This document shows positions 1 through 64,000 of a DNA stretch of 64,000 nucleotides, piece after piece (position 1 is the first letter of the stretch; every line of letters begins with the position of its first letter). The notes beneath the pieces are model-generated. The model was not told the origin of the DNA and ran no database searches. It saw nothing but the letters and a program-made list of their open reading frames with translations. Source of the stretch: an uncultured SAR116 cluster alpha proteobacterium (GTDB lineage: Bacteria; Pseudomonadota; Alphaproteobacteria; Puniceispirillales; Puniceispirillaceae); contig CACHEI010000005.1 in assembly GCA_902578815.1 (NCBI GenBank), positions 1-64,000 on the forward strand, written 5' to 3'. Both the position numbers and the translations under genes were made by a program.

Positions 1-211
1 TGATTAGTGGACAGGCCTTGACGAATAAATCGGCGACCTGATCAGGCCGCGATACCGGCGCAACGAAGAATTGATAAAGCGCCTGCAGCGGATCGTAACC
101 CAGAGTGGCAAAGATGATCGCACCAACAACAAGGGTCAGCGCAATCGCAAGAACCGGTGTCACCACCGTTAGCACCAGCGAGATATCCTTGCGGGGAACA
201 AGAGAGATCAT
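1..211 (-). CDS. ABC transporter permease, N-terminal part (BMP/nucleoside-type), cut by window edge
   Basis: The first about 70 codons of an integral membrane permease are present; the gene runs off the left edge. The protein starts MISLVPRKDISLVLTVVTPVL, followed by one long hydrophobic helix (about residues 12-36) and then a segment containing GYDPLQALYQFF, as in YufP/NupP-type permeases of the BMP-family nucleoside or simple-substrate ABC importers. The ATG at 209-211 overlaps the TGA of the upstream ATPase fragment as ATGA, which fixes the start and shows translational coupling. It belongs with the ATPase piece (208-741), the second permease piece (742-1431) and the binding protein (1489-2619). 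It points the opposite way from the last two, which is not the normal operon layout. Family assignment rests on a short stretch plus context. Confidence 0.72.
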   Translation of the reverse strand, partial: MISLVPRKDISLVLTVVTPVLAIALTLVVGAIIFATLGYDPLQALYQFFVAPVSRPDQVADLFVKACPLI

Positions 212-741
212 GCATCCACCTCCTCGCCTGTGGCACTGCCACCCATAAGTAGACCAACCTTTTCTGCAGTCAAGTCGGTTGCATCCATGGCCGCAGACAA
301 ATACCCGTCGTACAGCACGGCAATCCGATGCGCGATCGTGAAAACCTCCTCAAGATCCTGCGAAATCATCACCACCGCCGATCCCATCGCGGCAAGCTCA
401 AGCATCGCTGCACGTATGTACATCGCCGCACCAACATCAACGCCCCAGGTAGGCTGAGAGACCACGAGAACCTTTGGAGACTTGGCGATTTCCCGCCCAA
501 CGACAAATTTCTGCAGATTGCCACCAGACAGCGCTGAGGCCAGCGGATTCTCATTTGGCAGTCGAACGTCAAAGGCCGTCGCTACATCAGCCGACGCTTG
601 GCGAATTGCATCCTCGTCGATGACACCCTTTTTCACCACACCAGCAAGCGAATGACTTGTCAGCAGATTGTTGTCGGCAAGCGACATTGTCGGTACCGCG
701 GCGTGGCCATTGCGTTCTTCTGGAACAAAACCGATGCCGGC
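208..741 (-). pseudogene. ABC transporter ATPase, C-terminal part, truncated at an inverted junction
   Basis: About 178 codons are readable on the minus strand, ending at the ATGA overlap with the permease. Motifs fit the second nucleotide-binding domain of the YufO/NupO (RbsA-like) ATPases: GIGFVPEERNG, MSLADNNLL, the ABC signature LSGGNLQK, the Walker B/D-loop block QPTWGVDVGA and the switch region MISQDLEEV. A full protein of this family is about 500 residues, so the whole first ATPase domain and the start of the second are missing. Homology runs upstream through an AGIGFVPEER block (to about 741) and then turns into antisense of a plus-strand permease. The internal ATG at 687 is not a real start because family sequence continues upstream of it. 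As it stands the product could not work; the missing half is probably on the other side of an inversion or is a chimera artefact. Confidence 0.8.
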
Positions 742-748
742 ATTTTTG
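733..748. other. Inverted junction between two halves of one ABC operon
   Basis: Left of this point the minus strand reads as the C-terminal half of the ABC ATPase. Right of it the plus strand reads as the C-terminal two thirds of the second permease of the same transporter type. Both family matches stop within about 15 bases of each other, and neither 5' part is found. If the ancestral order was ATPase, permease 1, permease 2, binding protein on one strand, a single inversion from within the ATPase to within permease 2 gives exactly this layout. Inverted joins of this kind are also a typical artefact of multiple-displacement amplification. The exact base of the join cannot be set from one sequence. 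Confidence 0.7.
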
Positions 749-1431
749 CCTTTTTTGCTCTGGGTCTGGCAACCAATCAGGTAGCAACAGGGCTTGCCCT
801 AACAATCTTTGGCACGGGGTTGTCCGGCCTAATTGGGGCGCCATTGGTGGGTCAAGCCATCGATGGGTTGCCGCGGATCCATCTACCTATACTTGCCGAC
901 CTCCCGTATGTAGGGACGCTTCTGTTCCAGCATGACATAATGGTTTATTTGGCCGTTTTCATAGTTGCCATGTGTGCATGGGTGTTAAATGTCACTCGTA
1001 TTGGGCTGATTATTAGAGCTGTTGGTGACAATCATGACAGTGCACATGCTCTTGGATATTCAGTGCTTGGTGTACGCTTGCTGGCAGTAACGTTTGGTGG
1101 CATGATGGCTGGCCTTGGGGGTGCCTATCTCCCGCTGGTTTTGACACCACACTGGGCGGAGGGAATGACTGCTGGCCGTGGCTGGATCGCGCTAGCTCTT
1201 GTTGTCTTTGCGTCGTGGCGGCCTTGGAGAGTTTTAGGTGGTGCATTGGTTTTCGGCGGCATAACAATTATGCAGCTAGCTGGACAGGCAAGAGGGTGGA
1301 CAATTCCATCTCAATTCCTGTCGATGTTGCCTTATCTAGCGACGATCATCGTTTTGGTATTGATCTCGCGGAATAGGGAATTTGCGCTAGCTAATTCGCC
1401 GGCTTGCCTTGGTAAAATTTTCCATAGGTAA
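742..1431 (+). pseudogene. ABC transporter permease 2 (YufQ/NupQ-like), 5' end missing at junction
   Basis: From about codon IFAFFALGLATNQVATGLAL onward the plus strand encodes a hydrophobic permease of the BMP-linked ABC importers. It includes the conserved LTIFGTGLSGLIG segment, the coupling-loop region RIGLIIRAVGDN with SAHALGYSV, and the GGMMAGLGGAYLPLVL and WIALALVVFASW helices. An open frame extends left to 598, but that part is only the antisense of the ATPase gene and does not belong to the permease; a chimeric protein starting at 598 should not be annotated. A normal member has about 300 residues, so roughly 70 or more N-terminal residues are missing. The binding-protein gene follows after 57 bases, so this half of the operon keeps its normal order. 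Confidence 0.8.
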
Positions 1432-1488
1432 GAATTTTATTCGTTTTGTTGGTTTTTAGTTAGTTAGTAAAAAAACAGGGAGAAACTC

Positions 1489-2619
1489 ATGCAGAGCAAC
1501 AGATTAATACTCATATTGCTTGGTCTGGTATTACTTGCAGGCCTAGCACTTTTCTTGGTGCCAAAAGAGGTCACTGAAAAGGTCGCCCTCCGAGACTCAA
1601 AGGTCAAAGTTGGTTTCGTATACCTTACGAATCCGGGGGACCATGGCTGGACCTATGCACACGAAGTTGCGCGCTTGGAGGTCAATGAGCATTTTGGTGA
1701 CAAGGTTGAAACATCTTATGTTGAAAATGTTCCTGAAGGTCCTGACGCGGCTCGTGTCATTCGGGAACTTGCAAAACAAGGCAACAAGATCATTTTTACA
1801 ACCTCATTCGGTTATATGGATCCAACACTGAAGGTGTCAAAAGAGTTTCCAGATGTAAAATTTGAGCATATTACCGGCTACAAGCGGTCCGGCAATATGG
1901 CAACAGGCAACATTCGGTTTTATGAGGGCCGCTACGTTCAGGGAGTTGTTGCCGGAATGATGACAAAGAGTAACAAGATTGGGTATCTTGCCTCTTTCCC
2001 AATCCCTGAAGTTATTCAGGGCATTAACGCATTCGCGCTTGGAATGCGTTCGGTTAATCCCAATGCTGAAATGTCAATTATCTGGGTAAACAGCTGGTAT
2101 GATCCTGTCAAAGAAGCCGACGCAGCAAAGGTACACATTGCTGAGGGCGCGGATATTTTGGCCCAACACACAGACAGCCCGGCCATGCTGCAGACTGCCG
2201 AGAAGGCTGGCGTGCATGGTTTTGGCCAGTCAAGCGACATGAAGGAGTTTGCCCCAAAGGCACAGCTCTTCAGTTCGGTAAACAACTGGGGACCCTATTA
2301 CATCTCAAAAATCGAGCAGCTGATGGATGGTTCATGGTCTACTGGCGAAGGTCCAGATCACTGGGCTGGTAATACTTGGCTTGGTATGGCTGATGATTAC
2401 CTCGTTCTAACCGATTTTGAGAACATGCCAGCTGACGTTAAAATGGCTGCAGAAGCAGCAGAAGCTAAGATTAAAGGTGGCTACAATATTTTCACAGGCC
2501 CCTACAACGATAATGAGGGTAATGTCATTCTCCGGGCTGGCGAGGCCTATAATGATGGCAACCTATGGAATGACATGAACTACTATGTTGAGGGTGTAAA
2601 CGGAAAGATTCCGGGCTAA
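1489..2619 (+). CDS. BMP family ABC transporter substrate-binding protein
   Basis: This 376-residue protein is the extracytoplasmic binding component of a BMP/PnrA-type importer, which commonly binds nucleosides or related small molecules; the substrate cannot be read from sequence. It starts with a hydrophobic segment (residues 6-24) with no clear lipobox cysteine, so it is either a cleaved or an anchored periplasmic protein. Family blocks include KVGFVYLTNPGDHGWTYAH (about 43-61), the FTTSFGYMDP block, the YEGRYVQGVVAGMMTKSNKIG block and the VNSWYDP block. An AGGGAGA ribosome site at 1477-1483 lies just upstream of the ATG. It follows the truncated permease and is followed by a hairpin (2644-2670), so it probably ends the transporter operon. 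It is intact although its partner genes are broken at the junction. Confidence 0.9.
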   Translation: MQSNRLILILLGLVLLAGLALFLVPKEVTEKVALRDSKVKVGFVYLTNPGDHGWTYAHEVARLEVNEHFGDKVETSYVENVPEGPDAARVIRELAKQGNKIIFTTSFGYMDPTLKVSKEFPDVKFEHITGYKRSGNMATGNIRFYEGRYVQGVVAGMMTKSNKIGYLASFPIPEVIQGINAFALGMRSVNPNAEMSIIWVNSWYDPVKEADAAKVHIAEGADILAQHTDSPAMLQTAEKAGVHGFGQSSDMKEFAPKAQLFSSVNNWGPYYISKIEQLMDGSWSTGEGPDHWAGNTWLGMADDYLVLTDFENMPADVKMAAEAAEAKIKGGYNIFTGPYNDNEGNVILRAGEAYNDGNLWNDMNYYVEGVNGKIPG

Positions 2620-2643
2620 TATATCGACATGGAATTAAAAAAT

Positions 2644-2670
2644 GGGGGCGCCGTTTGCAGCGGCGCTCCC
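2644..2670 (+). terminator. Hairpin after the binding-protein gene
   Basis: GGGGGCGCCG at 2644-2653 pairs with CGGCGCTCCC at 2661-2670, with one G-T wobble and a 7-base loop. It begins 24 bases after the stop of the BMP protein and is followed by a moderately T-rich stretch rather than a clean T run. The stem is strong, so it is a likely transcription terminator or attenuator separating the transporter from the dehydrogenase/kinase pair. Confidence 0.65.
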
Positions 2671-2729
2671 TTGATCTGTCCGGACTCTTTTAATACCAGA
2701 TCTGATAAATTTTTTTGGGGTATTCTGTT

Positions 2730-3704
2730 ATGAACGAAAAAAAATTGAAGATTTTCGTGACGCGTCGCTGGCCAGCAGCTGCTGAAGAAGCTTTATGTGA
2801 CCACTTTGACGTTACTTTAAACACAAATGATGCGCCACTGACAAAAGAGGAGCTGATAGAGGGTTTTGCTAGGCATGATATTGCCGCACCGACAGTTTCT
2901 GACAATATCGACACTGATATTATCGCTGCTGGTGCCAAAGGGAGTTGTAGGCTCATTGCAAATTATGGTGTTGGGGTCAACCACATTGATTTGCTAGCTG
3001 CGAGGACTCACTCAATGCTGGTTAGCAACACACCCGGTGTGCTGACGGATGCAACAGCAGATTTGACCTTGACGCTGATGCTAATGCTCTGCCGCCGTGC
3101 CGGTGAGGGCGAGCGTGAGCTCCGCGCTGGGAAATGGAGCGGCTGGAGGCCGACCCATCTGGTCGGCAGAGCAATGACCGGTAAACGGCTTGGTATTATT
3201 GGGATGGGCCGGATTGGCAAGGCGGTTGCCCGGCGGGCTTATTTTGGGTTTGGCATGCAGATATGCTTTTACAACCGCTCGCCTGTTGGTGATGTGGATG
3301 ATATGAAGGCAGAGCAGATGGGTAGTGTTGCCGAAGTGTGCGCCAATAGTGATTTTGTCAGCCTGCATTGTGCCGCCAGCCCTGATACCTTTCAAATTCT
3401 GGGTGCTGAGGCACTCGCAGCACTACATGAAAGCGCCTATGTCATTAACACCGCCCGTGGTGACGTTGTTGATGAAGCGGCGCTAGTCGCAGTCCTTAAT
3501 GCAGGGACCATTGGCGGTGCTGGATTGGATGTCTATAAGGGCGAGCCCGAGATCAATCCAGCCATTCTTGCCGCCAGTAACACTGTCCTTTTGCCGCATC
3601 TGGGTTCGGCAACTGTCGAGACCCGCACGGCGATGGGGCTTAAGGTGGTTGAAAATGCCCGCGCCTTTGCTGCAGGACAGGATCTCATCGACCCGGTGAC
3701 ATGA
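2730..3704 (+). CDS. D-isomer-specific 2-hydroxyacid dehydrogenase (glyoxylate/hydroxypyruvate reductase type)
   Basis: This 324-residue cytoplasmic NAD(P)H enzyme has the substrate-side block NYGVGVNHIDLLAA (about residue 78) and the Rossmann motif LGIIGMGRIGKAVARRA (about 151-167). The catalytic residues are in place: Arg in NTARGDVVDE, Glu in YKGEPEINP and His in LPHLGSAT. I chose the ATG at 2730 because a GGGG ribosome-site core sits 9 bases upstream; an in-frame TTG at 2715 would add five residues. The next gene, glycerate kinase, overlaps by ATGA, so the two are coupled. Reduction of glyoxylate or hydroxypyruvate to glycolate or glycerate, followed by phosphorylation, is the natural reading. 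Substrate specificity is inferred from the kinase neighbour. Confidence 0.87.
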   Translation: MNEKKLKIFVTRRWPAAAEEALCDHFDVTLNTNDAPLTKEELIEGFARHDIAAPTVSDNIDTDIIAAGAKGSCRLIANYGVGVNHIDLLAARTHSMLVSNTPGVLTDATADLTLTLMLMLCRRAGEGERELRAGKWSGWRPTHLVGRAMTGKRLGIIGMGRIGKAVARRAYFGFGMQICFYNRSPVGDVDDMKAEQMGSVAEVCANSDFVSLHCAASPDTFQILGAEALAALHESAYVINTARGDVVDEAALVAVLNAGTIGGAGLDVYKGEPEINPAILAASNTVLLPHLGSATVETRTAMGLKVVENARAFAAGQDLIDPVT

Positions 3705-5002
3705 TGTCTGCAAAGGCAGACAATCTGCAAGGCTGGCAACATATAGCGCTTGCGGCGTTTAATGCTGCGCTCGACATTGGGCATCCCGCGCGTCTGACTA
3801 GCGCTGCAGTGGCCAAACTTACCGCCCAGGTGACAGCGATCATCGCAATTGGCAAAGCGGCTGCCTCGATGACGATTGCCGCGCGCGGTTCAGATGCAAT
3901 CAGTCCGGATGTTCCAGGCATTATCGTCACAAATGACGAGAATTTCGTTAGTGTTGATGGCATGGACTGTCACGCAAGCGCCCATCCAGTTCCTGATGAA
4001 CGGGGGCTGGAGGCGGCCTCGGCTGTGACACAAATGGCCAAAAGCCTGACGGGTGACGACCATCTGCTGCTGCTGATCAGCGGTGGTGGCTCAGCCCTGT
4101 TGCCGGCCCCGGTGCCGGGCGTTTCGCTGGCGGAAAAGCAACAGCTCAATGAGGCACTTCTTGGGAGTGGGATGGATATCCACCAGATGAATGCGATCAG
4201 GCGGCTTTTTTCTACACTGAAGGGTGGACGTCTTGCTAAACTGGCGCATCCCGCAAAAATCACTCAATTGCTACTATCAGATGTGCCGGAAGACAGGCTA
4301 GAATCCATTGCAAGCGGTCCGGCAGTTGGCGATCCGGTGCCACTTGAGGTGGCGGTCTCAATGATTGCTGATGCTGGGCTTGATAGGCTGGATTTCGTTG
4401 CGCGCCATGTGGAGGCATTGCTTGGGGGGGCGGCTGACCAACCAGTACGACCCGGTGAGGCCGAAATCGCCCATGTGAAAAGTCAGATTCTAGCCAGCAA
4501 CGCGCTGTGTCAGGATGCAGCCGCCAGAAGTTTGATGAGGGCCTTTAAGAGGAAAGGTGAGGCTGTGGGTCCGCTCGTCGGTGAGGCGGCTGAGTGTGGC
4601 CGCGAAATGGCCCGCCGCATCACCGAACGGATGCGCCATCAAAGGCAGATGGTCTATGGTGTCACTGGCGGTGAGACAACAGTCTCACTCGGTAGTGGCC
4701 TGGGCGGCAAGGGTGGCCGGTCACAAGAGCTAGCGCTTGGCTTTGCTGATGAAATGGTCGCTATGGCACGGCCGCCGGCTCGGTGGCTGATTCTGGCTGG
4801 TGGAACGGATGGACGCGATGGTCCGACGGACGCAGCCGGTGCCATCATACACTCCGGCTCATCCTTCGATCAGCTGGCCGTGACACGGGCATTGGCAGAC
4901 CACGACAGCTATCACTACCTCTCAGCGCATGATCAGCTTTTGAGAGTGCCGCCAACGGGAACCAATTTGGGTGATCTGGCGATTTTCATAGCCCTCCCAT
5001 AA
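3701..5002 (+). CDS. Glycerate 2-kinase, type II (MOFRL family)
   Basis: This 433-residue enzyme is of the GckA/TtuD class, which phosphorylates D-glycerate to 2-phosphoglycerate and feeds lower glycolysis. Visible blocks are AIGKAAASM near residue 50, the glycine-rich LLLISGGGSALLPAPVPGV (about 125-143), SDVPEDRLESIASGPAVGDP, the MOFRL segment with YGVTGGETTV and GKGGRSQELALG, and LAGGTDGRDGPTDAAGA near the C-terminus. Length is normal for the family. Its ATG lies inside the end of the dehydrogenase gene (ATGATG with TGA at 3702-3704), so the two are translated together. With isocitrate lyase next door the block suggests use of glyoxylate and C2/C3 acids. The symbols gckA and ttuD are both used for this family, so none is assigned. 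Confidence 0.9.
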   Translation: MMSAKADNLQGWQHIALAAFNAALDIGHPARLTSAAVAKLTAQVTAIIAIGKAAASMTIAARGSDAISPDVPGIIVTNDENFVSVDGMDCHASAHPVPDERGLEAASAVTQMAKSLTGDDHLLLLISGGGSALLPAPVPGVSLAEKQQLNEALLGSGMDIHQMNAIRRLFSTLKGGRLAKLAHPAKITQLLLSDVPEDRLESIASGPAVGDPVPLEVAVSMIADAGLDRLDFVARHVEALLGGAADQPVRPGEAEIAHVKSQILASNALCQDAAARSLMRAFKRKGEAVGPLVGEAAECGREMARRITERMRHQRQMVYGVTGGETTVSLGSGLGGKGGRSQELALGFADEMVAMARPPARWLILAGGTDGRDGPTDAAGAIIHSGSSFDQLAVTRALADHDSYHYLSAHDQLLRVPPTGTNLGDLAIFIALP

Positions 5003-5037
5003 TGAACTAGTAAGGGGCAAAGCAAAAAACCCTTCCG

Positions 5038-5092
5038 GTTCTTGAGGCCTTTTTAGCGACGATGCCAGTTGCCTCCCTAGGCCTCAAAGAAC
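5038..5092. terminator. Inverted repeat between convergent glycerate kinase and aceA genes
   Basis: TTGAGGCCT (5042-5050) and AGGCCTCAA (5079-5087) are perfect complements; the arms extend to GTTC and GAAC at 5038 and 5092 with one bulged A. The loop is 28 bases and starts with a T run. It lies between two converging genes, so a bidirectional terminator is the simplest reading. The long loop makes it less certain than a compact hairpin. Confidence 0.5.
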
Positions 5093-5129
5093 ATCCTTAC
5101 GTCTGAACAGGAAATAGAGATCTTCTTCT

Positions 5130-6446
5130 TTATTCAGCCGCCATAAGCTTTTCGTCGGCCTGGAACTGTGCCTTCTCGGTTGAATCATTCATCGCAGTTG
5201 TTGCGGATTGCCCACCTTTGACGGCGATCGAGATCGCATCAAACCAGCCAGCACCAACCTCACGCTGGTGGCGGGTTGCGGTGTAGCCCCGATCCTCGGC
5301 GTCAAACTCGGCTTTCTGCAATTCGCAGTAGGCGGCCATGCCCCTCTCACGATAGCCGGAGGCGAGCTCGAACATTGAATAGTTCATTGAGTGGAAGCCG
5401 GCGAGTGTAATAAATTGATACTTATACCCCATTGCGCCAATTTCACGCTGAAAGCGGGCGATGTCATCTTGTGACAGGTTAGCCGACCAGTTGAAACTTG
5501 GTGAGCAGTTATAGGCCAACATCTGGTTCGGATGCTCCCTGTGGATCGCTTCGGCAAACCGTTTTGCCTGATCGAGATTGGGGGTTGATGTTTCCATCCA
5601 CAGAAGATCGGCATAATCGGCGAAGGCGTTGCCACGGACAACACAGCGCTCAAACGCATCCTTTGGATCAAGGCGAAAAAAACCTTCTTCAGTTCGATCT
5701 CCGGTAAGGAAGCGATGATCACGCTCATCGATATCAGATGTGATCAGCTTTGCGCTCTCCGCGTCGGTCCGGGCGACGACCATTGTAGCCACTCCGGCAG
5801 TGTCGGCAGCTAGGCGCGCCGCATTGAGATTGGCGATATGCTGCCGCACAGGAATCAGAACCTTACCACCCATATGACCGCATTTCTTTTCAGATGCCAG
5901 CTGATCCTCGAAATGCACGCCGGCAGCGCCTGCCTCGATATAGCTACGCGTTAGCTCGAACGCATTTAGCGCTCCACCAAAACCAGCCTCGGCGTCTGCT
6001 ACAATCGGCGCAAACCAATCGATATTGCTGGATCCCTCAAGCGTTTGGATCTGATCGGCGCGTTGCAAAGTGCGGTTGATTTTGCGTGCCAGTTCCGGAC
6101 CGGAGTTGGCCGGATAGAGTGATTGGTCAGGATACATGCCGCCGGCGGTGTTGGCATCTGCGGCAACCTGCCAGCCCGATAAATAAATCGCCTTGAGGCC
6201 TGCCCGCACCATCTGCATCGCCTGGTTTCCCGATATGGCGCCAAGTGAGTGCACGTAATCATCGGTGTGCAGGAGGTCCCACAGTTTATTTGCACCATGC
6301 CGTGCCAGGGAGTGTTCGATCGGTACTGACCCAGACAGCTTTTTTACATCTTCCATGGAATAGTCGCGTGCGACATCGTCAAAACGCCCAGCCTTTGCAC
6401 CTGTATGTTCCTCGAAAGCTCTATTCTCTTCCAGTCTGTTTGTCAT
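5130..6446 (-). CDS. aceA: Isocitrate lyase
   Basis: This 438-residue cytoplasmic glyoxylate-shunt enzyme splits isocitrate to glyoxylate and succinate. The signature KKCGHMGGK (about residues 187-195) carries the catalytic cysteine. [10 protein letters not shown], the metal-site region [35 protein letters not shown] and FITLAGFHS are all present. Length fits the shorter bacterial form. A ribosome site AAGGAACAGGG lies just upstream of the ATG. The gene diverges from an XRE/RamB-type regulator with a shared 232-base intergenic region holding direct repeats (6550-6600), so that regulator is the likely controller. Together with the dehydrogenase/glycerate kinase pair it supports growth on C2 compounds; malate synthase is not in the window. 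Confidence 0.97.
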
Positions 6447-6549
6447 GGCCCTGTTCCTTCATTAAGAGAGTCTTACTCACATGCGCTCCGCCGCGCGCAG
6501 GAAAGTCCCTCGGTAGCCTATCTCGACGATGCAGACCAGGAAAAAAGTG

Positions 6550-6600
6550 CAATTTTGAAAACAGTAAAAACTTTACATTTTCAATTTTCAATTTTACATT
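6550..6600. promoter_or_regulatory. Repeated AT-rich motifs in the aceA/regulator divergent region
   Basis: TTTACATT occurs at 6572-6579 and again at 6593-6600, exactly 21 bases apart (two helical turns). CAATTTT occurs at 6550, 6582 and 6589. The stretch 6567-6579 (AAAACTTTACATT) resembles the RamB operator consensus as I remember it (about AAAACTTTGCAAA), which fits the RamB-like regulator encoded just downstream. Equal spacing on one DNA face suggests a dimer or multimer operator for aceA and/or autoregulation. Binding is inferred, not shown. Confidence 0.45.
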
Positions 6601-6678
6601 CATGGTGTTTTAACAAACCGTACAGATTTGCATTGTACCGGCTTACGCCCCTGTTCGCTGCGGTTGAGGAGAGGAGAC

Positions 6679-8109
6679 ATGCAGGAAAAAATTCTTGTAG
6701 GGCATAAATTGCGCCGCTTTCGTCAATCGATTGATTTGTCACAGACGGTGATGGCGGAGACCCTAGACATCAGCCCATCTTATCTAAACTTGCTTGAGCA
6801 TAACCAACGCCCCTTGACTGTTAGCCTTCTTTTGCGCCTTGGCAGTGCCTTCGACATTGACCTGAAGGAATTTGCCGAGGATGACAGCGCGGCGCTGTCG
6901 ACAGAACTGACCGAAGTCTTTGCCGACCCGGTCCTTGCAGGTGAGCGCATTTCGCGGCGTGAATTGCAGGATATGATCACGGCGGCACCGGGCGCGGCGC
7001 GCGGGGTTATCAATCTGTTTGAGGCCTATCGCAAGGTGCGTGCCGAGCTTGAGGTCGCCGCTGGTGACGGGCGCAGCGGTGTCGAGACGAACAACCCTGT
7101 TGAGCGGATCCGTGATGTGTTGCAGCAGGCGAACAACTATTTTGCGATCATCGAGGAAGCGGCGGAAGTCTTTCGAGCGAATGCGACGGTTGGAGGCGCA
7201 GGGCGTGCTGACGCGCTAATGGAGAGCCTAGTCGGCTATGCCGATGAGATGCTGGGCCTGCGCGTCCGGATCATACCCGTTGCGGTGATGGGGTCGCAGC
7301 TGCGCCGCTATGATCAGCACCGTCGAGAAATTCTCCTCAGTGAAGCGCTGCGCCGTCCGCAGCGGCAGTTCCATCTACTTGTCCAGCTAGCGCTTTTAAG
7401 CCAGGCCGAGCAGCTCGACGCCGAATGCGCCCAACATAACATCGAGGACGCGGCCTGTCGTTCCCTGTTACGCATGACATTGGCTGGTTATTTTGCCGCG
7501 GCCGTGATGATGCCCTATGACACTTTTCTCGAGGCGGCAAGGGAACTGCGCTATGACCTTGATCTGCTTGGACGCCGGTTTGGCGCCAGTTTTGAGCAGG
7601 TCTGTCACCGCCTGACCAGTCTAAATGCGCCGACGGCGCGGGGCATCCCATTCTTCTTTGTCCGTGTTGATGATGCGGGTAATATTTCGAAACGACTTGC
7701 TGCTGGCGGAATGCAGTTTGCAAAACATGGCGGCACCTGTCCGAAATGGAATATACACAAGGCATTTCGCACTCCCGAACAGTTGCTCTTTCAGGCAGCC
7801 GAATTGCCGAATGGCCAGAAGTTCTTCACAATCGCCCGCACTGTGCCACGTATCTGGTCGCGGCCAGATGAGCCGGCACCAGAATTTGCCGTGGCGCTTG
7901 GCTGTGAGATGCATCATGCACGCGATCTTGTCTATGCCGATCAGCTGGCCCAAATAAAAGGACCAACCTTTGATCGCATCGGCATTGGCTGCGCTGTCTG
8001 TGAGCGCATGGAGTGTACACAGCGGGCGCACCCACCGGTTGGCCATGATGTGAGGTTTGATGGGCCAATGCGGCGGATCGGCCTTTATGACCTCGGATTG
8101 AGACAATAA
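6679..8109 (+). CDS. XRE-family transcriptional regulator of short-chain fatty acid/acetate metabolism (RamB/ScfR type)
   Basis: This 476-residue regulator has an N-terminal helix-turn-helix (about 6-60, with LSQTVMAETLDISPSYLNLL), a middle IrrE/ImmA-like domain and a C-terminal ScfR domain with conserved cysteines (GCAVCERMECTQ). The middle domain lacks a clear HExxH zinc-protease motif, as is usual in this regulator class. Related proteins (RamB, MccR types) control acetate, propionate and glyoxylate-shunt genes. I use the ATG at 6679 because a strong GAGGAGAGGAG ribosome site precedes it; the open frame reaches back to 6628 but those 17 codons lie in the intergenic region. Divergence from aceA and the shared repeats point to aceA as a target and to autoregulation. 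Whether it activates or represses cannot be read. Confidence 0.87.
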   Translation: MQEKILVGHKLRRFRQSIDLSQTVMAETLDISPSYLNLLEHNQRPLTVSLLLRLGSAFDIDLKEFAEDDSAALSTELTEVFADPVLAGERISRRELQDMITAAPGAARGVINLFEAYRKVRAELEVAAGDGRSGVETNNPVERIRDVLQQANNYFAIIEEAAEVFRANATVGGAGRADALMESLVGYADEMLGLRVRIIPVAVMGSQLRRYDQHRREILLSEALRRPQRQFHLLVQLALLSQAEQLDAECAQHNIEDAACRSLLRMTLAGYFAAAVMMPYDTFLEAARELRYDLDLLGRRFGASFEQVCHRLTSLNAPTARGIPFFFVRVDDAGNISKRLAAGGMQFAKHGGTCPKWNIHKAFRTPEQLLFQAAELPNGQKFFTIARTVPRIWSRPDEPAPEFAVALGCEMHHARDLVYADQLAQIKGPTFDRIGIGCAVCERMECTQRAHPPVGHDVRFDGPMRRIGLYDLGLRQ

Positions 8110-8192
8110 TCGCTTTGCCAGCCTGTCAAAGAATTTGCTCCCGGTCGGGATTTTCATGAAATAATATTTCATTTCCATTATATCGTTGATTT

Positions 8193-8209
8193 GGGTAATA
8201 AAATTACCC
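8193..8209. repeat. Perfect 7-3-7 inverted repeat upstream of mgtE
   Basis: GGGTAAT and ATTACCC flank a three-base AAA centre, 84 bases after the regulator stop and 110 bases before the mgtE ATG. It could be an operator or a short terminator-like hairpin for the regulator gene; there is no T run after it. The rest of the 209-base gap shows no gene. Confidence 0.4.
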
Positions 8210-8318
8210 TTGGACTCCACCACTGGCGGTTCGGTATTCTTGACTTGTCGACTCTGCTAGCATAGCGGCGTTGTGCGGGCTGGCTTTCGACGTCCGGACC
8301 GCCCCATAGGAACGGATC

Positions 8319-9728
8319 ATGGCAGGCACTGCAGACCACAATGATCGCGGTGAGCGTAAAGATGAGGCGGGAGACCGGCTGACTTCACTCTATGGCCTGA
8401 CGCCAAAGGTCGAGGGTGCAATTGTTGCTGCTGTGGACGGCCATTTGGAAAGCCGCGCACGGGCTCTGGTCGCGCCGCTCCACCCTGCCGACCAAGCTGA
8501 CCTTTTGGAGCGTTTGCCAAGACGGAAGGCTGAGGTGTTGGTGCGGATGCTCGGTGAGGACCTTGATGTTGGAATGCTGTCATATCTTGATGAGGCAACT
8601 TGTAAGGAAGTTTTGGACATCATAGGCGTGACGATACTGGCGCGCCAGCTGTCTGATTTGCCGGTGGATGATGTGATTAAGATCGTCAAGGAGCTGGAAC
8701 AGGACGAATTTGACGATTTGCTGGAAGCGCTGCCTTGTGAGGAAAGGGTTCTGGTCGAGGAGGGGCTGTCATTTCCTGAGGATTCTGCTGGACGAATGAT
8801 GGAGCGTGAGATTGTAACGGTGCGAACCTTTTGGACTGTCAGCCAGACAATTGATTTTTTGCGAGCCTTGGATCTCGAAATAGAGGAATTCTATCTGATT
8901 TTTGTTGTCGATGCGGCACGCAACATAGTGGGTGAGGTAAGACTGAGTAAGTTGTTGCGTGCGCAGCGTCACCGTCGTATCTCGGAGATTATGGAGACTG
9001 ATTTCCGGAAGATTCCGGTGACCATGGATCAGGAGGAGGTCTCGATCCTTTTTCGCCGCTACGGCATGTTCTGCGCCGGTGTGGTTGATGATTCTGGCCG
9101 TCTAGTCGGCATGATCACCATTGATGACATAATTGATGTGATCGACGAGGAGGCGGAGGAGGATTTGATGGCGTTGGCTGGTGTCGGCGAGGCGAATGTT
9201 CGCTCAAGCCTCTGGGGCACGCTGCAGGGCCGATCCTCATGGCTATTAATCAATTTGTTCACAGCGATTATCGCCTCAGCGGTGATTGGTCTGTTCGACG
9301 CAACCATTGAACGGCTCGTGGCGCTTGCCATTCTGATGCCGATCGTTGCCTCGATGGGGGGCAATGCCGGAACCCAGACTCTGACTGTTGCGGTGCGGGC
9401 CATTGGCCTTCACCAGTTGGACCGCGATGCCGCGACGGCCTTTGTGCGGCGCGAGCTGATAGTTGCCGCGCTCAACGGTGTGGTTTTCGCGATGCTCTCG
9501 GCAACGATGGCATTTCTTTGGTTCAACAATGCCGATATTGCGGCCGTGATGGCTGTAGCGATGTTCGCCAATATGATGATTGCCGGGCTTAGTGGAACGC
9601 TCGTGCCGCTTGGGCTGGTGCGTCTTGGTGTTGATCCTGCGGTGGCGTCAAGCGTCTTTGTTACCACCATCACCAATGTTGTCGGGTTCTTCGTCTTTTT
9701 GGGGCTGGCGGCACTCTATCTGATCTAG
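8319..9728 (+). CDS. mgtE: Magnesium transporter MgtE
   Basis: This 469-residue Mg2+-gated Mg2+ channel of the inner membrane has domains in normal order. The acidic superhelical MgtE-N domain is at about 35-150 (with LLERLPRRKAEVLVRML and VDDVIKIVKELEQDEFDDLL). Two CBS domains follow at about 150-275 (FLIFVVD-like strand, MITIDDIIDVIDEEAEEDL), then five transmembrane helices from about 300 to the end, with the pore-region motif MPIVASMGGNAGTQTLTV. Acidic residues in the N and CBS domains are the known intracellular Mg2+ sensors. A TAGGAAC ribosome site lies 8 bases before the ATG. Length is typical. It has no obvious functional link to its neighbours. Confidence 0.95.
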   Translation: MAGTADHNDRGERKDEAGDRLTSLYGLTPKVEGAIVAAVDGHLESRARALVAPLHPADQADLLERLPRRKAEVLVRMLGEDLDVGMLSYLDEATCKEVLDIIGVTILARQLSDLPVDDVIKIVKELEQDEFDDLLEALPCEERVLVEEGLSFPEDSAGRMMEREIVTVRTFWTVSQTIDFLRALDLEIEEFYLIFVVDAARNIVGEVRLSKLLRAQRHRRISEIMETDFRKIPVTMDQEEVSILFRRYGMFCAGVVDDSGRLVGMITIDDIIDVIDEEAEEDLMALAGVGEANVRSSLWGTLQGRSSWLLINLFTAIIASAVIGLFDATIERLVALAILMPIVASMGGNAGTQTLTVAVRAIGLHQLDRDAATAFVRRELIVAALNGVVFAMLSATMAFLWFNNADIAAVMAVAMFANMMIAGLSGTLVPLGLVRLGVDPAVASSVFVTTITNVVGFFVFLGLAALYLI

Positions 9729-9835
9729 CATTCTGATCTGGCTTTGCGCGATTGTGCGGTTGAATATTTTTTGCCTCCCCTTTTTTTGGCCTGATCAGTT
9801 GCCCATTTGCTGATGGCGACGCAATGATGGTATCC

Positions 9836-10255
9836 ATGACTGTTCACCTGAAAAAACTCTCTGTTGGTTCAGCCTCGCTCGCCAGTCTGCAGGAATGGCA
9901 GGCAGCGCGCTTTGCCGCGGGCATGGAACTGATCCATTTGACGCGCAATACGCCGCGCCGTTGGCAGGAGGTGCTTGACGGTGGTTCCATTTTCTGGGTG
10001 ATAAAGGGCGTGATGTGCGCCCGCCAGCCAATCACCGAGCTGCGTGCGATGCAGCGCGCCGATGGGCGTCCTGCCTGTGGAATTGTACTTGCCCCTAACT
10101 TGATTGCGGTTGAACCGCTACGGGTGCGGATTTTTCAGGGCTGGCGATATCTTGAGGCAAAGGATGCTCCAGCCGACAGCCTTGTCAGCGCGGATACTGG
10201 CGAAGCGATGCCGGCCGAGATGGCCGCGGAGCTGCGCGAGCTTGGCCTGCTCTAG
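9836..10255 (+). CDS. DUF1489 family protein
   Basis: This 139-residue cytoplasmic protein is of a family widespread in alphaproteobacteria and of unknown function. Characteristic parts are the start MTVHLKKLSVGSASLASL, the HLTRNTPRRWQEVLDGGS segment, SIFWVIKGVMCARQ and the RIFQGWRYLEAKDAP block near residue 115. An in-frame ATG-ATG at 9824 would add four residues; I prefer 9836 because family members begin with the same short M-x-[IVL]-x-L start. Neither start has a strong ribosome site. It stands alone between mgtE and a convergent small gene. Confidence 0.8.
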   Translation: MTVHLKKLSVGSASLASLQEWQAARFAAGMELIHLTRNTPRRWQEVLDGGSIFWVIKGVMCARQPITELRAMQRADGRPACGIVLAPNLIAVEPLRVRIFQGWRYLEAKDAPADSLVSADTGEAMPAEMAAELRELGLL

Positions 10256-10343
10256 CCGCATATGACAGCCTTTCGCAATCCTGCTACCTTTTACTCTGAA
10301 TGACTGGACCTGCTGGCAAATATGCGGGGTCGCTGCCGTTAGT

Positions 10344-10553
10344 TTATGATCCGTCCTTGGCAAAGGTCACTGCAAACATCGGGTTGCCATTAAACAGATG
10401 TTCGCGTTTCGGGCCATTCATCAACTCGAAGCGTTGCATGGAGATCGGTCCTGCCATGCGATAGCCCTCGGACGCCAGATTGCGCCGGTGAAACTCAAGC
10501 GCTGCCGCCTCGAAACTCTCGGCAATAATGGTAATGCGATCTTCATCAGCCAT
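10344..10553 (-). CDS. Small conserved-looking protein of unknown function
   Basis: This is a 69-residue soluble protein starting MADEDRITIIAESFEAAALE and ending FAVTFAKDGS. Several basic residues and a GPISMQRFELMNG segment are visible; there is no signal peptide or membrane helix. The ATG at 10551-10553 has a GGAG ribosome site 7 bases upstream, so I reject the longer frame to 10598. Codon use looks like the GC-rich neighbours, which supports a real gene. I do not recognise the family. It is convergent with the DUF1489 gene and 116 bases downstream of the nuclease gene on the same strand. Confidence 0.6.
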   Translation of the reverse strand: MADEDRITIIAESFEAAALEFHRRNLASEGYRMAGPISMQRFELMNGPKREHLFNGNPMFAVTFAKDGS

Positions 10554-10669
10554 GATGAGGCTCCGTTCTGTCTGGATTCGCTGTGTGCAATATGCCAAAT
10601 CGCACGGACTTTGTCAGGAAGTTTTCCGGCGTTTTGGCAAATATTGCTTATTACATCCTCTGGCCGGGG

Positions 10670-11179
10670 TCATTTCCTGCGCCATTCCCATGGCGGGCTG
10701 AAGCGCCCCTGCCACACGCCGCGCTTTGCTGCCGCGGCGCGTGTTTCATTCTCCACATAGGCGATTGAAAAATCGCGGTAGGCAAGAGCCAGACCCCGGT
10801 CCACTAGCGCACCAGCAATATCGAGGTCATTGGCAAAACACTGCATGACAAGCCGCCCATATCGGTCAACATCACGCAGATGACATCTGAGCTGCGGGGC
10901 TGAGGCGGCAAGGTCACGCATCGCATCGCGCGCTGCAAGCCCACAGGACCAGGATGAGCCATCATCAGTCTCGCACTGCTGTTTGAGTTCCGGGGCATCG
11001 ATTCCGAACAGACGAATTTTCAGGCTGCCGCTGCGCAGGGAATCACCATCGGTGACCCGCGTCACGCCGATTTGCCCGGACAGGGAAAACGGGGCGTTTG
11101 TCGTCTCCGTCGCTTGTGTGCCATGCGGCATTGCCATGGCGAGACTGAACAGCAAAAGCAGTCTGAATTTCCAGTACAT
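10670..11179 (-). CDS. Secreted thermonuclease-like (SNase fold) protein
   Basis: This 169-residue protein has a cleavable signal peptide (about residues 1-23, hydrophobic core LLLLFSLAMA, cut after a T-Q-A type site). The SNase-like domain shows VTRVTDGDSLRSG, the active-site block IRLFGIDAPELKQQC, and DRYGRLVM, which carries the second conserved Arg. The final catalytic Arg region is AAAKRGVWQG. Such proteins are calcium-dependent nucleases or have lost activity; the D-R-E pattern seems mostly present here (D in TDGDS, R in IRLFG, E in APELK). The product is probably periplasmic or secreted. Four or more cysteines after the signal could form disulfides. It is transcribed alone, downstream of an MFS gene. 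Confidence 0.85.
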   Translation of the reverse strand: MYWKFRLLLLFSLAMAMPHGTQATETTNAPFSLSGQIGVTRVTDGDSLRSGSLKIRLFGIDAPELKQQCETDDGSSWSCGLAARDAMRDLAASAPQLRCHLRDVDRYGRLVMQCFANDLDIAGALVDRGLALAYRDFSIAYVENETRAAAAKRGVWQGRFSPPWEWRRK

Positions 11180-11361
11180 TAGAAAAATCTAATTCAATTG
11201 ATAACCAGGCGCTATCCCCAATGTTTGATATGGTCATCGGTTGGCAACAACCTTTTGGATGACGCGAAAGGTGGCCTTGTCCATGCACGTTCAGCACACA
11301 ATAATTGTTTCCATTGCCAGATTGAGCGGATAGGCGAGTGACCATCCGCAGGAAATGCGCG

Positions 11362-12654
11362 CTAATTGACGTAGGGGTTGTCCTTGAAGGGATCCTCGGC
11401 ATCGCCTGCCTCCTCGTCCGACATCACCCATTCGGCCTCAGGGTTCAAGCTGGCGGCCACTGCACTTGAGGCCTCGGGAATGGCGACAAAGGGGCCCTGC
11501 GCTGCTGTTGGAACTGCGCGCCGCCGTGTCATCCTAAGGACAACGAATATCGCGGTGGCAATCTGTGTTGATGCCAGAAGAGGAAAGAAACTGTCAACAC
11601 CCAGAAATTCGAGTGACAATGCCGCAAGTGGTGACCCGACAACTGCACCGGCGCCACTCATCATCACCAATCCAGAGGCGACGGCAATCATCTGGGAGGG
11701 TGTCAGAAAATCGTTTGCATGGGCAATGCACAGCGAATACATAGGAAAAAGAAACCCGCCGAATACAACCATGCAGACAAGCAGGAGAGCAAATTGAGTA
11801 AGCTCGAGTTGCCACGCAAGGAGCAACGTGGCGGCAGCCATTGCCGAAACGCCAAGAATGACGACGCGCCTGTCAAACCGGTCCGACAGTCGGCCAACCG
11901 GATATTGCAGCAGCATCGCGCCGATCACCGGGGCTGTCATGAAATAACCGATCTCGCTGCTGCTCATTCCAATTGACTTACCATAGACTGCACCCATGCC
12001 GAAGACCATCGCGATCGACATGCCGTTCAGAGCCAGGCCGATAACGGCAAGTGGCGAAATCTGGAAGATCCGGCGCAGGCTGATGCGTTCGGGTGCTGAA
12101 AATTCCGGTGCCTTGCCGACGCTGATCAGGATCGGCACGACGGCCAGCGAGACCAGAACAGACGCCAGCAGGAACAGCTCAACCCCTGTCTCGCTGCCCA
12201 GCGAGATCATCAGCTGGCCACTGGCGATGCCTGCCATTGTTACGATCATGTACAGGGACAACATCTGCCCACGTGTCTTGTTGGTTGATTGATCATTCAG
12301 CCAGCTTTCGCAGACGATATACATTCCAGCAAAGCTAAACCCTGTTAGAATTCTCATGAGAGCCCAGACGTACGGGTCAATGATCGCAGCATGCACCAGA
12401 ACCGCGGCAGAGGCAACGGCCGACATTGCGCCAAACACACGCACATGGCCAACATTGTTGAGAATATGTGGGACGCCCAGAGACCCCAGAAAAAGGCCCA
12501 GATAATAACCGGCCATGATCAGACCGGTTGCGACATTGCTGAAGCCGGCATCGGATGAGCGAATGCCGAGCAGGACCATTTGCAGGCCATTTCCCGCCAT
12601 GATCAGCAACAGGCCGAAAAACAGGGTCCATGAGGCAGCTGCAGATCTCAGCAT
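11362..12654 (-). CDS. MFS transporter (YcaD-like)
   Basis: This 430-residue inner-membrane protein has about twelve hydrophobic helices and a polar C-terminal tail of about 50 residues (about 380-430). ESWLNDQSTNKTRGQMLS in the middle of the N-half is typical of YcaD-type major facilitator proteins, and VGRLSDRFDRRVVILG is the usual loop between helices 8 and 9. Substrate is unknown. The start at 12654 is preceded by a TTGGAG ribosome site. The gene lies 182 bases downstream of glnE on the same strand, but the gap suggests a separate promoter. The acidic tail ending DPFKDNPYVN is not part of the transporter fold. Confidence 0.85.
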   Translation of the reverse strand: MLRSAAASWTLFFGLLLIMAGNGLQMVLLGIRSSDAGFSNVATGLIMAGYYLGLFLGSLGVPHILNNVGHVRVFGAMSAVASAAVLVHAAIIDPYVWALMRILTGFSFAGMYIVCESWLNDQSTNKTRGQMLSLYMIVTMAGIASGQLMISLGSETGVELFLLASVLVSLAVVPILISVGKAPEFSAPERISLRRIFQISPLAVIGLALNGMSIAMVFGMGAVYGKSIGMSSSEIGYFMTAPVIGAMLLQYPVGRLSDRFDRRVVILGVSAMAAATLLLAWQLELTQFALLLVCMVVFGGFLFPMYSLCIAHANDFLTPSQMIAVASGLVMMSGAGAVVGSPLAALSLEFLGVDSFFPLLASTQIATAIFVVLRMTRRRAVPTAAQGPFVAIPEASSAVAASLNPEAEWVMSDEEAGDAEDPFKDNPYVN

Positions 12655-12835
12655 GGCCGATATCCAACTCCAAAAATCCCAAAAAAGCGGTGTTCACAAC
12701 CAAGGTGATAACCGGAATATCAGGTGTCCTATAAAAATAGAAAAGATACGCTTCGTTACGACTTGGCGAAACCTGCCGTCTGTCTCGCATTCAACAAAAT
12801 TCAGTCGTTTTGAAGACAAAGTAAGTTTTTCTGGA

Positions 12836-15808
12836 TCACGGGTTGCCAGAGGGTCCATCTGAACCGGTCTGCAGTGAGAAAGTCGCCTCAAAAACAGCCA
12901 CAACCTTCTCGCGTTCGCCATCCAACATGGTGACCAGATGCGGCTCGTCAGCGGCGTCATTGTTCTGGGCAATGAACCGGACAACGGCAGCGTTAAAATC
13001 ATCGGCATTCTGCCCAACCGCGCCAACGCACAGGCGCAGGCTGGCATAAACATTGCTGAATAGCTGGCTTGCGCTTTCAAGATTTGTAGCATCGGTCTGG
13101 CTGATGCGCTCATGGCGCACCAGTTTAGAGATGATTTCGATTTGGTCTTGACCTGTGCCTGAAAAAAGGTCGGCATTGACAAGGCGCAATCCCTGCACCA
13201 GAAGATCGAGTTCGTCCATCCCGCCCGGCAGTTTGCGCAACTGCAGCGCCGGTGCGCTCCCATAGACGTCGCGAAGGCGTTGCCGCATATCAAGGACTGC
13301 ATTGCCGACAATTGGCAGGTCGATCGGATGCTTTGTTGTTTCGTAAATGGCCTCGGTTAGTGCTGTCACCACGGCCGGTGCCTGCGCCGGTTCTGTGATG
13401 ATCCGCGCTTTAGCAAGCGCCAGCTTTTCCCACACCCAGGCGTCTTTTCTGTAATACTCAGTAAGCCTTTCAAGACCGACGGCGACGGCTCCCTTGTCAC
13501 CATCGGGACGAAGGCGCATGTCCACCTCATACAAGCTGCCCTCGGCGGTTGGTCGGCTCAGCCAGTTGACAAAGGTCTGGGTCAGGCGGGTGAAATAGGC
13601 CTTAGATCCCAGCGTACGATCACCCGTTGACTGGGCATTTGTCCCGGCTTGAAAGACGACCACAAGATCCAGATCTGAATGCGCGGTCAAGGCTCCAGTG
13701 CCAAGCCGGCCAAGCGCCAGAATTGCGCTCTGGCCATCAATGCTGCCATGTCGGCGCTGCATGTCCTGAATGGCCAGTCGATGCACGGCACGAACGACAA
13801 CATCGGCGATTATGCTCAACGCCTGGCTAAGATCGGCCGGATGCAGAATATGGCTCAACGCCTGGACCTCACATTGGAAACGCCATTCACGCGCCCGTCG
13901 CTTTATTGCGTCAAGCGCTTCCTCGACTGACAAATCGGCGATAGTGGCTTGCATCTGCTCTGCCAAAACGGTGCCATCGGGCAGAGGGTCGAAGAAATCG
14001 GCAAACAGGACAAGATCAAACAGAGCTGGGTTGCGGCGCAGATAGGATGCCATCCGTGGCGAGAGAACCAGCATGTCACACAGCAATTTCGTCAATTGCC
14101 GGTTATGGTCGAGAAGCGAGAAGATCTGCACACTTGCTGGCAGCGCTTCGGTGAATTGGGCGAAGGCGGCGAATTTGTCATCTGGTGAGGGGCCACCTGC
14201 CAGATGGCCAAGAATGGTTGGCATTAGCCGATTCAGCAAGGAACGCGCCCTCTCCCCTCTTGTAGTGGCAATCCGGCCAGCCATCCAGCCATCTAGAGTG
14301 GCACAGACATCACTCGGTCGTTGGAACCCATGCACCGTTAGCCATTGCATGAGTTGCTCAGTGTCATCAAGCAGCAGGTTCAAACCTTCGCCCTCGCTGG
14401 CGATGCTGGTCTGCTTAGTGTCCTCGAGAAGTTTGTGTGTGGTGTTCGTGCCGATAGCCCGCATCACGCTCGCAAGCACGGCAAGGAAACTCTCGCTGTC
14501 TTCATGGCCGAGGAACTGGACGAATTGCGTCAGTTCGGCCTCGCTGCGTGGCAACGAATGCGTCTGGGCGTCGCTAAGCATCTGGAGGCGGTGTTCGACA
14601 CGGCGGATGGCTAGATAGAGATCCATCAGATTGCGCGCCTGGTCTGGGCTAATCCAGTCTTCATCAGCCAACGCCTTGAGGGCAGTTAGTGTGCGGGCCT
14701 GACGGATGGCGGAACCACGGCCCCCTGTGACCAGTTGCAGAACATGGGTAAAGAATTCAATCTGGCGAACGCCATTCTTGCCGGTTTTCAGGTTATAGCC
14801 ATGCCAATCGGATGTCTGCACTGGCCGGCGCAGCATCGAATTCATATCTTGCATCACCGTGTAATCCAGCGTCCGCCGCCAGATGAAAGGCTGAAGATTG
14901 GCGAGAAAAGCGGTACCAAGCGCAAGATCGCCGGCGATTGGCCTGGCTCGGATGAAGGCCGCTCTCTCCCAGGTGCGGGCAATTGATTCATAATAGCCTA
15001 GTGCCGCGCCAATCTGGATGCTGACAGCTGTCGCCCCTGGGTCTGGACGTAAGCGCAAATCAACCCGCCAGCCAATACCATCCCCAGTATTCTGCGACAA
15101 CAGTCGAACTAGGGCGCGTGTCTGCTCAACATAGAATTGCTGGGCCTCGTCGGCGTCAAATAGCGGCGTGCTGTCAGGATCGTGAAGAATGATCAGGTCA
15201 ATGTCGGATGAGTAATTTAATTCCGACGCCCCCAATTTGCCAAGCGCAAGGAGGACCCATCCACAATCTGCCATATCCTTGGCGGGTGGAGGGCATTGGC
15301 CACGCCCCGCCGCCCGGTCAAACAGGTACCGCACCGTCGCGCGAACCGCGGTCTCGGCGGCGCTGCTAAGCCATTGCATCTGCGTTGCAACATCTGCCTT
15401 TGTGGCGAGATCAGACACCGCAACGGCAAGCGCACTGCGCTGACGTAGCTGGCGAATGGCCCGCATCATGGCGGTGTCATCCTTGATTGTTGGCGTTGTC
15501 GCTTTCAGTTCATCACAAGCGGCAGTGACTATTGCGGCTCCCTGTCCCTGCAGTATGGGCACGATGGCGTGCTGATGTCGCCGCGCTAGTGTCCGGAGAT
15601 GGCGGGAATGCACCAGCATGGCTGCAAGCGCGTCCGCCGAAACGCCGGTGTCAGCATCACCTAGAACAATGTTGGCCCAAGACACAAGATCAGCATGGAT
15701 CGGTCGCAGATGTGCCGGGATGATAGGCAGACCGGGGCACAGCCGGTTGTTTTCGATAAGCGCTGGATCATTGGTCATCACGCGAGCATAGCGAAGCACA
15801 GCAGACAT
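12836..15808 (-). CDS. glnE: Bifunctional glutamine synthetase adenylyltransferase/deadenylase
   Basis: This 990-residue protein adds AMP to, or removes it from, glutamine synthetase in response to PII and glutamine. The two nucleotidyltransferase domains are clear. The N-terminal adenylyl-removing half has LGKLGASELNYSSDIDLIIL (about residues 193-212), and the C-terminal adenylylating half has LALGRLGTGALTAHSDLDLV (about 690-709), each with the paired Asp metal ligands. RLRPDPGATAVS and MRLRPDGDKGAVAV follow them. Length matches the family. An in-frame ATG ten codons into the protein is an alternative start. It is a core nitrogen-control gene and supports a free-living organism that regulates ammonia assimilation. 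Confidence 0.95.
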   Translation of the reverse strand: MSAVLRYARVMTNDPALIENNRLCPGLPIIPAHLRPIHADLVSWANIVLGDADTGVSADALAAMLVHSRHLRTLARRHQHAIVPILQGQGAAIVTAACDELKATTPTIKDDTAMMRAIRQLRQRSALAVAVSDLATKADVATQMQWLSSAAETAVRATVRYLFDRAAGRGQCPPPAKDMADCGWVLLALGKLGASELNYSSDIDLIILHDPDSTPLFDADEAQQFYVEQTRALVRLLSQNTGDGIGWRVDLRLRPDPGATAVSIQIGAALGYYESIARTWERAAFIRARPIAGDLALGTAFLANLQPFIWRRTLDYTVMQDMNSMLRRPVQTSDWHGYNLKTGKNGVRQIEFFTHVLQLVTGGRGSAIRQARTLTALKALADEDWISPDQARNLMDLYLAIRRVEHRLQMLSDAQTHSLPRSEAELTQFVQFLGHEDSESFLAVLASVMRAIGTNTTHKLLEDTKQTSIASEGEGLNLLLDDTEQLMQWLTVHGFQRPSDVCATLDGWMAGRIATTRGERARSLLNRLMPTILGHLAGGPSPDDKFAAFAQFTEALPASVQIFSLLDHNRQLTKLLCDMLVLSPRMASYLRRNPALFDLVLFADFFDPLPDGTVLAEQMQATIADLSVEEALDAIKRRAREWRFQCEVQALSHILHPADLSQALSIIADVVVRAVHRLAIQDMQRRHGSIDGQSAILALGRLGTGALTAHSDLDLVVVFQAGTNAQSTGDRTLGSKAYFTRLTQTFVNWLSRPTAEGSLYEVDMRLRPDGDKGAVAVGLERLTEYYRKDAWVWEKLALAKARIITEPAQAPAVVTALTEAIYETTKHPIDLPIVGNAVLDMRQRLRDVYGSAPALQLRKLPGGMDELDLLVQGLRLVNADLFSGTGQDQIEIISKLVRHERISQTDATNLESASQLFSNVYASLRLCVGAVGQNADDFNAAVVRFIAQNNDAADEPHLVTMLDGEREKVVAVFEATFSLQTGSDGPSGNP

Positions 15809-15834
15809 ACAACCAGATCATCCGGCAAACCAGA

Positions 15835-17256
15835 TCATCCTGACAGGATCCGTCCTCCAGCCTTCATTCTGTCAAGGCCGCGATACATCCGCCATGTCAG
15901 TGTTAGCGCCGAGGTAGAAAGGCCAACCACCAAGCCAGCCCAAACGCCCACGGGCCCCAATCCAAGGGTAAAGCCCATCAAAGTTCCACCACCAACGCCA
16001 AAAAGCCAGAAACTGCCAATGGCCAGCAGGGCAGGGATGCGGGTGTCGTTCAACCCACGCAGAACCGAATTGGCGATGCCCTGCAATCCGTCAGGAATCT
16101 GAAACAGGGCAACAATCAACACCATTGGCAGGGCCAGTGAGATAACCTTTTTCAGCAGCGGATCTTTTTGATTGAGATAGATTTCAACAAGTGCCTCTGG
16201 CCAAATTAGCAGAATCGCCATGGTAATCGAGGTCACTAGAATGCCAACCAGCATCACCGAATGTGCGCTTCGTTCAAGATTTTGCCTGTCCTGCCTGCCG
16301 GCATAGTGTGCGACGCGGACGGTTCCGGCCTGCCCCAACGCTATTGGTACCATGAAAGCCACCGCGGCAATCTGGTTGGCAATCGCACTGGCCGCCAGCC
16401 CGGCGGTACCAAACAGGCCAATGATAAGGCCAATGGCGATGAACATGCCACTTTCGGCAACAATTGTGAGTCCAATGGGGAATCCCAATGCCGCAATCCG
16501 GCGGGTAATCTGCCAATCCATGATCCAGAGTCGCTGAAAGGGTTTGGAAGATCTATAGGGCTCCGAGGTGGCGATATAAATCATCAGGCCGATGCTGACC
16601 AGCAACCAGGTCAGGCTGGTTGCTAGCGCGACTCCAGCCAATCCCATTGCCGGCACCGGTCCAACGCCGTGAATGAAGGCATTATTGCCAATGATGTTGA
16701 AGCCAAGTCCCAGGAGGGTGGCAATAACCTGAGGTAGCGGCTGCTGATGCGCCACGATATATTGGCGCAGCACAAAGAAGATGAAATTGAAGGGCAAGCC
16801 GATTGCTGACCAGATAAGGAAATCTGTCGCCATATGCGACAGCTCCGGGTCCTGTCCCAGCCAGACAAGAATCGTCGGGCCGGCAACCACCAGTGGCGCA
16901 AACAAAATGCCGATGGCAGCGCCTATCACTAGTCCCTGCCGTAAAGTGCGCCGGATCTGGCGGTCATCACAGGCGCCCAGCGCCTGGGCGATAAGTGCGC
17001 CAACTGGCAATGTCATTCCAAGTGCAAAGAAATAGACTGGCTGATAGTAACGCTGGCCGAGTGATCCTGCCGCCAAATTGATGCTGTCGATTCGGCCCAT
17101 TGCAATGACGTCTGCCGTCGCAATGCCAATAACTGACAGCGCACCGATGACAATTGGCATCGCCAGTTTTATATTCTGCCAGTGATGATAGGCCCACGAA
17201 AGCACTTGCCTTGACCGTTGTATGCTGTCGCCTGTCTTTTCTGATGCTGTCGTCAT
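15835..17256 (-). CDS. MATE family efflux transporter
   Basis: This 473-residue inner-membrane antiporter has about twelve helices in two related halves (about 30-240 and 250-460). MATE blocks include VIGALSVIGIATADVIAMGR, the LGQRYYQPVYFFALG region, ALGACDDRQIRRTLRQG and, in the second half, AESGMFIAIGLIIGLFGTAG and the IPDGLQGIANSVLRGLNDTR segment. Such proteins export cationic drugs or metabolites using Na+ or H+; the substrate is not predictable. The stop is 26 bases before the glnE start on the same strand, so co-transcription with glnE is possible. A perfect inverted repeat (17324-17343) lies in the divergent region shared with rlmE. Confidence 0.9.
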   Translation of the reverse strand: MTTASEKTGDSIQRSRQVLSWAYHHWQNIKLAMPIVIGALSVIGIATADVIAMGRIDSINLAAGSLGQRYYQPVYFFALGMTLPVGALIAQALGACDDRQIRRTLRQGLVIGAAIGILFAPLVVAGPTILVWLGQDPELSHMATDFLIWSAIGLPFNFIFFVLRQYIVAHQQPLPQVIATLLGLGFNIIGNNAFIHGVGPVPAMGLAGVALATSLTWLLVSIGLMIYIATSEPYRSSKPFQRLWIMDWQITRRIAALGFPIGLTIVAESGMFIAIGLIIGLFGTAGLAASAIANQIAAVAFMVPIALGQAGTVRVAHYAGRQDRQNLERSAHSVMLVGILVTSITMAILLIWPEALVEIYLNQKDPLLKKVISLALPMVLIVALFQIPDGLQGIANSVLRGLNDTRIPALLAIGSFWLFGVGGGTLMGFTLGLGPVGVWAGLVVGLSTSALTLTWRMYRGLDRMKAGGRILSG

Positions 17257-17323
17257 TTCGGATTTGGAGCCTCAGAATTGTGGCGTCTGGCGCGGCAAAA
17301 GATTAAATAAAATGGCTGGGTTG

Positions 17324-17343
17324 CAATGTTTTTGCCAACATTG
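17324..17343. promoter_or_regulatory. 7-6-7 inverted repeat between divergent MATE and rlmE genes
   Basis: CAATGTT and AACATTG flank a six-base centre, 68 bases upstream of the MATE start and 82 bases upstream of the rlmE start. The size and position fit an operator for a dimeric repressor controlling the exporter. No regulator gene is adjacent, so this is only a candidate. Confidence 0.35.
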
Positions 17344-17425
17344 AAAACAACTTGTTATTACGTTAATTGTCCAGGAAAGTATATGCCGTCACGGGCGGCT
17401 CCCCATCTGAAAGGTATCGAGTGCG

Positions 17426-18250
17426 ATGAAAGGCGGTGGTAAAGGAATAGACCGATCAGATGGCAAAAAGGGGTCATCAGGGCGCAGCTATCGAGGCAAG
17501 GCTGGTCTTACGCGCCAACCAAAAAAGATGCGTGGCCGCAAGGTTTCGTCACAGCGCTGGCTGGCTCGACAGCTGAATGACCCCTTCGTTGCTGAGGCTA
17601 AATCCCGTGGATTTCGCTCGCGTGCAGCGTTGAAACTTGAACAGATTGATGACCGTTACAGACTTTTCCAGCCTGGCATGGCCATTGTCGATCTTGGTTG
17701 TGCGCCTGGTGGCTGGATGCAGGTTGCCTCAAAGCGGATACGACTGGGGCAGGGGCCTGCCCGCCTTGTAGGCGTTGATCTGGTGGAGACAGAGGTTATC
17801 GTCGACGCCGATACTTTTGTTGGTGACATGATGGATAATGGCATGCTGGCTCTTGTACGTGAAGCTGTTGGTGAAGCCGCCGACGGGGTTTTGAGCGATA
17901 TGGCGGCCGCTACGACTGGCCATCGGCCAACGGACCATCTTCGAACCACGGCGCTGCTTGAGGCGGCGCTGGTGTTTGCGCTGGAAATTCTTAAAAGGAA
18001 TGGGTTCTTTCTGGCGAAATGTTTTCGCGGTGGTGCCGAGCGAACTGTCCTTAACGTAATGCAGCGCAACTTTGCCACGGTGCGTCATGTAAAACCTGCC
18101 GCAAGTAGGCAGGAGTCCATAGAGAGCTATGTCTTGGCAACAGGCTTTCATGCTGATGATCTTTGCAGCAAAAATGAAAATGCAGCGCCGCATGACAATG
18201 ATGCAGGGCTGGAAAAGAAGGTTGACGAAAGCGGATTTTCCCCGATTTAA
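17426..18250 (+). CDS. rlmE: 23S rRNA (uridine-2'-O-)methyltransferase RlmE (FtsJ/RrmJ)
   Basis: This 274-residue SAM-dependent enzyme methylates U2552 in the 23S rRNA A-loop. A basic N-terminal extension (1-45, rich in K, R and G) precedes the Rossmann methyltransferase domain. The K-D-K-E tetrad is visible: Lys in RSRAALKLEQID, Asp in VLSDMAAATTGH, Lys in FFLAKCFRGG and Glu in SRQESIESYV. SAM binding is at VDLGCAPGGWMQVA. The enzyme is longer than E. coli RlmE because of the N-terminal basic tail and a polar C-terminal tail, both common in alphaproteobacteria. It is followed after 84 bases by guaB. Confidence 0.93.
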   Translation: MKGGGKGIDRSDGKKGSSGRSYRGKAGLTRQPKKMRGRKVSSQRWLARQLNDPFVAEAKSRGFRSRAALKLEQIDDRYRLFQPGMAIVDLGCAPGGWMQVASKRIRLGQGPARLVGVDLVETEVIVDADTFVGDMMDNGMLALVREAVGEAADGVLSDMAAATTGHRPTDHLRTTALLEAALVFALEILKRNGFFLAKCFRGGAERTVLNVMQRNFATVRHVKPAASRQESIESYVLATGFHADDLCSKNENAAPHDNDAGLEKKVDESGFSPI

Positions 18251-19804
<1,554 letters not shown>

Positions 19805-19905
19805 GCGATCCTAGCCAAATGAAGATTTGATCACCAAAGACCAATGATCATGGTTGATATTTTTTGGCACCGTTGAGTTGGCGGTTCCCTTCAGAGGTAG
19901 AATTC

Positions 19906-21225
19906 ATGAAGCCAGCCGCACGGCTTGCCACCTTAATCGAGATTATCGACGAGATCGAGGAGACCCATCTCGCCGGCTATGGGTTGCGAAAGGGATTGCA
20001 GCGGCGGCGCTATGCAGGGTCAGGAGACCGGCAGGCTATCTCTGCCATGTTCTGGCAGGTGCATCGGGCGTGGGCGCGCCTTTTTTGGCATTTGCAGCAA
20101 TGTGGATGTCAGGTCACCGCCCGTAGCATCTCTATCGCCGCTCTGATGCTGGTTAACCGGCAGCTGCCAGCGGCAATCTCTGCGCTGTTCGGCGGCGATG
20201 ACAAGCATAATGCTGCAGCACTTAGTGCTGATGAGCTGGAGCTTGTTGCGCAATTAGTCGATCGGCAGCTGGATCACCCTGAGATGCCTCGTAATGTGGC
20301 ACTTGAATGGCCTGAGTTTTTGATGGCAGATGCTATTGCTGCACTTGGTGAGTCGGCCGATGCCGAATTACTGGCCTTGCGGGGCGAAGCGGCAACAGAT
20401 GTCCGGATTAACCCGTTAAAAATTGATGACAGGCGTGTGTTGCGGGAAAAATTTGCCGGCCGTGGTCTCAAATGTCATCTCAACACGCTCTCGCCCATTG
20501 GCATTCGGCTTGAAAAACGCAACCGCACGGAGAATTTTCCTGAATGGAAGAAGGGGCTGTTTGAGTATCAGGATGAGGGATCGCAGATTGCGGCACTTCT
20601 TTGTGACGCACGGCCAGGCATGCAGGTTGTCGATATGTGCGCCGGTGCTGGTGGCAAGGCGCTTGTGATGGCGGCGCAGATGCAGAACAGGGGGCGCGTT
20701 CTGGCGCTTGATTCCGATGCTGAACGGCTGGAACGTGGCGGTGAGCGGATGCGTCGTGCTGGCGCCCACAATATTGAACGAAAACATGTCGGTGACAGTT
20801 GGGGGACGAAGCGCTGGCGTGGCAAGTTTGACCGGGTGGTGATTGATGCGCCCTGTTCAGGGTCTGGCACATGGCGACGTCAGGTTGACGCCCGCTGGCG
20901 ATGCAGCAGTGACGACCTTGCCCGTTATACCAGCCTGCAGGCGCAATTGCTCGACAAGGGGCGTGCCATGGTCGTGCCCGGCGGCCGGATCATCTATATC
21001 ACCTGTTCGGTTCTGGCCAGTGAGGGCGCACAGCAGATTGATCGGCTGCTGGCAGAAGCGCCGGAACTGGAGCTAGCCGATATAGGTGAAATCTGGCAGG
21101 ACACGATTGGCAAGCAGCAAGGTGGTGCCTGTCCGACATTGGACAGGGGGATGCTGCGGCTGCTTCCTGGACGTGACGGCACGGATGGGTTTTTCATCGC
21201 GGTATTGCAGGCGCTTCTGCGCTGA
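19906..21225 (+). CDS. rsmB: RsmB-type rRNA cytosine-C5-methyltransferase
   Basis: This 439-residue RsmB/NOP2-family enzyme uses SAM to methylate cytosine in rRNA (C967 of 16S rRNA for true RsmB). The N-terminal part (about 1-150) is helical; the catalytic domain (about 220-435) has [16 protein letters not shown] for [15 protein letters not shown] with one catalytic cysteine and the IITCSVL-like block [14 protein letters not shown] with the other. [14 protein letters not shown] is the usual entry block. I take the ATG at 19906 with an AGAGGT ribosome site rather than the longer frame from 19864. Its TGA touches an ATG that opens into guaA (TGATG), but guaA more likely starts 45 bases later. 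The exact target base is inferred from the family. Confidence 0.87.
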
Positions 21226-21269
21226 TGGCGTTTGGGGATCTGCGTAATAACAAGGTTGGGATAGGTAAG

Positions 21270-22823
21270 ATGACGAATGATTCAATTCTGATTATTGATT
21301 TTGGCTCGCAGGTGACGCAGCTGATTGCACGGCGTCTGCGGGAGGCGGGTGTCTATACCGAGATTTTGCCCTGCACCACGACAGCAGACAAAATCAGTAC
21401 TGTGCGGCCGCGGGGGATTATTCTATCGGGTGGACCGGCATCGGTGGCGATGTCGGATACGCCGCGCGCCCCGCAAATCGTTTTTGATTTGGCGGTGCCG
21501 GTGCTTGGCATCTGTTATGGCCAGCAGACAATGTGTCAGCAGCTCGGCGGACGCGTTGAACCGGGAACAAGCCGCGAATTTGGCCGTGCCGAGTTGCAGA
21601 TCATCGAACCATCGGCCCTGTTTGAAGGGGTGTGGGATAGTGCCACCTCGCATCACACTGTCTGGATGAGCCATGGTGATCACGTTGCTGCGCTTCCTGA
21701 TGGATTTCGCGTGGTGGCAAAATCTGCCGGTGCGCACTTCGCCGCTGTTGCTGATGAGACACGTCACTATTATGGTGTTCAGTTCCATCCTGAGGTTGCT
21801 CACACGAAGGGTGGAGAGCGCTTGCTCTCGCGCTTTGCCATTGGCATCTGTGGTTGTTCCGGCAGCTGGTCGATGGCTGGCTATCGGCAGCGGGCGATTG
21901 CTGCCATTCGCAAGCAGGTTGGTGATGGCAAGGTGATTTGTGGCCTGTCTGGCGGTGTTGATTCATCTGTTGCCGCCGTGCTGATCCATGAGGCGATTGG
22001 CAAGCAATTGACCTGTGTGTTTGTCGATCATGGCTTGTTGCGGGCTGGCGAGGCTGAGGAGGTGGTCAGGCTTTTTGGAGGACATTACAACATTCCGCTG
22101 ATCCACAAGAACGTGGCGGAGCTGTTTCTTAGCCGCTTGGATGGCGTCAGTGATCCGGAGCAGAAACGCAAGATCATCGGCAACAGCTTCATCGAGGTGT
22201 TTGACGTCGAGGCGGCGAAGATCGACGGGGCGCGGTTTCTGGCGCAGGGAACCCTCTATCCTGACGTGATTGAGAGCATCTCAGCTGCTGGCGTTGACGC
22301 GGTGACAATAAAGTCACACCACAATGTTGGCGGCCTTCCCAATGACATGGCATTAGAGTTGGTGGAGCCTTTGCGGGAGTTATTTAAGGATGAGGTTCGG
22401 GCCCTAGGACGTGAGATTGGCCTTCCTGAAATTTTGGTCTCGCGCCATCCTTTTCCGGGGCCGGGGCTTGCCATCCGCGTTCCAGGCACGATCACCCGCG
22501 AAAAGCTCGATATTCTTAGAGAGGCTGATGCCGTCTATCTTGAAGAGATTCGCAATGCTGGGCTTTATAATGAAATCTGGCAGGCCTTTGCCGTGTTATT
22601 ACCGGTGCGAACCGTTGGCGTGATGGGTGATGCCAGGTCTTATGATTATGCCTGTGCATTGCGGGCTGTCTCTTCAACGGATGGCATGACAGCCGATAGT
22701 TACCCGTTTACTCATGAGTTTCTCTCGCGCACTGCCACTCGGATTGTGAATGAGGTCAAGGGTATCAACCGCGTCACCTATGATGTTACATCAAAGCCAC
22801 CTGGCACAATTGAGTGGGAATAG
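21270..22823 (+). CDS. guaA: GMP synthase (glutamine-hydrolysing)
   Basis: This 517-residue enzyme makes GMP from XMP, ATP and glutamine. The N-terminal glutamine amidotransferase domain has the nucleophile Cys in [16 protein letters not shown] (about 85) and His/Glu in QFHPEVAHT. The ATP-pyrophosphatase domain has the PP-loop [14 protein letters not shown] (about 228), and the C-terminal dimerisation domain ends in the near-invariant PPGTIEWE. The ATG at 21270 gives [14 protein letters not shown] and the normal length; an upstream ATG at 21225 would add 15 residues. The 3' end of guaA is a known attachment site for genomic islands, and here AT-rich island DNA with an integrase starts right after the stop. 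The gene end itself is intact, as expected when integration regenerates it. Confidence 0.96.
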
Positions 22824-22954
22824 AAATGGATATATGACTAACCGATTTATATTACTTCCTTCCTTTCACAAAACTTTCACATTAAGTCTAATAAATTAAT
22901 TTTGTTGAGAATTCGTATCACGAATATATAGAATGTTCCAAAGATGCGCGACTA

Positions 22955-23685
22955 TTGGAACTAATAGTAACTCGTAGGCGGAATTTGGCACTCGAAAAGC
23001 AGAAATTCAAAGACGGCGAAATTCCAGTCCTCAACGAAGCTTGTGTATTTAAGCGTGGGGAGTATTGGCAGTTTCGTATGTGGCTTGCGAAAGAAATCAA
23101 ATACGCACGAAAGAGCCCACGCACTCAATGTCAAACAACAGCAGTCGAGCGTGGCAAAGAAGCCAACTTAGATATTTATGCAAATCTCCAGCAAGTTAAA
23201 ACCCACTTTTCAGTCACCACCAAAGAGGGCGTGCAACAGTACCTAGACTTTCGCAAACGTGATGCAGAACTGGGACGTATTTTAAGTGGTAGACTCGCAA
23301 TAATAGTCACGTGCTTAAAGCACTGTCTCAGTTTCATTGGCAAAGATACAAAAATTAAAGAGTCAGAACGCACTGGCTGTGAAAATTATTTTTATCAACG
23401 TCAAAAATTGACCAATTCCAAAGTCAAACAAGTCACAGCTTAAACGAACAAAGCACCATCAATGCTTTTATAAAATGTTGTCACAATAATGGTCACAAAC
23501 ACATAGATGGTCTCACTTTTAAGCGACTGCCACGATTAGACAAAGGCAATGATGCGATCCTTTGAGCGCCATTTATAAACGATGAATGTGAAGATTTTTA
23601 TCCTTATACCTGCAAGAACGCGCCATTTAAGCAAGTAATACCAATAACGAATGCACGCCTCTATCAAATGCAAGTTATTTCTTAG
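22955..23685 (+). pseudogene. Tyrosine recombinase/integrase remnant downstream of guaA
   Basis: From 22955 the plus strand encodes about 160 residues like the N-terminal part of phage-type integrases of marine alphaproteobacteria (KFKDGEIPVLNEACVFKRGE, YWQFRMWLAKEIKYARKS, THFSVTTKEGVQQYL, CENYFYQRQKLTN). The frame ends at 23443, but the match continues in another frame from about 23440 (NEQSTINAFIKCC, HIDGLTFKRLPRLDKGNDA). It is stopped by TGA at 23563-23565, then continues (APFINDECEDFYPYT) to a TAG at 23683-23685. The catalytic domain with the R-H-R-Y residues is absent. So the gene has a frameshift, an in-frame stop and a lost C-terminus. It sits 131 bases after guaA in the same direction, as integrases of guaA-targeting islands do. 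It can no longer move the island. Confidence 0.8.
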
Positions 23686-23729
23686 TTTATTTTGGAATGC
23701 CACAAAAGCACACTAATTTTGAGCATTTA

Positions 23730-24596
23730 CTATTTTACCAGCGTCACAAAATATCTGCCTGCTAACCACAACCCGAATCTTTTTCGGTTCACAAATAAAT
23801 CATCAAAAAATAGAGCAATTTTTAGGAAAATCTTAAAATAGCTGTGATTTCCTAGGGTGTTTTTGCCTTGATGTTCTAATAATTCGTCGGCGGAATAATA
23901 TCCGAAACGCTTAAACATGTACAAAAAATGATAGTCTTGTATCGTAGTTTGTCTAAATGGTTGCCCAAATTTTCGCAATCCACCAATTGTAAGTGGAACG
24001 TCACCCAAATTTTTTTCAATAGTAAATAATCTTACCATTCTAATTAACGGATTGGAGGATCCTCCTTCCATGAAAATTGCTTTTCCATGAGGCTTTAAAA
24101 TCCGGTAGAGTTCCTCTCGGACGCCAGGATACTTTATAACATGATGAAGGACAGCTCTTCCAAAAATAAAGTCAAAGCTATCATCTTCGTAGGGAAGGTC
24201 TTGGGCATTGGCCTAAACAAACTCTGTTTTGTCTGAAACCTTTGTCAGATCAGCCAATTTTCTTGCAACCTTCACACCTTGAGAAGATAAATCGAAGCCA
24301 TTCACTCGATGTCCTAATGAGGCAACTGCAATTCCTAGAATTCCCGTACCACAGGCATAATCCAATATTCTCAAATCTTCATTATTTCTGACTTCATTTT
24401 CAATCATTTCTGAGAAAATTCTTGTGTCATACCCATACAAGGTTCCACTATTGTGCGGTGCGATGCAAAATTTTTTGTTAAAAAAACTCCAAGTCATCGG
24501 CTTTGAAAGCAAGGCTTTTTGCTGGGAGCTGTAAAGATTGTCGTGTTCTTTCTTTTCAACACTCAATACCTTACCAAGAAAGCCTTTTTTCAACAT
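23730..24596 (-). pseudogene. Class I SAM-dependent methyltransferase interrupted by one in-frame TAG
   Basis: A single minus-strand frame reads from ATG 24596 to the TAA at 23730 with one TAG at 24213-24215. Before the stop are the SAM motif LRILDYACGTGILGIAVASLG and NGFDLSSQGVKVAR; after it the same domain continues with ANAQDLPYEDDSFDFIFGRAVLHH (read through) and LYRILKPHGKAIFMEGG. A hydrophobic, basic C-terminus follows. Without the stop the product would be about 288 residues, a normal glycan or lipid methyltransferase size. One C-to-T change (CAG to TAG) would explain it. The start at 24596 opens 25 bases after another degenerate ORF. Either a young pseudogene or a sequence error; recoding is unlikely because all other genes use TAG as a stop normally. 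Confidence 0.8.
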
Positions 24597-24621
24597 TATC
24601 CCCTACTTCTTGTTTATGTTA

Positions 24622-24771
24622 TTACGATTGGTTTACCTCAACAAACTTATTCCATTTACACGCCAGCCACGAAATCAGAGTGAATACGAAAAAAGTTAGC
24701 GCAACTGCATTCAGGAGTCATCCAGATTGCTACCGCAGATCCAACAGCATTTGATACAAAATTTTAATCAT
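24622..24771 (-). pseudogene. Degenerate short membrane-protein ORF (possible remnant)
   Basis: One minus-strand frame from ATG 24771 to TAA 24622 contains two internal stops. Its last 31 codons read as a hydrophobic helix plus a polar tail (LLNAVALTFFVFTLISWLAC, then KWNKFVEVNQS). A neighbouring frame gives another hydrophobic piece (SNAVGSAVAIWM). This looks like the C-terminus of a small membrane protein of the GtrA or flippase kind, but the stretch is too short to name. It ends 25 bases before the start of the broken methyltransferase on the same strand, the spacing of an operon. Low confidence. Confidence 0.3.
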
Positions 24772-25732
24772 AATTTTTTCTAAATTAAAGTTTTTGGGAT
24801 TTCGTAGTACCTCTTAAAATCATGCGGCTCATGTTTGAAAAAAATAGACTTAAACCTTACAAATTGAAGGTGAGAAGCGTTGGTTAATATATCGAACATT
24901 CTACAGCAGCTGCAAAATATACAGCCAAAAATTAAGTGATTGCACGTGTATATATCAAAAGTCATTGAGTAGGTTAAGTGACCAGGTCTGTAATCTACTT
25001 ACCAAATATTTTATCTGCATGACTTGATATCTATTTCCAAAAAGCGCGATCAAGTTTTTCTAACTTAATAGATCGTCATTTTAAGTTTATCTTATTGAAC
25101 GGCATTTACGTTTTTTCATTAGTTCGGAATAATCACTGTTCTAACTTGATCAATATTTGTGTTGGCAGTTCAATGGTATTTTTTTTCCAACGGAAAAGCT
25201 TGAAAAAAGATAAGAAGAGTTAAATGTGATTCAGCATTGGCTCATTAACCAGTTGCAAATTTCTTAAAACACAAAACAGTCCAATATCATGCGGGATTTG
25301 GATAATTTGTTTTGATAAATCTCAAAATAAAAATTTGAAAATCTGTAACAGTATGTCAACGAAACTATGCGATGTGGGGTTTTATTTAAAAGAGTGACGC
25401 TGAGAGCAAATTTCGAAATACTCTCGGTAAGTGATAATTTCTTAGGCTGATTCAATGTCAAGTTATATAAACTGGCGATTAAAGAAAATTCAGTTTTGGG
25501 CTGAATAATATTAAAAAATGCGATAAAGAATTTTCATTGCGTGAGCTTGGTTTAACAACTATTTTGGCTCCTGTTTGGTCTTAAACGCTGTTACATACCA
25601 TTAGGTCAACAGTAAATGAGTTGATTATTCAAATAATCAGCTTTTGAGTTTTTTTTAGGCAGTAAAATGACTTCCTTTAGTCTAGGGTAGAAAACAATAA
25701 ACGGTAAATAAGTCGCGCGATGTAATTTAAAT
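24772..25732. other. AT-rich intergenic region upstream of manC
   Basis: I see no supported gene in about 960 bases; the two short minus-strand frames here (24780-24965 and 25264-25461) have no ribosome site and no protein-like composition. The stretch contains the inverted repeat at 25622-25639 followed by a T run and the region from which manC must be transcribed. It probably holds decayed island DNA. No tRNA or clear att repeat is visible. Confidence 0.5.
25622..25639. repeat. 8-2-8 inverted repeat followed by a T run, upstream of manC
   Basis: TGATTATT and AATAATCA are perfect complements separated by CA; a run of eight T lies about 10 bases further on. It lies about 94 bases before the manC start. 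It could be an operator or a weak factor-independent terminator; the low GC of the stem makes a strong terminator unlikely. Confidence 0.35.
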
Positions 25733-27172
25733 ATGAAAAATGAAACAAAGGTCACGCCAGTATTGCTTGCGGGAGGTAGTGGGACCCGTCTTTGGCCGGT
25801 ATCAAGGAAGTCTTATCCAAAGCAATTTGTAAATTTTAATGGTGACGTAACATTGTATCAGCAAAGTGTTATGCGCGTGTGCAAGTCTGATATTCTAAAT
25901 TTTGCTTCCCCACTTACAGTCACAAATAACGAGCACCGTTTTGTTGTTGCTGACCAATTACAGTCTATTGGTGTTGACCCAGGAACCATCCTAATTGAGC
26001 CAGAGAGTAAGAACACTGCGCCAGCAATTCTTGCGGCATGTATCTTTCTAATGAAAAGCGATCCTGAGGCGGTTATCTTAGTATCGCCGGTAGACCATTT
26101 CATGAGTGATCGGTATGCACTTCACGATGCGGTAAATAGGGGTTTAGACGTAATTTCTGAGGGAAAATTTGTAACATTTGGTGTAACGCCGACAAGGCCG
26201 GAGACAGGATATGGTTATTTAAAACCTATTTCGAACACCACAGAGTTTCCCATTGCTATCAGCAGTTTTGTGGAGAAGCCAGACATCTGTGCAGCGCGAG
26301 CAATGTTAGACGAGGGTGGTTATCTTTGGAACACTGGCATATTTTTGTTTCGCGCGCGCGACATGATAAAGGCTTCTTCTTTTTTTGAACCAAATTTGCT
26401 TAGGAGTGTTGAGGATGCAGTACACAATGGCTTTGCTGATTTTGGTTTTTGGCGCTTGGACCCTGAAGCGTGGTTGAATTGTGATAGCAATTCAATTGAT
26501 TATGCCATTATGGAAAGAACAAAAAATTTGATGGTTGTTCAACTACAAGCCGAGTGGTCAGATTTAGGAGATTGGCACACTGTTTGGTTGGAAAAAAAGA
26601 AGTTGGCGCTTGAAGGGGTTGTAACAGAGGGAAACGTTTTAGCAGTGGATTGCGAAGATGTTCTTCTCCGTTGCGACAGTCCTGGTCAGCAGCTAGTTGG
26701 GCTTGGTCTGCGAGATATTGTAGCGATATCAATGTCTGACGCTGTTTTATTAGCTCACAAAGACAAAACCCAATCAGTAAAGGCAATCGTTGAGAAACTC
26801 CAACGTAAAGGTGTGAGACAAGCAGAGGAGCATCCGCTATGGCAAAGGCCGTGGGGAACTTTTGAAAGTCTAATTATTGAAAAAAACTTCCATGTTAAGC
26901 GTTTAAATGTAAAGCCTTTTGCATCACTAAGTCTCCAAAGCCACAAATATCGCTCAGAACATTGGATCGTTGTGGAGGGTGTCGCCAATGTTACAGTTGA
27001 TGGTTCTGTATCTCAGTTGAGCAAAGGACAATCTACTTTCGTGCCTGCTGGGGCAATTCATAGACTAGAAAACCTTGGGTCTGAACCAATAGTGCTCATT
27101 GAAATTCAAACTGGTAGTTATTTTGGCGAGGATGATATTAAACGTTATGAGGACAAATACAGTAGGTTTTGA
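25733..27172 (+). CDS. manC: Mannose-1-phosphate guanylyltransferase/mannose-6-phosphate isomerase
   Basis: This 479-residue bifunctional enzyme makes GDP-mannose. The N-terminal nucleotidyltransferase has LLAGGSGTRLWPVSRKSYPK (about 11-31), VILVSPVDHFM, the FVEKPD motif (about 181) and WNTGIFLFRARD. A C-terminal type II phosphomannose isomerase cupin (about 365-475) has RPWGTFESL, HVKRLNVKPFASLSLQSHKY and the metal-binding HRSEHWIVVEG-like block plus HRLENLGSEPIVLIEIQTG. It is the first intact island gene, with long flanking gaps, so it is probably its own transcription unit. GDP-mannose may feed a mannosyltransferase in this locus or other GDP-sugars. Phosphomannomutase is not in the window. 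Confidence 0.94.
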   Translation: MKNETKVTPVLLAGGSGTRLWPVSRKSYPKQFVNFNGDVTLYQQSVMRVCKSDILNFASPLTVTNNEHRFVVADQLQSIGVDPGTILIEPESKNTAPAILAACIFLMKSDPEAVILVSPVDHFMSDRYALHDAVNRGLDVISEGKFVTFGVTPTRPETGYGYLKPISNTTEFPIAISSFVEKPDICAARAMLDEGGYLWNTGIFLFRARDMIKASSFFEPNLLRSVEDAVHNGFADFGFWRLDPEAWLNCDSNSIDYAIMERTKNLMVVQLQAEWSDLGDWHTVWLEKKKLALEGVVTEGNVLAVDCEDVLLRCDSPGQQLVGLGLRDIVAISMSDAVLLAHKDKTQSVKAIVEKLQRKGVRQAEEHPLWQRPWGTFESLIIEKNFHVKRLNVKPFASLSLQSHKYRSEHWIVVEGVANVTVDGSVSQLSKGQSTFVPAGAIHRLENLGSEPIVLIEIQTGSYFGEDDIKRYEDKYSRF

Positions 27173-28056
27173 TAGCTCGTCTGGGGCGTTTTAAAATTCA
27201 ATTAAATAAAGCTGGGATATCGCAACTGGATATTTAATCCCTACGGAAATTAGTGATACTTTATACCGAAATACGATTTTCCGAAGTGAAATGTTTAATG
27301 TTACACGGTAAAGGATTTCCGATCCGGCAAAAATTTTATTAATAATTTTTTACGATGAAGTGGTTATTGAGAGAAAATGGGGTTTTGCGGAATGAATTTT
27401 GAGAACCTATTGCTTCCCATGAATTAGCTCTAAACTCCTTAGATCCAATGAATTTCTGGTTTATCTTTCTCACATGTCGGGTTTCGATTTATTAGATACC
27501 TCGGGGCGACTTAATTTGATTTGCTTCGCGATTTGCGCGTTGAGATTTTTGTTACGACGCCATCATATTCTTAGCTGAAGCGTGAATATTAAAAAAACAA
27601 TCGTCGCAAATTAACGGGGATACAAGTTAAGTAATTTTATATCCGGTTAATTTATCTAAGTGGTTTAAACTTTTGGGCTTGGAACAACCATTTTCGTCGA
27701 TATCATTTTTTCTACGTTGTGCTTCCTCTGTAAAGTTGAATCTAAAATGATGGCCTTTCCTACAATCACCGATTAGACAGAATGCTTATGAGAGCCACAT
27801 TATTGGGTAATCATTTCTAACAGGTGACTGAAAAACGAAATTTTACGCTCTGCTGATATTATTGTATGGGTTTTCTCGTCAAGATGGTTGTACCGAGAGT
27901 TCTTCAGCTTCGGTTTATCGCTTTGTTTGATTATAACGAAATGGCCGCTTGATTGAAAAAAACAAGAGAAGTTTTAAACCTGATGTAGCGCTATTCTTTT
28001 ATTCTATAAGTGTTGATAAATACGCCATCAGAATCATCTAAGGAAGTCTGAGTGTC
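27173..28056. other. AT-rich intergenic region between manC and the ligase gene
   Basis: In 884 bases I find no open frame longer than about 50 codons, no recognisable protein fragment and no RNA gene. It contains scattered T runs, and an AAGGAAG ribosome site sits at its right end for the following gene. Probably decayed or regulatory DNA. Confidence 0.5.
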
Positions 28057-29322
28057 ATGTCTAAGTTCTACCTTCAAGACGTTTTTGAAAAAAAGGGCTT
28101 ACTAAAAGTAAAATCCTCAGCACTTCTGGCTTTATCGGAGATGAGTGTAGTGGAGAGAGCGCTTCACTATTTTTGGCTCATGGGTCCGTTAATCTTCTTA
28201 ATTGAACGAAGTCCAGCAGACATATGGATAACGTTCTTTGGTTTGGCTTTTATATTTAAAACGATCAGAAGTCGAGACTTCTCTTTTATCAAGGCATTTT
28301 GGGTGAAAATGGGGTTGTGTTTCTGGATAGTGCTACTTGTCTCAAGTGTTTTGTCCTCTCAAAAATTATATTCCCTGGGCGAAGCTTTTGTCTGGATAAG
28401 GTTTCCTCTTTTCGCGGTTGCTACAGTTTTTTGGCTTGGAAAAGACAAAAGGTTGTTTAACGCGATGATGGTGATGACGGGTATAGGTTTGCTAATAATG
28501 TGTGGCATTTTGTTAGCTGAGATATTTGTGACTGATCATTTTGGTAGACGTCTCACATGGCCTTACGGTGATAATGTGCCAGGTAGTTATATTTCAAAAG
28601 TTGGTTTGCCAGCTTTCACTATTATGATTGCTATTGCAGTATCATCAAAAGCGCCAAATACATGGGCCGCGGGTACTTTTGCATTGTTTACTATGGTCAT
28701 ATCCGTAATGACTGGAGAACGGGTAAATTTTTTGATTAGAGCTTGCGGGGGTATGTTAGCAGGCTTGTTGTGGAAGCCGTCATGGAAAAAATATGGTTTC
28801 TTGTTGCTAGTTGAAGTTTTAGCGGTCGTTGTAGTTTTTGTTACTGTTCCTCAACTGGAAAAACGTTACGTAAAGCATTTGATTAACGAATTACCAACGA
28901 ATTCAGAAAGTGCTTACGTGCAAATAATGAAACCTGGAATACTCGCGTTTGAAAGTGCGCCTTTGTTTGGAATTGGGACAGGTAATTTTAGGCAACTTTG
29001 CCCAGAAATCGTTTTGGATAAACCAAAATTGCGTTGTTCTACACACCCACATAATTTTTATGTTCAACTTCTGGGTGAGACCGGCCTATTTGGTTTCTTA
29101 TTTGGAGTTACATTTTTTCTTTCAATTATCTTCACAGTATTTTGCCAGGGTTATTCAAAGAGACACGATGTAGCCGCTGCAACCGCTTTTGTGATACCGT
29201 TGGCCCTCTTTTGGCCGATAGCCTCAACAGCTGATTTATTTGGCCAGTGGAATAATTGCTTCATGTGGAGTGCTATCGCTTTATCACTGGCAGCTGGAAG
29301 AACTCTGGACTCGGAGCCTTAA
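28057..29322 (+). CDS. O-antigen ligase-like membrane protein (Wzy_C/WaaL family)
   Basis: This 421-residue protein has about ten to twelve hydrophobic segments and a larger periplasmic loop near residues 285-340. That loop contains FESAPLFGIGTGNFRQLCPE and STHPHNFYVQLLGETGLFGF, the H-x-x-x-x-x-x-x-x-x-G pattern of O-antigen ligases and polymerases. A second Wzy-like protein is encoded at 46856-48046, so this one is more likely the ligase that moves the finished chain from undecaprenyl diphosphate to lipid A-core in the periplasm, but the roles could be swapped. The AAGGAAG ribosome site lies about 11 bases upstream of the ATG. Its TAA overlaps the TAA of the converging methyltransferase gene (TTAA), so the two transcripts meet tail to tail. 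Confidence 0.82.
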   Translation: MSKFYLQDVFEKKGLLKVKSSALLALSEMSVVERALHYFWLMGPLIFLIERSPADIWITFFGLAFIFKTIRSRDFSFIKAFWVKMGLCFWIVLLVSSVLSSQKLYSLGEAFVWIRFPLFAVATVFWLGKDKRLFNAMMVMTGIGLLIMCGILLAEIFVTDHFGRRLTWPYGDNVPGSYISKVGLPAFTIMIAIAVSSKAPNTWAAGTFALFTMVISVMTGERVNFLIRACGGMLAGLLWKPSWKKYGFLLLVEVLAVVVVFVTVPQLEKRYVKHLINELPTNSESAYVQIMKPGILAFESAPLFGIGTGNFRQLCPEIVLDKPKLRCSTHPHNFYVQLLGETGLFGFLFGVTFFLSIIFTVFCQGYSKRHDVAAATAFVIPLALFWPIASTADLFGQWNNCFMWSAIALSLAAGRTLDSEP

Positions 29323-30059
29323 CTCATGTTTTTCGCTTTTTTCACTTTTACTAGAACACTAAAACCGACAGGGCAAGACAGTTGAAGTTTATCTTTGATA
29401 TGCCTTGGACAAACTAAAACAAGCGTGTCAATTAAAACAGCGAGCGTATTTATGATTAACCAAACTGGATAAAAAAAGAAATGTGGTGCGGTGACACCAA
29501 GGATTATTTGGTTAATTGTTAAAAGAGGTGTGCTAAGTATGGTGTTAGTCGCTCTGATTTTGACGATCTTCCATTCATATCGCTCCTCCAGTAACTGGTA
29601 GAAAAAGGGTGTATAACGGAAAAAGTCAAAAGGGGATCCATGCACTGGGAATGCAAAGGGGGTGGAAAAGTAAATGAATCCACTGTCCCTCATAACACGA
29701 TTCACTTCATCCAAAAAACTAAACGGATCAGGAATATGCTCGAGTACTTCAGAAATAATAATGGCTTGTTGAGTGTCATTTTCGAATGGAAGAGGTTCTG
29801 TAAGATCGTGTTTGATAGCACCAGCAACTTCTGGCTTAAAATCTAAACCTAAATATTTTTTGTCAGAAAAAAGACACCTAAACGGCATGTTGCCACACCC
29901 CAAATCAAGAATGGATTGTGATTTTGAAGTTGCGTTTCTGAACTCTAATAAGGTTCTAAGATTTGAGCGGCTGGAGATGTAGCAAAAATCCCAGATATTT
30001 GGATTAATCCGAGCCTTGCAAATACTTTTTTTAATAGCCTGGATCTGTTTCTTCTTCAA
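29319..30059 (-). CDS. Class I SAM-dependent methyltransferase with membrane-associated C-terminus
   Basis: This 246-residue protein has the SAM motif SILDLGCGNMPFRCLF (about 49-64), an acidic strand end GLDFKPEV, and a post-motif ISEVLEHIPDPFSFLDEV with GFIYFSTPFAFPVHGSP, as in UbiE/WbdD-like methyltransferases. Residues about 180-225 are hydrophobic (LLTINQIILG, FFFYPVWLIINTLAVLID), suggesting membrane contact and a lipid-linked or glycan substrate. It is the last gene of the long minus-strand run and ends by a 4-base tail overlap with the ligase gene. Acceptor unknown; O-methylation of a sugar in the repeat unit is the likely role. Confidence 0.82.
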   Translation of the reverse strand: MKKKQIQAIKKSICKARINPNIWDFCYISSRSNLRTLLEFRNATSKSQSILDLGCGNMPFRCLFSDKKYLGLDFKPEVAGAIKHDLTEPLPFENDTQQAIIISEVLEHIPDPFSFLDEVNRVMRDSGFIYFSTPFAFPVHGSPFDFFRYTPFFYQLLEERYEWKIVKIRATNTILSTPLLTINQIILGVTAPHFFFYPVWLIINTLAVLIDTLVLVCPRHIKDKLQLSCPVGFSVLVKVKKAKNMS

Positions 30060-30101
30060 AAAAATCTCACACAGTTACAATGCATCTGCTGTCCAACTCA
30101 G

Positions 30102-31211
30102 TCACTTCGTTAATTTGCAAGGATTGGCTTCATGAGTAACTCTTATTGACTTTGCGACCTTTAAAACCCCGTAATAACATGATGTATAGCCGATGATTGC
30201 AACCATCAAATAGGCTATTGCTGCAAGGTTGTTATGCAAAGTGATTAGACCTGCAATCATTGGGAGACCTGCCAGCGGAAGTATAATTAGCGTAGCTACA
30301 GGATTAGTAATGTGTCGTTTTTTTTGAGCATAGAACATCAGTTCGAGACCACGTCTCACGAGTTGATGTAAATGTAAGCGATCGGGTTTGATTAAAGATT
30401 TTCTGGAATAAATTCTTCTTAAAATAGCAAAACATAAATCAGCGATTGGCCAAAAAAACACAAGCAAGATTGAAAAAGGGGCGATGTCGGGGTGCCTATT
30501 TAAAAGAATTATCCCTATCCATCCTAGTGAGTGCCCTAAAATGTAACTGCCACCATCGCCAAGAAAGATTTTCCCAAAAGGATAATTAAAAAACAATAAA
30601 CCAAGCATTGCCCCTATAAAAATAATTAAGGTTTGGAACATTGCTGAGTCACCAAGTGTTGCTGAAATTAAGGCCAAACACAAGGCGACCATCACTGAAG
30701 TGCCAATAGATAGTCCATGAAGACCATCTATGATATTGAAAGCTTGGCTTACGCCTGCAGTTACTAAAACTGTCAGAGTTACTGTGAAAAAGCTGATCGT
30801 GAGCATAGAATCTAATTTTTGCACATCAAGCCTCGGTATCCACATTTCAAGCATGAATCCAGCGACTATACTTGACAAAATTGCCAGAGCTAATCGTTCT
30901 AATGGTGATGCTTGCATACCAAAATCCTCTAAAAATCCGCCAATTGCAACAGGTGCGCTTGAAAGCGCAAGAATAATCAAGAAATACTTCACACTTTGCT
31001 CAGCAAAAGTGCAGGCGATCAAGCAGCCAAACATTACCGCCATACCGCCTATTCTAGGAGTCGGATCGGTGTGGGAGGATTGGATTGCAGTAGACCGGTG
31101 GCCCTTAGCAGTGAACTTGATATGAAACTGCTTGGATAATACAATAATTCCTGCGATCAAAAGAGAAATCGCAAATGACATGAGTGTTGATGGATTGATA
31201 ATTTCTTCCAA
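30102..31211 (-). CDS. Undecaprenyl-phosphate sugar-1-phosphate transferase (WecA/MraY superfamily)
   Basis: This 369-residue polytopic membrane enzyme has about ten to eleven helices. It has the family cytoplasmic motifs: HTDPTPRIGGMAVMFG near residue 47, IIDGLHGLSIGTS (Asp-rich loop, about 161), FLGDGGSYILGHSLGW (about 217) and the HIHR-like RLHLHQLVRRGLE (about 280). Such enzymes start glycan synthesis by moving GlcNAc-1-P or a related HexNAc-1-P onto Und-P. It sits within the same-strand cluster between the DegT aminotransferase gene and a methyltransferase gene. The exact sugar cannot be told from sequence, so I do not assign wecA. Length is typical. Confidence 0.88.
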   Translation of the reverse strand: MEEIINPSTLMSFAISLLIAGIIVLSKQFHIKFTAKGHRSTAIQSSHTDPTPRIGGMAVMFGCLIACTFAEQSVKYFLIILALSSAPVAIGGFLEDFGMQASPLERLALAILSSIVAGFMLEMWIPRLDVQKLDSMLTISFFTVTLTVLVTAGVSQAFNIIDGLHGLSIGTSVMVALCLALISATLGDSAMFQTLIIFIGAMLGLLFFNYPFGKIFLGDGGSYILGHSLGWIGIILLNRHPDIAPFSILLVFFWPIADLCFAILRRIYSRKSLIKPDRLHLHQLVRRGLELMFYAQKKRHITNPVATLIILPLAGLPMIAGLITLHNNLAAIAYLMVAIIGYTSCYYGVLKVAKSIRVTHEANPCKLTK

Positions 31212-31277
31212 TTTTTCTTACCATTGAGGACCTTGATGACTGTCTTTTTGAATGAAATATCGCATCACAATCTCAAA

Positions 31278-32390
31278 CTAAGAAGAATAAAATAATCTGA
31301 TTAATTCGCATATTTTAGTTACTTCGACGGCGTCGAGGTCCACGTGCAGTGGAAGGGTAAGGATATGTTGAAACACTTTTTCAGAATTAGGAAAATCGGA
31401 ATTCGTGTTACTAACATCAAGATATGAAAGTGGTTGATAATGTATTCCAGTTTGCACGTCGTTTTTATTCAGAAAATCCCTTAATTCATTCCTATTTTCG
31501 CACCATATAACGTAAATATGGGGACAAGCTGTACATTGAGGATGGTACAGAGACTGAACTTTGTCCAGCATGACTAGCTGTTTTTCGTATTCGGCAACTA
31601 ACTCTAACCTTTTTTTTGCAAAAAAATCGAAACGTGCTAATTGGGATAAACCCAGCGCAGCGTTAATACTGCTTAAGTGATATCTAAAACCAGTGTCTTT
31701 AACGTTGAATTGGAAAGACCGATCACCTCGGGAACGTGCAAGAGTGTCGTTTTGCACACCTAGTAGACGAAAGTCTTTTATCCAATTTATAAAGTCAACA
31801 TTGTTTGAAAAAACCGCTCCACCCTCTCCGCATGTGATGTTTTTTATCCCGTCGAAACTAAAGCAAACAATGGAATTATCATTTGGGATACGGTTGTCCT
31901 TAAGATAGTAGGAGCCGAAAGACTGAGCGGCGTCATTAATTAGAGTTATACCAGCATATTTACACGCATCGGCGATATTTTCGTAATTTACAATCTTGCC
32001 AGAGTGGTGAACATGTATTAGCGCCACTACTCCAGATCCATTCAAATGAGATATTGTTTCGGAGGATACTTCTAATGTTTTTGGATCAACATCAACGATA
32101 ACTGGTTCATGTCCTGACATTAATATACTCTGAAGTGACGCTACGTAGGTAATATTTGGCACAGCAATTTTTGATGGTTTTGGAAGTCGAAGTGACTCAA
32201 TTGCAGCGTGTAGCGCTGAAGTGCCGGTGTTGACGGTGCATAAATTTTCTGGGTCGCAATTTAAAAATAATGCTAATTTTTGCTCGAATTCGATTGTTAG
32301 AGGACCCATTCCAAGGTACTCACTTCGTAATGCACCAGCTACAGAATCATAGTCTGTTTCATCTATTGAACATTTGGACAGCCTAATCAT
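31278..32390 (-). CDS. DegT/DnrJ/EryC1/StrS-type PLP sugar aminotransferase
   Basis: This 370-residue enzyme transaminates a nucleotide-linked keto-sugar. It shows TVNTGTSALHAAIESL (about 60-75), the PLP-ring block DAAQSFGSYY and the Schiff-base lysine in FSFDGIKNITCGEGGAVFS (about 186-204). The lysine is present, so this is an aminotransferase, not a DdhC/RfbH-type 3-dehydratase, which has His there. I use the ATG at 32390; an adjacent GTG would add one residue. It overlaps the rfbF stop by 8 bases. With rfbF, rfbG and the cupin gene immediately upstream it probably makes a CDP-linked amino-6-deoxyhexose. Which carbon is aminated depends on what the cupin does. Confidence 0.88.
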   Translation of the reverse strand: MIRLSKCSIDETDYDSVAGALRSEYLGMGPLTIEFEQKLALFLNCDPENLCTVNTGTSALHAAIESLRLPKPSKIAVPNITYVASLQSILMSGHEPVIVDVDPKTLEVSSETISHLNGSGVVALIHVHHSGKIVNYENIADACKYAGITLINDAAQSFGSYYLKDNRIPNDNSIVCFSFDGIKNITCGEGGAVFSNNVDFINWIKDFRLLGVQNDTLARSRGDRSFQFNVKDTGFRYHLSSINAALGLSQLARFDFFAKKRLELVAEYEKQLVMLDKVQSLYHPQCTACPHIYVIWCENRNELRDFLNKNDVQTGIHYQPLSYLDVSNTNSDFPNSEKVFQHILTLPLHVDLDAVEVTKICELIRLFYSS

Positions 32391-33150
32391 CACAAAAAGT
32401 CAGATGTCCATTTTTTTCCAAGTTGCTCAATGCATCCAGGTCTCGTTTTGTGTCCATGCACATCCAAAAACCTTCGTTTTTAAACGCCATAAGCTTACCG
32501 TTGGCTGCAGCCATTTCTAATGGCTTCCTCTCAAGCACTGTGTTGTCATCGTCGATATTATCAAGAAAATCTGGTTCGAAAACAAAAAATCCGCCATTGA
32601 TCCATCCTTGTGAAATTTGTGGTTTTTCCGCAAATACCCTCACGTTTTCTCCGTCAATTTTTAATTCACCAAATCTTGGATTAGGTCTCACTGCTGTCAC
32701 GGTTGCCATTTTCCCATGCTTATAATGAAAGTCGCGAAGCTTATTGATATCTATGTCGCAGACACCATCGCCGTAAGTAAGAAAAAAAGGCTCATCCAAA
32801 TACTTTTCTAAGCGCTTTAGACGACCACCCGTCATTACATTTTCCCCTGTGTCTATAATTGTAACTTTCCAGTTTTTACTTTTCTTAGCATCGATTATTG
32901 ATACGTTTCCAGACGAGAAATCTATTTCAATGTCATTGTAAAAATTCGAAAAATTGGAGAAATATTGTTTAATCACGTCACACTTATAACCTCCGGCAAT
33001 TAAAAAATCTGAGTGACCAAACTTTGAATATATATTCATTATTTTTTGAATTATTGGAATGCCATTGATAGTCACCATTGGTTTTGGGATAGTGGTGGTA
33101 TATTCCCCCAATCGTGTACCATACCCTCCAGCTAGGATTACCGTTTTCAT
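32383..33150 (-). CDS. rfbF: Glucose-1-phosphate cytidylyltransferase
   Basis: This 255-residue enzyme makes CDP-glucose from CTP and Glc-1-P. The nucleotide-binding start MKTVILAGGYGTRLGEYTT, the IPKPMVTINGIPII block, FFLTYGDGVCDIDI near residue 108, TAVRPNPRFGEL and INGGFFVFEPDFLD are diagnostic of RfbF. The ATG at 33150 overlaps the cupin stop as ATGA; the frame from TTG 33162 is not needed. It is the entry step of the CDP-hexose module with rfbG. Confidence 0.94.
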   Translation of the reverse strand: MKTVILAGGYGTRLGEYTTTIPKPMVTINGIPIIQKIMNIYSKFGHSDFLIAGGYKCDVIKQYFSNFSNFYNDIEIDFSSGNVSIIDAKKSKNWKVTIIDTGENVMTGGRLKRLEKYLDEPFFLTYGDGVCDIDINKLRDFHYKHGKMATVTAVRPNPRFGELKIDGENVRVFAEKPQISQGWINGGFFVFEPDFLDNIDDDNTVLERKPLEMAAANGKLMAFKNEGFWMCMDTKRDLDALSNLEKNGHLTFCDD

Positions 33151-33548
33151 GATTTTTCCCAATTAAATTCTATGTCTCCAATATTTTTCTTTCTCGTCAA
33201 CTTGGCATCGAAAGGTTCGTCAAGGTAATTTAGAATAATAGAGTCGTCCTCTAAAGTTTTAAAACCGTACCAATAGTTAGGTGGAATGTTCAAACATGTG
33301 TAACGATGTTTTGACAAAATTTCGTCGGCTTCGATCTCAAAATTCTGATTAAAAACAGCAATGTGAACTTTGCCAGTAATCACCACGAGATGTTGCTTAA
33401 GTCGAATGTTTAATTTCCAAGCATTAATCGCGTTTATTTTGTTTGATGAACAATAAATTTCGCGGGCCCCTTTTCCATTGGACCTGAAAATTTTTAACAC
33501 TTCACCGTTTAGCGTCTGAATTTTTTCTAACTTCTGTTCGAACTTCAT
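33147..33548 (-). CDS. RmlC-like cupin (dTDP-4-dehydrorhamnose 3,5-epimerase-like)
   Basis: This 133-residue single-domain cupin resembles short RmlC/WxcM-like proteins found in CDP-sugar and sialic-acid loci. Visible blocks are GEVLKIFRSN, NAWKLNIRLKQHLVVITGKV, YTCLNIPPNYWYGFKTLEDD and LNYLDEPFD. In close relatives the second block usually reads W-H-x-H; here it is WKLN, so the usual histidines are replaced and classical epimerase chemistry is doubtful. It is translationally coupled to rfbF (ATGA) and starts 3 bases after the rfbG stop. It may be a keto-isomerase or epimerase acting on CDP-4-keto-6-deoxyglucose before the DegT aminotransferase, or a non-catalytic binder. Confidence 0.75.
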   Translation of the reverse strand: MKFEQKLEKIQTLNGEVLKIFRSNGKGAREIYCSSNKINAINAWKLNIRLKQHLVVITGKVHIAVFNQNFEIEADEILSKHRYTCLNIPPNYWYGFKTLEDDSIILNYLDEPFDAKLTRKKNIGDIEFNWEKS

Positions 33549-33551
33549 TTC

Positions 33552-34595
33552 TCATACCGACATATATGCGTCTATTTGCTTGCAATGAAGATCGTCTATT
33601 TTTTCTCCATTTCTGAAAGCCTTATACCAATTTGCCGTCATTGAAACTGTCTGTGAATAATCGAGTTTTGCACTCCAATTAAGGTGATGAAAAATCTTTT
33701 CACTGCTGAGTTGTAGTAGATTGTGTTCGATAGACTCTTTGGGAAGGCCAATGTTCCATGCCAGGCCAGGCCAATAACTGCTGAGTTCAGTAACGAGGTC
33801 TATGACCGGGATGTTTCGCAAATTTCCACCTGGCGCAATATTATAGGATTCTCCGTTAGTAATATCCATGTTCGATAAAATTTCTAAATAGCCAAAAACT
33901 GGTTCTAAGACATGTTGCCAAGGCCGAGTTGAATGGGGATGTCTAATTAGCAACTCTTCGCCCGTGTCCCACGCTCGAAAAATGTCTGGTAATAATCGTT
34001 TGTCAGACCAATCACCGCCCCCAATTACGTTACCAGCTCGCGCTGTCGCAATATTAACTCTGCCGTCGCCAAAAAACGTTTTAAAGTAAGAGTTGACCAT
34101 TATTTCGACTGCGGCTTTGGATGCGCTATATGGGTCTTCCCCTCCAAGCCTATCGCACTCTCGATATCCCCAAAGCTGACTAACGTTCTCGTAACATTTG
34201 TCACTGGTTACTATCAAGACTGAAACAGGATGTTCGGTCTCCCTAAGACCTTCCAGTAAATTCAAGGTACCAAAAAGATTGGTGTTCCAATTTTTGCGCG
34301 GATTTTCAATTGAGTTAATTACGATTGGCTGAGCAGCCATATGAACAATGAAATCAGGCTTAATCTCATCAATTATTGAAATAAAATTGGTCATGGCGAT
34401 ATCACCAAAGTGAGTTTGAACTTTGACATCCAAGTTCAAGACTTCAAACAAAGATGGTTTTGTTGGAATACAATCTGAAAAACCGAAAACTTTGGCACCC
34501 ATTTGCAGAAGTACCGTCGACATCCAACTTCCTTTAAAGCCAGTATTCCCAGTAATCAAAATTTTCTTATCCGCGAAGTCAAACATTAGATTCAT
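33552..34595 (-). CDS. rfbG: CDP-glucose 4,6-dehydratase
   Basis: This 347-residue short-chain dehydrogenase/reductase converts CDP-glucose to CDP-4-keto-6-deoxyglucose. The NAD motif is TGNTGFKGSWMS (about 15-26, the F-K-G variant typical of RfbG), then FIVHMAAQPIV, TSDKCYEN with the catalytic Asp/Lys-type pair, GGEDPYSASKAAVEIM with the Y-x-x-x-K pair, and RAGNVIGGGDW and HPHSTRPWQHVLEP for substrate binding. An internal ATG three codons in is an alternative start; both overlap the upstream phosphodiesterase-like gene. It forms the CDP-hexose module with rfbF, the cupin and the aminotransferase. Confidence 0.94.
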   Translation of the reverse strand: MNLMFDFADKKILITGNTGFKGSWMSTVLLQMGAKVFGFSDCIPTKPSLFEVLNLDVKVQTHFGDIAMTNFISIIDEIKPDFIVHMAAQPIVINSIENPRKNWNTNLFGTLNLLEGLRETEHPVSVLIVTSDKCYENVSQLWGYRECDRLGGEDPYSASKAAVEIMVNSYFKTFFGDGRVNIATARAGNVIGGGDWSDKRLLPDIFRAWDTGEELLIRHPHSTRPWQHVLEPVFGYLEILSNMDITNGESYNIAPGGNLRNIPVIDLVTELSSYWPGLAWNIGLPKESIEHNLLQLSSEKIFHHLNWSAKLDYSQTVSMTANWYKAFRNGEKIDDLHCKQIDAYMSV

Positions 34596-35877
34596 CTAAA
34601 AAAGATTTAATTTTCTGATAAATCTGAGTGATGTGCTTCGGTTTATTGGTTTCAGGAATTTCCTCTGAGCAATAATAGTAGCCAGTTGGTGCGTGAATAG
34701 TATTTTTGATGGCAACAAAGGAATAAAAGCCTAACATTTTTGTTGAGACCCTTTGATCTGTTGCTATCATCTCAGGGGTCAGCTTTTTAGAAAAACCAAC
34801 GCTAAAATGTAAACGGTTTCCATCCAAGGCGAATTCCTCAAAAAGGCTTATCCCCGACACTGTTATCTTTGACAAAATATTTAACGCATCGTTAGCGAGG
34901 TTTTTGTTCGAAAAAACAAGAGTCAAATCCCTAGACATCCGGTAGTTGATTTGCTTTGGGAAAATATCAAATCGCGAAAAAAAAACGCCCGCATTCTCTA
35001 GCCTGTAATAATTTATGCCTCTTTGATCCAATTCTTGGCTTAGACCAGTTGCGAGAATAAGTATCCGTTTCTTATCTTCATCAAAATAATCATCTAAAAT
35101 CCAATCTAAGACCCTCAATGAATCCTCAAAAGGGTCACAATTATTTTTACAAACGGGCTCTGGATTCCTCCTGTAAAGCGATGAGGCAAGTTTTGAATTG
35201 CGCATGTAATGATGCTGGATGTGGGCAAATGAGTTAAAAAATACTGAGCTATAATCTGGATTTTCTCTGCTGATTAGCGCTACATGTATCTCGTTTATAA
35301 GAAGATCCAAAAATAATGCGCGAAACCAGCGAAATTTCAATGATTTAAAAAGCAACAACGCAAACTTAGCATAGTTTTTTACTCTGACGAATTTTAAAAA
35401 CAAAAAAACAAGTGCTAAAATCGACGCCGGGCTTAACCTTTTAGTTGAATTTTCAATAACTGCTTGTTTGAGGAGAGCGGTAGTCGTCCTAGCTGCCCAA
35501 TGGCTTGAGGAGACCGCACCGCTCCAAGGGTCGGGAACAAAAATATTTTTTGGGTTTGTCAGGTTTGCATCACAATTCATTGGTGCTAACACGACGTAGC
35601 TTTTTGCTTTTCTTTCGATGAAGTCGTGTAACCACTCAATTTTTTCATGACCTTTGTCCCCAAGTCTTTTAAGTTTATGTTCCGACGCTGTTAAGCCTGA
35701 ATAGATTGATGGCCACTGTATCCATGGCTCCAATTCTTCATATGCTTTTTCACTTGAAGTTTTTTGTAAGTTTGACACCACGTGCGACAAGTTCGGGTAT
35801 TTGCCAGGAATGTCATAAGCCTCAAGTGCATCAAAGTAAAATTCATTTAGTTGAATAAATGTTACCAATCCAGGCAT
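34579..35877 (-). CDS. Alkaline-phosphatase-superfamily (type I phosphodiesterase-like) protein
   Basis: A 432-residue protein. The N-terminal 90 residues contain a metal/nucleophile-type start (LVTFIQLNEFYFD) and the block WIQWPSIYSGLTASEH with KLKRLGDKG, seen in phosphodiesterase-like proteins of O-antigen loci. Later come SHWAARTT, HIQHHYMR and LIATGLSQE in the place of the second metal site. No signal peptide is evident. Whether all metal ligands survive is not certain; in this subfamily the C-terminal part is often poorly conserved. Its role in glycan assembly (phosphate-substituent handling or regulation) is unknown. It overlaps the glycosyltransferase gene before it by 16 bases and rfbG after it by 17. 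Confidence 0.65.
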   Translation of the reverse strand: MPGLVTFIQLNEFYFDALEAYDIPGKYPNLSHVVSNLQKTSSEKAYEELEPWIQWPSIYSGLTASEHKLKRLGDKGHEKIEWLHDFIERKAKSYVVLAPMNCDANLTNPKNIFVPDPWSGAVSSSHWAARTTTALLKQAVIENSTKRLSPASILALVFLFLKFVRVKNYAKFALLLFKSLKFRWFRALFLDLLINEIHVALISRENPDYSSVFFNSFAHIQHHYMRNSKLASSLYRRNPEPVCKNNCDPFEDSLRVLDWILDDYFDEDKKRILILATGLSQELDQRGINYYRLENAGVFFSRFDIFPKQINYRMSRDLTLVFSNKNLANDALNILSKITVSGISLFEEFALDGNRLHFSVGFSKKLTPEMIATDQRVSTKMLGFYSFVAIKNTIHAPTGYYYCSEEIPETNKPKHITQIYQKIKSFLDESNV

Positions 35878-36983
35878 TTGAAGCCCTCTTTCGCAATTGT
35901 TTCTCTCAAAAATTCTTGTTCCACTATTCCACGACTTTTAATACCCTTATAGCAAGAAAACTCGTTCTTTATAGTGGCAACATGACGAGACAACATAGAG
36001 ACTTCATGATAATCAAAATGAAACGCAGAAGGAAATTTTTTGGCTACCTCGCTCGCCGCGCCCTCTGGAAAATAAAATAATGACGGTTTGCCAGTCGAAA
36101 CATATTCGAAAATTTTTGATGGAATGGCCGACACAAATGCGGCACTCAAACACCCTAATAATATATCAGCCTTTTCAATTTCTATCAAAATTTCCCCCCA
36201 GGGTTTATGTTTGATTAAAGTTACGTTTCTTATTTCCTTTTTGTTGATTAATTTTTCTAGGCTCGAAAATAACTTACCGCTTCCAATTAAACGAAGCTCA
36301 ATTTTTGGATTTTCGGCAGCAGCAAGGATTACGGGCGCCAAGCCCTGCGCCTGTCCTATGTTACCATAATAAAGAATTTTTGTGTAAGTGTCGCAATGGT
36401 TAGAACACTCAATATTAGATAGTATTTTAAATTTTTGACCATCTAAACCATTTTTTATTATGACGGTGCTTATGCCTAGTTTTTTGAAGTAACTTTGTTC
36501 AAATTCATTGGTGACAATTATTAGGTAGGCCTTTTTTAGGAGAAAATTAAAGACCTTCTCAACCAGGGTAATCACAAAGAGTAGCGTATTGAGTTTAGTT
36601 TGGGCTTTCAAATATCCAAAAATATTATCCCTAATATCCACAATAATTTTGGCATTTGGTGCAACAACCAAAATTAATATTAATAGCGGTGAAGGTATTG
36701 TGATAACTATTCTGCTTGTATTTTTCCTTATGTTTTTGCAGAGACGTACTGCATTTATAAATTCAAAAACAGCTCTTACAAAAATATTCTTAGGCGATCC
36801 AGCTAAGGTTTTTACAAATGTAAAATTTAAATCTAGTGGAATATCTTTTTTATTTTTTGTGTTAGGACAAATTATTGTGGTCTCATTGTGTGATTTGTTT
36901 AAAGCGCTTGCAAATGACAGCACTCTATTTGAAGTCGCTGAGTCATGAGGGCACGGATAAGAGGTGATGATTGCGATGTTCAT
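35862..36983 (-). CDS. Glycosyltransferase family 4-like (GT-B fold)
   Basis: This 373-residue cytoplasmic or membrane-associated enzyme has the N-terminal Rossmann domain start MNIAIITSYPCPHDSATSNR and the Asp-rich membrane-facing segment KIIVDIRDNIFGY (about 110). The C-terminal donor site includes ILYYGNIGQAQGLAPVILAA (about 205-224), LIGSGKLFSSLEKL and IPSKIFEYVSTGKPSLFYF, where the Glu after I-F binds the donor ribose or pyrophosphate. Similar to WbuB/RfaG-like transferases. Donor and linkage unknown. The start overlaps the heparinase-like gene end by ATGA. Confidence 0.84.
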   Translation of the reverse strand: MNIAIITSYPCPHDSATSNRVLSFASALNKSHNETTIICPNTKNKKDIPLDLNFTFVKTLAGSPKNIFVRAVFEFINAVRLCKNIRKNTSRIVITIPSPLLILILVVAPNAKIIVDIRDNIFGYLKAQTKLNTLLFVITLVEKVFNFLLKKAYLIIVTNEFEQSYFKKLGISTVIIKNGLDGQKFKILSNIECSNHCDTYTKILYYGNIGQAQGLAPVILAAAENPKIELRLIGSGKLFSSLEKLINKKEIRNVTLIKHKPWGEILIEIEKADILLGCLSAAFVSAIPSKIFEYVSTGKPSLFYFPEGAASEVAKKFPSAFHFDYHEVSMLSRHVATIKNEFSCYKGIKSRGIVEQEFLRETIAKEGFKCLDW

Positions 36984-38572
36984 ATCAGTTCGAGATTACA
37001 GGAAATGAGGTTGTCTACATTGTTTTCAAGAATTACTAACACATTTTCTTCAACTTGATTAAAGCCTAAAGAGTGAGTTCCTTTTGCAACGCTCATGCGA
37101 CTGTTTTTAGTTGAAAACTTGAAACAAGTATGATTGAGCATGATTGATAATGAATAGGAATTTATTCGTTGGACTTTGATGTCGGGGTGTAGGTGAAAGT
37201 AGTTGGTACAAGGAAGGATCTCGCTGCACATCAATTGATCCTCTATTATAATTCTATTGTTAGTTATTGTTAATGTCCTTGTGTGAGGGCCCAAGAGGTT
37301 GCACCTTCCAAAACCAGATTGAGTCCCGCCTAAAATGACTTGGCTATCGTCAGATCTATAAAAACGATTTATGGTTTTCGCCTTTTTTCCGCGTCTAAAG
37401 GGCATCCAAAAAACATCTGACATTTGACCAGAGACACAAAACGCATTTTGGCTAATGATACTTTTTTCTATCATCCGTTTGGGGAGATCGTGATAAGTAG
37501 AGCAACCTGAATTAACGAAAAGTGGTGATCCGTCAAAGTAAATTTCTAAAGCAAATGTTGAGCTGTGAAGGTGCGCCGGAAGTATTTTAGCCAAATCGTT
37601 GTCAAAATTAAATAAAACATCCCAACCACCTTTTGAAAAACGTTGTACGCCGCTGAGTTGGGTGCTTATAGAGCCGCTCTCTTTTTTGAAGCCGAGCTTG
37701 AGAAAGTAAGTATCCAATTTATCTGGTGTGTACTTTTGATCTTCCCAAGCATCATTAAAATAGGTCAGTCTCTTATTAACCGTAATTGCGTGCAATTTTT
37801 TATAAAGTTTAGGTAAAAGAATTTTAAAATTTTGCGGTATACTTAGGTTTCGATCCAGCAAGATATGGTACACATCTAATAGTTCAGCTGTAACGATTAA
37901 TTGATAAATTGTGGAATTTTCAAAATGGGAACCTTCACTGTCAAACTGGGTCTCAATCACATCATCCAGTAATCGATAAAATTTTTCCAAAATTTTTTTA
38001 TTATTCTCAACAATTTGACCGCAGATCAGGATCGCTTTGCAATTTGTTATGAGATGGTTTCCGCCGATATTAAACTCAGGCAGCAATAAGTTGATACAAA
38101 TGTGTCGACTAACTATTTTTTTGTCTAATAACTTCGGATTTTTCGAATAAAAAAAAGTCAAGTTTTCAATACGCCTTGAAACTACATAAGAATGCCAAAT
38201 ATCACGGTCGTTGCAAGATGCATTAAACATCAACCAGTTTTTGTAAAGTTTGGTTGAAGTCGATCTCGATTTTCCATAGGAGAGGAAATCTAGGTAATTT
38301 AACTCAAAAATTCCTAATTTGCAGAGACTTGCCGGTTTCCAAGTCTCTAAGATAGGATTGACTTGGATGTTTGTAATTTTCAACACTGACAATTGAGCTT
38401 CTTCAGGAGCCGAAAGTGTGGAGAATAAGAAAGGAAGGTGTGGTTTTTCTACGATTGTATATTTTGTAAATTTTGAATATTGAATAACGAAGTGGACAAA
38501 GAAGTAATAATAAATCCGATAAAATACTTGTCTAGGTGATAGATTACAAATGGCAAAAATGTAATTAATCAT
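36980..38572 (-). CDS. Heparinase II/III-family protein
   Basis: A 530-residue protein. An N-terminal helical part (about 1-300; e.g. SPRQVFYRIYYYF, YDVYHILLD-like segments) precedes a beta-sandwich part with the family-typical SGVQRFSKGGWDVLFNFD, PAHLHSSTFALEIYFDGSPL, VNSGCSTYHDLPKR and SQNAFCVSG. Proteins of this kind are common inside O-antigen and exopolysaccharide operons. They may lyse or trim uronic-acid-containing glycan, or serve another, unknown biosynthetic role; no signal peptide is clear, the first hydrophobic helix being weak. I start at ATG 38572; a TTG at 38581 is possible. It overlaps wecB by 8 bases. Confidence 0.78.
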   Translation of the reverse strand: MINYIFAICNLSPRQVFYRIYYYFFVHFVIQYSKFTKYTIVEKPHLPFLFSTLSAPEEAQLSVLKITNIQVNPILETWKPASLCKLGIFELNYLDFLSYGKSRSTSTKLYKNWLMFNASCNDRDIWHSYVVSRRIENLTFFYSKNPKLLDKKIVSRHICINLLLPEFNIGGNHLITNCKAILICGQIVENNKKILEKFYRLLDDVIETQFDSEGSHFENSTIYQLIVTAELLDVYHILLDRNLSIPQNFKILLPKLYKKLHAITVNKRLTYFNDAWEDQKYTPDKLDTYFLKLGFKKESGSISTQLSGVQRFSKGGWDVLFNFDNDLAKILPAHLHSSTFALEIYFDGSPLFVNSGCSTYHDLPKRMIEKSIISQNAFCVSGQMSDVFWMPFRRGKKAKTINRFYRSDDSQVILGGTQSGFGRCNLLGPHTRTLTITNNRIIIEDQLMCSEILPCTNYFHLHPDIKVQRINSYSLSIMLNHTCFKFSTKNSRMSVAKGTHSLGFNQVEENVLVILENNVDNLISCNLELI

Positions 38573-39641
38573 AAAACGCAACCAGATGCTCTAGAACACG
38601 AAAGCCGGTTTTTCCATCCCATCTCGGTATCTGATGATCCGAGATTGTTCTTTTACTTCTTTTTAATTGCGAATTAATTACTTCTTTTAAGTTTTTCTCA
38701 TTAGCTAAAAGATTGGTTCCGAGATTAACAGTTTCTGGGCGTTCAGTATTATCCCTTAGAGTAACGCAGGGCACCCCCAAATACGTTGTTTCTTCGGAAA
38801 GTCCACCTGAGTCTGTAACCACCAATGAGCATCTTGTTATTTTTTTGATGAATTCAACATATCCCATCGGTTTTGTTGTTGTTAAATTTTTATTGAGAAG
38901 AGTTCCAGGTTGGATATTTTTTAAGGTCCTTGGATGGACCGGAAAAATTATTTTTCTATCTGGAAGTATCTGACAAATTTGATTAACAAGCTGATTCAGC
39001 TTTAACTTGCTGTCGGCGTTTGATGGCCGATGAATGGTTAACATCACTTGATTTGTTGGAGTGCACCTAACATTATTCTTTTCTAACACATATTTCAATG
39101 TATCGATCATTATGTTCCCAACAGGAAAAATAATATTGCTGTTGAAACCCTCTAGGCTGAGGTTTCTGTCTGCAGAGTCCATTGACGTAAAAAGAAGTGT
39201 GGAAAGATTATCAACAAGCTTTCGATTAATCTCTTCAGGCATCGTATTGTCAAAAGAACGGAGTCCGCTTTCAACGTGAAAAACAGGTATATTGTTCATT
39301 CTACCCGTTAGGCCACCAGCAAGCGTTGAAGTTACATCTCCAAACACTAGCATTCCATCAGGTCGATGAACCTCTAGTAGTCTCTCATATTGTGAGGAAA
39401 ATGATGCTAGTTGGGTCATACTGGTTCCAGGCTCATTTTGGAAATGGTAATGAGGCTTTGGTAACTTGAGCTCTTTGAATATTAATTTACTCATTTCTTC
39501 AGAAAAATGCTGTCCAGTGTGTATCAGCCTAAAATTAAATTTCTCCTTAAATTTTCTATTTTTTTGAATATTGTTGACTATCGACCAACACTTAATAAAG
39601 TTTGGCCGCGTGCCAACGATTATATCTAGAACTAATGTCAT
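38565..39641 (-). CDS. wecB: UDP-N-acetylglucosamine 2-epimerase (non-hydrolysing type)
   Basis: This 358-residue cytoplasmic GT-B-fold enzyme interconverts UDP-GlcNAc and UDP-ManNAc. Markers are VGTRPNFIKCWSIVNNI (about 9-25), LIHTGQHFSEEMS, the HVESGLRSFDNTMPEEINRK block (catalytic His and Glu), TIHRPSNAD, and VVTDSGGLSEETTYLGVPC with LRDNTERPETVNLGTN at the UDP site. It could supply UDP-ManNAc for the dehydrogenase encoded at 59032-60333 or, if it hydrolyses, ManNAc for the NeuB-like enzyme at 52666. It overlaps the downstream and upstream genes by 8 and 4 bases. Confidence 0.92.
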   Translation of the reverse strand: MTLVLDIIVGTRPNFIKCWSIVNNIQKNRKFKEKFNFRLIHTGQHFSEEMSKLIFKELKLPKPHYHFQNEPGTSMTQLASFSSQYERLLEVHRPDGMLVFGDVTSTLAGGLTGRMNNIPVFHVESGLRSFDNTMPEEINRKLVDNLSTLLFTSMDSADRNLSLEGFNSNIIFPVGNIMIDTLKYVLEKNNVRCTPTNQVMLTIHRPSNADSKLKLNQLVNQICQILPDRKIIFPVHPRTLKNIQPGTLLNKNLTTTKPMGYVEFIKKITRCSLVVTDSGGLSEETTYLGVPCVTLRDNTERPETVNLGTNLLANEKNLKEVINSQLKRSKRTISDHQIPRWDGKTGFRVLEHLVAFYD

Positions 39642-40507
39642 AATGTCTTAAGTTTTTCTATCGATGAAGGATCGAATACAAAAATTTTGTGATGATCGAA
39701 ACCACCAAATTTTATGAGGTAGGCTGTTTTCGGTGATTTAGGAATAGGCTTAAAACCTTCATATTGAAAGATTTTACCACAAAAAATCGTTGCAGAAGAA
39801 CTCACCACATTAGTTATGCCATTTGAACTGACCCGCCATATTCCAAATTTTGCTTTTGCCTTTTCCGCAAAAGTAAAAAAATAAAGCGATCCTTCGAGAA
39901 GTATTTTGTAATACACAGGACTTTCAACTGATCCCAGGCAGCGCAGAGGACTTCTCCAATCACTGTAGAAGAAAAAATTTGGCCCATCAGGCGAGTCAGT
40001 ACCAAAATACAAGGATTTTTCTTCAACATGAGGCTGAATAATCCTAAAATTTTGGTTTCCAGAAAATATTTCACTAAGCTGACCATTGTTATAACTGTAA
40101 AAAAATATGCCCGACTCCTCGTCGGCGTCACCAGTGGTAAAAATAAGTTCACCTTTTGAACACTCGACGTGGTGGATGTGTCTTACTCCCAAAATTGTTA
40201 ACAAAGCGTCAAGTTTTCTTGAGAATGGACAAAGTTTGAAAATGGTTGACGCTTTACGACTTCCTTTTTTTGTTTTGTAATCGCCAAAAAATAAGCATCC
40301 ATTCTCATCAACTGAACAAGACAATGGGTTACACTTTAACCATTTTGTGAATTGATAAGCACCTTGCTTTTGTAAAACAATCTTATTCCTATAAACAATA
40401 TAAGTAAAACCGGCGTTCTCATAAATGTGTCGCGGACCGATCCTCAAAATTTGGGCAACGGGCCAAAGTTTTCTAGACCCATAAAAAAGTTTTTTAATGT
40501 TTTCCAC
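39638..40507 (-). CDS. Protein of unknown function, beta-propeller-like repeats
   Basis: A 289-residue soluble protein. I do not recognise the family for certain. Repeated short beta-rich units with aromatic/G-D pattern are visible: CLFFGDYKTKKGSR, LIFTTGDADEESG, SLYFGTDSPDGPN, SLYFFTFAEKAKAKFG. These suggest a five- or six-bladed propeller like GH43-type or sialidase-type domains in glycan loci. It lies 3 bases after the sulfotransferase stop and overlaps wecB by ATGA, so it is certainly part of the operon. A glycan-modifying or binding role is only inferred from context. Confidence 0.6.
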   Translation of the reverse strand: MENIKKLFYGSRKLWPVAQILRIGPRHIYENAGFTYIVYRNKIVLQKQGAYQFTKWLKCNPLSCSVDENGCLFFGDYKTKKGSRKASTIFKLCPFSRKLDALLTILGVRHIHHVECSKGELIFTTGDADEESGIFFYSYNNGQLSEIFSGNQNFRIIQPHVEEKSLYFGTDSPDGPNFFFYSDWRSPLRCLGSVESPVYYKILLEGSLYFFTFAEKAKAKFGIWRVSSNGITNVVSSSATIFCGKIFQYEGFKPIPKSPKTAYLIKFGGFDHHKIFVFDPSSIEKLKTL

Positions 40508-40510
40508 GCT

Positions 40511-41401
40511 CTATGTGTTTCTGAAACGGAGTAAAATTTTTATCGATAAATGTGCCAAAGGTAACATAAAAAATGTCAATCGGCTTATCATAAAATATAA
40601 GCATTTCCAGTGATTAAGTGGGGAACTCAAAACCGCTGAAGAGTTGTAGTTTTTCGTATATGCCCTTGTTTCAGGGAAAATTTCATAAAACTTTGCAAAG
40701 ATAAGAATTAAGTTGCTATTCATCGAATACCATTTGTTTTTATTTTCACTGGAAATTGGTTCATGGATTTTTGTTTTCCATTGCGCGTCATGTTCGTTGG
40801 CAAAAATAGAAACTTTATTCTTTAACATTGATGGCAGACCCAATTCTGGGAATAATTCACTTAAATGGTCAGTGGGAAGAGATATCAGATCCTCATAGTG
40901 GATAACTTTACACTGCGTGTGATGCTTTTTAATAAATTTGCTAATCAGCCATTGCTGATAAAAGCAGAACAAAAAGTCAAAGGCTGGCCAACGTTTATTC
41001 GACCAATTTGCTGCACGCCTTGATAAAAAAACATCTGCAGGGTCCCTTATGATGAGAATTAGTTTCGTACAGGGGGCAACTTTTTGAATAAGGTCAAGCC
41101 GAAAAATGTGGCGGCTATCTTTTTCAATTATTGATGTTCGAGCGCTTAATCCAAGATGTGACCTAAATTCTGAAATCGGTTCATCAGAACCTAGGAGACT
41201 TTTAAATTGATTAAATGATAGGTTGATGGTCTGTAGATTTGCTATGAGAGATGAACTGATTTTTGGCGTTTCTTTCCATAAATATGATTTCAAGAATGAG
41301 ATTTCTGGAATTGGGTGCGCATTGGCAAGACGTCCAATTTCTCGCAATAAAAGTGTCGTCCCAGACCTACCTATGCCAACAACCAAGTAATAATTAATCA
41401 T
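40511..41401 (-). CDS. Sulfotransferase family protein
   Basis: This 296-residue enzyme has the PAPS-binding 5'-phosphosulfate loop VVGIGRSGTTLLLREI right at the N-terminus and the 3'-phosphate motif LILIIRDPADVFLSRR (about 125-140). It probably transfers sulfate from PAPS to a hydroxyl in the glycan. A hydrophobic C-terminal segment (about 267-285) may anchor it at the inner membrane. I start at ATG 41401 (MINYYLVVG); ATG 41404 adds one Met and the longer frame only adds codons inside the upstream gene. It overlaps the upstream asparagine-synthase-like gene by 8 bases. A sulfated surface glycan would be notable for a marine bacterium. Confidence 0.85.
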   Translation of the reverse strand: MINYYLVVGIGRSGTTLLLREIGRLANAHPIPEISFLKSYLWKETPKISSSLIANLQTINLSFNQFKSLLGSDEPISEFRSHLGLSARTSIIEKDSRHIFRLDLIQKVAPCTKLILIIRDPADVFLSRRAANWSNKRWPAFDFLFCFYQQWLISKFIKKHHTQCKVIHYEDLISLPTDHLSELFPELGLPSMLKNKVSIFANEHDAQWKTKIHEPISSENKNKWYSMNSNLILIFAKFYEIFPETRAYTKNYNSSAVLSSPLNHWKCLYFMISRLTFFMLPLAHLSIKILLRFRNT

Positions 41402-43238
41402 CATTTGGACTATTAGTGGCAATAAATACATCTATCCATAGGAATAAAGCCAAAATATTAAAAAACCGCCTATCTTCAGCGGTCAAGATTTTTTCAAGGT
41501 AAGATTGATTGAAAAGTTTATTATATCGATTAGATCTAATTATGAACGCTTTTCCGTCGTGGAATAAAGTCCCTTGTTTGTTTAATTTAACAGTGAAGCC
41601 TGCCTTTTTTAAATGAGATACTCCTATTCGTTTAGAAAGATGAGAGCGCCTTATGAAATTTTTGTTAAAACAATTTTTAAAAAACTTGAACCCTTTTTGG
41701 CCCATTGCAAATTCGTAAAGTCGATGATCCAAAAATGGAACCCGGCCTTCGACAGAGTGTTGCATTAACGTTTTGTCAAGGCGATTGCAGATTAGGTTGG
41801 GTATTCTTCTTACTGACTCAAGAAATATTGGCCATTTTAAAGGGGAAAATTTATCTTTTGAGGTGTTAAAAGATTCATAGTAAGGCAAAATATTATCTCG
41901 GAAAATCAGATTGTTCAGCTTTACGGGATTAATTTCTAATCCCAATAGAGACACTATTTCCTCGCTTGTGAAATCTAGGCTATTGCCCCAAAACAGTGGC
42001 GCATTATTGCGCATGCGAAGCATAAGTTCTGTTTTGTTTTTTTCACTTAAAAGCCCCTTCGGACAAACCTTAATTATCCATCGCAAAACAATACGAAAAA
42101 ATTTGTTTTTTTCAAACAGTGATAGAAGAGTGAATAACTTCATTTTGTCGTAACCAACAAAAAATTCGTCAGCCCCTTCGCCTGAAAGCAAAACTTTTAT
42201 ATTTTCGCGATTACATTTTTTAGCAATAGCGTTTGTTGGCATGATTACCGGTGCTGGCGTAGGTTCGTCTAAATAATATACCAGTTTTCGAAGCTCGCTA
42301 ATTGTGCAGGCTTGATTATCAACAAAATGGGATGTGAATTTGTTCTTTTTTAATAATATTTGCTCAGCTTTAACTTTATCAGAATGTTGGTCTACCGCAG
42401 TGAAAGTGTGGGCATCAAGTCTATTTTCATCTAAGAAACTCAAAATCACTGAAGAGTCCACGCCAGCTGAATACATGACACCAAGTAAGACATCACTTAT
42501 GCAATTTAATCCGACAGCATTTTCTAAAAGATTTTTATTTATGTTAGAAGTTTTGGCCAAATCGAGACCATTCCAATATTGTCTATTGCATATTTTGTTG
42601 GGCTTGTCAGATGCTTGTAGACTTACGGATAGTATCTCACCAGGACCAATTTTTTTTACTCCATGAAGAAGAGTGTCTGTGGACCTAGTGTGTCTGAACA
42701 TTAGGTATTCTGGTAACAATTCTCGGTTAAGCCGAGGCCTAAAGGTATGCAAGGTTGTGAAGGCTTTTAGCTCACTAGCAAAATAAATTGCGGTGTCATC
42801 TTCGTAAAAATATAAAGGTTTAATTCCAAATCTATCACGACAGGCAAAAAGCTTTTTTTCTTTTGAGTCGAAATAAATGAATGAAAACATCCCATTAAGA
42901 TTACTTAGAACCTCATCAATCGGCCGCTTGCTTAGAAATTCTAAAAGAGTAGTTGTGTCACTTATTCGGTCTTGGAGGCCAAATGTAGAAGAGATTTCTT
43001 TATAATTATAAATTTCCCCATTAAATACCAAGTGCTTGCCATCATTACTCGACAAAGGTTGGTTAGATCGATTGCTTAGATCGATAATTGACAAGCGTAC
43101 ATGACCTAAGTGAACATTTCCGACTGAGAGATTTCCATATGAATCTGGGCCTCGATGTCGAATTGTTTGGAGCATGCTGTCACAATCTTTGTGTCTGCAA
43201 TCACCTGTTTTAGATACAATGCAAGTAAAACCACACAT
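41394..43238 (-). CDS. Asparagine synthase-like glutamine amidotransferase (copy 2)
   Basis: This 614-residue class II amidotransferase begins MCGFTC, with the nucleophile Cys2 at its N-terminus after Met removal; that fixes the start at ATG 43238 (ATGA overlap with the gene before). The N-terminal glutaminase has RHRGPDSYG, GHVRLSIIDLS and LVFNGEIYNYKEI; the synthetase half has the PP-loop GVMYSAGVDSSVILSF (about 245) and LLSGEGADEFFVGYDK. In glycan loci such proteins (e.g. WbpS/WbtH type) amidate uronic-acid sugars rather than make asparagine. With a second copy two genes away and a UDP-HexNAc dehydrogenase in the locus, uronamide formation is the better guess. Confidence 0.88.
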   Translation of the reverse strand: MCGFTCIVSKTGDCRHKDCDSMLQTIRHRGPDSYGNLSVGNVHLGHVRLSIIDLSNRSNQPLSSNDGKHLVFNGEIYNYKEISSTFGLQDRISDTTTLLEFLSKRPIDEVLSNLNGMFSFIYFDSKEKKLFACRDRFGIKPLYFYEDDTAIYFASELKAFTTLHTFRPRLNRELLPEYLMFRHTRSTDTLLHGVKKIGPGEILSVSLQASDKPNKICNRQYWNGLDLAKTSNINKNLLENAVGLNCISDVLLGVMYSAGVDSSVILSFLDENRLDAHTFTAVDQHSDKVKAEQILLKKNKFTSHFVDNQACTISELRKLVYYLDEPTPAPVIMPTNAIAKKCNRENIKVLLSGEGADEFFVGYDKMKLFTLLSLFEKNKFFRIVLRWIIKVCPKGLLSEKNKTELMLRMRNNAPLFWGNSLDFTSEEIVSLLGLEINPVKLNNLIFRDNILPYYESFNTSKDKFSPLKWPIFLESVRRIPNLICNRLDKTLMQHSVEGRVPFLDHRLYEFAMGQKGFKFFKNCFNKNFIRRSHLSKRIGVSHLKKAGFTVKLNKQGTLFHDGKAFIIRSNRYNKLFNQSYLEKILTAEDRRFFNILALFLWIDVFIATNSPNDD

Positions 43239-44194
43239 CAAAAATAAGCTCCAAGAACTTCATAGGTTAATAAATTTTTACTAGGATCACTTTTTGTCTT
43301 AAAAGACGCATTTTCAAAGTTGAATGTTGAAAACGCTTTTAGCCAATCCTTTGGGTCTAACGTTTCTACAGTTTTACCAGTAGAAGAATTTATGCATTCC
43401 AATATTCCTGGCTTAGCAGACGCTATGACATAATTGCCGCAAATAAGAGCTTCGATAATAGTACCAGGCACGCCTTCACCTTTCCAAATGGTGGGGAACA
43501 AGACAACCTTTGCAGTAGACATTTCCTCAAGCATTTTAGGCCTACTAAGGAATGGAAGATATTTGACATTCTTACTTTTACGAGCAACTTTGTTGCCTAC
43601 GATTGTGAATTTAACATCAGGATAGTGATTTGCCAAAAACTCAACGATCGCAACTGTATAAGGTTTTTTTACATCATTGATGGCGATTACTTTTTGCAAT
43701 TTTGTTACATTTTTTTTCGGTAAAAACTGCCTGGTTGTTGGAAGGTGATACACCCTCCATCTGGAAGAAAAAAAGTCTGCATCGGCTTTTATTTGAATGT
43801 AAATTTTATTGAATAAGGGAAGCAGTCTGTTAGAGACTGTTCTGTAGACTTTACTGGAAGTGTAGAGACTTCGAAAGTCGCCACCAAAAAATCTAATTCG
43901 CAAGTCTAAATTTGGATAAAAGAATACGGGGAAGATCGAAATCACGAACATCCAGTACCTTGGAGCTGACAAATTTAAGAATAAGATATGGCCACTTCTC
44001 AAATTCATTAATAGCCGGAGCGCAAGTAGGATTATTCTTAGCTTGGCGAAACCTAGGGACCCAGTGTCATAGACCAAAACCTTGTAGTCAGATGATTTAT
44101 TGAAAAAATCACAGTACTCTTGAAAACTGATCCTCGCGCCACCGTTTTGGTGATTTTTTGATGGCAAAGGTCCGACTAAATGATTTGTTTTCAC
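43238..44194 (-). CDS. Glycosyltransferase (GT-B, family 1/4-like)
   Basis: A 318-residue enzyme starting at GTG 44194 (MKTNHLVGPLPSKNHQNGG), where the GTG overlaps the TGA of the preceding gene. A G-G-A type N-terminal acceptor loop (NGGARISFQEY), a membrane-facing hydrophobic segment (about 52-95), and the donor-domain features VAIVEFLANHYPDVKFTIVG and VVLFPTIWKGEGVPGTIIEA with the family E-x7-E-like block are visible. It is shorter than average. Donor sugar unknown; it lies between two amidotransferase genes, which may hint at a uronic-acid transferase. Confidence 0.76.
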   Translation of the reverse strand: MKTNHLVGPLPSKNHQNGGARISFQEYCDFFNKSSDYKVLVYDTGSLGFAKLRIILLALRLLMNLRSGHILFLNLSAPRYWMFVISIFPVFFYPNLDLRIRFFGGDFRSLYTSSKVYRTVSNRLLPLFNKIYIQIKADADFFSSRWRVYHLPTTRQFLPKKNVTKLQKVIAINDVKKPYTVAIVEFLANHYPDVKFTIVGNKVARKSKNVKYLPFLSRPKMLEEMSTAKVVLFPTIWKGEGVPGTIIEALICGNYVIASAKPGILECINSSTGKTVETLDPKDWLKAFSTFNFENASFKTKSDPSKNLLTYEVLGAYF

Positions 44195-45948
44195 CTGAGA
44201 TGCCCCATCATCATGAACTTGTAAACCAGATGGTGATTCAAATAAGAATGTCTCGTTGAGTTGAAAAAATACTCCAAAAATTTTCGCACAATTTTTTTGT
44301 CACATACTTCTAATAAATAATTGTTTTCAAGAGTATCTAGCAGGAATTCTTTATTAGCCTTCACAACTAGGTCTATTGGAACAGAAAAACCAGACTTTTT
44401 CCTGTTGACTAATTTTGAGCCATATATCTTTACCAGGCTATCTTTTATCAGTTGCTTCGCTGAAAGCTGCGAATTCCGTTTTTCGGAAAATCTAGAAGTA
44501 AAGAATAGATTGTCCAGAAAAGGAACGCGGGCTTCTACACCGTAAAACATAGAAGCTCTGTCGACTTTGGGAAGGTAGGTGAAAGGTAAAAGAACTTCAA
44601 AGTCGATTTGATTCAAAGATTCTGCTCCGGCTGCAGATTCACAAAATCGTTCAAAAGTGCTTTGAATTTTTTCAAAGTCATACAATGAGCGTACCTTTGG
44701 ATGATGGGAAACTTGACTTGAAGCGTTAAACAAGAACTTCATGTTATCAGAGGATGCGTAAATCTTTGCATAACGACCCAAAGAAGTCCGACCTCCCAAT
44801 AACCTGTCCAAATATCCTGCAATAAAGCTGGTGGTTCTGGTTGGTTTTGGAGACCAATAACGGTCATAACCTAAAAAAGTTTCATCACCGCCATCGCCTT
44901 GTAGCACGACTTTTTCTGATATATTTTCATATAAAGCCATAAGAGCGAGTGATGCTGGGTCACCAAATGGTTGACCATGACTTGCGTAAACGTTTTTGAT
45001 TTGATTTGTAAGATCTGAGATTGAGATATTGATGACCTCTAGTTCAAAGCCAATTTTTTTGTTGAGTTCCATGGCATAAAAGAGGTCCTCTTTATTTTTT
45101 CCTTCAAAGTTGGCGAATATAAAGTCGCTATCCACTTTGTTTGTGTACATGTAATGAGCAATCGCCAAACTGTCTAAGCCACCACTGAATAGGCAAGTTA
45201 ATTTTACGTCACTTAAGGTTTGCTGTTTCATCACATCAGAAAATAACTCGTTAAAGTTATTTTTTTTACTGATTTCGTTCATCTTTGGAATTTGTTTTTT
45301 ATATTTTACCTCGCCACCGCTAATGACTGCGTAGGTGTTTTTTTCAAGGCTTTTGATGCCTGAAAAAAATGTTTCATCTTTTAACGGAGATGAGAAAAAC
45401 AAAAAGTCACAGACAGCTGAACGATTGATAGACTTGTAGCTAAAAGCATCAAAACAGTCTAAGTGTGAGGCAAAAATTAATCGGTTTTTAAGACACTGAT
45501 AAAATAGTGGTTTGACACCAAATCTATCTCTTGCCAAATACATTTTTTTCTCGATCCTATCATAAATCGCTAATGCAAATATTCCATTTAACAATTGGAA
45601 ACATTTAGCCCCCAACAGGGCAAAAAGATTAATTAGCACTTCTGTATCTGACGTTCCCCTCAAAGTAATTTTTGCGTTCGTAAGTATTTTCCTGAGTTTC
45701 AGAAAATTATAAATTTCTCCATTAAATACTATTACATATCTTTGTGATCGGTCCCACATGGGTTGGTCACCGGTCGAATTCAAATCTTGAATAGCAAGTC
45801 GGGTGTGCCCAAGAAAAACATCATCAATATTTACAACGCCGCTCTTATCGGGCCCACGATTTTCAATTTTCTTAATTGATTTTTTGGAATTTTCTAATGT
45901 TTCTTTGTCCAGAGGATCGCGCCCAAACACTCCAAATATTCCACACAT
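44191..45948 (-). CDS. Asparagine synthase-like glutamine amidotransferase (copy 1)
   Basis: This 585-residue protein begins MCGIFGVFG, placing the nucleophile Cys2; the start at 45948 overlaps the preceding gene as ATGA and the upstream codons of the open frame are rejected. The glutaminase half shows ENRGPDKSGV, GHTRLAIQDLNSTGDQP and IVFNGEIYNFLKL. The synthetase half has the PP-loop TCLFSGGLDSLAIAHYM (about 253) and VVLQGDGGDETFLGYDRYW. It is clearly diverged from the other copy, so it is not a recent duplicate; the two may amidate different residues. Confidence 0.88.
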   Translation of the reverse strand: MCGIFGVFGRDPLDKETLENSKKSIKKIENRGPDKSGVVNIDDVFLGHTRLAIQDLNSTGDQPMWDRSQRYVIVFNGEIYNFLKLRKILTNAKITLRGTSDTEVLINLFALLGAKCFQLLNGIFALAIYDRIEKKMYLARDRFGVKPLFYQCLKNRLIFASHLDCFDAFSYKSINRSAVCDFLFFSSPLKDETFFSGIKSLEKNTYAVISGGEVKYKKQIPKMNEISKKNNFNELFSDVMKQQTLSDVKLTCLFSGGLDSLAIAHYMYTNKVDSDFIFANFEGKNKEDLFYAMELNKKIGFELEVINISISDLTNQIKNVYASHGQPFGDPASLALMALYENISEKVVLQGDGGDETFLGYDRYWSPKPTRTTSFIAGYLDRLLGGRTSLGRYAKIYASSDNMKFLFNASSQVSHHPKVRSLYDFEKIQSTFERFCESAAGAESLNQIDFEVLLPFTYLPKVDRASMFYGVEARVPFLDNLFFTSRFSEKRNSQLSAKQLIKDSLVKIYGSKLVNRKKSGFSVPIDLVVKANKEFLLDTLENNYLLEVCDKKIVRKFLEYFFNSTRHSYLNHHLVYKFMMMGHLR

Positions 45949-46868
45949 CATAAGTTCCTTAAGCACTTTGCATCTAATTTGACTGCTTGGATAAACTTTG
46001 TAATGTCAATATTTTCATGTCTATTTTCGCTTGACCAACATTTTCTAAGCAATTTTGCGACCCCAAGGAAAATCATTATGTTAGTAATGATTAATAAAGA
46101 GATGTTTATTGGAACTTTGTCGTAACTTAAAAATTCATTTCGACAAATGGCTCGAGATACCTTGGCTTTGATAAGAAAATGCCTTAAGTCGAAGCCGAGT
46201 CTTTGAGCTTTCTGTACGTCTTCGGCAAGAAAATCTGTATCAAGTGAAAAGTTGGTGTCGTGGAGTCTATATAGCCCTAGAACTTCATCTGTATAATATA
46301 TTGAGTGTCTTTTTATGAATTTTCTGAATAACACCCAGTCAGGTATGAGTGCAAAATCTTCTGGAAACCCACCTGTGTCCCTTAGTGCTGAGGTTCTGAA
46401 AGCTACAGATGCCCATTGAATTGGATTTTTTTTATAGATATCTATTTCTCTCATGAAAGAAGATTTATTTTTTGCCTTGTAAATTTCTAGAGCCAAATCA
46501 TCCTTGAATGCGATGCACGCCCCACAAACTAAATCTGCAGAGGATTTTCTGAAGGTAATAAGTGTATTTTCAATTTTGTGAGGCAAAAGCAAGTCATCAT
46601 CATCAATAAACATCACATATTCTGTATTCACCTTTTCCAGCCCTAGATTACGAGCTTTGGTATACCGAATATTCTCGGGTATTGAAATGAGATCGAAATC
46701 TGTTTTAGTTTTTAAGCGCTTCAGAAGAGAGGCAGTTCTATCATTGCTACCATTGTTGACGATTATTAACTCTGTGTCATTTTTCTGGAGTTTTAAGATA
46801 GAGGAAATAAGTTCTGTTAAATAGACATATCTATTAAATGTAGTAATCACTATCGTTAGATCTGGCAT
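45948..46868 (-). CDS. Glycosyltransferase family 2
   Basis: This 306-residue GT-A enzyme begins MPDLTIVITTFNRYVYLTEL, with LIIVNNGSNDRTASLL (first Asp motif) and the metal-binding YVMFIDDDDLLLPHKIEN (about 90). The acceptor side has WASVAFRTSALRDTGGFPED and IPDWVLFRKF. A hydrophobic segment at about 253-270 suggests membrane attachment. It uses an unknown nucleotide sugar. It overlaps the polymerase gene by 13 bases and the amidotransferase gene by ATGA. Confidence 0.88.
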   Translation of the reverse strand: MPDLTIVITTFNRYVYLTELISSILKLQKNDTELIIVNNGSNDRTASLLKRLKTKTDFDLISIPENIRYTKARNLGLEKVNTEYVMFIDDDDLLLPHKIENTLITFRKSSADLVCGACIAFKDDLALEIYKAKNKSSFMREIDIYKKNPIQWASVAFRTSALRDTGGFPEDFALIPDWVLFRKFIKRHSIYYTDEVLGLYRLHDTNFSLDTDFLAEDVQKAQRLGFDLRHFLIKAKVSRAICRNEFLSYDKVPINISLLIITNIMIFLGVAKLLRKCWSSENRHENIDITKFIQAVKLDAKCLRNL

Positions 46869-48046
46869 CGGTTTAAGTATACTTTCTCTAGAAAAAAACC
46901 AAACGCTGCTAACATCAAAATGTCTTCTTTTTTGAAGATAGTTCCCATAAATGCCATTGTAAATGATGTCAGCATTAGGACATAAACCAGACTTATGTAG
47001 TTCTGTTTGAAGCTATGATGTTGAATAAGAGCAGACACGGTCGACAGTGTTATACAAAAAAAGAAGAAGAATAAATTTCCGTATACAGAGGCATTAATGA
47101 ACATCGTTGCTGTGTTCGTATGGTTTCCATTTTCACTTATGATAATAGAAGGTTTTTTTATTTGAGCATAATCTACGGGATAGTTGGTAAAATGAGAGTA
47201 AAATCTTTCGAGGTATTGCCACAATGGGAGATTGCCAGTGTCTATATAATGATTATTTCCAAGATACTGCCCAAAATTAATAATTGACCCAACGACATAT
47301 GTCCCGATGTTTCTTAGGCCGAGGTTTAACCTAATATCTTGATCACTTGCGCTTGTTAGTCTGAAATTATCGTAAAAAATAACGGCGAGGCACACTGTGA
47401 GCAAAGGGACTGCCAATCCAACAAGCCTGGGCCAATTTCCATGCAAACAATAGGAGTAAAATAGGATCAACAAACCGATGATAAACTGAACTTTAACACC
47501 TAAAAAGAGCAAAGATAGGAGATATAAAACAATTAAAACATAAGATGTAATTCTGGATTGAAGTGTTTGATCCACTCCGAAAAGGTATAAGCTGTAGTAT
47601 CCCAAATAATGGAGCAATGAGAAGCCACTTTGCATATTGATATATTTACGTTCATTGTCTTTTAAAATTTTGTCAAAAATATTTGGATCTAGGATTTCTG
47701 GCCAACTGTAGTATTGGTTAAGCTTAAAAATGAAAGCGGTTAAAGAAATGATTAGTATAGGTATGAAGGGTGCGCTGCATTGAAGTTTATAGTTTGCACA
47801 AGTTGGACTGTGTTGTGGGGAAAAGACACATGGAACGGCCATTATGAGTAGAAAGACCGAGAGATAGAGGTAAAATTCTGGATTTATTGGTAGGAAATGG
47901 TTTCCAAACGGGTCGAATATAAAAAACAATAAAGGAATACCGAAAGAAAAAGACAAAATTATATTGTAGTGAAATATATTTCTTGAAATGAAATAAATGC
48001 CAGACGAGTAGATAATAAGTCCAAAAATTGCCAAAATTTCATTCAT
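46856..48046 (-). CDS. Wzy-like O-antigen polymerase (polytopic membrane protein)
   Basis: A 396-residue protein with about ten to twelve hydrophobic segments throughout (e.g. IFGLIIYSSGIYFI, YLSVFLLIMAVPC, LFLGVKVQFIIGLLILFYSY, GNLFFFFFCITLS). A polar loop at about 235-315 (with GQYLGNNHYIDTGNLPLW and TATMFINASVYGN) fits the periplasmic loop of Wzy proteins. Wzy sequences are poorly conserved, so the call rests on topology and position between GT2 and the ABC flippase-like genes. It would link repeat units on the periplasmic face. It overlaps both neighbours. Confidence 0.72.
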   Translation of the reverse strand: MNEILAIFGLIIYSSGIYFISRNIFHYNIILSFSFGIPLLFFIFDPFGNHFLPINPEFYLYLSVFLLIMAVPCVFSPQHSPTCANYKLQCSAPFIPILIISLTAFIFKLNQYYSWPEILDPNIFDKILKDNERKYINMQSGFSLLHYLGYYSLYLFGVDQTLQSRITSYVLIVLYLLSLLFLGVKVQFIIGLLILFYSYCLHGNWPRLVGLAVPLLTVCLAVIFYDNFRLTSASDQDIRLNLGLRNIGTYVVGSIINFGQYLGNNHYIDTGNLPLWQYLERFYSHFTNYPVDYAQIKKPSIIISENGNHTNTATMFINASVYGNLFFFFFCITLSTVSALIQHHSFKQNYISLVYVLMLTSFTMAFMGTIFKKEDILMLAAFGFFLEKVYLNRCQI

Positions 48047-49625
48047 TGAATGAGATGACTTTATCTGCTAAATCACTAACGCGCCTATCGTGGGAAACAA
48101 ACACAACAGTCTTACCTAAGTTACGGAAATTATCTAAAATTTTGGTAATCGAATTATGGTCAATATTAGCAAATGTTTCATCTAAAAACAGAAATGATTT
48201 TTTTGAATACAATAACCTTGCCAAGTTTAGCTTTTGTTTTTCACCGCCACTCCAATCAGTAGGTTCTTCGTTTTTAAAATCTTTCAAGTTTAGATCTACG
48301 ATCCGAAAAATTTCTCTAAGCTCTTTGTTCAAATTCTGTTCTTGAAAAAACGTAACGTTTTCTGCGATTGTTCCGGTAAAAATATTAGCGTTGGGTTCAC
48401 AATATCCGAAATCGTTGTGGATCGTATTTTTATTTTGCTCATTTCCGTTGATCAATACCTTCCCTGATGATGGATAAAGAATGTTTAACATAATCTTCAT
48501 GAGGGTTGATTTTCCAACTCCGCTCGGACCTCTGACAGCCACAATGTCGCCTCTACATATTTTTGCGTAAATGCTCTTGGGTGAGTTTATGTATGAATGC
48601 CTAACGTCAACGCATTCAATAACATTTACTTCAGTGTCAACATAAAAAGAAGGCTCAAGTTCCAACTTGAGTTCGCTGGTGACCATGTTTTTCGAATTCC
48701 CTTGTATAACAATCTGTCCCCAACATCTTGACACATTGTTTATTAGGGGTATGGCACGAGCAGACGAAACCATAGCGAAAATCAAACTTGTGAGAACTTC
48801 TTCAGAAAGATCAAAAATTTTCACGCTCACCAAGCCGACTATGATCAATACTAACCCCAAAAATTCAAAGGCGTAACGCGTAGCGATTGAAACAAGCTGT
48901 CGAAGAATTACCCTATCTGCGTGAAGCGCAAATTGGCCTTCAATTATTGAGAATATATTGTCATACTTATTAAGCAATTTTATCTGAATAACATTTGATA
49001 TCATGTTGGATATGCCTGTTAGAAAAATGGCGTTCGTATCATTGGCCTCCTTACCTAGTTGCAACAAATAACTCTTAAAACAGGCAGTATAGAGGAATAA
49101 AATTCCAGAAAAAAATACCATCAAAACCAATGTTATTTGTACATTATTAAATGCGAGGAATCCTAATAGTGCGATTAGAATGGTAGCGTCCAACAGCATT
49201 CTCAAACCGGGTAGTAACCAAAGTTCACACAACTGCCGAGTCACTTCTTGCAATATGAATATGGGTTTTCTTTCTTGGCGATCAAACGTCTGAAATTCAA
49301 GGTTTTTATAGTTTGACAAAATATTTCTCAGCCAGTTGCGCCTACATTGATAAGCAAATTTTACCAAATAATAATTCAGCCATATTCCAAGGAAAGTGCG
49401 AGCGAAAATAATGAAGATCGCTATCAAAACAATCGTATTGTAAGAAATATTTAAAGGTGATTTTGTTTCAGCAATTAAATTAATTGCTATCAATGATAAT
49501 CCGCCAACACCTGCTAACTCAACCAGAGCGAGGGTAACAATCGACGCAGCAAGAAAAATTATGTCCGTTGCCCGTGACACAGAAAGTAGTTTGAGGGTGT
49601 TTTCGGGCAGAAAATAAAAGCTCAT
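48039..49625 (-). CDS. ABC transporter, fused membrane and ATPase domains (PglK/MsbA-like lipid-linked glycan flippase)
   Basis: This 528-residue half-transporter has an N-terminal six-helix membrane domain (about 15-300) and a C-terminal ATPase with Walker A VRGPSGVGKSTLMKIML, signature DWSGGEKQKLNLARLL, Walker B SFLFLDETFANID and the switch His in VVFVSHDRR. A homodimer fits MsbA or PglK types. There is no Wzx flippase gene in the window while Wzy, Wzz and a ligase are present, so this protein probably moves the lipid-linked repeat unit across the inner membrane. The methyltransferase gene before it overlaps by ATGA. Alternative: export of another lipid or a peptide. Confidence 0.84.
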   Translation of the reverse strand: MSFYFLPENTLKLLSVSRATDIIFLAASIVTLALVELAGVGGLSLIAINLIAETKSPLNISYNTIVLIAIFIIFARTFLGIWLNYYLVKFAYQCRRNWLRNILSNYKNLEFQTFDRQERKPIFILQEVTRQLCELWLLPGLRMLLDATILIALLGFLAFNNVQITLVLMVFFSGILFLYTACFKSYLLQLGKEANDTNAIFLTGISNMISNVIQIKLLNKYDNIFSIIEGQFALHADRVILRQLVSIATRYAFEFLGLVLIIVGLVSVKIFDLSEEVLTSLIFAMVSSARAIPLINNVSRCWGQIVIQGNSKNMVTSELKLELEPSFYVDTEVNVIECVDVRHSYINSPKSIYAKICRGDIVAVRGPSGVGKSTLMKIMLNILYPSSGKVLINGNEQNKNTIHNDFGYCEPNANIFTGTIAENVTFFQEQNLNKELREIFRIVDLNLKDFKNEEPTDWSGGEKQKLNLARLLYSKKSFLFLDETFANIDHNSITKILDNFRNLGKTVVFVSHDRRVSDLADKVISFNE

Positions 49626-50347
49626 TTTGCTTTCTTGTCAGAACAAAGAAAAGCTATCGACGGTGACAATAAACTTGGCATCCAGGTAAACGGTGAACCA
49701 AGTCTATATTCGACAGACAGATTTAGCCTTAATGAATGTTCAAGCCAACGCCAATCAAATCCCTTATGTCCGTCTTCGTGGGGCGGCAGTTTGTTGAGGT
49801 TAAAAGTACTTGCTCTTAAGGTTTCAGCCCACGTATATTCTCGCCAACGGTTGTAGCCCATCAAAAAACTGCCAATGTTTTTCACACCAAGAATTGGTCC
49901 GACCTCATTAGGCACTGTAATAAAAAAATGTGTTTTATTCATTTTTGAAAATGTGCTCAGTAGATTTAGGAGTATCATTCCTGGTATGTGCTCAAAACAT
50001 TCCAAAGCTACGATCAAGTCAGCATCCATGAATTCTTTGGTGTGTCTTTCAGCATTGCCAACTACATATCGGAAGTTTTTTTGTTGATTATAAAGTTCTA
50101 ATGCTACTTCGCTAAAATCAACTCGGGGGTCTATGCCGATGTAGTCGATTTCTATACTTTCGTTTAGAATCTCATATGCCTTACAGTAACCACAACCAAT
50201 ATCAGCCACTTTAAGCCTGCGTCCTAATTTTTTATGTAAAGGTTTTGCGACCTTTAACAGGTTTTTATAGCGAACCGAATGAAGATATTTTGTAAGGAAG
50301 TTGAAATTCTGGTTGTCGATATATTTTCTCGCTTGTGTTTTTACCAT
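49622..50347 (-). CDS. Class I SAM-dependent methyltransferase
   Basis: This 241-residue protein has a SAM-binding block LKVADIGCGYCKAYEIL (about 45-61), an acidic strand end DYIGIDPRVD, and motif FMDADLIVALECFEHIPG. HFFITVPNEVGPILGVKN follows, and there is a basic W-R-E-Y-T-W segment. It resembles glycan or ubiquinone-type methyltransferases. Target unknown; by position it acts on the repeat unit or a lipid-linked intermediate. It starts 89 bases after the stop of the preceding gene. Confidence 0.8.
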   Translation of the reverse strand: MVKTQARKYIDNQNFNFLTKYLHSVRYKNLLKVAKPLHKKLGRRLKVADIGCGYCKAYEILNESIEIDYIGIDPRVDFSEVALELYNQQKNFRYVVGNAERHTKEFMDADLIVALECFEHIPGMILLNLLSTFSKMNKTHFFITVPNEVGPILGVKNIGSFLMGYNRWREYTWAETLRASTFNLNKLPPHEDGHKGFDWRWLEHSLRLNLSVEYRLGSPFTWMPSLLSPSIAFLCSDKKAK

Positions 50348-50436
50348 TGTGTACTCACTAACACCAATAGATCGCTAGATACAAAAAAAGCGGCCAATAT
50401 TCCAAGATAATGAAGTAAACACTTAGCCATTAGAGG

Positions 50437-51672
50437 TCAAAGCTTGGTGATGCTAAGATTAATCCTGACGATGTCTATTATACTATCGCTATTCAGGCAA
50501 GCTATATCTAAATGCGGAGCAGGATTGTAATCAAAGTCTTTTAAGGCCATGAAATAAATAATTTTCTTGTATTTTCTCAATAAAAGATTCACCCCATATG
50601 TTGTTGAGGTGCAGACTATAAATAAATCGTCTTTTTCTTCTGTTATTGCTTCTTGAACAGGGGTGCTTCTTGGGTGCATTTTAAGTTTGATGCTACTTTC
50701 ATCAAACCCGAGACTGTTGATTAACAATGCCCTAAATTTTTTGACCGCTAAAACACTTTCTTGACGAACCCCGCAACACAAGACAATTCGTTTGCAACGA
50801 TAGGTTAATGGTTCGATTGGAAAACCACCTCTTTTTAACTTTGGATTATTTTTTTCTTTATGGGTGTAGTCTTTTCTTAATCTTAGAGAGTTGTTTTCTA
50901 AAAAAAGGTTACGTCTATAAAAATTAAAAGTAGGGCTGTTGTGAACTTCTATTACTTCCTGCAATGTAGACTTAATTAATTTTTCTCTGGGAAATCCTTC
51001 AGATATATAGATTGGTATTGAATTTTTTCTCTTTAGATATCTTGCTAGTAGAAGCATTTGTAAGCAGTGGTTGTCGAATACCTCTTTTAAAAAATAAGTG
51101 TATTCTACTGGCTTCAAAAATCTGATATTTAAGAAAGACTTAGCAAACGTTAAAAGTGTAGAGTTCAATTCGCCAAGATACAACTCGGCAATTATTTTTG
51201 TTGGTATTTGGCCGTTTCTTATAATTATATCACTTGCGTCATACCTTGTATCAACTGGCGGACATTCGACATCAATATCTGTCTCTTTTGAAGAAAACTC
51301 AATTTCAACGTCTCTAACTCCGTAGCAGAGTCTTACGTATTTTTTTAAATGAAACTCACTTTTTTTCGGTAAAAGTTTTTTTAAGAAAAAAACTATGTAG
51401 AGCCGTACAAGGCGGATTATTGATTTTACGAATAATCCGAGGAAAAAAAAATGAGTTTGAATGTTCACTTCCGATTTATACAATTGTCTTTGCCACAGTC
51501 TGTCTCTTAACCATCCTGAAAGATTGAACTGATCGCCGATTGATTGCCACCGTTCCACAGTCTCATATTCGAAGATCAATGACTGCTTAAATTTCTTCAA
51601 TTTATTTTCAGATTGAAAAGCATAACCAGCAAGTTCTTCAAACTTATCTGTAAATATTAACTTCTTAGACAT
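50437..51672 (-). CDS. Protein of unknown function with sialyltransferase-like motifs (candidate GT-B transferase)
   Basis: A 411-residue basic protein with one hydrophobic stretch (about 73-95: FFFLGLFVKSIIRL, LYIVFFL), so probably membrane-associated. I do not recognise the family. Three short blocks recall bacterial sialyl/polysialyltransferases: ISEGFPREK (E-G block, about 222), KLKMHPRSTP (H-P block, about 330) and VCTSTTYGVN (S-S/T block, about 354), in the usual order and spacing. It is the first gene of the long minus-strand run and lies next to the nonulosonic-acid genes on the other strand. A transferase for the CMP-nonulosonate made nearby is a reasonable hypothesis, not a firm call. 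Confidence 0.5.
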   Translation of the reverse strand: MSKKLIFTDKFEELAGYAFQSENKLKKFKQSLIFEYETVERWQSIGDQFNLSGWLRDRLWQRQLYKSEVNIQTHFFFLGLFVKSIIRLVRLYIVFFLKKLLPKKSEFHLKKYVRLCYGVRDVEIEFSSKETDIDVECPPVDTRYDASDIIIRNGQIPTKIIAELYLGELNSTLLTFAKSFLNIRFLKPVEYTYFLKEVFDNHCLQMLLLARYLKRKNSIPIYISEGFPREKLIKSTLQEVIEVHNSPTFNFYRRNLFLENNSLRLRKDYTHKEKNNPKLKRGGFPIEPLTYRCKRIVLCCGVRQESVLAVKKFRALLINSLGFDESSIKLKMHPRSTPVQEAITEEKDDLFIVCTSTTYGVNLLLRKYKKIIYFMALKDFDYNPAPHLDIACLNSDSIIDIVRINLSITKL

Positions 51673-52085
51673 TTTTTGCCTGAAAATCCCTTGTTGAGGA
51701 GTTAAAGATATCCAATAAACTGAAATTTTAATGGATAGATAAATCGTTTCATAAAAACTTTATTTTCAAGCTTATGCGATGAGTATTTTTATTTACAATA
51801 GACACTTAACATTATCTTTAGAAAATCCAGGTTTTAAATTTTTTATTTTTTGGCTGTCGTTTTGACGCTTAATAAATAGTGGGAGATTCAAAAAACGGTT
51901 TCAGAGTAGCTTTCTGTTTTGGTTTGCACTTGTGATTTGAGAATCAAGCAATAAACCTGAGGCATAAACAGGTCTTCGTATACGTTAAAATAATTGCTCG
52001 GATTCTATCCTTCTAACGCAATGCTACTTTATGTATCACATCACACAGAATGCGTTTGCATCTAGCTAAAAAAAATTAACAGTAA

Positions 52086-52208
52086 ACTCCACCACAAATT
52101 TCTCGAGACGGTCGTTACTACACCAAATTAAACAATCAATTCTTTTACCCTGAGTTTGCATCTGGTTTTGATGAGAAAATTTTGGAAGACTTTCCACACC
52201 CGTGCTAG
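52086..52208 (+). pseudogene. Protein-like fragment of unknown origin
   Basis: A 40-codon stretch after a TAA, with no start codon, reads as protein-like sequence (SRDGRYYTKLNNQFFYPEFA, then SGFDEKILEDFPHP) up to TAG 52206-52208. Composition is far more protein-like than the surrounding AT-rich DNA. It may be the 3' tail of a lost gene. I do not recognise the family. Confidence 0.3.
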
Positions 52209-52307
52209 CTGATTGATCAGTCAAATCGCATCTTACAGATTTTTTTACAAATTATTTTTATGTTTTCACATGAGTGATATCTGTACAATCAATAAGGAGG
52301 TCTGCTA

Positions 52308-52373
52308 ATGGATATTTATGATACAAATGTATTTGATATGGTTTTTGGAATAATTGGGAGCTACGCTTCTTAG
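52308..52373 (+). CDS. Possible 21-residue small protein with a perfect ribosome site
   Basis: ATG at 52308 opens a 21-codon frame (MDIYDTNVFDMVFG, then a short hydrophobic end IIGSYAS) ending at TAG 52371. An AAGGAGGT ribosome site at 52295-52302 lies 5 bases before the ATG; nothing else in the surrounding 990 bases has one, and TACAAT at 52284-52289 could be a -10 box. It lies 293 bases before the NeuB-fusion gene on the same strand. It could be a leader peptide or a small membrane-active protein. There is no homology evidence; translation is inferred from the ribosome site alone. Confidence 0.4.
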   Translation: MDIYDTNVFDMVFGIIGSYAS

Positions 52374-52665
52374 AAAAATTTCCAAGACTTTTAAGTTTTA
52401 ACTTTAATTTTTTACATTGGTTCAAACTAATTACTACGCGACAAAACAGAAGAACAATGTTTGGCTCTCAATCCCCTGCATTATTTAAGAGTTGGAAGAG
52501 AAAACTAGTTGATGGGTAAGCTTTATTGGTTCTTTTTCCAAACGAACTTTTATTTGCATTATGGTTAATAAAAGCCGTTGGGTGATGCCACCTAGAACCA
52601 AGGTAAATAGCAGTCTTACAGAAAAATTGTGGCTATCCAAGTGTTATTGATTGAGGTAGGCAGAC

Positions 52666-54909
52666 ATGTATTTTGAAAAAAATGTTGGGCGCTATTGTGT
52701 AAGTGAACAAATGTCGGTCTCAGCTTTTTTAAAGCACTTTGTGAAAGACAAACCAAGATTCTATTGCGTAGTAAATAATCAGCATGAGTTAGTCGGCGTT
52801 ATTTCGCTTGGAGACATTGCGCGTGCCACAGCTAAATCAATATCGGGTGAAAATTCCATATCGACTTTGATGAATAAAGAATTTCACGCAATAAACGATG
52901 GGGCATCACTATCAACTCTGAAGCATAATTTGGAGGAATATAGATTTGTACCTGTTGTTGATGAGTTGGGCAGATTAAAAATGCTTGTTCAGGGTTTGGC
53001 GGGCCAAAGAGAGTTCTACATTGGTAATCATTCTATTCAACGAAGCGGGGATTATCTATTGGTCGCGGAAATCGGTAACAACCATAATGGTTGTATCGAA
53101 AAAGCTTTTGAATTAATTCGGTCAGCCAAAAATAGTGGAGCACACATAGCAAAATTCCAAATGCGCGATATGTCTACCCTCTATGGCGATACTAGTGTAT
53201 CCCATGATTTATCAACGGAATATGTAATAAATCTTTTACAAAAAGTTTCTCTATCTGACGAAGATATGATCAGGTGCTTTGATTTTTGCAAAGAAGTTGG
53301 CATTACACCGCTGTGCACTCCTTTTGACCTGAATAGCCTTCAGACGCTCGAAAATTATGGGATGGAGGGCTATAAAGTTGCTTCTGCAGATTTGACTAAT
53401 CATGAATTGCTTGAGGCTTTAGTAAAAACAAACAAGCCACTAATCGTGTCTACTGGAATGTCCACTGATGGCGAGATTGATGAAGCCATCTCGTTGTTGG
53501 AGAGGCACTATGTCAACTATGTAATATGTCATGCTAACTCGACCTACCCTGCACCTTTTTCGGATGTTCACCTTAATTATATTGATAATCTCAAAAGTCG
53601 CACTTCTTCGGTAATTGGTTATTCAGGTCATGAGAGAGGCTGGCACATACCGCTTGGTGCTTTTACAAAAGGAGCCCAAGTCATCGAAAAGCATTTCACA
53701 TTAGATAAGACTTTAGAGGGAAACGATCATAAAGTTAGTTTATTACCATCTGAATTTTTGATGCTAAGCCAGGCTCTTGCAGACCTATCTGAGGCAATGG
53801 GAATTGGCTATAAGCGTCAAATCACACAGGGCGAAGCGACTAACAAAATTGCGTTATCTAAGTCAATTTTTTGCGCCAAACCGGTGGGTCGAGGTGAATT
53901 AATTAAAGATGAGAACATTGTTATTCGGTCCCCAGGAAATGGCTTGAGTCCTAGAATGAAAAGAGCTTTGGTGGGAAAAATTTCGAGCCGAGATATCGAC
54001 ATTGGCGAAGCATTTTTCCAAACTGATCTAGACGGCCATAAAGAAATAAAATCGTTGACGCTACCAAAACACTTCAAATGGTGCATCCCCGTTAGGCACC
54101 GCGATGTTTATAAATTGTATAACGTGTTTAAACCTCCAGCTATTGAATTTCATTTATCGTTCAAAGATCTGAAAATCAATGATAAAGATACATTGATAGA
54201 CCCTCTGAATACCGAAGTTATTATCCATTCTCCAGAACAGTTCGACGATGATTTTATTCTAGATTTATTCTCTGAGGACGTTACAACCACTCAAAAAACG
54301 ATATCACTTTTAGACGAGATCTTTAGAAAGGCTCGGAATATAAGCCAACTTTTAGGGTACAAGGGTTATCCAAAGGTTGTTGTCAATTGTGGTGGTCATA
54401 CGCATGACGCTTTTTTATCACAATACGAGGCAGAGCGCAGAGTTGATAATTTTATAAAAAACATTCAAAAAGTTGACTTGTCGGACTGCCGCTTTTTGGC
54501 ACAGACTATGCCACCATACCCGTGGCATTTTGGCGGTCAGTCTTTTCACAACCAATTTACTAGCTCAGATAATATTCTGTCAATCTTGTCGAAATCTCAA
54601 CAGCCGCTCGAATTATGTTTGGATATCTCCCATTCTTACATGTGGTGCAATTATTCAAATGAAAATTTTGAAAAATTTATTGAAAAAATAGCACCACACG
54701 TTTCACACATACACATCTCCGACGCGGCTGGGGAGTCTGAAGAAGGCATGCAGGTGGGTGAAGGGACTCTCGATTTTGGAATGATTAGAAAGGCTTTTAA
54801 CGCTCTTCCAGCCGACGTAACTTTGTTACCGGAGATCTGGCAAGGGCACGATAACTTGGGTGACGGCTTTAGGATAGCGTTGGAAAGATTAAACAAATTT
54901 GGATATTAA
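52666..54909 (+). CDS. Nonulosonic acid synthase fusion: CBS pair + NeuB + SAF + C-terminal TIM-barrel isomerase-like domain
   Basis: A 747-residue multidomain protein. Residues about 1-115 form a CBS pair (VVNNQHELVGVISLGDIARA, FVPVVDELGRLKMLV). About 125-365 is the NeuB barrel with VAEIGNNHNG, HIAKFQMRDM, TPFDLNSLQTL, STGMSTDGEIDEAI, HANSTYPAPFSDVHL and EKHFTLDKTLEGNDHK. About 395-465 is the SAF/antifreeze-like domain (SIFCAKPVGRGELIKDENI). About 470-747 resembles AP-endonuclease-2/xylose-isomerase-type barrels with possible metal ligands in VIIHSPEQ, CLDISHSYMW, SHIHISDAAG and LLPEIWQGH. NeuB enzymes condense a hexosamine-like sugar with PEP to a nonulosonic acid. CBS may sense a nucleotide; the last barrel may isomerise or epimerise the substrate. 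NeuA follows after 3 bases. A GAGGT ribosome site precedes the ATG. Confidence 0.88.
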   Translation: MYFEKNVGRYCVSEQMSVSAFLKHFVKDKPRFYCVVNNQHELVGVISLGDIARATAKSISGENSISTLMNKEFHAINDGASLSTLKHNLEEYRFVPVVDELGRLKMLVQGLAGQREFYIGNHSIQRSGDYLLVAEIGNNHNGCIEKAFELIRSAKNSGAHIAKFQMRDMSTLYGDTSVSHDLSTEYVINLLQKVSLSDEDMIRCFDFCKEVGITPLCTPFDLNSLQTLENYGMEGYKVASADLTNHELLEALVKTNKPLIVSTGMSTDGEIDEAISLLERHYVNYVICHANSTYPAPFSDVHLNYIDNLKSRTSSVIGYSGHERGWHIPLGAFTKGAQVIEKHFTLDKTLEGNDHKVSLLPSEFLMLSQALADLSEAMGIGYKRQITQGEATNKIALSKSIFCAKPVGRGELIKDENIVIRSPGNGLSPRMKRALVGKISSRDIDIGEAFFQTDLDGHKEIKSLTLPKHFKWCIPVRHRDVYKLYNVFKPPAIEFHLSFKDLKINDKDTLIDPLNTEVIIHSPEQFDDDFILDLFSEDVTTTQKTISLLDEIFRKARNISQLLGYKGYPKVVVNCGGHTHDAFLSQYEAERRVDNFIKNIQKVDLSDCRFLAQTMPPYPWHFGGQSFHNQFTSSDNILSILSKSQQPLELCLDISHSYMWCNYSNENFEKFIEKIAPHVSHIHISDAAGESEEGMQVGEGTLDFGMIRKAFNALPADVTLLPEIWQGHDNLGDGFRIALERLNKFGY

Positions 54910-54912
54910 AGG

Positions 54913-55608
54913 ATGATAACAGCAATAATCCCTGCAAGATCAGGATCAAAACGACTACAGGGCAAAAACATTAAAAATCTGTCTGGTAGACCGTTGATGT
55001 TTTACACTATTGATGCTGTTCTGGGTCATGAAGAGATAAATAGCGTTATCTTAACCACTGACTCAGAAAAATATATTGACCTGGCTAAAGAAACATACGG
55101 TGACACTATTTGTTACGAGTGCCGACCTCCAGAATATGCTAATGACACAGCCAAAGTCTATGATGAAATCAAACGTTTGGTAAAAACCGGGGTTGTAAAA
55201 ACACCATGGTATATCCAGTGCTTACCTACGTGCCCTCTACGAGATCACAAAGTTGTTAGATCCTTACTCGACCAGTGGAAACTTGATTGGCGCCCTATCT
55301 TTTCCGCTGTGGCGTATGAATTTGCTACTCAATTCGCTTTTAATTTGTCTGCAAATGGACGGGGGTGGAAGGCGATTTCAGAACAATCACCAATGATCAC
55401 CGGTAACACTAGATCTCAGGATATCCCAAACACCTATCGGCCCAACGGTGCTATGTACCTCCAACATGTTGACAACATCGAAAATAAGACACTTTATACA
55501 TTCGCTGATGTGTTTTTAATGACGAGGGAAGAATCAATAGATGTGGACACCAATTTAGATTTTTTAATTTGTGAACAATTACTTGCGAATAGAAAAACCA
55601 ATGAATAA
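54913..55608 (+). CDS. neuA: CMP-nonulosonate (acylneuraminate) cytidylyltransferase
   Basis: This 231-residue cytoplasmic enzyme activates a nonulosonic acid with CTP. The N-terminal block AIIPARSGSKRLQGKNIKNL, VILTTDSEKYI, the CRPPEYANDTAKVYDEI region, IQCLPTCPLRDHKVV and the sugar-binding YRPNGAMYLQHVD match NeuA/PseF/LegF-type enzymes. Which nonulosonate it accepts is not determinable. It starts 3 bases after the NeuB fusion and overlaps the next gene by 8 bases, so the three form one operon. Confidence 0.92.
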   Translation: MITAIIPARSGSKRLQGKNIKNLSGRPLMFYTIDAVLGHEEINSVILTTDSEKYIDLAKETYGDTICYECRPPEYANDTAKVYDEIKRLVKTGVVKTPWYIQCLPTCPLRDHKVVRSLLDQWKLDWRPIFSAVAYEFATQFAFNLSANGRGWKAISEQSPMITGNTRSQDIPNTYRPNGAMYLQHVDNIENKTLYTFADVFLMTREESIDVDTNLDFLICEQLLANRKTNE

Positions 55609-56563
55609 AAACATCTCAGGGTTGACGGTGAGCATTCCCCTTTTTTTTAACAAGGATGAATCAATCGATTATACGGTTTTGAGTCGATATATCGCGGATT
55701 TGGGAACACAGAATCGTATTACAGCTATTTACAGCATGGCATATAACACTCGTTACAGGATGTTAAATGCTACTGAGGTTCTTGAGGTAAATAAAGAAAT
55801 CTTAAGTTTAGCCCACAAACACAAGCTGAACTGCTTTGTCGGGCATCCATATGTATTCAATCGACGGAGCTTAGAAGATTATTTGATAGAAATTAAAAGG
55901 TACAATCCTGCCGGCATTTCAATGTTGTATCCTGAGAGATATTTTGGGATCGATGATCCAATTCTAGAGTTCTTGTCTATTCCTTCAAAGTTTGGACTGA
56001 AGGTAATACTACATGAAATGAAATTGGTTTCTGGTCTAAATGGAGAGTTAATTAATTGGCCAGAAAATCTGCTTAGGAAAGCTATTCAATTGGAGTCAGT
56101 TATTGGGGTTAAGGAAGACTCAAAAGATGACTCGATAGCTCAACTCGTTTTGGATGAATGTAATAAAAAAGGAGTGACTTGTATTCTTGCAGGCGGTGGA
56201 AAGCGTCGAGCCCTTAAGTTTGTCGGTAAAGGATTAAAGACTTGGTTAAATGGGTCTACTATGTTTTATCCCAAAGTCATTGACATCATTTACGATGCTA
56301 TCACGACTAACCAATCAGAAATTGTTGCATTTTTTATTGAAAATGTAGAAAAGCCATTTTTTGAAAAAGTTGTGGAGAAACATGGGTGGCATCTGGCACA
56401 TAAGACCGCATTGGAGTACTTTGGTTATGGAAAAAGGTATGAACGTTTCCCCCATCCGATTTTATCTGACATTCGTCATAGTGAATTAAAAGTCATCTTC
56501 GAAGACATTAAATCGGCCTTGGAAGAGTTGATTGGGAATGATGCAAGAGGTTCTTATAAATAA
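55601..56563 (+). CDS. DapA/NanA-fold (DHDPS/NAL) protein with diverged active site
   Basis: A 320-residue TIM-barrel protein. The Schiff-base lysine is kept in IGVKEDSKDD (about 165). Two normal active-site parts are changed: the G-[ST]-T-G-E keto-acid loop is replaced by YSMAYNTRYRML (about 44-55), and the conserved Tyr of the Y-N-x-P strand is absent (ILHEMKLVSG, about 134-143). So ordinary dihydrodipicolinate or N-acetylneuraminate-lyase chemistry is doubtful; it may use a different acceptor, or act as a decarboxylase or dehydratase in nonulosonate tailoring. The ATG 55601 overlaps neuA by 8 bases; the longer open frame is rejected. It is the third gene of the nonulosonate operon. Confidence 0.8.
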   Translation: MNKNISGLTVSIPLFFNKDESIDYTVLSRYIADLGTQNRITAIYSMAYNTRYRMLNATEVLEVNKEILSLAHKHKLNCFVGHPYVFNRRSLEDYLIEIKRYNPAGISMLYPERYFGIDDPILEFLSIPSKFGLKVILHEMKLVSGLNGELINWPENLLRKAIQLESVIGVKEDSKDDSIAQLVLDECNKKGVTCILAGGGKRRALKFVGKGLKTWLNGSTMFYPKVIDIIYDAITTNQSEIVAFFIENVEKPFFEKVVEKHGWHLAHKTALEYFGYGKRYERFPHPILSDIRHSELKVIFEDIKSALEELIGNDARGSYK

Positions 56564-56681
56564 CGGTCTAGTTCCGCAGTGAGAAACAAAAATGCTGTCT
56601 TAACTTTGCAGAATAAACAAATTGATGACACGGTAGATACCGATCCGATTAACAAGACGTCTCTTACCCAGGTGAATGGCT

Positions 56682-57434
56682 ATGAGCAAAACAGACAAAA
56701 ATATCGAAAAAACTCGAAATACAAAAAGTCAATTAGATTGGTATAAACGGCGCGATAGTTTTCTTAATAATGTCGGGGTTACAAATATTGCGAATAATTT
56801 TAGTGTTTTTTCTACGCGGCAAAAAATTACTAGATTTGTTGAAACCTTGAGATATTGGGAGTTGATCAAGAATGTACCTGGCAATATCATCGAGTGCGGC
56901 GTAGCTGGTGGTGATTTTTTGTTTGCAATGGCGCATTTTAGCTCGATTTACGAGCCTCATCATTATACAAGAAAAATCGTTGGTTTTGATACATTTAAAG
57001 GATTTATGGAGCCTTCAAATGAAGATCAGTCTTCGGGGGCAAAACATCTGAAAGAGGGTGGATTGCACTACGATAGCTATCAGTATCTTTCTGATGCTAT
57101 AAAATTTTATGATGAAAATCGGATGATTGGAAATGTATCGAAAATAAGTCTTTTTAAAGGGGATATTGCGGATACCTTGCCTAGGTACCTGACTGATCAC
57201 CCGTCAGCAGTTATCGGACTACTCCACCTTGATTTAGATTTATATGCCCCAACTAAAGCTGTTTTGCAACTCGCTCTTGAACGAATGCCTAAAGGCGCAA
57301 TCGTAATTTTTGACGAAATTAACCATGATGATTACCCCGGCGAAACAATAGCAGTGATGGAAGAAATTGGACTCAAAAATATTCATTTGGAGAGGGTCTA
57401 CGAAGCATCAATGGCAGCGTATTGGAGGGTGTAA
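56682..57434 (+). CDS. TylF/MycF-type sugar O-methyltransferase
   Basis: This 250-residue Mg2+- and SAM-dependent O-methyltransferase contains VPGNIIECGVAGGDFLFAMA (SAM site, about 65-84), IVGFDTFKGFMEP, and LLHLDLDLYAPTKAVLQLAL with the D-x-D metal motif followed by VIFDEINHDDYPGE. TylF/MycF enzymes methylate hydroxyls of sugar residues. I take ATG 56682 because the AGGTGA ribosome site is 6-8 bases upstream; ATG 56676 is too close to it. Its TAA and the next ATG overlap (TAATG). A second homologue lies 800 bases downstream, so two positions may be methylated. Confidence 0.87.
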   Translation: MSKTDKNIEKTRNTKSQLDWYKRRDSFLNNVGVTNIANNFSVFSTRQKITRFVETLRYWELIKNVPGNIIECGVAGGDFLFAMAHFSSIYEPHHYTRKIVGFDTFKGFMEPSNEDQSSGAKHLKEGGLHYDSYQYLSDAIKFYDENRMIGNVSKISLFKGDIADTLPRYLTDHPSAVIGLLHLDLDLYAPTKAVLQLALERMPKGAIVIFDEINHDDYPGETIAVMEEIGLKNIHLERVYEASMAAYWRV

Positions 57435-58135
57435 TGAGGGATTTGTTTATTATCAAGAAATTGGATGACATCAGGCCGATAGAGGATTTCCAGAGTTTTG
57501 TTTTCAGTTTGCTGAAGACAAATTCACACTCTGCTTTTTCCCAAGAACTGATAAAGCGCCATGAATCAGATCAGTCTTCCGCAGGACGTCTCCAAGATGA
57601 AATTTCAAACTCTCAAGAATTCAAAAAGTTAGTCAATGATAAGCGTTTTATATCATTTGCTGCAGAACTAATGAGCATCAGCGAAGACGACGTTATGATT
57701 GTCTATCCACATTTCAGAATTGACTTACCGTCGCGTTTTGCGGCCGATAAAAAGAAGATATCTTTACCGTGGCATCAGGAGGCAGGTTATTATATCGACA
57801 AAGGTGATTGCACCCCAGACAGTATTGTAATGTCGATGTACTTGCATGATTGTGAGGAGCACGAAGGAGCGTTGCACATGAGTTCCAGTGCACATTCTCG
57901 CTTGCTTGAACATTCAAAAAAATTCATGGATCCCGATCGGGAGAAATTTTTGCGTGCTGAATGTGAAGAGCCTGAAGACTACGTTGTTGCAGAATCTGAG
58001 TTGGGACAAGTTGTGGCTTTTGATTTCAAACGACCGCATCGTAGTGGAGTCAACAATTCACCTAAGGTGCGCTTGACTCTCTTGCTTCGCGCAACTTCGG
58101 CATCAGAACTCGATGCATTTGTCAAGTTAAACTGA
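57434..58135 (+). CDS. PhyH-like Fe(II)/2-oxoglutarate dioxygenase
   Basis: A 233-residue phytanoyl-CoA-hydroxylase-like enzyme. The facial triad would be His in LPWHQEAGYYIDKG, an acidic residue two further on (Glu instead of the usual Asp, so H-x-E) and the distal His in FKRPHRSGVNNSPKVRLTLL, whose R (SPKVRLTL) binds 2-oxoglutarate. The fold core includes VMSMYLHDCEEHEGALHM. It starts in the TAATG overlap with the methyltransferase gene, with a GGAGGG ribosome site, and is bracketed by two TylF genes. It likely hydroxylates the sugar or nonulosonate to make a methyl acceptor, which is an inference from order. Confidence 0.85.
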   Translation: MRDLFIIKKLDDIRPIEDFQSFVFSLLKTNSHSAFSQELIKRHESDQSSAGRLQDEISNSQEFKKLVNDKRFISFAAELMSISEDDVMIVYPHFRIDLPSRFAADKKKISLPWHQEAGYYIDKGDCTPDSIVMSMYLHDCEEHEGALHMSSSAHSRLLEHSKKFMDPDREKFLRAECEEPEDYVVAESELGQVVAFDFKRPHRSGVNNSPKVRLTLLLRATSASELDAFVKLN

Positions 58136-58136
58136 G

Positions 58137-58235
58137 ATGAGCAAACAGATTGGTTTAACCACAAAATCCCAATACGATTTCTCAAGAAACCTTCGGATTG
58201 CGTGGAAATGGAATGCTAATGTCTTGTTTCGATGA
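58137..58235 (+). CDS. Possible 32-residue small protein between PhyH and TylF genes
   Basis: ATG 58137 opens 2 bases after the PhyH stop and the frame ends in TGA 58233-58235, which overlaps the next gene's ATG as ATGA. The peptide begins MSKQIGLTTKSQYDF and has a basic aromatic end (NLRIAWKWNANVLFR). No strong ribosome site is present and no family is known. The close fit into the gap and the ATGA coupling are what support it; it may also be chance, since AT-rich gaps of this size often contain such frames. Confidence 0.35.
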   Translation: MSKQIGLTTKSQYDFSRNLRIAWKWNANVLFR

Positions 58236-58936
58236 TTGGTGTGTTAAGGGATGAGAAAAAAGTGACAGACACTTTAAGAAATTTGAACCGTGAGAATGTT
58301 TGGGATTATGAGAATGCTTTTTATTGGTTCTCTTCAAAGTCTCGTATTAATAAAATGTTGGCACATTATGAGATTTATAAAACAATAATAGATGTTCCTG
58401 GTCATATAATTGAGTGTGGAGTTTATAAAGGTGCTTCACTCGTCAGATTTGCTACCTTTAGAGATCTGTTGGAAAATGACTTCTCTAGAAAGATTATAGG
58501 TTTTGATGCATTTGGTGCATTCCCAACAAATAATTTGAAAATAGATAATGATTTAAAGTTCATCAAAAAATTTGAAAATGCTGCCGGTCATGGGCTTGAA
58601 AAAGAAGAAATATTCGACATTCTTGCAGCAAAGGGCTTCGAGAACGTTACTTTAGTCAAGGGAGACGTTTTTGATACACTCTCTTTATACCTCGAAGACA
58701 ACCCTGAAACACGTATTGCCCTACTACATCTGGATATGGATACTAAAGAACCAACTGATTATGCGCTTGAGTTGTTGTACAACAGAGTAGTTCCTGGAGG
58801 GGTAATAATGTTTGATGATTACAACGCTGTTAGTGGTGAAACGATATCCGCGGATAATTTTGCAACTCTTCACAAACTAAGGCTTGAGAAGCTCCCTTTT
58901 TACAATGTGCCAGCATTTATAAGAAAGCCTCTATGA
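58232..58936 (+). CDS. TylF/MycF-type sugar O-methyltransferase (second copy)
   Basis: This 234-residue homologue of the gene at 56682 has the SAM site VPGHIIECGVYKGASLVRFA (about 52-71), IIGFDAFGAFPTNN, LLHLDMDTKEPTDYALELL with the D-x-D-type metal motif and VIMFDDYNAVSGE. It is diverged from the first copy, so the two probably differ in position or acceptor. The ATG 58232 lies in an ATGA overlap; an internal GTG (GTG ACA GAC) behind an AAGGGA could also serve as start, dropping about ten residues. It is the last gene of the plus-strand nonulosonate unit and converges with the dehydrogenase gene. Confidence 0.85.
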   Translation: MIGVLRDEKKVTDTLRNLNRENVWDYENAFYWFSSKSRINKMLAHYEIYKTIIDVPGHIIECGVYKGASLVRFATFRDLLENDFSRKIIGFDAFGAFPTNNLKIDNDLKFIKKFENAAGHGLEKEEIFDILAAKGFENVTLVKGDVFDTLSLYLEDNPETRIALLHLDMDTKEPTDYALELLYNRVVPGGVIMFDDYNAVSGETISADNFATLHKLRLEKLPFYNVPAFIRKPL

Positions 58937-58949
58937 GTAACTTTGTAAC

Positions 58950-59039
58950 TTAGGGGTGTGTTAATTCACAGCATTTAATTGTTTTGTTTTTGCTTATGTT
59001 TTTTAAAAGTTCCTGTGCAACTGATTTCCAACTAAAGTC
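58950..59039 (-). pseudogene. C-terminal tail of a lost GT4-type glycosyltransferase
   Basis: Immediately downstream of the nucleotide-sugar dehydrogenase on the same strand, another frame reads DFSWKSVAQELLKNI and then a basic tail to a TAA at 58950. F-S-W with a following A-x-x-L-L helix is the standard C-terminus of family 4 glycosyltransferases. No upstream part of such a gene exists; the segment starts inside the dehydrogenase end. It looks like the remains of a gene deleted by a join at the dehydrogenase stop. Confidence 0.5.
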
Positions 59040-60333
59040 TCCCGTCGACGGAATGCCGGGGAAATATTGATTTAACATCATATATCACAGACGGTTTCTT
59101 TGCGATTGTTTTGAGCGCATCAATACCCATGTCTTTGAAATAGGTGTGAGCCACAGTTAATACAATAGCGTCATATTTTTCGTCACCTAACTCATCAATT
59201 ATCTTAGCTGGGCAAACTTTTTCTTGAGATGAAGAGCCAACAAAAGGATCAAAAACATTTATGTTGCAGCGGAGTTTTGTAAATTCTCGAATTATTTCAA
59301 AAACTTTGGAATTTCTCGTGTCTTTGCAGTTTTCTTTGAAAGTCAAACCTAGTATCAAAATATTTGCGCCGGGGAAACCAATGCCTTTTTGGATCATCAG
59401 TTGAGTTACTCTATCCACTATTCTTTTGCCCATGGATTCATTAACATTTCTCGCAGCGAGCAAAATATCCGGTCTATGGCCTTTTTGAATGCCAAGGTGT
59501 GCTAAATAATAGGGGTCAACTCCAATGCAGTGCCCTCCTACCAAACCTGGTGAAAACGGTAAGAAATTCCATTTAGTTTGAGCGGCTTTAATTACCTCTT
59601 GCGTATCTATGCCTATCTCATTGAATATTATGGATAGTTCATTCATAAAAGCAATATTCACATCTCTTTGAGTGTTTTCAATTACTTTTGCGGCTTCAGC
59701 TACTGAAATGGATGGACTCTTATAGGTGCCTACATTGGAAATCGACGCATAAAGGGAGTCGATCAAATTTGCAATTTTTGGTGTGGACCCAGATGTTACC
59801 TTGACGATATCAGCAACACCCTTCGACGTGTCTCCCGGACTCAGACGCTCTGGGCTATACCCTAGATAAAATCCACGGTCATCTTCGTCGGCGATCAAAT
59901 ATTTCTTGCCTGAAATTTTTTCAATTATAGGAGCGCAGACTTGCTCCGTGACCCCAGGATAAACAGTGGACTCGTATATAATTAAATCGCCTGTGTTAAT
60001 AAATTTTGCCACTGTTTTCGTTGCAGCAATAACAAAAGAGAGGTCTGGTTTTCTAAAATCATCAACGGGTGTAGGGACAGTTATGATGTATGTGTTTGCA
60101 TCTGATAAGTCGTCTTCAGAGTCAGTGAAGTGAATATTTTTTTTGATATTTTGGGGTATGCTTTTTACTTCTCCATTTTCATCTCTTCCTTGTTGTAAAC
60201 TTCGAACGCGTGATTTTGAAACATCATATCCAACTATCTCTCTTTTCTTGGCGAATTCAACTAATAAAGGTAATCCAACGTAGCCAATACCAATAACCGC
60301 AAGTCTTAATTCATCTAAATCTCTAATTGCCAT
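59032..60333 (-). CDS. Nucleotide-sugar dehydrogenase (UDP-HexNAc 6-dehydrogenase, TviB/WecC-like)
   Basis: This 433-residue enzyme oxidises C6 of a UDP-HexNAc to the uronic acid using NAD+ in two steps. The Rossmann motif is RLAVIGIGYVGLPLLVEF (about 9-26); the substrate blocks are YSPERLSPGD, KVIENTQRDVNIAFMNEL, and the catalytic cysteine is in LVGGHCIGVDPYYLAHLG (about 265-282). The C-terminal domain has LGLTFKENCKDTRNSKV. It resembles TviB/WbpA more than UDP-glucose dehydrogenase, so UDP-GlcNAcA or UDP-ManNAcA is the product. I use ATG 60333; a TTG at 60366 is possible. It ends VDGRL, as expected for an intact TviB-like protein. It pairs logically with wecB at 38565 and the two amidotransferases. 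Confidence 0.9.
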   Translation of the reverse strand: MAIRDLDELRLAVIGIGYVGLPLLVEFAKKREIVGYDVSKSRVRSLQQGRDENGEVKSIPQNIKKNIHFTDSEDDLSDANTYIITVPTPVDDFRKPDLSFVIAATKTVAKFINTGDLIIYESTVYPGVTEQVCAPIIEKISGKKYLIADEDDRGFYLGYSPERLSPGDTSKGVADIVKVTSGSTPKIANLIDSLYASISNVGTYKSPSISVAEAAKVIENTQRDVNIAFMNELSIIFNEIGIDTQEVIKAAQTKWNFLPFSPGLVGGHCIGVDPYYLAHLGIQKGHRPDILLAARNVNESMGKRIVDRVTQLMIQKGIGFPGANILILGLTFKENCKDTRNSKVFEIIREFTKLRCNINVFDPFVGSSSQEKVCPAKIIDELGDEKYDAIVLTVAHTYFKDMGIDALKTIAKKPSVIYDVKSIFPRHSVDGRL

Positions 60334-60530
60334 TCTTGATTTCCCAAAGGTAGTTGGCTTTACCAATACAAATATTAATGCATTAAGAAAAAAATTAAGC
60401 AGGCGAGGTGCAAAAATCAGATCAAATTTTGGTGAGTACTCTCAGCCAAAAAGAATTCGATCTTTAACGATATCATAATTCTTTTTTGTTGTGATGGGTC
60501 CTGCGCGGCATTTCTCGAATTACCGTCATA

Positions 60531-61940
60531 TCAAATTGGAGAATTTTCATTTTTTACCGGCGTTACTATGGAAGTGACCAAACCGATGATTAGCCCAACG
60601 GTGATGTATAAGACTAAGGTCAAACCAAAATACTTTGTATCGATATTTGATTTAGTACTGGCAGGCGCAGTCATGTCAAAAAGTAAATCCGTTGATCGGG
60701 GATTAGCTCTGACGGTCTCAAAGTAATTCTCGGAAAAATCCAAAACAGAAAGTAACGTATCATTCGCATATTCAATATCAATAGTTGGCCCGTTGCTATT
60801 TGAGTAAGTTTTAGCTGATATTATTTTTTCCAGGGGCCGGTTCCTTCCTCTAATAGTATCTAGCTCTTCAAGAGTTGTAGTAATTAGCTCATTTCGCTCA
60901 ATTGTTTTGGTTAATTCTAGGATTCTATTAAGGTCTCCAACAGCAAGTTGAACCGGATTTGAATTTTCGGTTTGTATACCAAAGTTACTGGTGGTTTGCC
61001 CGGCCTGCTGTGACGTGGCCTGATTAAATAACATTTCTAAAACATGTTCTTTGTATGCAATCTGTTTGAAATTTGCGTCTCGCTCTGTCTTCAGCTCAAA
61101 AAGCAGGTGATTAGCGTGAGCATTGCCATTAGTGATCAAAGAATAAAGTATAGGGTTAAAAATACCAGTTTCAAACGCATTCCATTTTGCTAAAAGTTCA
61201 AAAGCATTTTGCTCGTATTTTTCTGATCTAATAGCATTTAAATTCGGGTTCTCAGCCAAATACAACAAATCTCTTTTGATTTGGCTAAGTGGTTCAACAA
61301 ACGAGATAATCTCACTGGGTCGTGAAAAATCGATTGCCGCAGGAATCTTGGCAGGGTCATAGGTGCTACTCACACCAAATTGTTCCACAAAAATTGTATT
61401 CCAGATTTTAGGTAATGTCGAAGCGATCAACTTCCCCGCGTTCGCTGAAACGCCAAGATTCTCGTGGAGTACTGTGAGTTGGAGACTAAATTCTGTAGTT
61501 AATTTTAACTCTTCAGCGAAATCTTTATTCAATTTGTCTATCTGAGCAACTGATAGACGTCTATTTTTTAGCTTTTGACGATATTTCTCAATGACAAACT
61601 CCGTAGTCGGGCTTCCGTTCTGAATGCTAATGGCATTTTCAAGCCCCGTGACATCCTCAATACCCATTTGTATTGCGAGTTGATTGATAACTTTTGGGTG
61701 TTTTAAATCCGCTGGTGAGAAAGCCGTTTTGTTGGGATATTTCTTATCAATTATTCCTTGAAGTGTAATGAATGAGGTCGTGTAACTGTTGGCTGAAGTG
61801 TATGACTGCAGCAAATGCGCGGTACCCGCCAGAAAAGCAATAAAAACGCAAAAGCCAACAAAAATACGTCTTCGCCAAACCGTTGCAATCATCTCGGTAA
61901 AGGTAGAATCTGTTAACAAGCTATTTTTCTCCACTGGCAA
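60531..61940 (-). CDS. Wzz-type chain-length determinant/polysaccharide co-polymerase
   Basis: A 469-residue protein with a transmembrane helix near residues 27-46 (RRIFVGFCVFIAFLAGTAHL) and another at about 438-459 (TLVLYITVGLIIGLVTSIV). Between them is a long periplasmic helical region with coiled-coil-like stretches, which is the PCP1/Wzz topology. The C-terminal P-rich stretch before the second helix is short. It controls modal glycan chain length together with Wzy. The 197-base gap before the dehydrogenase gene may hold a separate promoter. There is no C-terminal tyrosine kinase domain, so it belongs with Wzy-dependent O-antigen-type synthesis, not with Wzc-type capsule export. Confidence 0.82.
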   Translation of the reverse strand: MPVEKNSLLTDSTFTEMIATVWRRRIFVGFCVFIAFLAGTAHLLQSYTSANSYTTSFITLQGIIDKKYPNKTAFSPADLKHPKVINQLAIQMGIEDVTGLENAISIQNGSPTTEFVIEKYRQKLKNRRLSVAQIDKLNKDFAEELKLTTEFSLQLTVLHENLGVSANAGKLIASTLPKIWNTIFVEQFGVSSTYDPAKIPAAIDFSRPSEIISFVEPLSQIKRDLLYLAENPNLNAIRSEKYEQNAFELLAKWNAFETGIFNPILYSLITNGNAHANHLLFELKTERDANFKQIAYKEHVLEMLFNQATSQQAGQTTSNFGIQTENSNPVQLAVGDLNRILELTKTIERNELITTTLEELDTIRGRNRPLEKIISAKTYSNSNGPTIDIEYANDTLLSVLDFSENYFETVRANPRSTDLLFDMTAPASTKSNIDTKYFGLTLVLYITVGLIIGLVTSIVTPVKNENSPI

Positions 61941-61979
61941 AGGAATTTATTTCTATCTAGCCAAACGCTTTTTTCATCT

Positions 61980-62687
61980 CTAGGGATCATCTTGCTTTGT
62001 GAAAACCATAATTTGCTCTTTATTTACTTTGTTGGTAACCACATCAACGAGTCTAAACCCATTTTTAAATGCGATGGACGCGTATGTTGAGTTTTGCCGT
62101 CGCCATCCCCAAAGAACATAGAATTTTCGACGTTGAATTAGCACTTTAGCAAAATTTTTCATTGTTTTGAAGAAATCAAAATAAAAGGATTTGGCTGCAG
62201 TGTGTGTGATAATTACTTTTCCACCCGTCACCAAAAGCTGGCCACAATTTTTAAAAAATTGATTGACCTCTTCGTTGCTCAGATGAAAAACCATTTGAAT
62301 ACCAATTACCACATCGCCCCTCCATCCTGTAATTTCAGTTGCCTTAAAAACTTGCCGTTCGCCTAAATTTTTTGCTGGCAAACTAAGATCAACGAGGGTT
62401 ATGTCTTCATCTGGAAAATGAACATTTTCCATGTAAGCTGTGCCACAGCCCCAACTCAGAATCCGTTTATCCTTTAAATGGCTTTTCAAATTTGCAGCAG
62501 TTTCGGTTTTTGCTTTGGTGAAATATTCTGGTAAGTTCTGATAGTTTATTGTTTCTTCTGACATTTCTTTGTAGATAGCGTCATAGAATGTTTTACTCGC
62601 TTTTTTAAAGAAAGGCGGGCGCGTTAGACCTAATTTAGAGAATTCAATTTTGCCAAATCTACATTCCCATTGTGGATAGCTAGACAT
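61980..62687 (-). CDS. SAM-dependent methyltransferase
   Basis: A 235-residue protein starting MSSYPQWECRFGKIEFS, with a GGAGGT ribosome site 4-5 bases upstream; this decides the ATG at 62687 over the TTG at 62699. The SAM-binding region is KDKRILSWGCGTAYMENVHF (about 73-92), with VVIGIQMVFHLSNEEV and GGKVIITHTAAKSFYFDF following, which is methyltransferase type 11/12-like. The start region includes a cysteine and two tryptophans. It lies upstream of the chain-length gene on the same strand with a 39-base gap, so they are likely co-transcribed. Acceptor unknown; a terminal methyl group that caps chains is one possibility given the Wzz link. Confidence 0.78.
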   Translation of the reverse strand: MSSYPQWECRFGKIEFSKLGLTRPPFFKKASKTFYDAIYKEMSEETINYQNLPEYFTKAKTETAANLKSHLKDKRILSWGCGTAYMENVHFPDEDITLVDLSLPAKNLGERQVFKATEITGWRGDVVIGIQMVFHLSNEEVNQFFKNCGQLLVTGGKVIITHTAAKSFYFDFFKTMKNFAKVLIQRRKFYVLWGWRRQNSTYASIAFKNGFRLVDVVTNKVNKEQIMVFTKQDDP

Positions 62688-63159
62688 TGAGACCTCCAAG
62701 TTGTTACTAAGACACTAAAACAGCTGCTATAGGGCTAACAGAAACGGAAAGACTTAAAAAGGTTTGATGTTTTATAGATAAACATTGAGCAAAAATCTAT
62801 TAATGTTTGCCTTCATACTTGGGCTTATAAAAGCTAATTAGACTTATGAACAAAAATTGCAGAGTTATTTGATAGATTGTTTTAAAATAAATTATTGGAT
62901 GCAATAGTGGTTTAACTTCTCATGAAAATATTGGAGTTTCCCTAGTACATTCATGTCGTGTTGTTGCTCGGATCAATAACAAACCATCTCGATGTTTAGG
63001 ACATTTTGAATAAATCAACTTTAAGAAGACCTGAAATCGGCACATAGAAAAATCTTTACAAAATTAGTATTGAATTATTGCTGAAGGATAAATTAATCGA
63101 GAGTGTTGTCATAAGCGAAGTTAAAAGAAAATCTTGTGCTATGAGATATTTGGAAAACT
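62688..63159. other. Intergenic region between divergent methyltransferase genes
   Basis: About 470 AT-rich bases with no supported gene, RNA or repeat. Promoters for both flanking genes should lie here; I cannot place them reliably in such AT-rich DNA. Confidence 0.5.
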
Positions 63160-63836
63160 ATGAGTGAACTTGTTGAAAAATTGAAGAAACTTAAATTTAG
63201 GTTATTACAAAGGTATGATGTAGTCCGTGACGAAGAGCTCGAATATCATCTGTGGCTGTTGAATCTCTTTATTCAAATTGAGAGAGTTCCTGGACATATC
63301 GCGGAAATTGGGGTCGCTTCAGGTAGAAATACTGTCTTGTTTGGCAAGCTTATTGAAATTGTGGCCAGAAAAGCACTCGACACTATTTCGGGTTCGACAC
63401 TTTCTCGGGTTTTTTGGAACGTGACTTGAAAAATAATAAGCATCTAAAACAGAGCGCATTTACAGGCCCAGCTAATTCAATAAATAGTGTGAAAAAAAGG
63501 ATAAAGAAAAACAATCTAGGCAAAACATGTACTTTGATACAAGGTGACGCAATTAAGACAGTCCCAGATTTTCTTGAGAATTATGAAAGTGAAATGATGC
63601 AGTCAGGCATGTCTAAGTTTGCCCTTCTTTATATAGACTGTAATGCTTACGAGCCAGCCTTAAAAAGTAAGATTGCGTTTCGGAGTCATATGTCCTCGGG
63701 AGCTATCATTTGTATCGATGAACATGTGCAAGGTTCAGAGACGAAAGCTTTATTTGATTTTGCACATCAGCAAAATTTAAGAGTTTTTCGTAATGGCAAT
63801 CTAGAGGTTCCAATGCAACTTAAGTTTCCTAGTTGA
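63160..63836 (+). pseudogene. TylF-like methyltransferase with a frameshift
   Basis: The first frame (63160-63429) reads MSELVEKLKKLKFRLLQRYD and the SAM site VPGHIAEIGVASGRNTVLFG, then loses family sequence after KLIEI. The match resumes in another frame with GQKSTRHYFGFDTFSGFLE, starting at about 63363 and running to 63836 (AFTGPANSINSVKKRIKK, LLYIDCNAYEPALKSKIAF, ICIDEHVQGSETK). One base missing near 63358-63364 would join the two into about 225 residues. It is a third TylF homologue of the locus. The metal motif reads D-C-N rather than D-x-D, so it may also have drifted. Real pseudogene or sequencing indel cannot be told apart here. Confidence 0.78.
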
Positions 63837-64000
63837 TAACCCCGCCGTTGTTGAAATTATCTGTATCATTGAATAAGCTCGTGTCTTGGGTTGATAACCT
63901 GCTGTTCGTTCTATTACTCTCTTGTGAATATCGCAAAAAGGTTACGATTTTTATGACTTATTAAAATTTTAATATTGTGAAAGGCGTATTATCGAAAAGG

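Follow-up and report, generated by a model that had tools for sequence, protein, structure and literature searches.

An inverted join inside a Bmp/PnrA-type importer operon at a SAR116 contig start: a probable amplification chimera

Introduction

The closest described counterparts of the structure analysed here are chimeras formed during phi29 (MDA) amplification. In excerpts of Lasken and Stockwell 2007 (PMC1855051), 85% of 475 phi29 chimeras were inverted, 83% of the inversions joined segments less than 10 kb apart, and priming involved up to 21 matching nt. Excerpts of a second study give opposite-strand chimeras a span of 0-5000 nt and an overlap peak of 6 nt (PMC4595205). Chimeric joins can also persist into assembled contigs: two Prochlorococcus single-cell assemblies are described, in part of another source, as having seven chimeric contigs each (PMC2731171).

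On the protein side, the nearest systems are the Bmp/PnrA-type ABC importers (PF02608, PF02653; NCBIfam 'putative B6' transporter NF047927-NF047930), with a binding protein, two permeases, and one fused ATPase.

Here we examine a window of 64,000 bases, that is, bases 1-64000 of an 81,093-base contig (C5) of a SAR116 genome (G000; 2.07 Mb, 82 contigs, completeness 70.44%). Window base 1 is C5 base 1, so there is no sequence left of the window to inspect. A preliminary description had proposed that an inverted join near the contig start splits one ABC operon, either through inversion or through an amplification chimera. We compared the window with four same-genus SAR116 relatives: AG-893-M18 (G001), AG-901-J20 (G002), MED-G116 (G003, a MAG), and AG-916-C06 (G004).

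Results

Position and geometry of the join

The start of C5 matches contig C1 of AG-916-C06 in two ungapped blocks. Window 1-744 corresponds to C1:104823-105566 on the same strand (744 bases, 87% identity), and window 736-1426 corresponds to C1:103714-103024 on the opposite strand (691 bases, 82% identity). Judged from the alignments, both matches are far beyond chance. Position 105566 of the relative is joined to position 103714, and hence two nearby segments, 1.85 kb apart, meet in inverted orientation, as they do in inverted MDA chimeras. The contig ends 743 bases beyond the join. On its right-hand side, C5 stays colinear with C1 of AG-916-C06 for 22 kb (1603-23593) and is so again at 66840-77667. 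The inverted join is real within the assembly, and on the alignments it accounts for every gene piece around it. These are as follows, with gene coordinates and residue numbers taken from relative locus L112:

1-211, minus strand: permease 1, first 70 codons of 367 (the relative's length); ORF 2-211, open at the contig end, colinear with permease 1 of AG-916-C06
208-744, minus strand: ABC ATPase, C-terminal third (residues ~353-530 of 530); ungapped match to C1 of AG-916-C06
598-1431, plus strand: open frame across the join, 834 bases, 277 aa
736-744, no strand: the join, nine bases within both matches, from base-level comparison with the four same-genus relatives
745-1431, plus strand: permease 2, C-terminal three quarters (from residue ~72 of 304); 82% ungapped match to C1 of AG-916-C06; PF02653
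1489-2619, plus strand: substrate-binding protein (Bmp/PnrA-like), whole, last gene of the operon; PF02608, E 2.7e-46; colinear with relatives

The ATPase piece is open over 178 codons, its first stop is the gene's own, and its protein identity is 86%. Permease 1 is cut short where the contig begins, at base 1. The preliminary description had this layout right in outline: the minus strand does hold a C-terminal piece of the ATPase and permease 1, and the plus strand does hold a C-terminal piece of permease 2 and the whole binding protein. Its proportions need correction, since a third rather than a half of the ATPase is present, permease 1 amounts to its first 70 residues, and three quarters rather than two thirds of permease 2 remain. 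The join lies at 736-744; it had been put at about 741. The proposed geometry of a single inversion explains all the pieces, given that the intact operon of the relatives is codirectional. The warning that the 834-base frame would be a false fusion is also borne out: permease sequence begins only after ~745, PF02653 covers residues 51-252, and the first ~49 codons are the ATPase gene in antisense, without a Pfam match.

The nine bases at 736-744 read GCCGGCATT. As this assembly lacks its own parent sequences, those of the relatives were used to judge the overlap. The ATPase parent reads GCCGGCATT in three of the four relatives and GCCAGCATT in one; the permease parent reads GCTGGCATT in two and GCTGGTATT in the other two. 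By the strictest count, over all parents, three bases are shared at the join; with two of the permease parents the count is six, and it would be nine if the genome's own permease had GCC. Estimated from the relatives in this way, the 3 to 9 shared bases fall within the short junction matches (2-21 nt) of inverted MDA chimeras.

Just downstream of permease 2, window 1427-1602 (the intergenic stretch and the first ~38 residues of the binding protein) matches AG-893-M18 and none of the other three relatives, which have a different signal region ahead of the same mature binding protein.

The operon is codirectional in relatives

In AG-916-C06 the ATPase (530 aa), permease 1 (367 aa), permease 2 (304 aa), and binding protein (364 aa) follow one another on one strand, and the operon is codirectional in all four same-genus relatives. 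We fetched 80 loci from public genomes, dropping ATPase matches below 45% identity as paralogues, as well as weaker matches that overlapped better ones. A locus counted as testable if it had a readable ATPase and binding protein on one contig. In all 74 testable loci the operon genes present share a strand and keep the usual order, and none of the 74, all from other species, has the window's arrangement; this comparison had been proposed in the preliminary description and supports it. Six loci have no ATPase: in L036, L061, L063, L068, and L071 the operon runs into or near a contig end, and L105 is a misjoin (see below). In L075 (OY288107.1), ~2.1 kb at about 2971-5086 separates permease 1 from permease 2 in an otherwise codirectional operon.

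The PF02608 binding protein, the PF02653 permeases, and the fused ATPase place the operon among Bmp/PnrA-type ABC importers, with the codirectional order read in the relatives and broken by the join in the window. Compared with the NCBIfam 'putative B6' transporter, all scores here lie below the curated cut-offs, and we therefore assign no substrate to the importer.

Further along C5, window 23600-64000 (to about 66840 on the contig) is a low-GC island, at about 35-39% versus 51-56% elsewhere in the contig, and it hardly matches the syntenic contig of AG-916-C06 at the nucleotide level. Ten ORFs scanned there gave matches that include O-antigen ligase, NeuB, asparagine synthase (twice), and heparinase-like, UDP-sugar dehydrogenase, and ABC transporter families. 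From these matches, the island looks like a surface-polysaccharide island.

The broken genes retain constraint

Against the four relatives, dN/dS is 0.07-0.17 for the ATPase piece (178 codons), 0.035-0.093 for the permease 1 piece (70 codons), and 0.04-0.06 for the permease 2 piece (222 codons). No premature stop or indel was seen in any of these three broken or cut pieces in the same comparison. By these ratios, all broken parts are under strong purifying selection; if the break is real, it would be too recent for any trace of decay.

The missing pieces and the other contig ends

A 10-kb stretch of AG-916-C06, comprising the operon and both flanks, matched the window's own genome only at the C5 pieces and at one 165-base site on C7. 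The N-terminal part of the ATPase, the remainder of permease 1, and the N-terminal part of permease 2 are absent from the assembly. Also absent is the gene next to the operon in AG-916-C06, which from the appearance of its sequence we take to be ammonium-transporter-like. Only one junction is present: neither the reciprocal join nor the normal continuation on either side of the join was found in this assembly. As about 30% of the genome is missing, the absent reciprocal join weighs little. The preliminary description had named a complete ATPase and permease 2 elsewhere as a sign that the fragments are unrelated. The full-length ATPases on C28 and C40 are 38-39% identical, and we rejected them as paralogues.

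To place the C5 start among its peers, 33 other contig ends (20 starts and 13 right ends; the C5 start and C82 are outside this set) were probed against MED-G116 and AG-916-C06, one probe spanning 20-129 and the other 2850-2959 bases in from the end. For 23 ends, which could thus be judged, the two probes hit the same relative's genome. None of these has an inverted join, and all keep the strand and order of the relatives; for 22 ends, one relative or more shows a probe spacing of about 2.8 kb, and for the remaining one the spacing is 4.2 kb. Such joins are therefore rare in this assembly. Exact end-to-end overlaps, as in SCGC AAA536-G10 (see below), were not found among the 33 contig ends compared. 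Excerpts of PMC5519541 describe a single-cell pipeline with end trimming and a contig cut-off of >2000 bp; since trimming would remove such overlaps, their absence is neutral. The start of contig C4 (G000:C4:1-900, L130) consists of degenerate tandem repeats, which are probably the reason that C4 ends there.

A probable misjoin in the same gene of SCGC AAA536-G10

In locus L105 (ARQU01000012.1, SCGC AAA536-G10), similarity to relatives stops abruptly inside the permease 2 gene, at bases 5062-5063. The left part corresponds to AG-337-O15 (the genome of L107) C2:8707-13772 on the plus strand, and the right part to C2:38591 downwards on the minus strand, which makes an inverted join across 24.8 kb with a 2-base overlap. 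Both normal continuations are present in SCGC AAA536-G10. The end of its contig C6 carries the ATPase, permease 1, and the start of permease 2, and overlaps the right side of the join by 95 identical bases; the start of its contig C12 has an exact 95-base overlap with the left side. Hence, the L105 join is most likely artificial. Like the join in the window, it interrupts permease 2 with a switch of strand, again in a SAR116 assembly. It differs in lying at residue ~32, in having its partner 24.8 kb away, and in keeping the normal paths as contig ends. This locus shows that such an error occurs in SAR116 single-cell assemblies; it is no proof for the window's join.

Discussion

We consider it likely that the join is an inverted chimera from phi29 amplification of one cell's DNA. 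Published phi29 (MDA) chimeras resemble it in orientation, distance, and overlap, and the proximity to a contig end, the missing reciprocal join, the lack of decay, and a second single-cell misjoin in the same gene also favour this origin. The preliminary description had raised it as one alternative; the tests lean its way and fall short of proof. As in the chimeras of PMC1855051, to the extent excerpted, the segments are inverted and less than 10 kb apart, the intervening part is omitted, and the junction match is short, although those chimeras were seen in sequencing reads of an E. coli cell, whereas here there is an assembled contig alone and the single-cell origin is inferred. Similarly, a chimeric join persists into an assembled contig as in PMC2731171, where, in the part cited, 454 assemblies were checked against a reference genome, while the comparison here is with relatives of about 81-87% identity.

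Nine shared bases at most would not by themselves lead a k-mer assembler astray, so molecules already joined must be involved. In the amplification scenario, copying would first have run across the binding protein and into permease 2, leaving a displaced 3' end. This end may then have annealed, via a few matching bases within GCCGGCATT, to a displaced strand of the nearby ATPase gene, and been extended in the opposite direction, a presumed strand switch. Thin local coverage would have failed to outvote the chimera, and the assembler would have followed it for 743 bases until the data ended. A join this close to the contig end is what one would expect if coverage gives out and nothing outvotes the chimeric molecules. 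The operon is accordingly expected to be intact in the living cell.

This account presumes a genome of single-cell MDA origin, as we infer. Three of the four relatives in the genus have AG-numbered records, as the single cells do, and the shortest contig (C82, 2277 bp) is compatible with the >2000 bp cut-off of the single-cell pipeline (PMC5519541, in part). No 16S match was found in the genome; excerpts of PMC11247762 report 16S in 66% of marine SAGs versus 8% of MAGs. The absence leans towards a MAG, and the single-cell origin is not secure. The 23 judged contig ends, all running as in the relatives, likewise count against an amplification chimera.

A real and very recent inversion of ~1.85 kb via a short repeat, with one end in the ATPase and the other in permease 2, would yield exactly the same single join and inactivate the transporter. 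The short shared sequence is there at the join, and a recent event would also leave the codons intact. Against it stand the 74 testable loci of relatives, where it is unseen, the reciprocal join not found in a genome that is 70% complete, the strong purifying selection read from all parts, and the position: a random inversion would fall this near a contig end in an estimated <2% of cases (2 x 743 / 81,093). On balance we hold a real inversion to be unlikely. A bolder version, in which the inversion switched off the Bmp-type importer and the SCGC AAA536-G10 join marks a hotspot selected for transporter loss, strikes us as very improbable.

Somewhat less likely again than the simple inversion is an artefact made without MDA, either a library PCR chimera or, if the genome is a MAG, a mixed-strain misassembly. 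The missing 16S, as in most MAGs (PMC11247762, in part), and the insecure single-cell origin speak for it. Strain mixing alone, however, does not create an inverted join between segments less than 2 kb apart, so short an overlap does not mislead a k-mer assembler, and the combination of inversion, proximity, and short overlap is the MDA pattern, as excerpted from PMC1855051 and PMC4595205. That 598-1431 is a true gene, fused or antisense, is scarcely credible: a single open frame does span the join, but its first ~49 codons run antisense to the ATPase gene with no Pfam match, and none of the 74 testable loci of relatives has the arrangement.

The finding is ordinary, and its main use is as an annotation warning. 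If the join is an artefact, the fusion protein read from 598-1431 is false, and C5 should have its first 743 bases masked or split off. The SCGC AAA536-G10 example shows that comparing gene order with relatives is a cheap way to detect such joins in public single-cell genomes. For the organism, an artefact would mean that the operon would be miscalled as broken or lost in the species, whereas a real join would mean that an inversion had knocked out a conserved importer.

Follow-up and report, generated by a model that had tools for sequence, protein, structure and literature searches.

Closest described systems

In Serratia marcescens UMH9, a NeuB synthase joined to a COG1082 isomerase/epimerase domain, encoded by a 2241-bp ORF, is required for sialic acid production, and the sialic acid consists of Kdn over Neu5Ac at about 20:1 (PMC9000132). 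For the Kdn capsules of the S. marcescens KL1 and KL2 loci, only neuA and neuB were described for the sugar, and no DapA-like, TylF or PhyH gene was reported (PMC9000132). A methylated form, 5-O-methyl-Kdn, was reported from Sinorhizobium fredii (Gil-Serrano 1998, as cited in PMC9000132), and the 3-hydroxylation of Kdo by the 2-oxoglutarate dioxygenase KdoO is also known (PMC8533242). The pathways to Neu5Ac, legionaminic acid and pseudaminic acid each use a PEP-condensing synthase of the NeuB family (NeuB, LegI, PseI) and a CMP-sugar synthetase (NeuA, LegF, PseF).

The window analysed here is the whole 64-kb stretch of DNA, in which six intact open reading frames on the plus strand occupy positions 52666-58936. 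Like the Serratia KL1/KL2 loci, this unit combines a NeuA with a fused NeuB of closely similar length (747 aa, against about 746 aa with the COG1082 domain according to the description in PMC9000132). With the Neu5Ac, legionaminic and pseudaminic acid pathways it has the two enzyme families in common, but it differs from them in the absence of Arg314 from the synthase, the fused isomerase-fold domain, an extra DapA-fold protein and the lack of N-acyl precursor genes in the unit. This extra protein, of a type termed HEM, has the TIM-barrel fold and the Schiff-base Lys position of N-acetylneuraminate lyase and dihydrodipicolinate synthase (DHDPS), and differs from these enzymes in its active-site motifs and its neighbouring genes. 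The S. fredii polysaccharide, as cited, is a further parallel in containing a bacterial O-methylated, non-N-acylated nonulosonate, a likeness at the level of the sugar. Similarly, KdoO resembles the PhyH protein of the window in the proposed type of reaction, the Fe(II)/2-oxoglutarate-dependent hydroxylation of a 3-deoxy-ulosonic acid, but KdoO acts on Kdo in LPS core assembly (PMC8533242). The Shewanella sfmABCDE cluster was rejected as a match because its gene set differs.

The literature searches yielded no paper combining NeuB, xylose isomerase and nonulosonic, and none in which three or more of the terms N-acetylneuraminate synthase, phytanoyl-CoA dioxygenase, dihydrodipicolinate synthase and TylF occur together. 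In the paper on the Moritella/Vibrionaceae cluster, searched by terms, neither a fusion nor an isomerase is mentioned. The initial annotation had suggested an undescribed pathway; this can be maintained for the DapA-like/NeuA module, which appears to be undescribed in the literature searched, but not for the synthase fusion or O-methylated Kdn, since each has a precedent (a fusion of the same described architecture in Serratia and, as cited, the sugar of S. fredii, respectively). Our favoured reading, with a probability of roughly 0.55, is that the unit is a pathway for a CMP-activated nonulosonate of the Kdn type that is modified and O-methylated, may also be hydroxylated, and probably lacks a 5-N-acyl group.

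Organization of the gene unit

The first gene (52666..54909) encodes the 747-aa fusion, with Pfam domains CBS (residues 11-54), NeuB (150-381), SAF (403-455) and AP_endonuc_2 (493-741). It is followed after 3 bp by a gene for a NeuA/PseF-like CMP-sugar synthetase of 231 aa (54913..55608; CTP_transf_3, 3.9e-20), which overlaps by 8 bp with the gene for the 320-aa HEM-type DapA/NanA-fold protein (55601..56563), recognized from profile matches and an AlphaFold2 model. After a gap of 112 bp comes TylF-family O-methyltransferase 1 (56676..57434, 252 aa; PF05711, 1.8e-11), overlapping by 1 bp with a PhyH-family Fe(II)/2-oxoglutarate dioxygenase (57434..58135; PF05721, 4.6e-8) when the likely start, the ATG at 57434, is used. 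TylF-family O-methyltransferase 2 (58232..58936, 234 aa; PF05711, 2.9e-20) lies 96 bp further on. The plus-strand unit proposed initially was thus recovered from the open frames together with Pfam, profile and fold evidence, and the tight spacing claimed for most of its joints was likewise found. Terminator-like sites were sought in the gaps of the unit and none were found. The GC content around the unit is low (an island of 37% GC, compared to 55% in the first 22 kb of the window).

Conserved core and accessory genes

The HEM family was found in 24 further loci, mostly marine, from alpha- and gammaproteobacteria, Methylophilales, Marinimicrobia, SAR324, Verrucomicrobiales and Bacteroidia. NeuA adjoins the HEM gene in 23 of the 24 loci. 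NeuB is present in 21, two more loci are at contig ends, one of them continuing on another contig, and a single outlier has no NeuB though its contig extends far enough. The set of NeuB fusion, NeuA and HEM gene recurs in about 20 genomes, which represent six or more lineages of marine bacteria. Conservation beyond this genome was thereby established for these three genes, which constitute the core. The pathway set of six genes that had been put forward did not hold as a whole: TylF and PhyH are accessory genes outside this core, and PhyH is not the same protein from one locus to the next. PhyH is missing from half of the HEM loci and TylF from most.

A three-row profile run against 398 genomes of the phylum recovered for the most part ordinary members of the DapA family, and this search was excluded from these counts. 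Plasmids, phages and viral contigs, searched with the single DapA-like protein, contained no match. The core usually has a glycosyltransferase-like gene on its 3' side, for which neither the window nor the extension of its contig yielded an orthologue; a weak polysialyltransferase-like gene at 50437-51672 was ruled out as its equivalent by profile comparison.

Both TylF proteins exceed the PF05711 cut-off of 23 bits (44.2 and 73.1 bits), and their metal-binding Asp motifs align as HLDLD (HLDLDLY in TylF 1) and HLDMD. TylF 2 is 41-43% identical to the TylF proteins of loci L008, L009 and L024, and in L008 and L024 this type adjoins NeuA/NeuB. The PhyH protein scores 34 bits against the PF05721 cut-off of 22 and shows the pattern WHQE...H...R, in which Glu replaces the Asp of the usual HxD...H iron site with its distal Arg.

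The methyl and hydroxyl groups that are assigned here to the nonulosonate could instead be placed by TylF and PhyH on other sugars of the polysaccharide. The core would then still make an unusual nonulosonate, and the six genes would be mere neighbours in a capsule or O-antigen island. This alternative has a considerable chance of being correct, though below even. It is favoured by the accessory status of the TylF and PhyH genes, whose products are non-orthologous across loci, and by the many other sugar genes of the island (CDP-glucose genes, WecB, a sulfotransferase and further methyltransferases). TylF also occurs near 2/39 ordinary NeuB loci, compared to 6/24 HEM loci (p 0.03). For PhyH the corresponding figures are 2/39 and 12/24 (p 6e-5), an enrichment beside the core that argues against mere neighbourhood; for both families, the profiles were partly built from the test loci and the controls were of one class. 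Also against it, TylF or PhyH directly adjoins NeuA/NeuB in several loci (e.g. L008, L015, L018, L019 and L024), and in the window the six genes follow one another on a single strand, flanked by genes of the opposite strand. L008 belongs to Bowmanella dokdonensis JCM 30855, where NeuB fusion, HEM gene, NeuA, TylF and PhyH are consecutive, and L015 to Marinomonas colpomeniae SM2066; both are culturable strains. Elsewhere, one or both of TylF and PhyH are located no more than about 10 kb away in 14/24 HEM loci, with strong matches to both at three other loci (L006, L008 and L024), so they are not consistently found apart from NeuA/NeuB, in agreement with the grouping first suggested.

The HEM protein and its NeuA

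The Pfam scan gave no match for the HEM protein of the window. The HEM family profile, however, matched DHDPS and N-acetylneuraminate lyase chains with a best E of 2e-23, and the AlphaFold2 model (mean pLDDT 89) aligned to NanA/DHDPS at Z about 28. In place of the usual YNxP...(R/L)(T/S)G the protein has HEMKLVSG, which exchanges the catalytic Tyr for His, and this His is present in all members of a 25-member alignment. The carboxylate-binding G(S/T)TGE has become YNTRY in the window and YN(S/T)RY/F in nearly all members, and the Schiff-base Lys is retained (GVKED). Residues R51, H138, M140, K171, E172, W263 and H264 are invariant. The description of a DapA/NanA-fold protein with a rebuilt active site was therefore accurate.

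The window NeuA scored 106.9 bits with the PseF model TIGR03584, below the cut-off of 205.7. Between layouts a and b, which both include the HEM gene, identity was 29% for the synthase and 47% for NeuA. Between layout a and the fused-synthase loci without HEM the synthases were 46% identical, whereas the NeuA of those loci shares no more than about 28% identity with the type that accompanies HEM. The similarity of NeuA thus tracks the presence of the HEM gene and not the similarity of the synthase. Because of this co-variation, the HEM protein probably modifies the sugar ahead of CMP activation.

We tentatively suggest, at somewhat less than even odds, that the HEM protein has a new activity, that of a Schiff-base epimerase or dehydratase turning Kdn or a related 3-deoxy-ulosonate into an undescribed sugar with its own NeuA subfamily. 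Sugars of this class would then be common in the surface glycans of marine bacteria, and some strains would add methyl and hydroxyl groups to them. The fold, the retained Lys and the high rank of N-acetylneuraminate lyases in the structural comparison would also suit an ordinary pyruvate aldolase or lyase, which would provide an intermediate or break down surplus nonulosonate in salvage. Such a role is unlikely given the altered Tyr and carboxylate-binding motifs and the co-variation with NeuA, and because the synthase reaction would be reversed by a lyase encoded alongside it in one operon.

The fused synthase

Of the residues known from NmNeuB, K53, Q55, K129, S132, S154, Y186, H215, H236 and D247 are conserved in the window fusion, including all of those that bind PEP or metal (K53, K129, S154, H215, H236 and D247). 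The position of R314 is occupied by Ser. Across the fused synthases it is S, A, G or T (23/23), compared to R in 38/40 and K in 2/40 of the readable unfused controls, which came from one class only (Fisher test). Arg314 is in contact with ManNAc around its N-acetyl group, and the R314A variant has no activity (PMC6795526). The C-terminal domain model resembled ketose 3-epimerases, with Z 22.5 and an rmsd of 3.0 over 239 residues to 2zvr. Of the E-D-H-E metal ligands of this TIM barrel, D193, H223 and E263 are kept, and the first Glu is replaced by Gln; given this exchange, its activity may differ from that of the ketose epimerases. The fusion is a candidate Kdn-type synthase with a built-in domain of the ketose-epimerase/isomerase fold. 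The nonulosonate of this unit is most likely Kdn-like, because Arg314 is lost in all fused synthases and the Serratia fusion, of the same architecture as described, is needed for sialic acid that is mainly Kdn (PMC9000132). The product is probably other than Neu, Leg or Pse.

An octulosonate, or a product of another chain length, would be formed if the fusion acted like KdsD plus KdsA on a pentose or other sugar. The Kdo route consists of a ketose-aldose isomerase with a CBS domain, a PEP synthase and a CMP synthetase, and the domain logic of the fusion parallels it; the KdsB models also match the window NeuA, albeit weakly. This is nevertheless quite improbable, as the synthase is of the NeuB/PseI type and not KdsA, and the Serratia fusion is tied to a nine-carbon product (PMC9000132).

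A decorated but otherwise ordinary pathway to Neu, Leg or Pse would account for the NeuB and NeuA families and for the neighbours of the HEM gene in L027/L028 (a LegC-like aminotransferase, a GNAT and a second NeuB), but it is very improbable in view of the lost Arg314, scores below the cut-offs for NeuB_NnaB (NCBIfam TIGR03569; 275.6 against 399.65 bits), PseI (TIGR03586; 202.4 against 340.25 bits) and PseF, and the absence of a hydrolysing NeuC and a PseB/PseG/LegB-type set among the nearby window genes. The earlier proposal, a single pathway to an activated sugar of the nonulosonate type that corresponds to no known Neu, Leg or Pse set, is thus supported.

Proposed pathway

For the Kdn-type pathway favoured here, the following order of steps is suggested. 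The fused TIM barrel would provide or edit the aldose, probably a mannose-type sugar from a ketose, which the NeuB part would join with PEP. The HEM protein would then alter the free 2-keto-3-deoxy acid via a Lys Schiff base, most naturally by C4 epimerization or C4 dehydration, and a NeuA specialized for the altered sugar would form the CMP derivative. The two TylF proteins and PhyH would O-methylate and hydroxylate the sugar, and the finished sugar would enter the surface polysaccharide for which the island around the unit codes.

If this is right, the unit represents a branch of nonulosonic acid biosynthesis additional to those for Neu, Leg and Pse, marked by a HEM-type DapA-fold gene beside its own type of NeuA and recurring in several phyla. 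With it, marine polysaccharides could be screened genetically for sialic-acid-like sugars that are O-methylated and not N-acylated, and the lyase/DHDPS superfamily might gain a new reaction. The sugar of layout b may differ, because the clusters of this layout carry a GMD-like dehydratase that the window does not have.

Gene content and setting of the unit

Open reading frames and Pfam domains bore out the initial annotation's description of the unit at 52666-58936 as six intact genes on one strand. The gene set it had named was also correct, based on Pfam for five of the genes and on a family profile and structural model for the third. In order along the plus strand, these encode a CBS-NeuB-SAF-AP_endonuc_2 fusion of 747 aa, a CTP_transf_3 protein (NeuA), a relative of DHDPS and N-acetylneuraminate lyase (here the HEM protein), TylF (gene 4), PhyH (gene 5) and a further TylF (gene 6). 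Genes 1-3 and genes 4-5 were joined with translationally tight spacing, leaving gaps of 112 and 96 bp at the remaining joints. The island holding the unit has a GC content of 37%, against 55% over the window's initial 22 kb; the source genome assembly is 2.07 Mb and 70% complete. This polysaccharide island occupies 22.5-64 kb, within a genome region of 55% GC, and also encodes two AsnB-like proteins, a sulfotransferase, a heparinase II/III-like protein and a CDP-glucose branch.

The fused synthase and its substrate

All PEP- and metal-binding residues that were checked were retained in the window synthase, and the position of Arg314 in Neisseria NeuB was occupied by Ser. This Arg places ManNAc via its N-acetyl group, with R314A being inactive and R314K active (PMC6795526). 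The position was S, A, G or T in 23/23 fused synthases, six of them from genomes without a HEM gene; the readable unfused controls had Arg (38/40) or Lys (2/40). The loss of Arg314 points to a substrate of the fused synthases that lacks an N-acyl group. The capsule locus of Serratia marcescens UMH9 carries neuA and neuB for its sialic acid; neuB is needed to make it, and Kdn outnumbers Neu5Ac by about 20:1 in the polysaccharide (PMC9000132). Judged from the published description, the UMH9 NeuB is alike to the window fusion in architecture and length (PMC9000132). The initial annotation had viewed the unit against Neu, Leg and Pse pathways; the Arg314 loss and the Kdn-linked Serratia fusion argue instead for a Kdn-type frame. 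A second, ordinary NeuB with Arg314 present was found on another contig of the same genome (G000:C14:5570-6298).

The model of the fused TIM-barrel domain (pLDDT 85) aligned best with ketose 3-epimerases (Z 22.5). Three of the four metal ligands of these enzymes were retained, and the first, a Glu, was Gln in most fused copies. At L026:8463-9989, beside a HEM-type gene and NeuA, NeuB had as its fusion partner not the TIM barrel but a cupin that gave a D-lyxose-isomerase-like match. This possible non-homologous replacement hints at a sugar-isomerase role for the fused domain. Conversion of a ketose to the mannose-type aldose required by NeuB would account for a two-gene locus being enough in Serratia.

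Fold and active site of the HEM protein

The third protein of the unit had no match in Pfam or NCBIfam. The profile of the 25-member HEM family matched chains of DHDPS and N-acetylneuraminate lyase (best E 2e-23), and the AlphaFold2 model (pLDDT 89) aligned with chains of these enzymes at Z about 28. In the alignment, YN(V)P(G)RTG of DHDPS corresponded to HEM(P/K)xxSG and the carboxylate loop G(S/T)TGE to YN(S/T)RY, while the Schiff-base Lys was retained. R51, H138, M140, K171, E172, W263 and H264 were invariant in 25/25 members. Judged by these residues, the HEM protein would in principle be Lys-dependent, yet is probably not an ordinary lyase or DHDPS. The canonical motifs GSTGE, YNYPHRTG and GIKESS are present in another DapA-family protein encoded by this genome.

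Recurrence of the core

When 84,980 species genomes were scanned once with a HEM profile built from three sequences, 24 loci were obtained, mostly marine, from alpha- and gammaproteobacteria, Methylophilales, Marinimicrobia, SAR324, Verrucomicrobiales and Bacteroidia. NeuA adjoined the HEM gene in 23/24 and NeuB was nearby in 21/24, with the contig ending first in two more. For one of the contig-end loci (L011, genome G360), the NeuB fusion was found on a separate contig (L071), beside the remaining half of a dehydratase gene like the one in L011. The outlier, L029, had neither NeuA nor NeuB. The six genes had been proposed as one pathway; beyond this genome, the NeuA/NeuB/HEM core recurs in most of these loci, and TylF and PhyH are accessory.

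Three layouts were seen: (a) a CBS fusion of 746-765 aa (window, L006, L007, L008, L015, L023 and L025); (b) a fusion without CBS of 605-644 aa, usually with a GMD-like dehydratase; and (c) an unfused NeuB, TIM barrel, LegC-like aminotransferase and acetyltransferase (L027 and L028). Layouts a and b, both with the HEM gene, had a mean identity of 29% for the synthase and 47% for NeuA. Between layout a and seven HEM-less fusion loci, the corresponding values were 46% and 28%. The NeuA type therefore tracks the HEM gene rather than the synthase; most simply read, the HEM protein would modify the free sugar ahead of CMP activation. For a protein that acts through a Schiff-base Lys on a 2-keto-3-deoxy acid, epimerisation or dehydration at C4 would be the natural candidate reactions.

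L027 and L028 each carry two NeuB genes, one that has Arg314 and lies beside the LegC-like aminotransferase and acetyltransferase, and one that lacks it and adjoins NeuA and the HEM gene, so that two nonulosonates are possibly produced side by side. A glycosyltransferase-B-like family of 430-580 aa, with weak Pfam matches at most, adjoins the core in most related loci (for example L005:2172-3758, L012:4737-6173 and L028:12269-13699) and is a candidate transferase for the sugar; it is absent from the window. Further NeuB-TIM-barrel fusions, nearly all with NeuA, were found in L068-L074 and L117 (Ensifer canadensis plasmid pT173e). GMD-like genes accompany several of them, and all but L071 are missing the HEM gene. 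These probably represent a broader Kdn-type family extending to rhizobia.

Precedents exist for a NeuB-isomerase fusion with Kdn (Serratia; PMC9000132), for O-methyl-Kdn (Sinorhizobium fredii; Gil-Serrano 1998, as cited in PMC9000132) and for Kdo hydroxylation by the dioxygenase KdoO (PMC8533242). In the literature searched, neither the HEM-type protein together with its type of NeuA nor the six-gene combination of the window was found described.

TylF and PhyH

By profile search, PhyH was found in 12/24 HEM loci against 2/39 ordinary NeuB loci, all from the window's class (Fisher p 6e-5), and TylF in 6/24 against 2/39 (p 0.03), with profiles partly built from the test loci and loci that are not phylogenetically independent. 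Matching of coordinates to Pfam hits with E<=1e-5 placed PhyH in 8/24 HEM loci. Both were strongly matched in three loci besides the window (L006, L008 and L024); the TylF match in L027 was weak and short. The PhyH sequences varied from locus to locus, with HQE in the window and HxD elsewhere, which suggests that TylF and PhyH are recurrent accessories and not fixed parts. The methylation and hydroxylation steps, proposed from gene content, are plausible. At the far end of the island (63.1-64.5 kb; L115:3100-4500), TylF-like and PhyH-like genes were observed as a pair once more, both being disrupted by frame changes (or assembly errors); this PhyH-like protein is similar to the type in L006 and L008.
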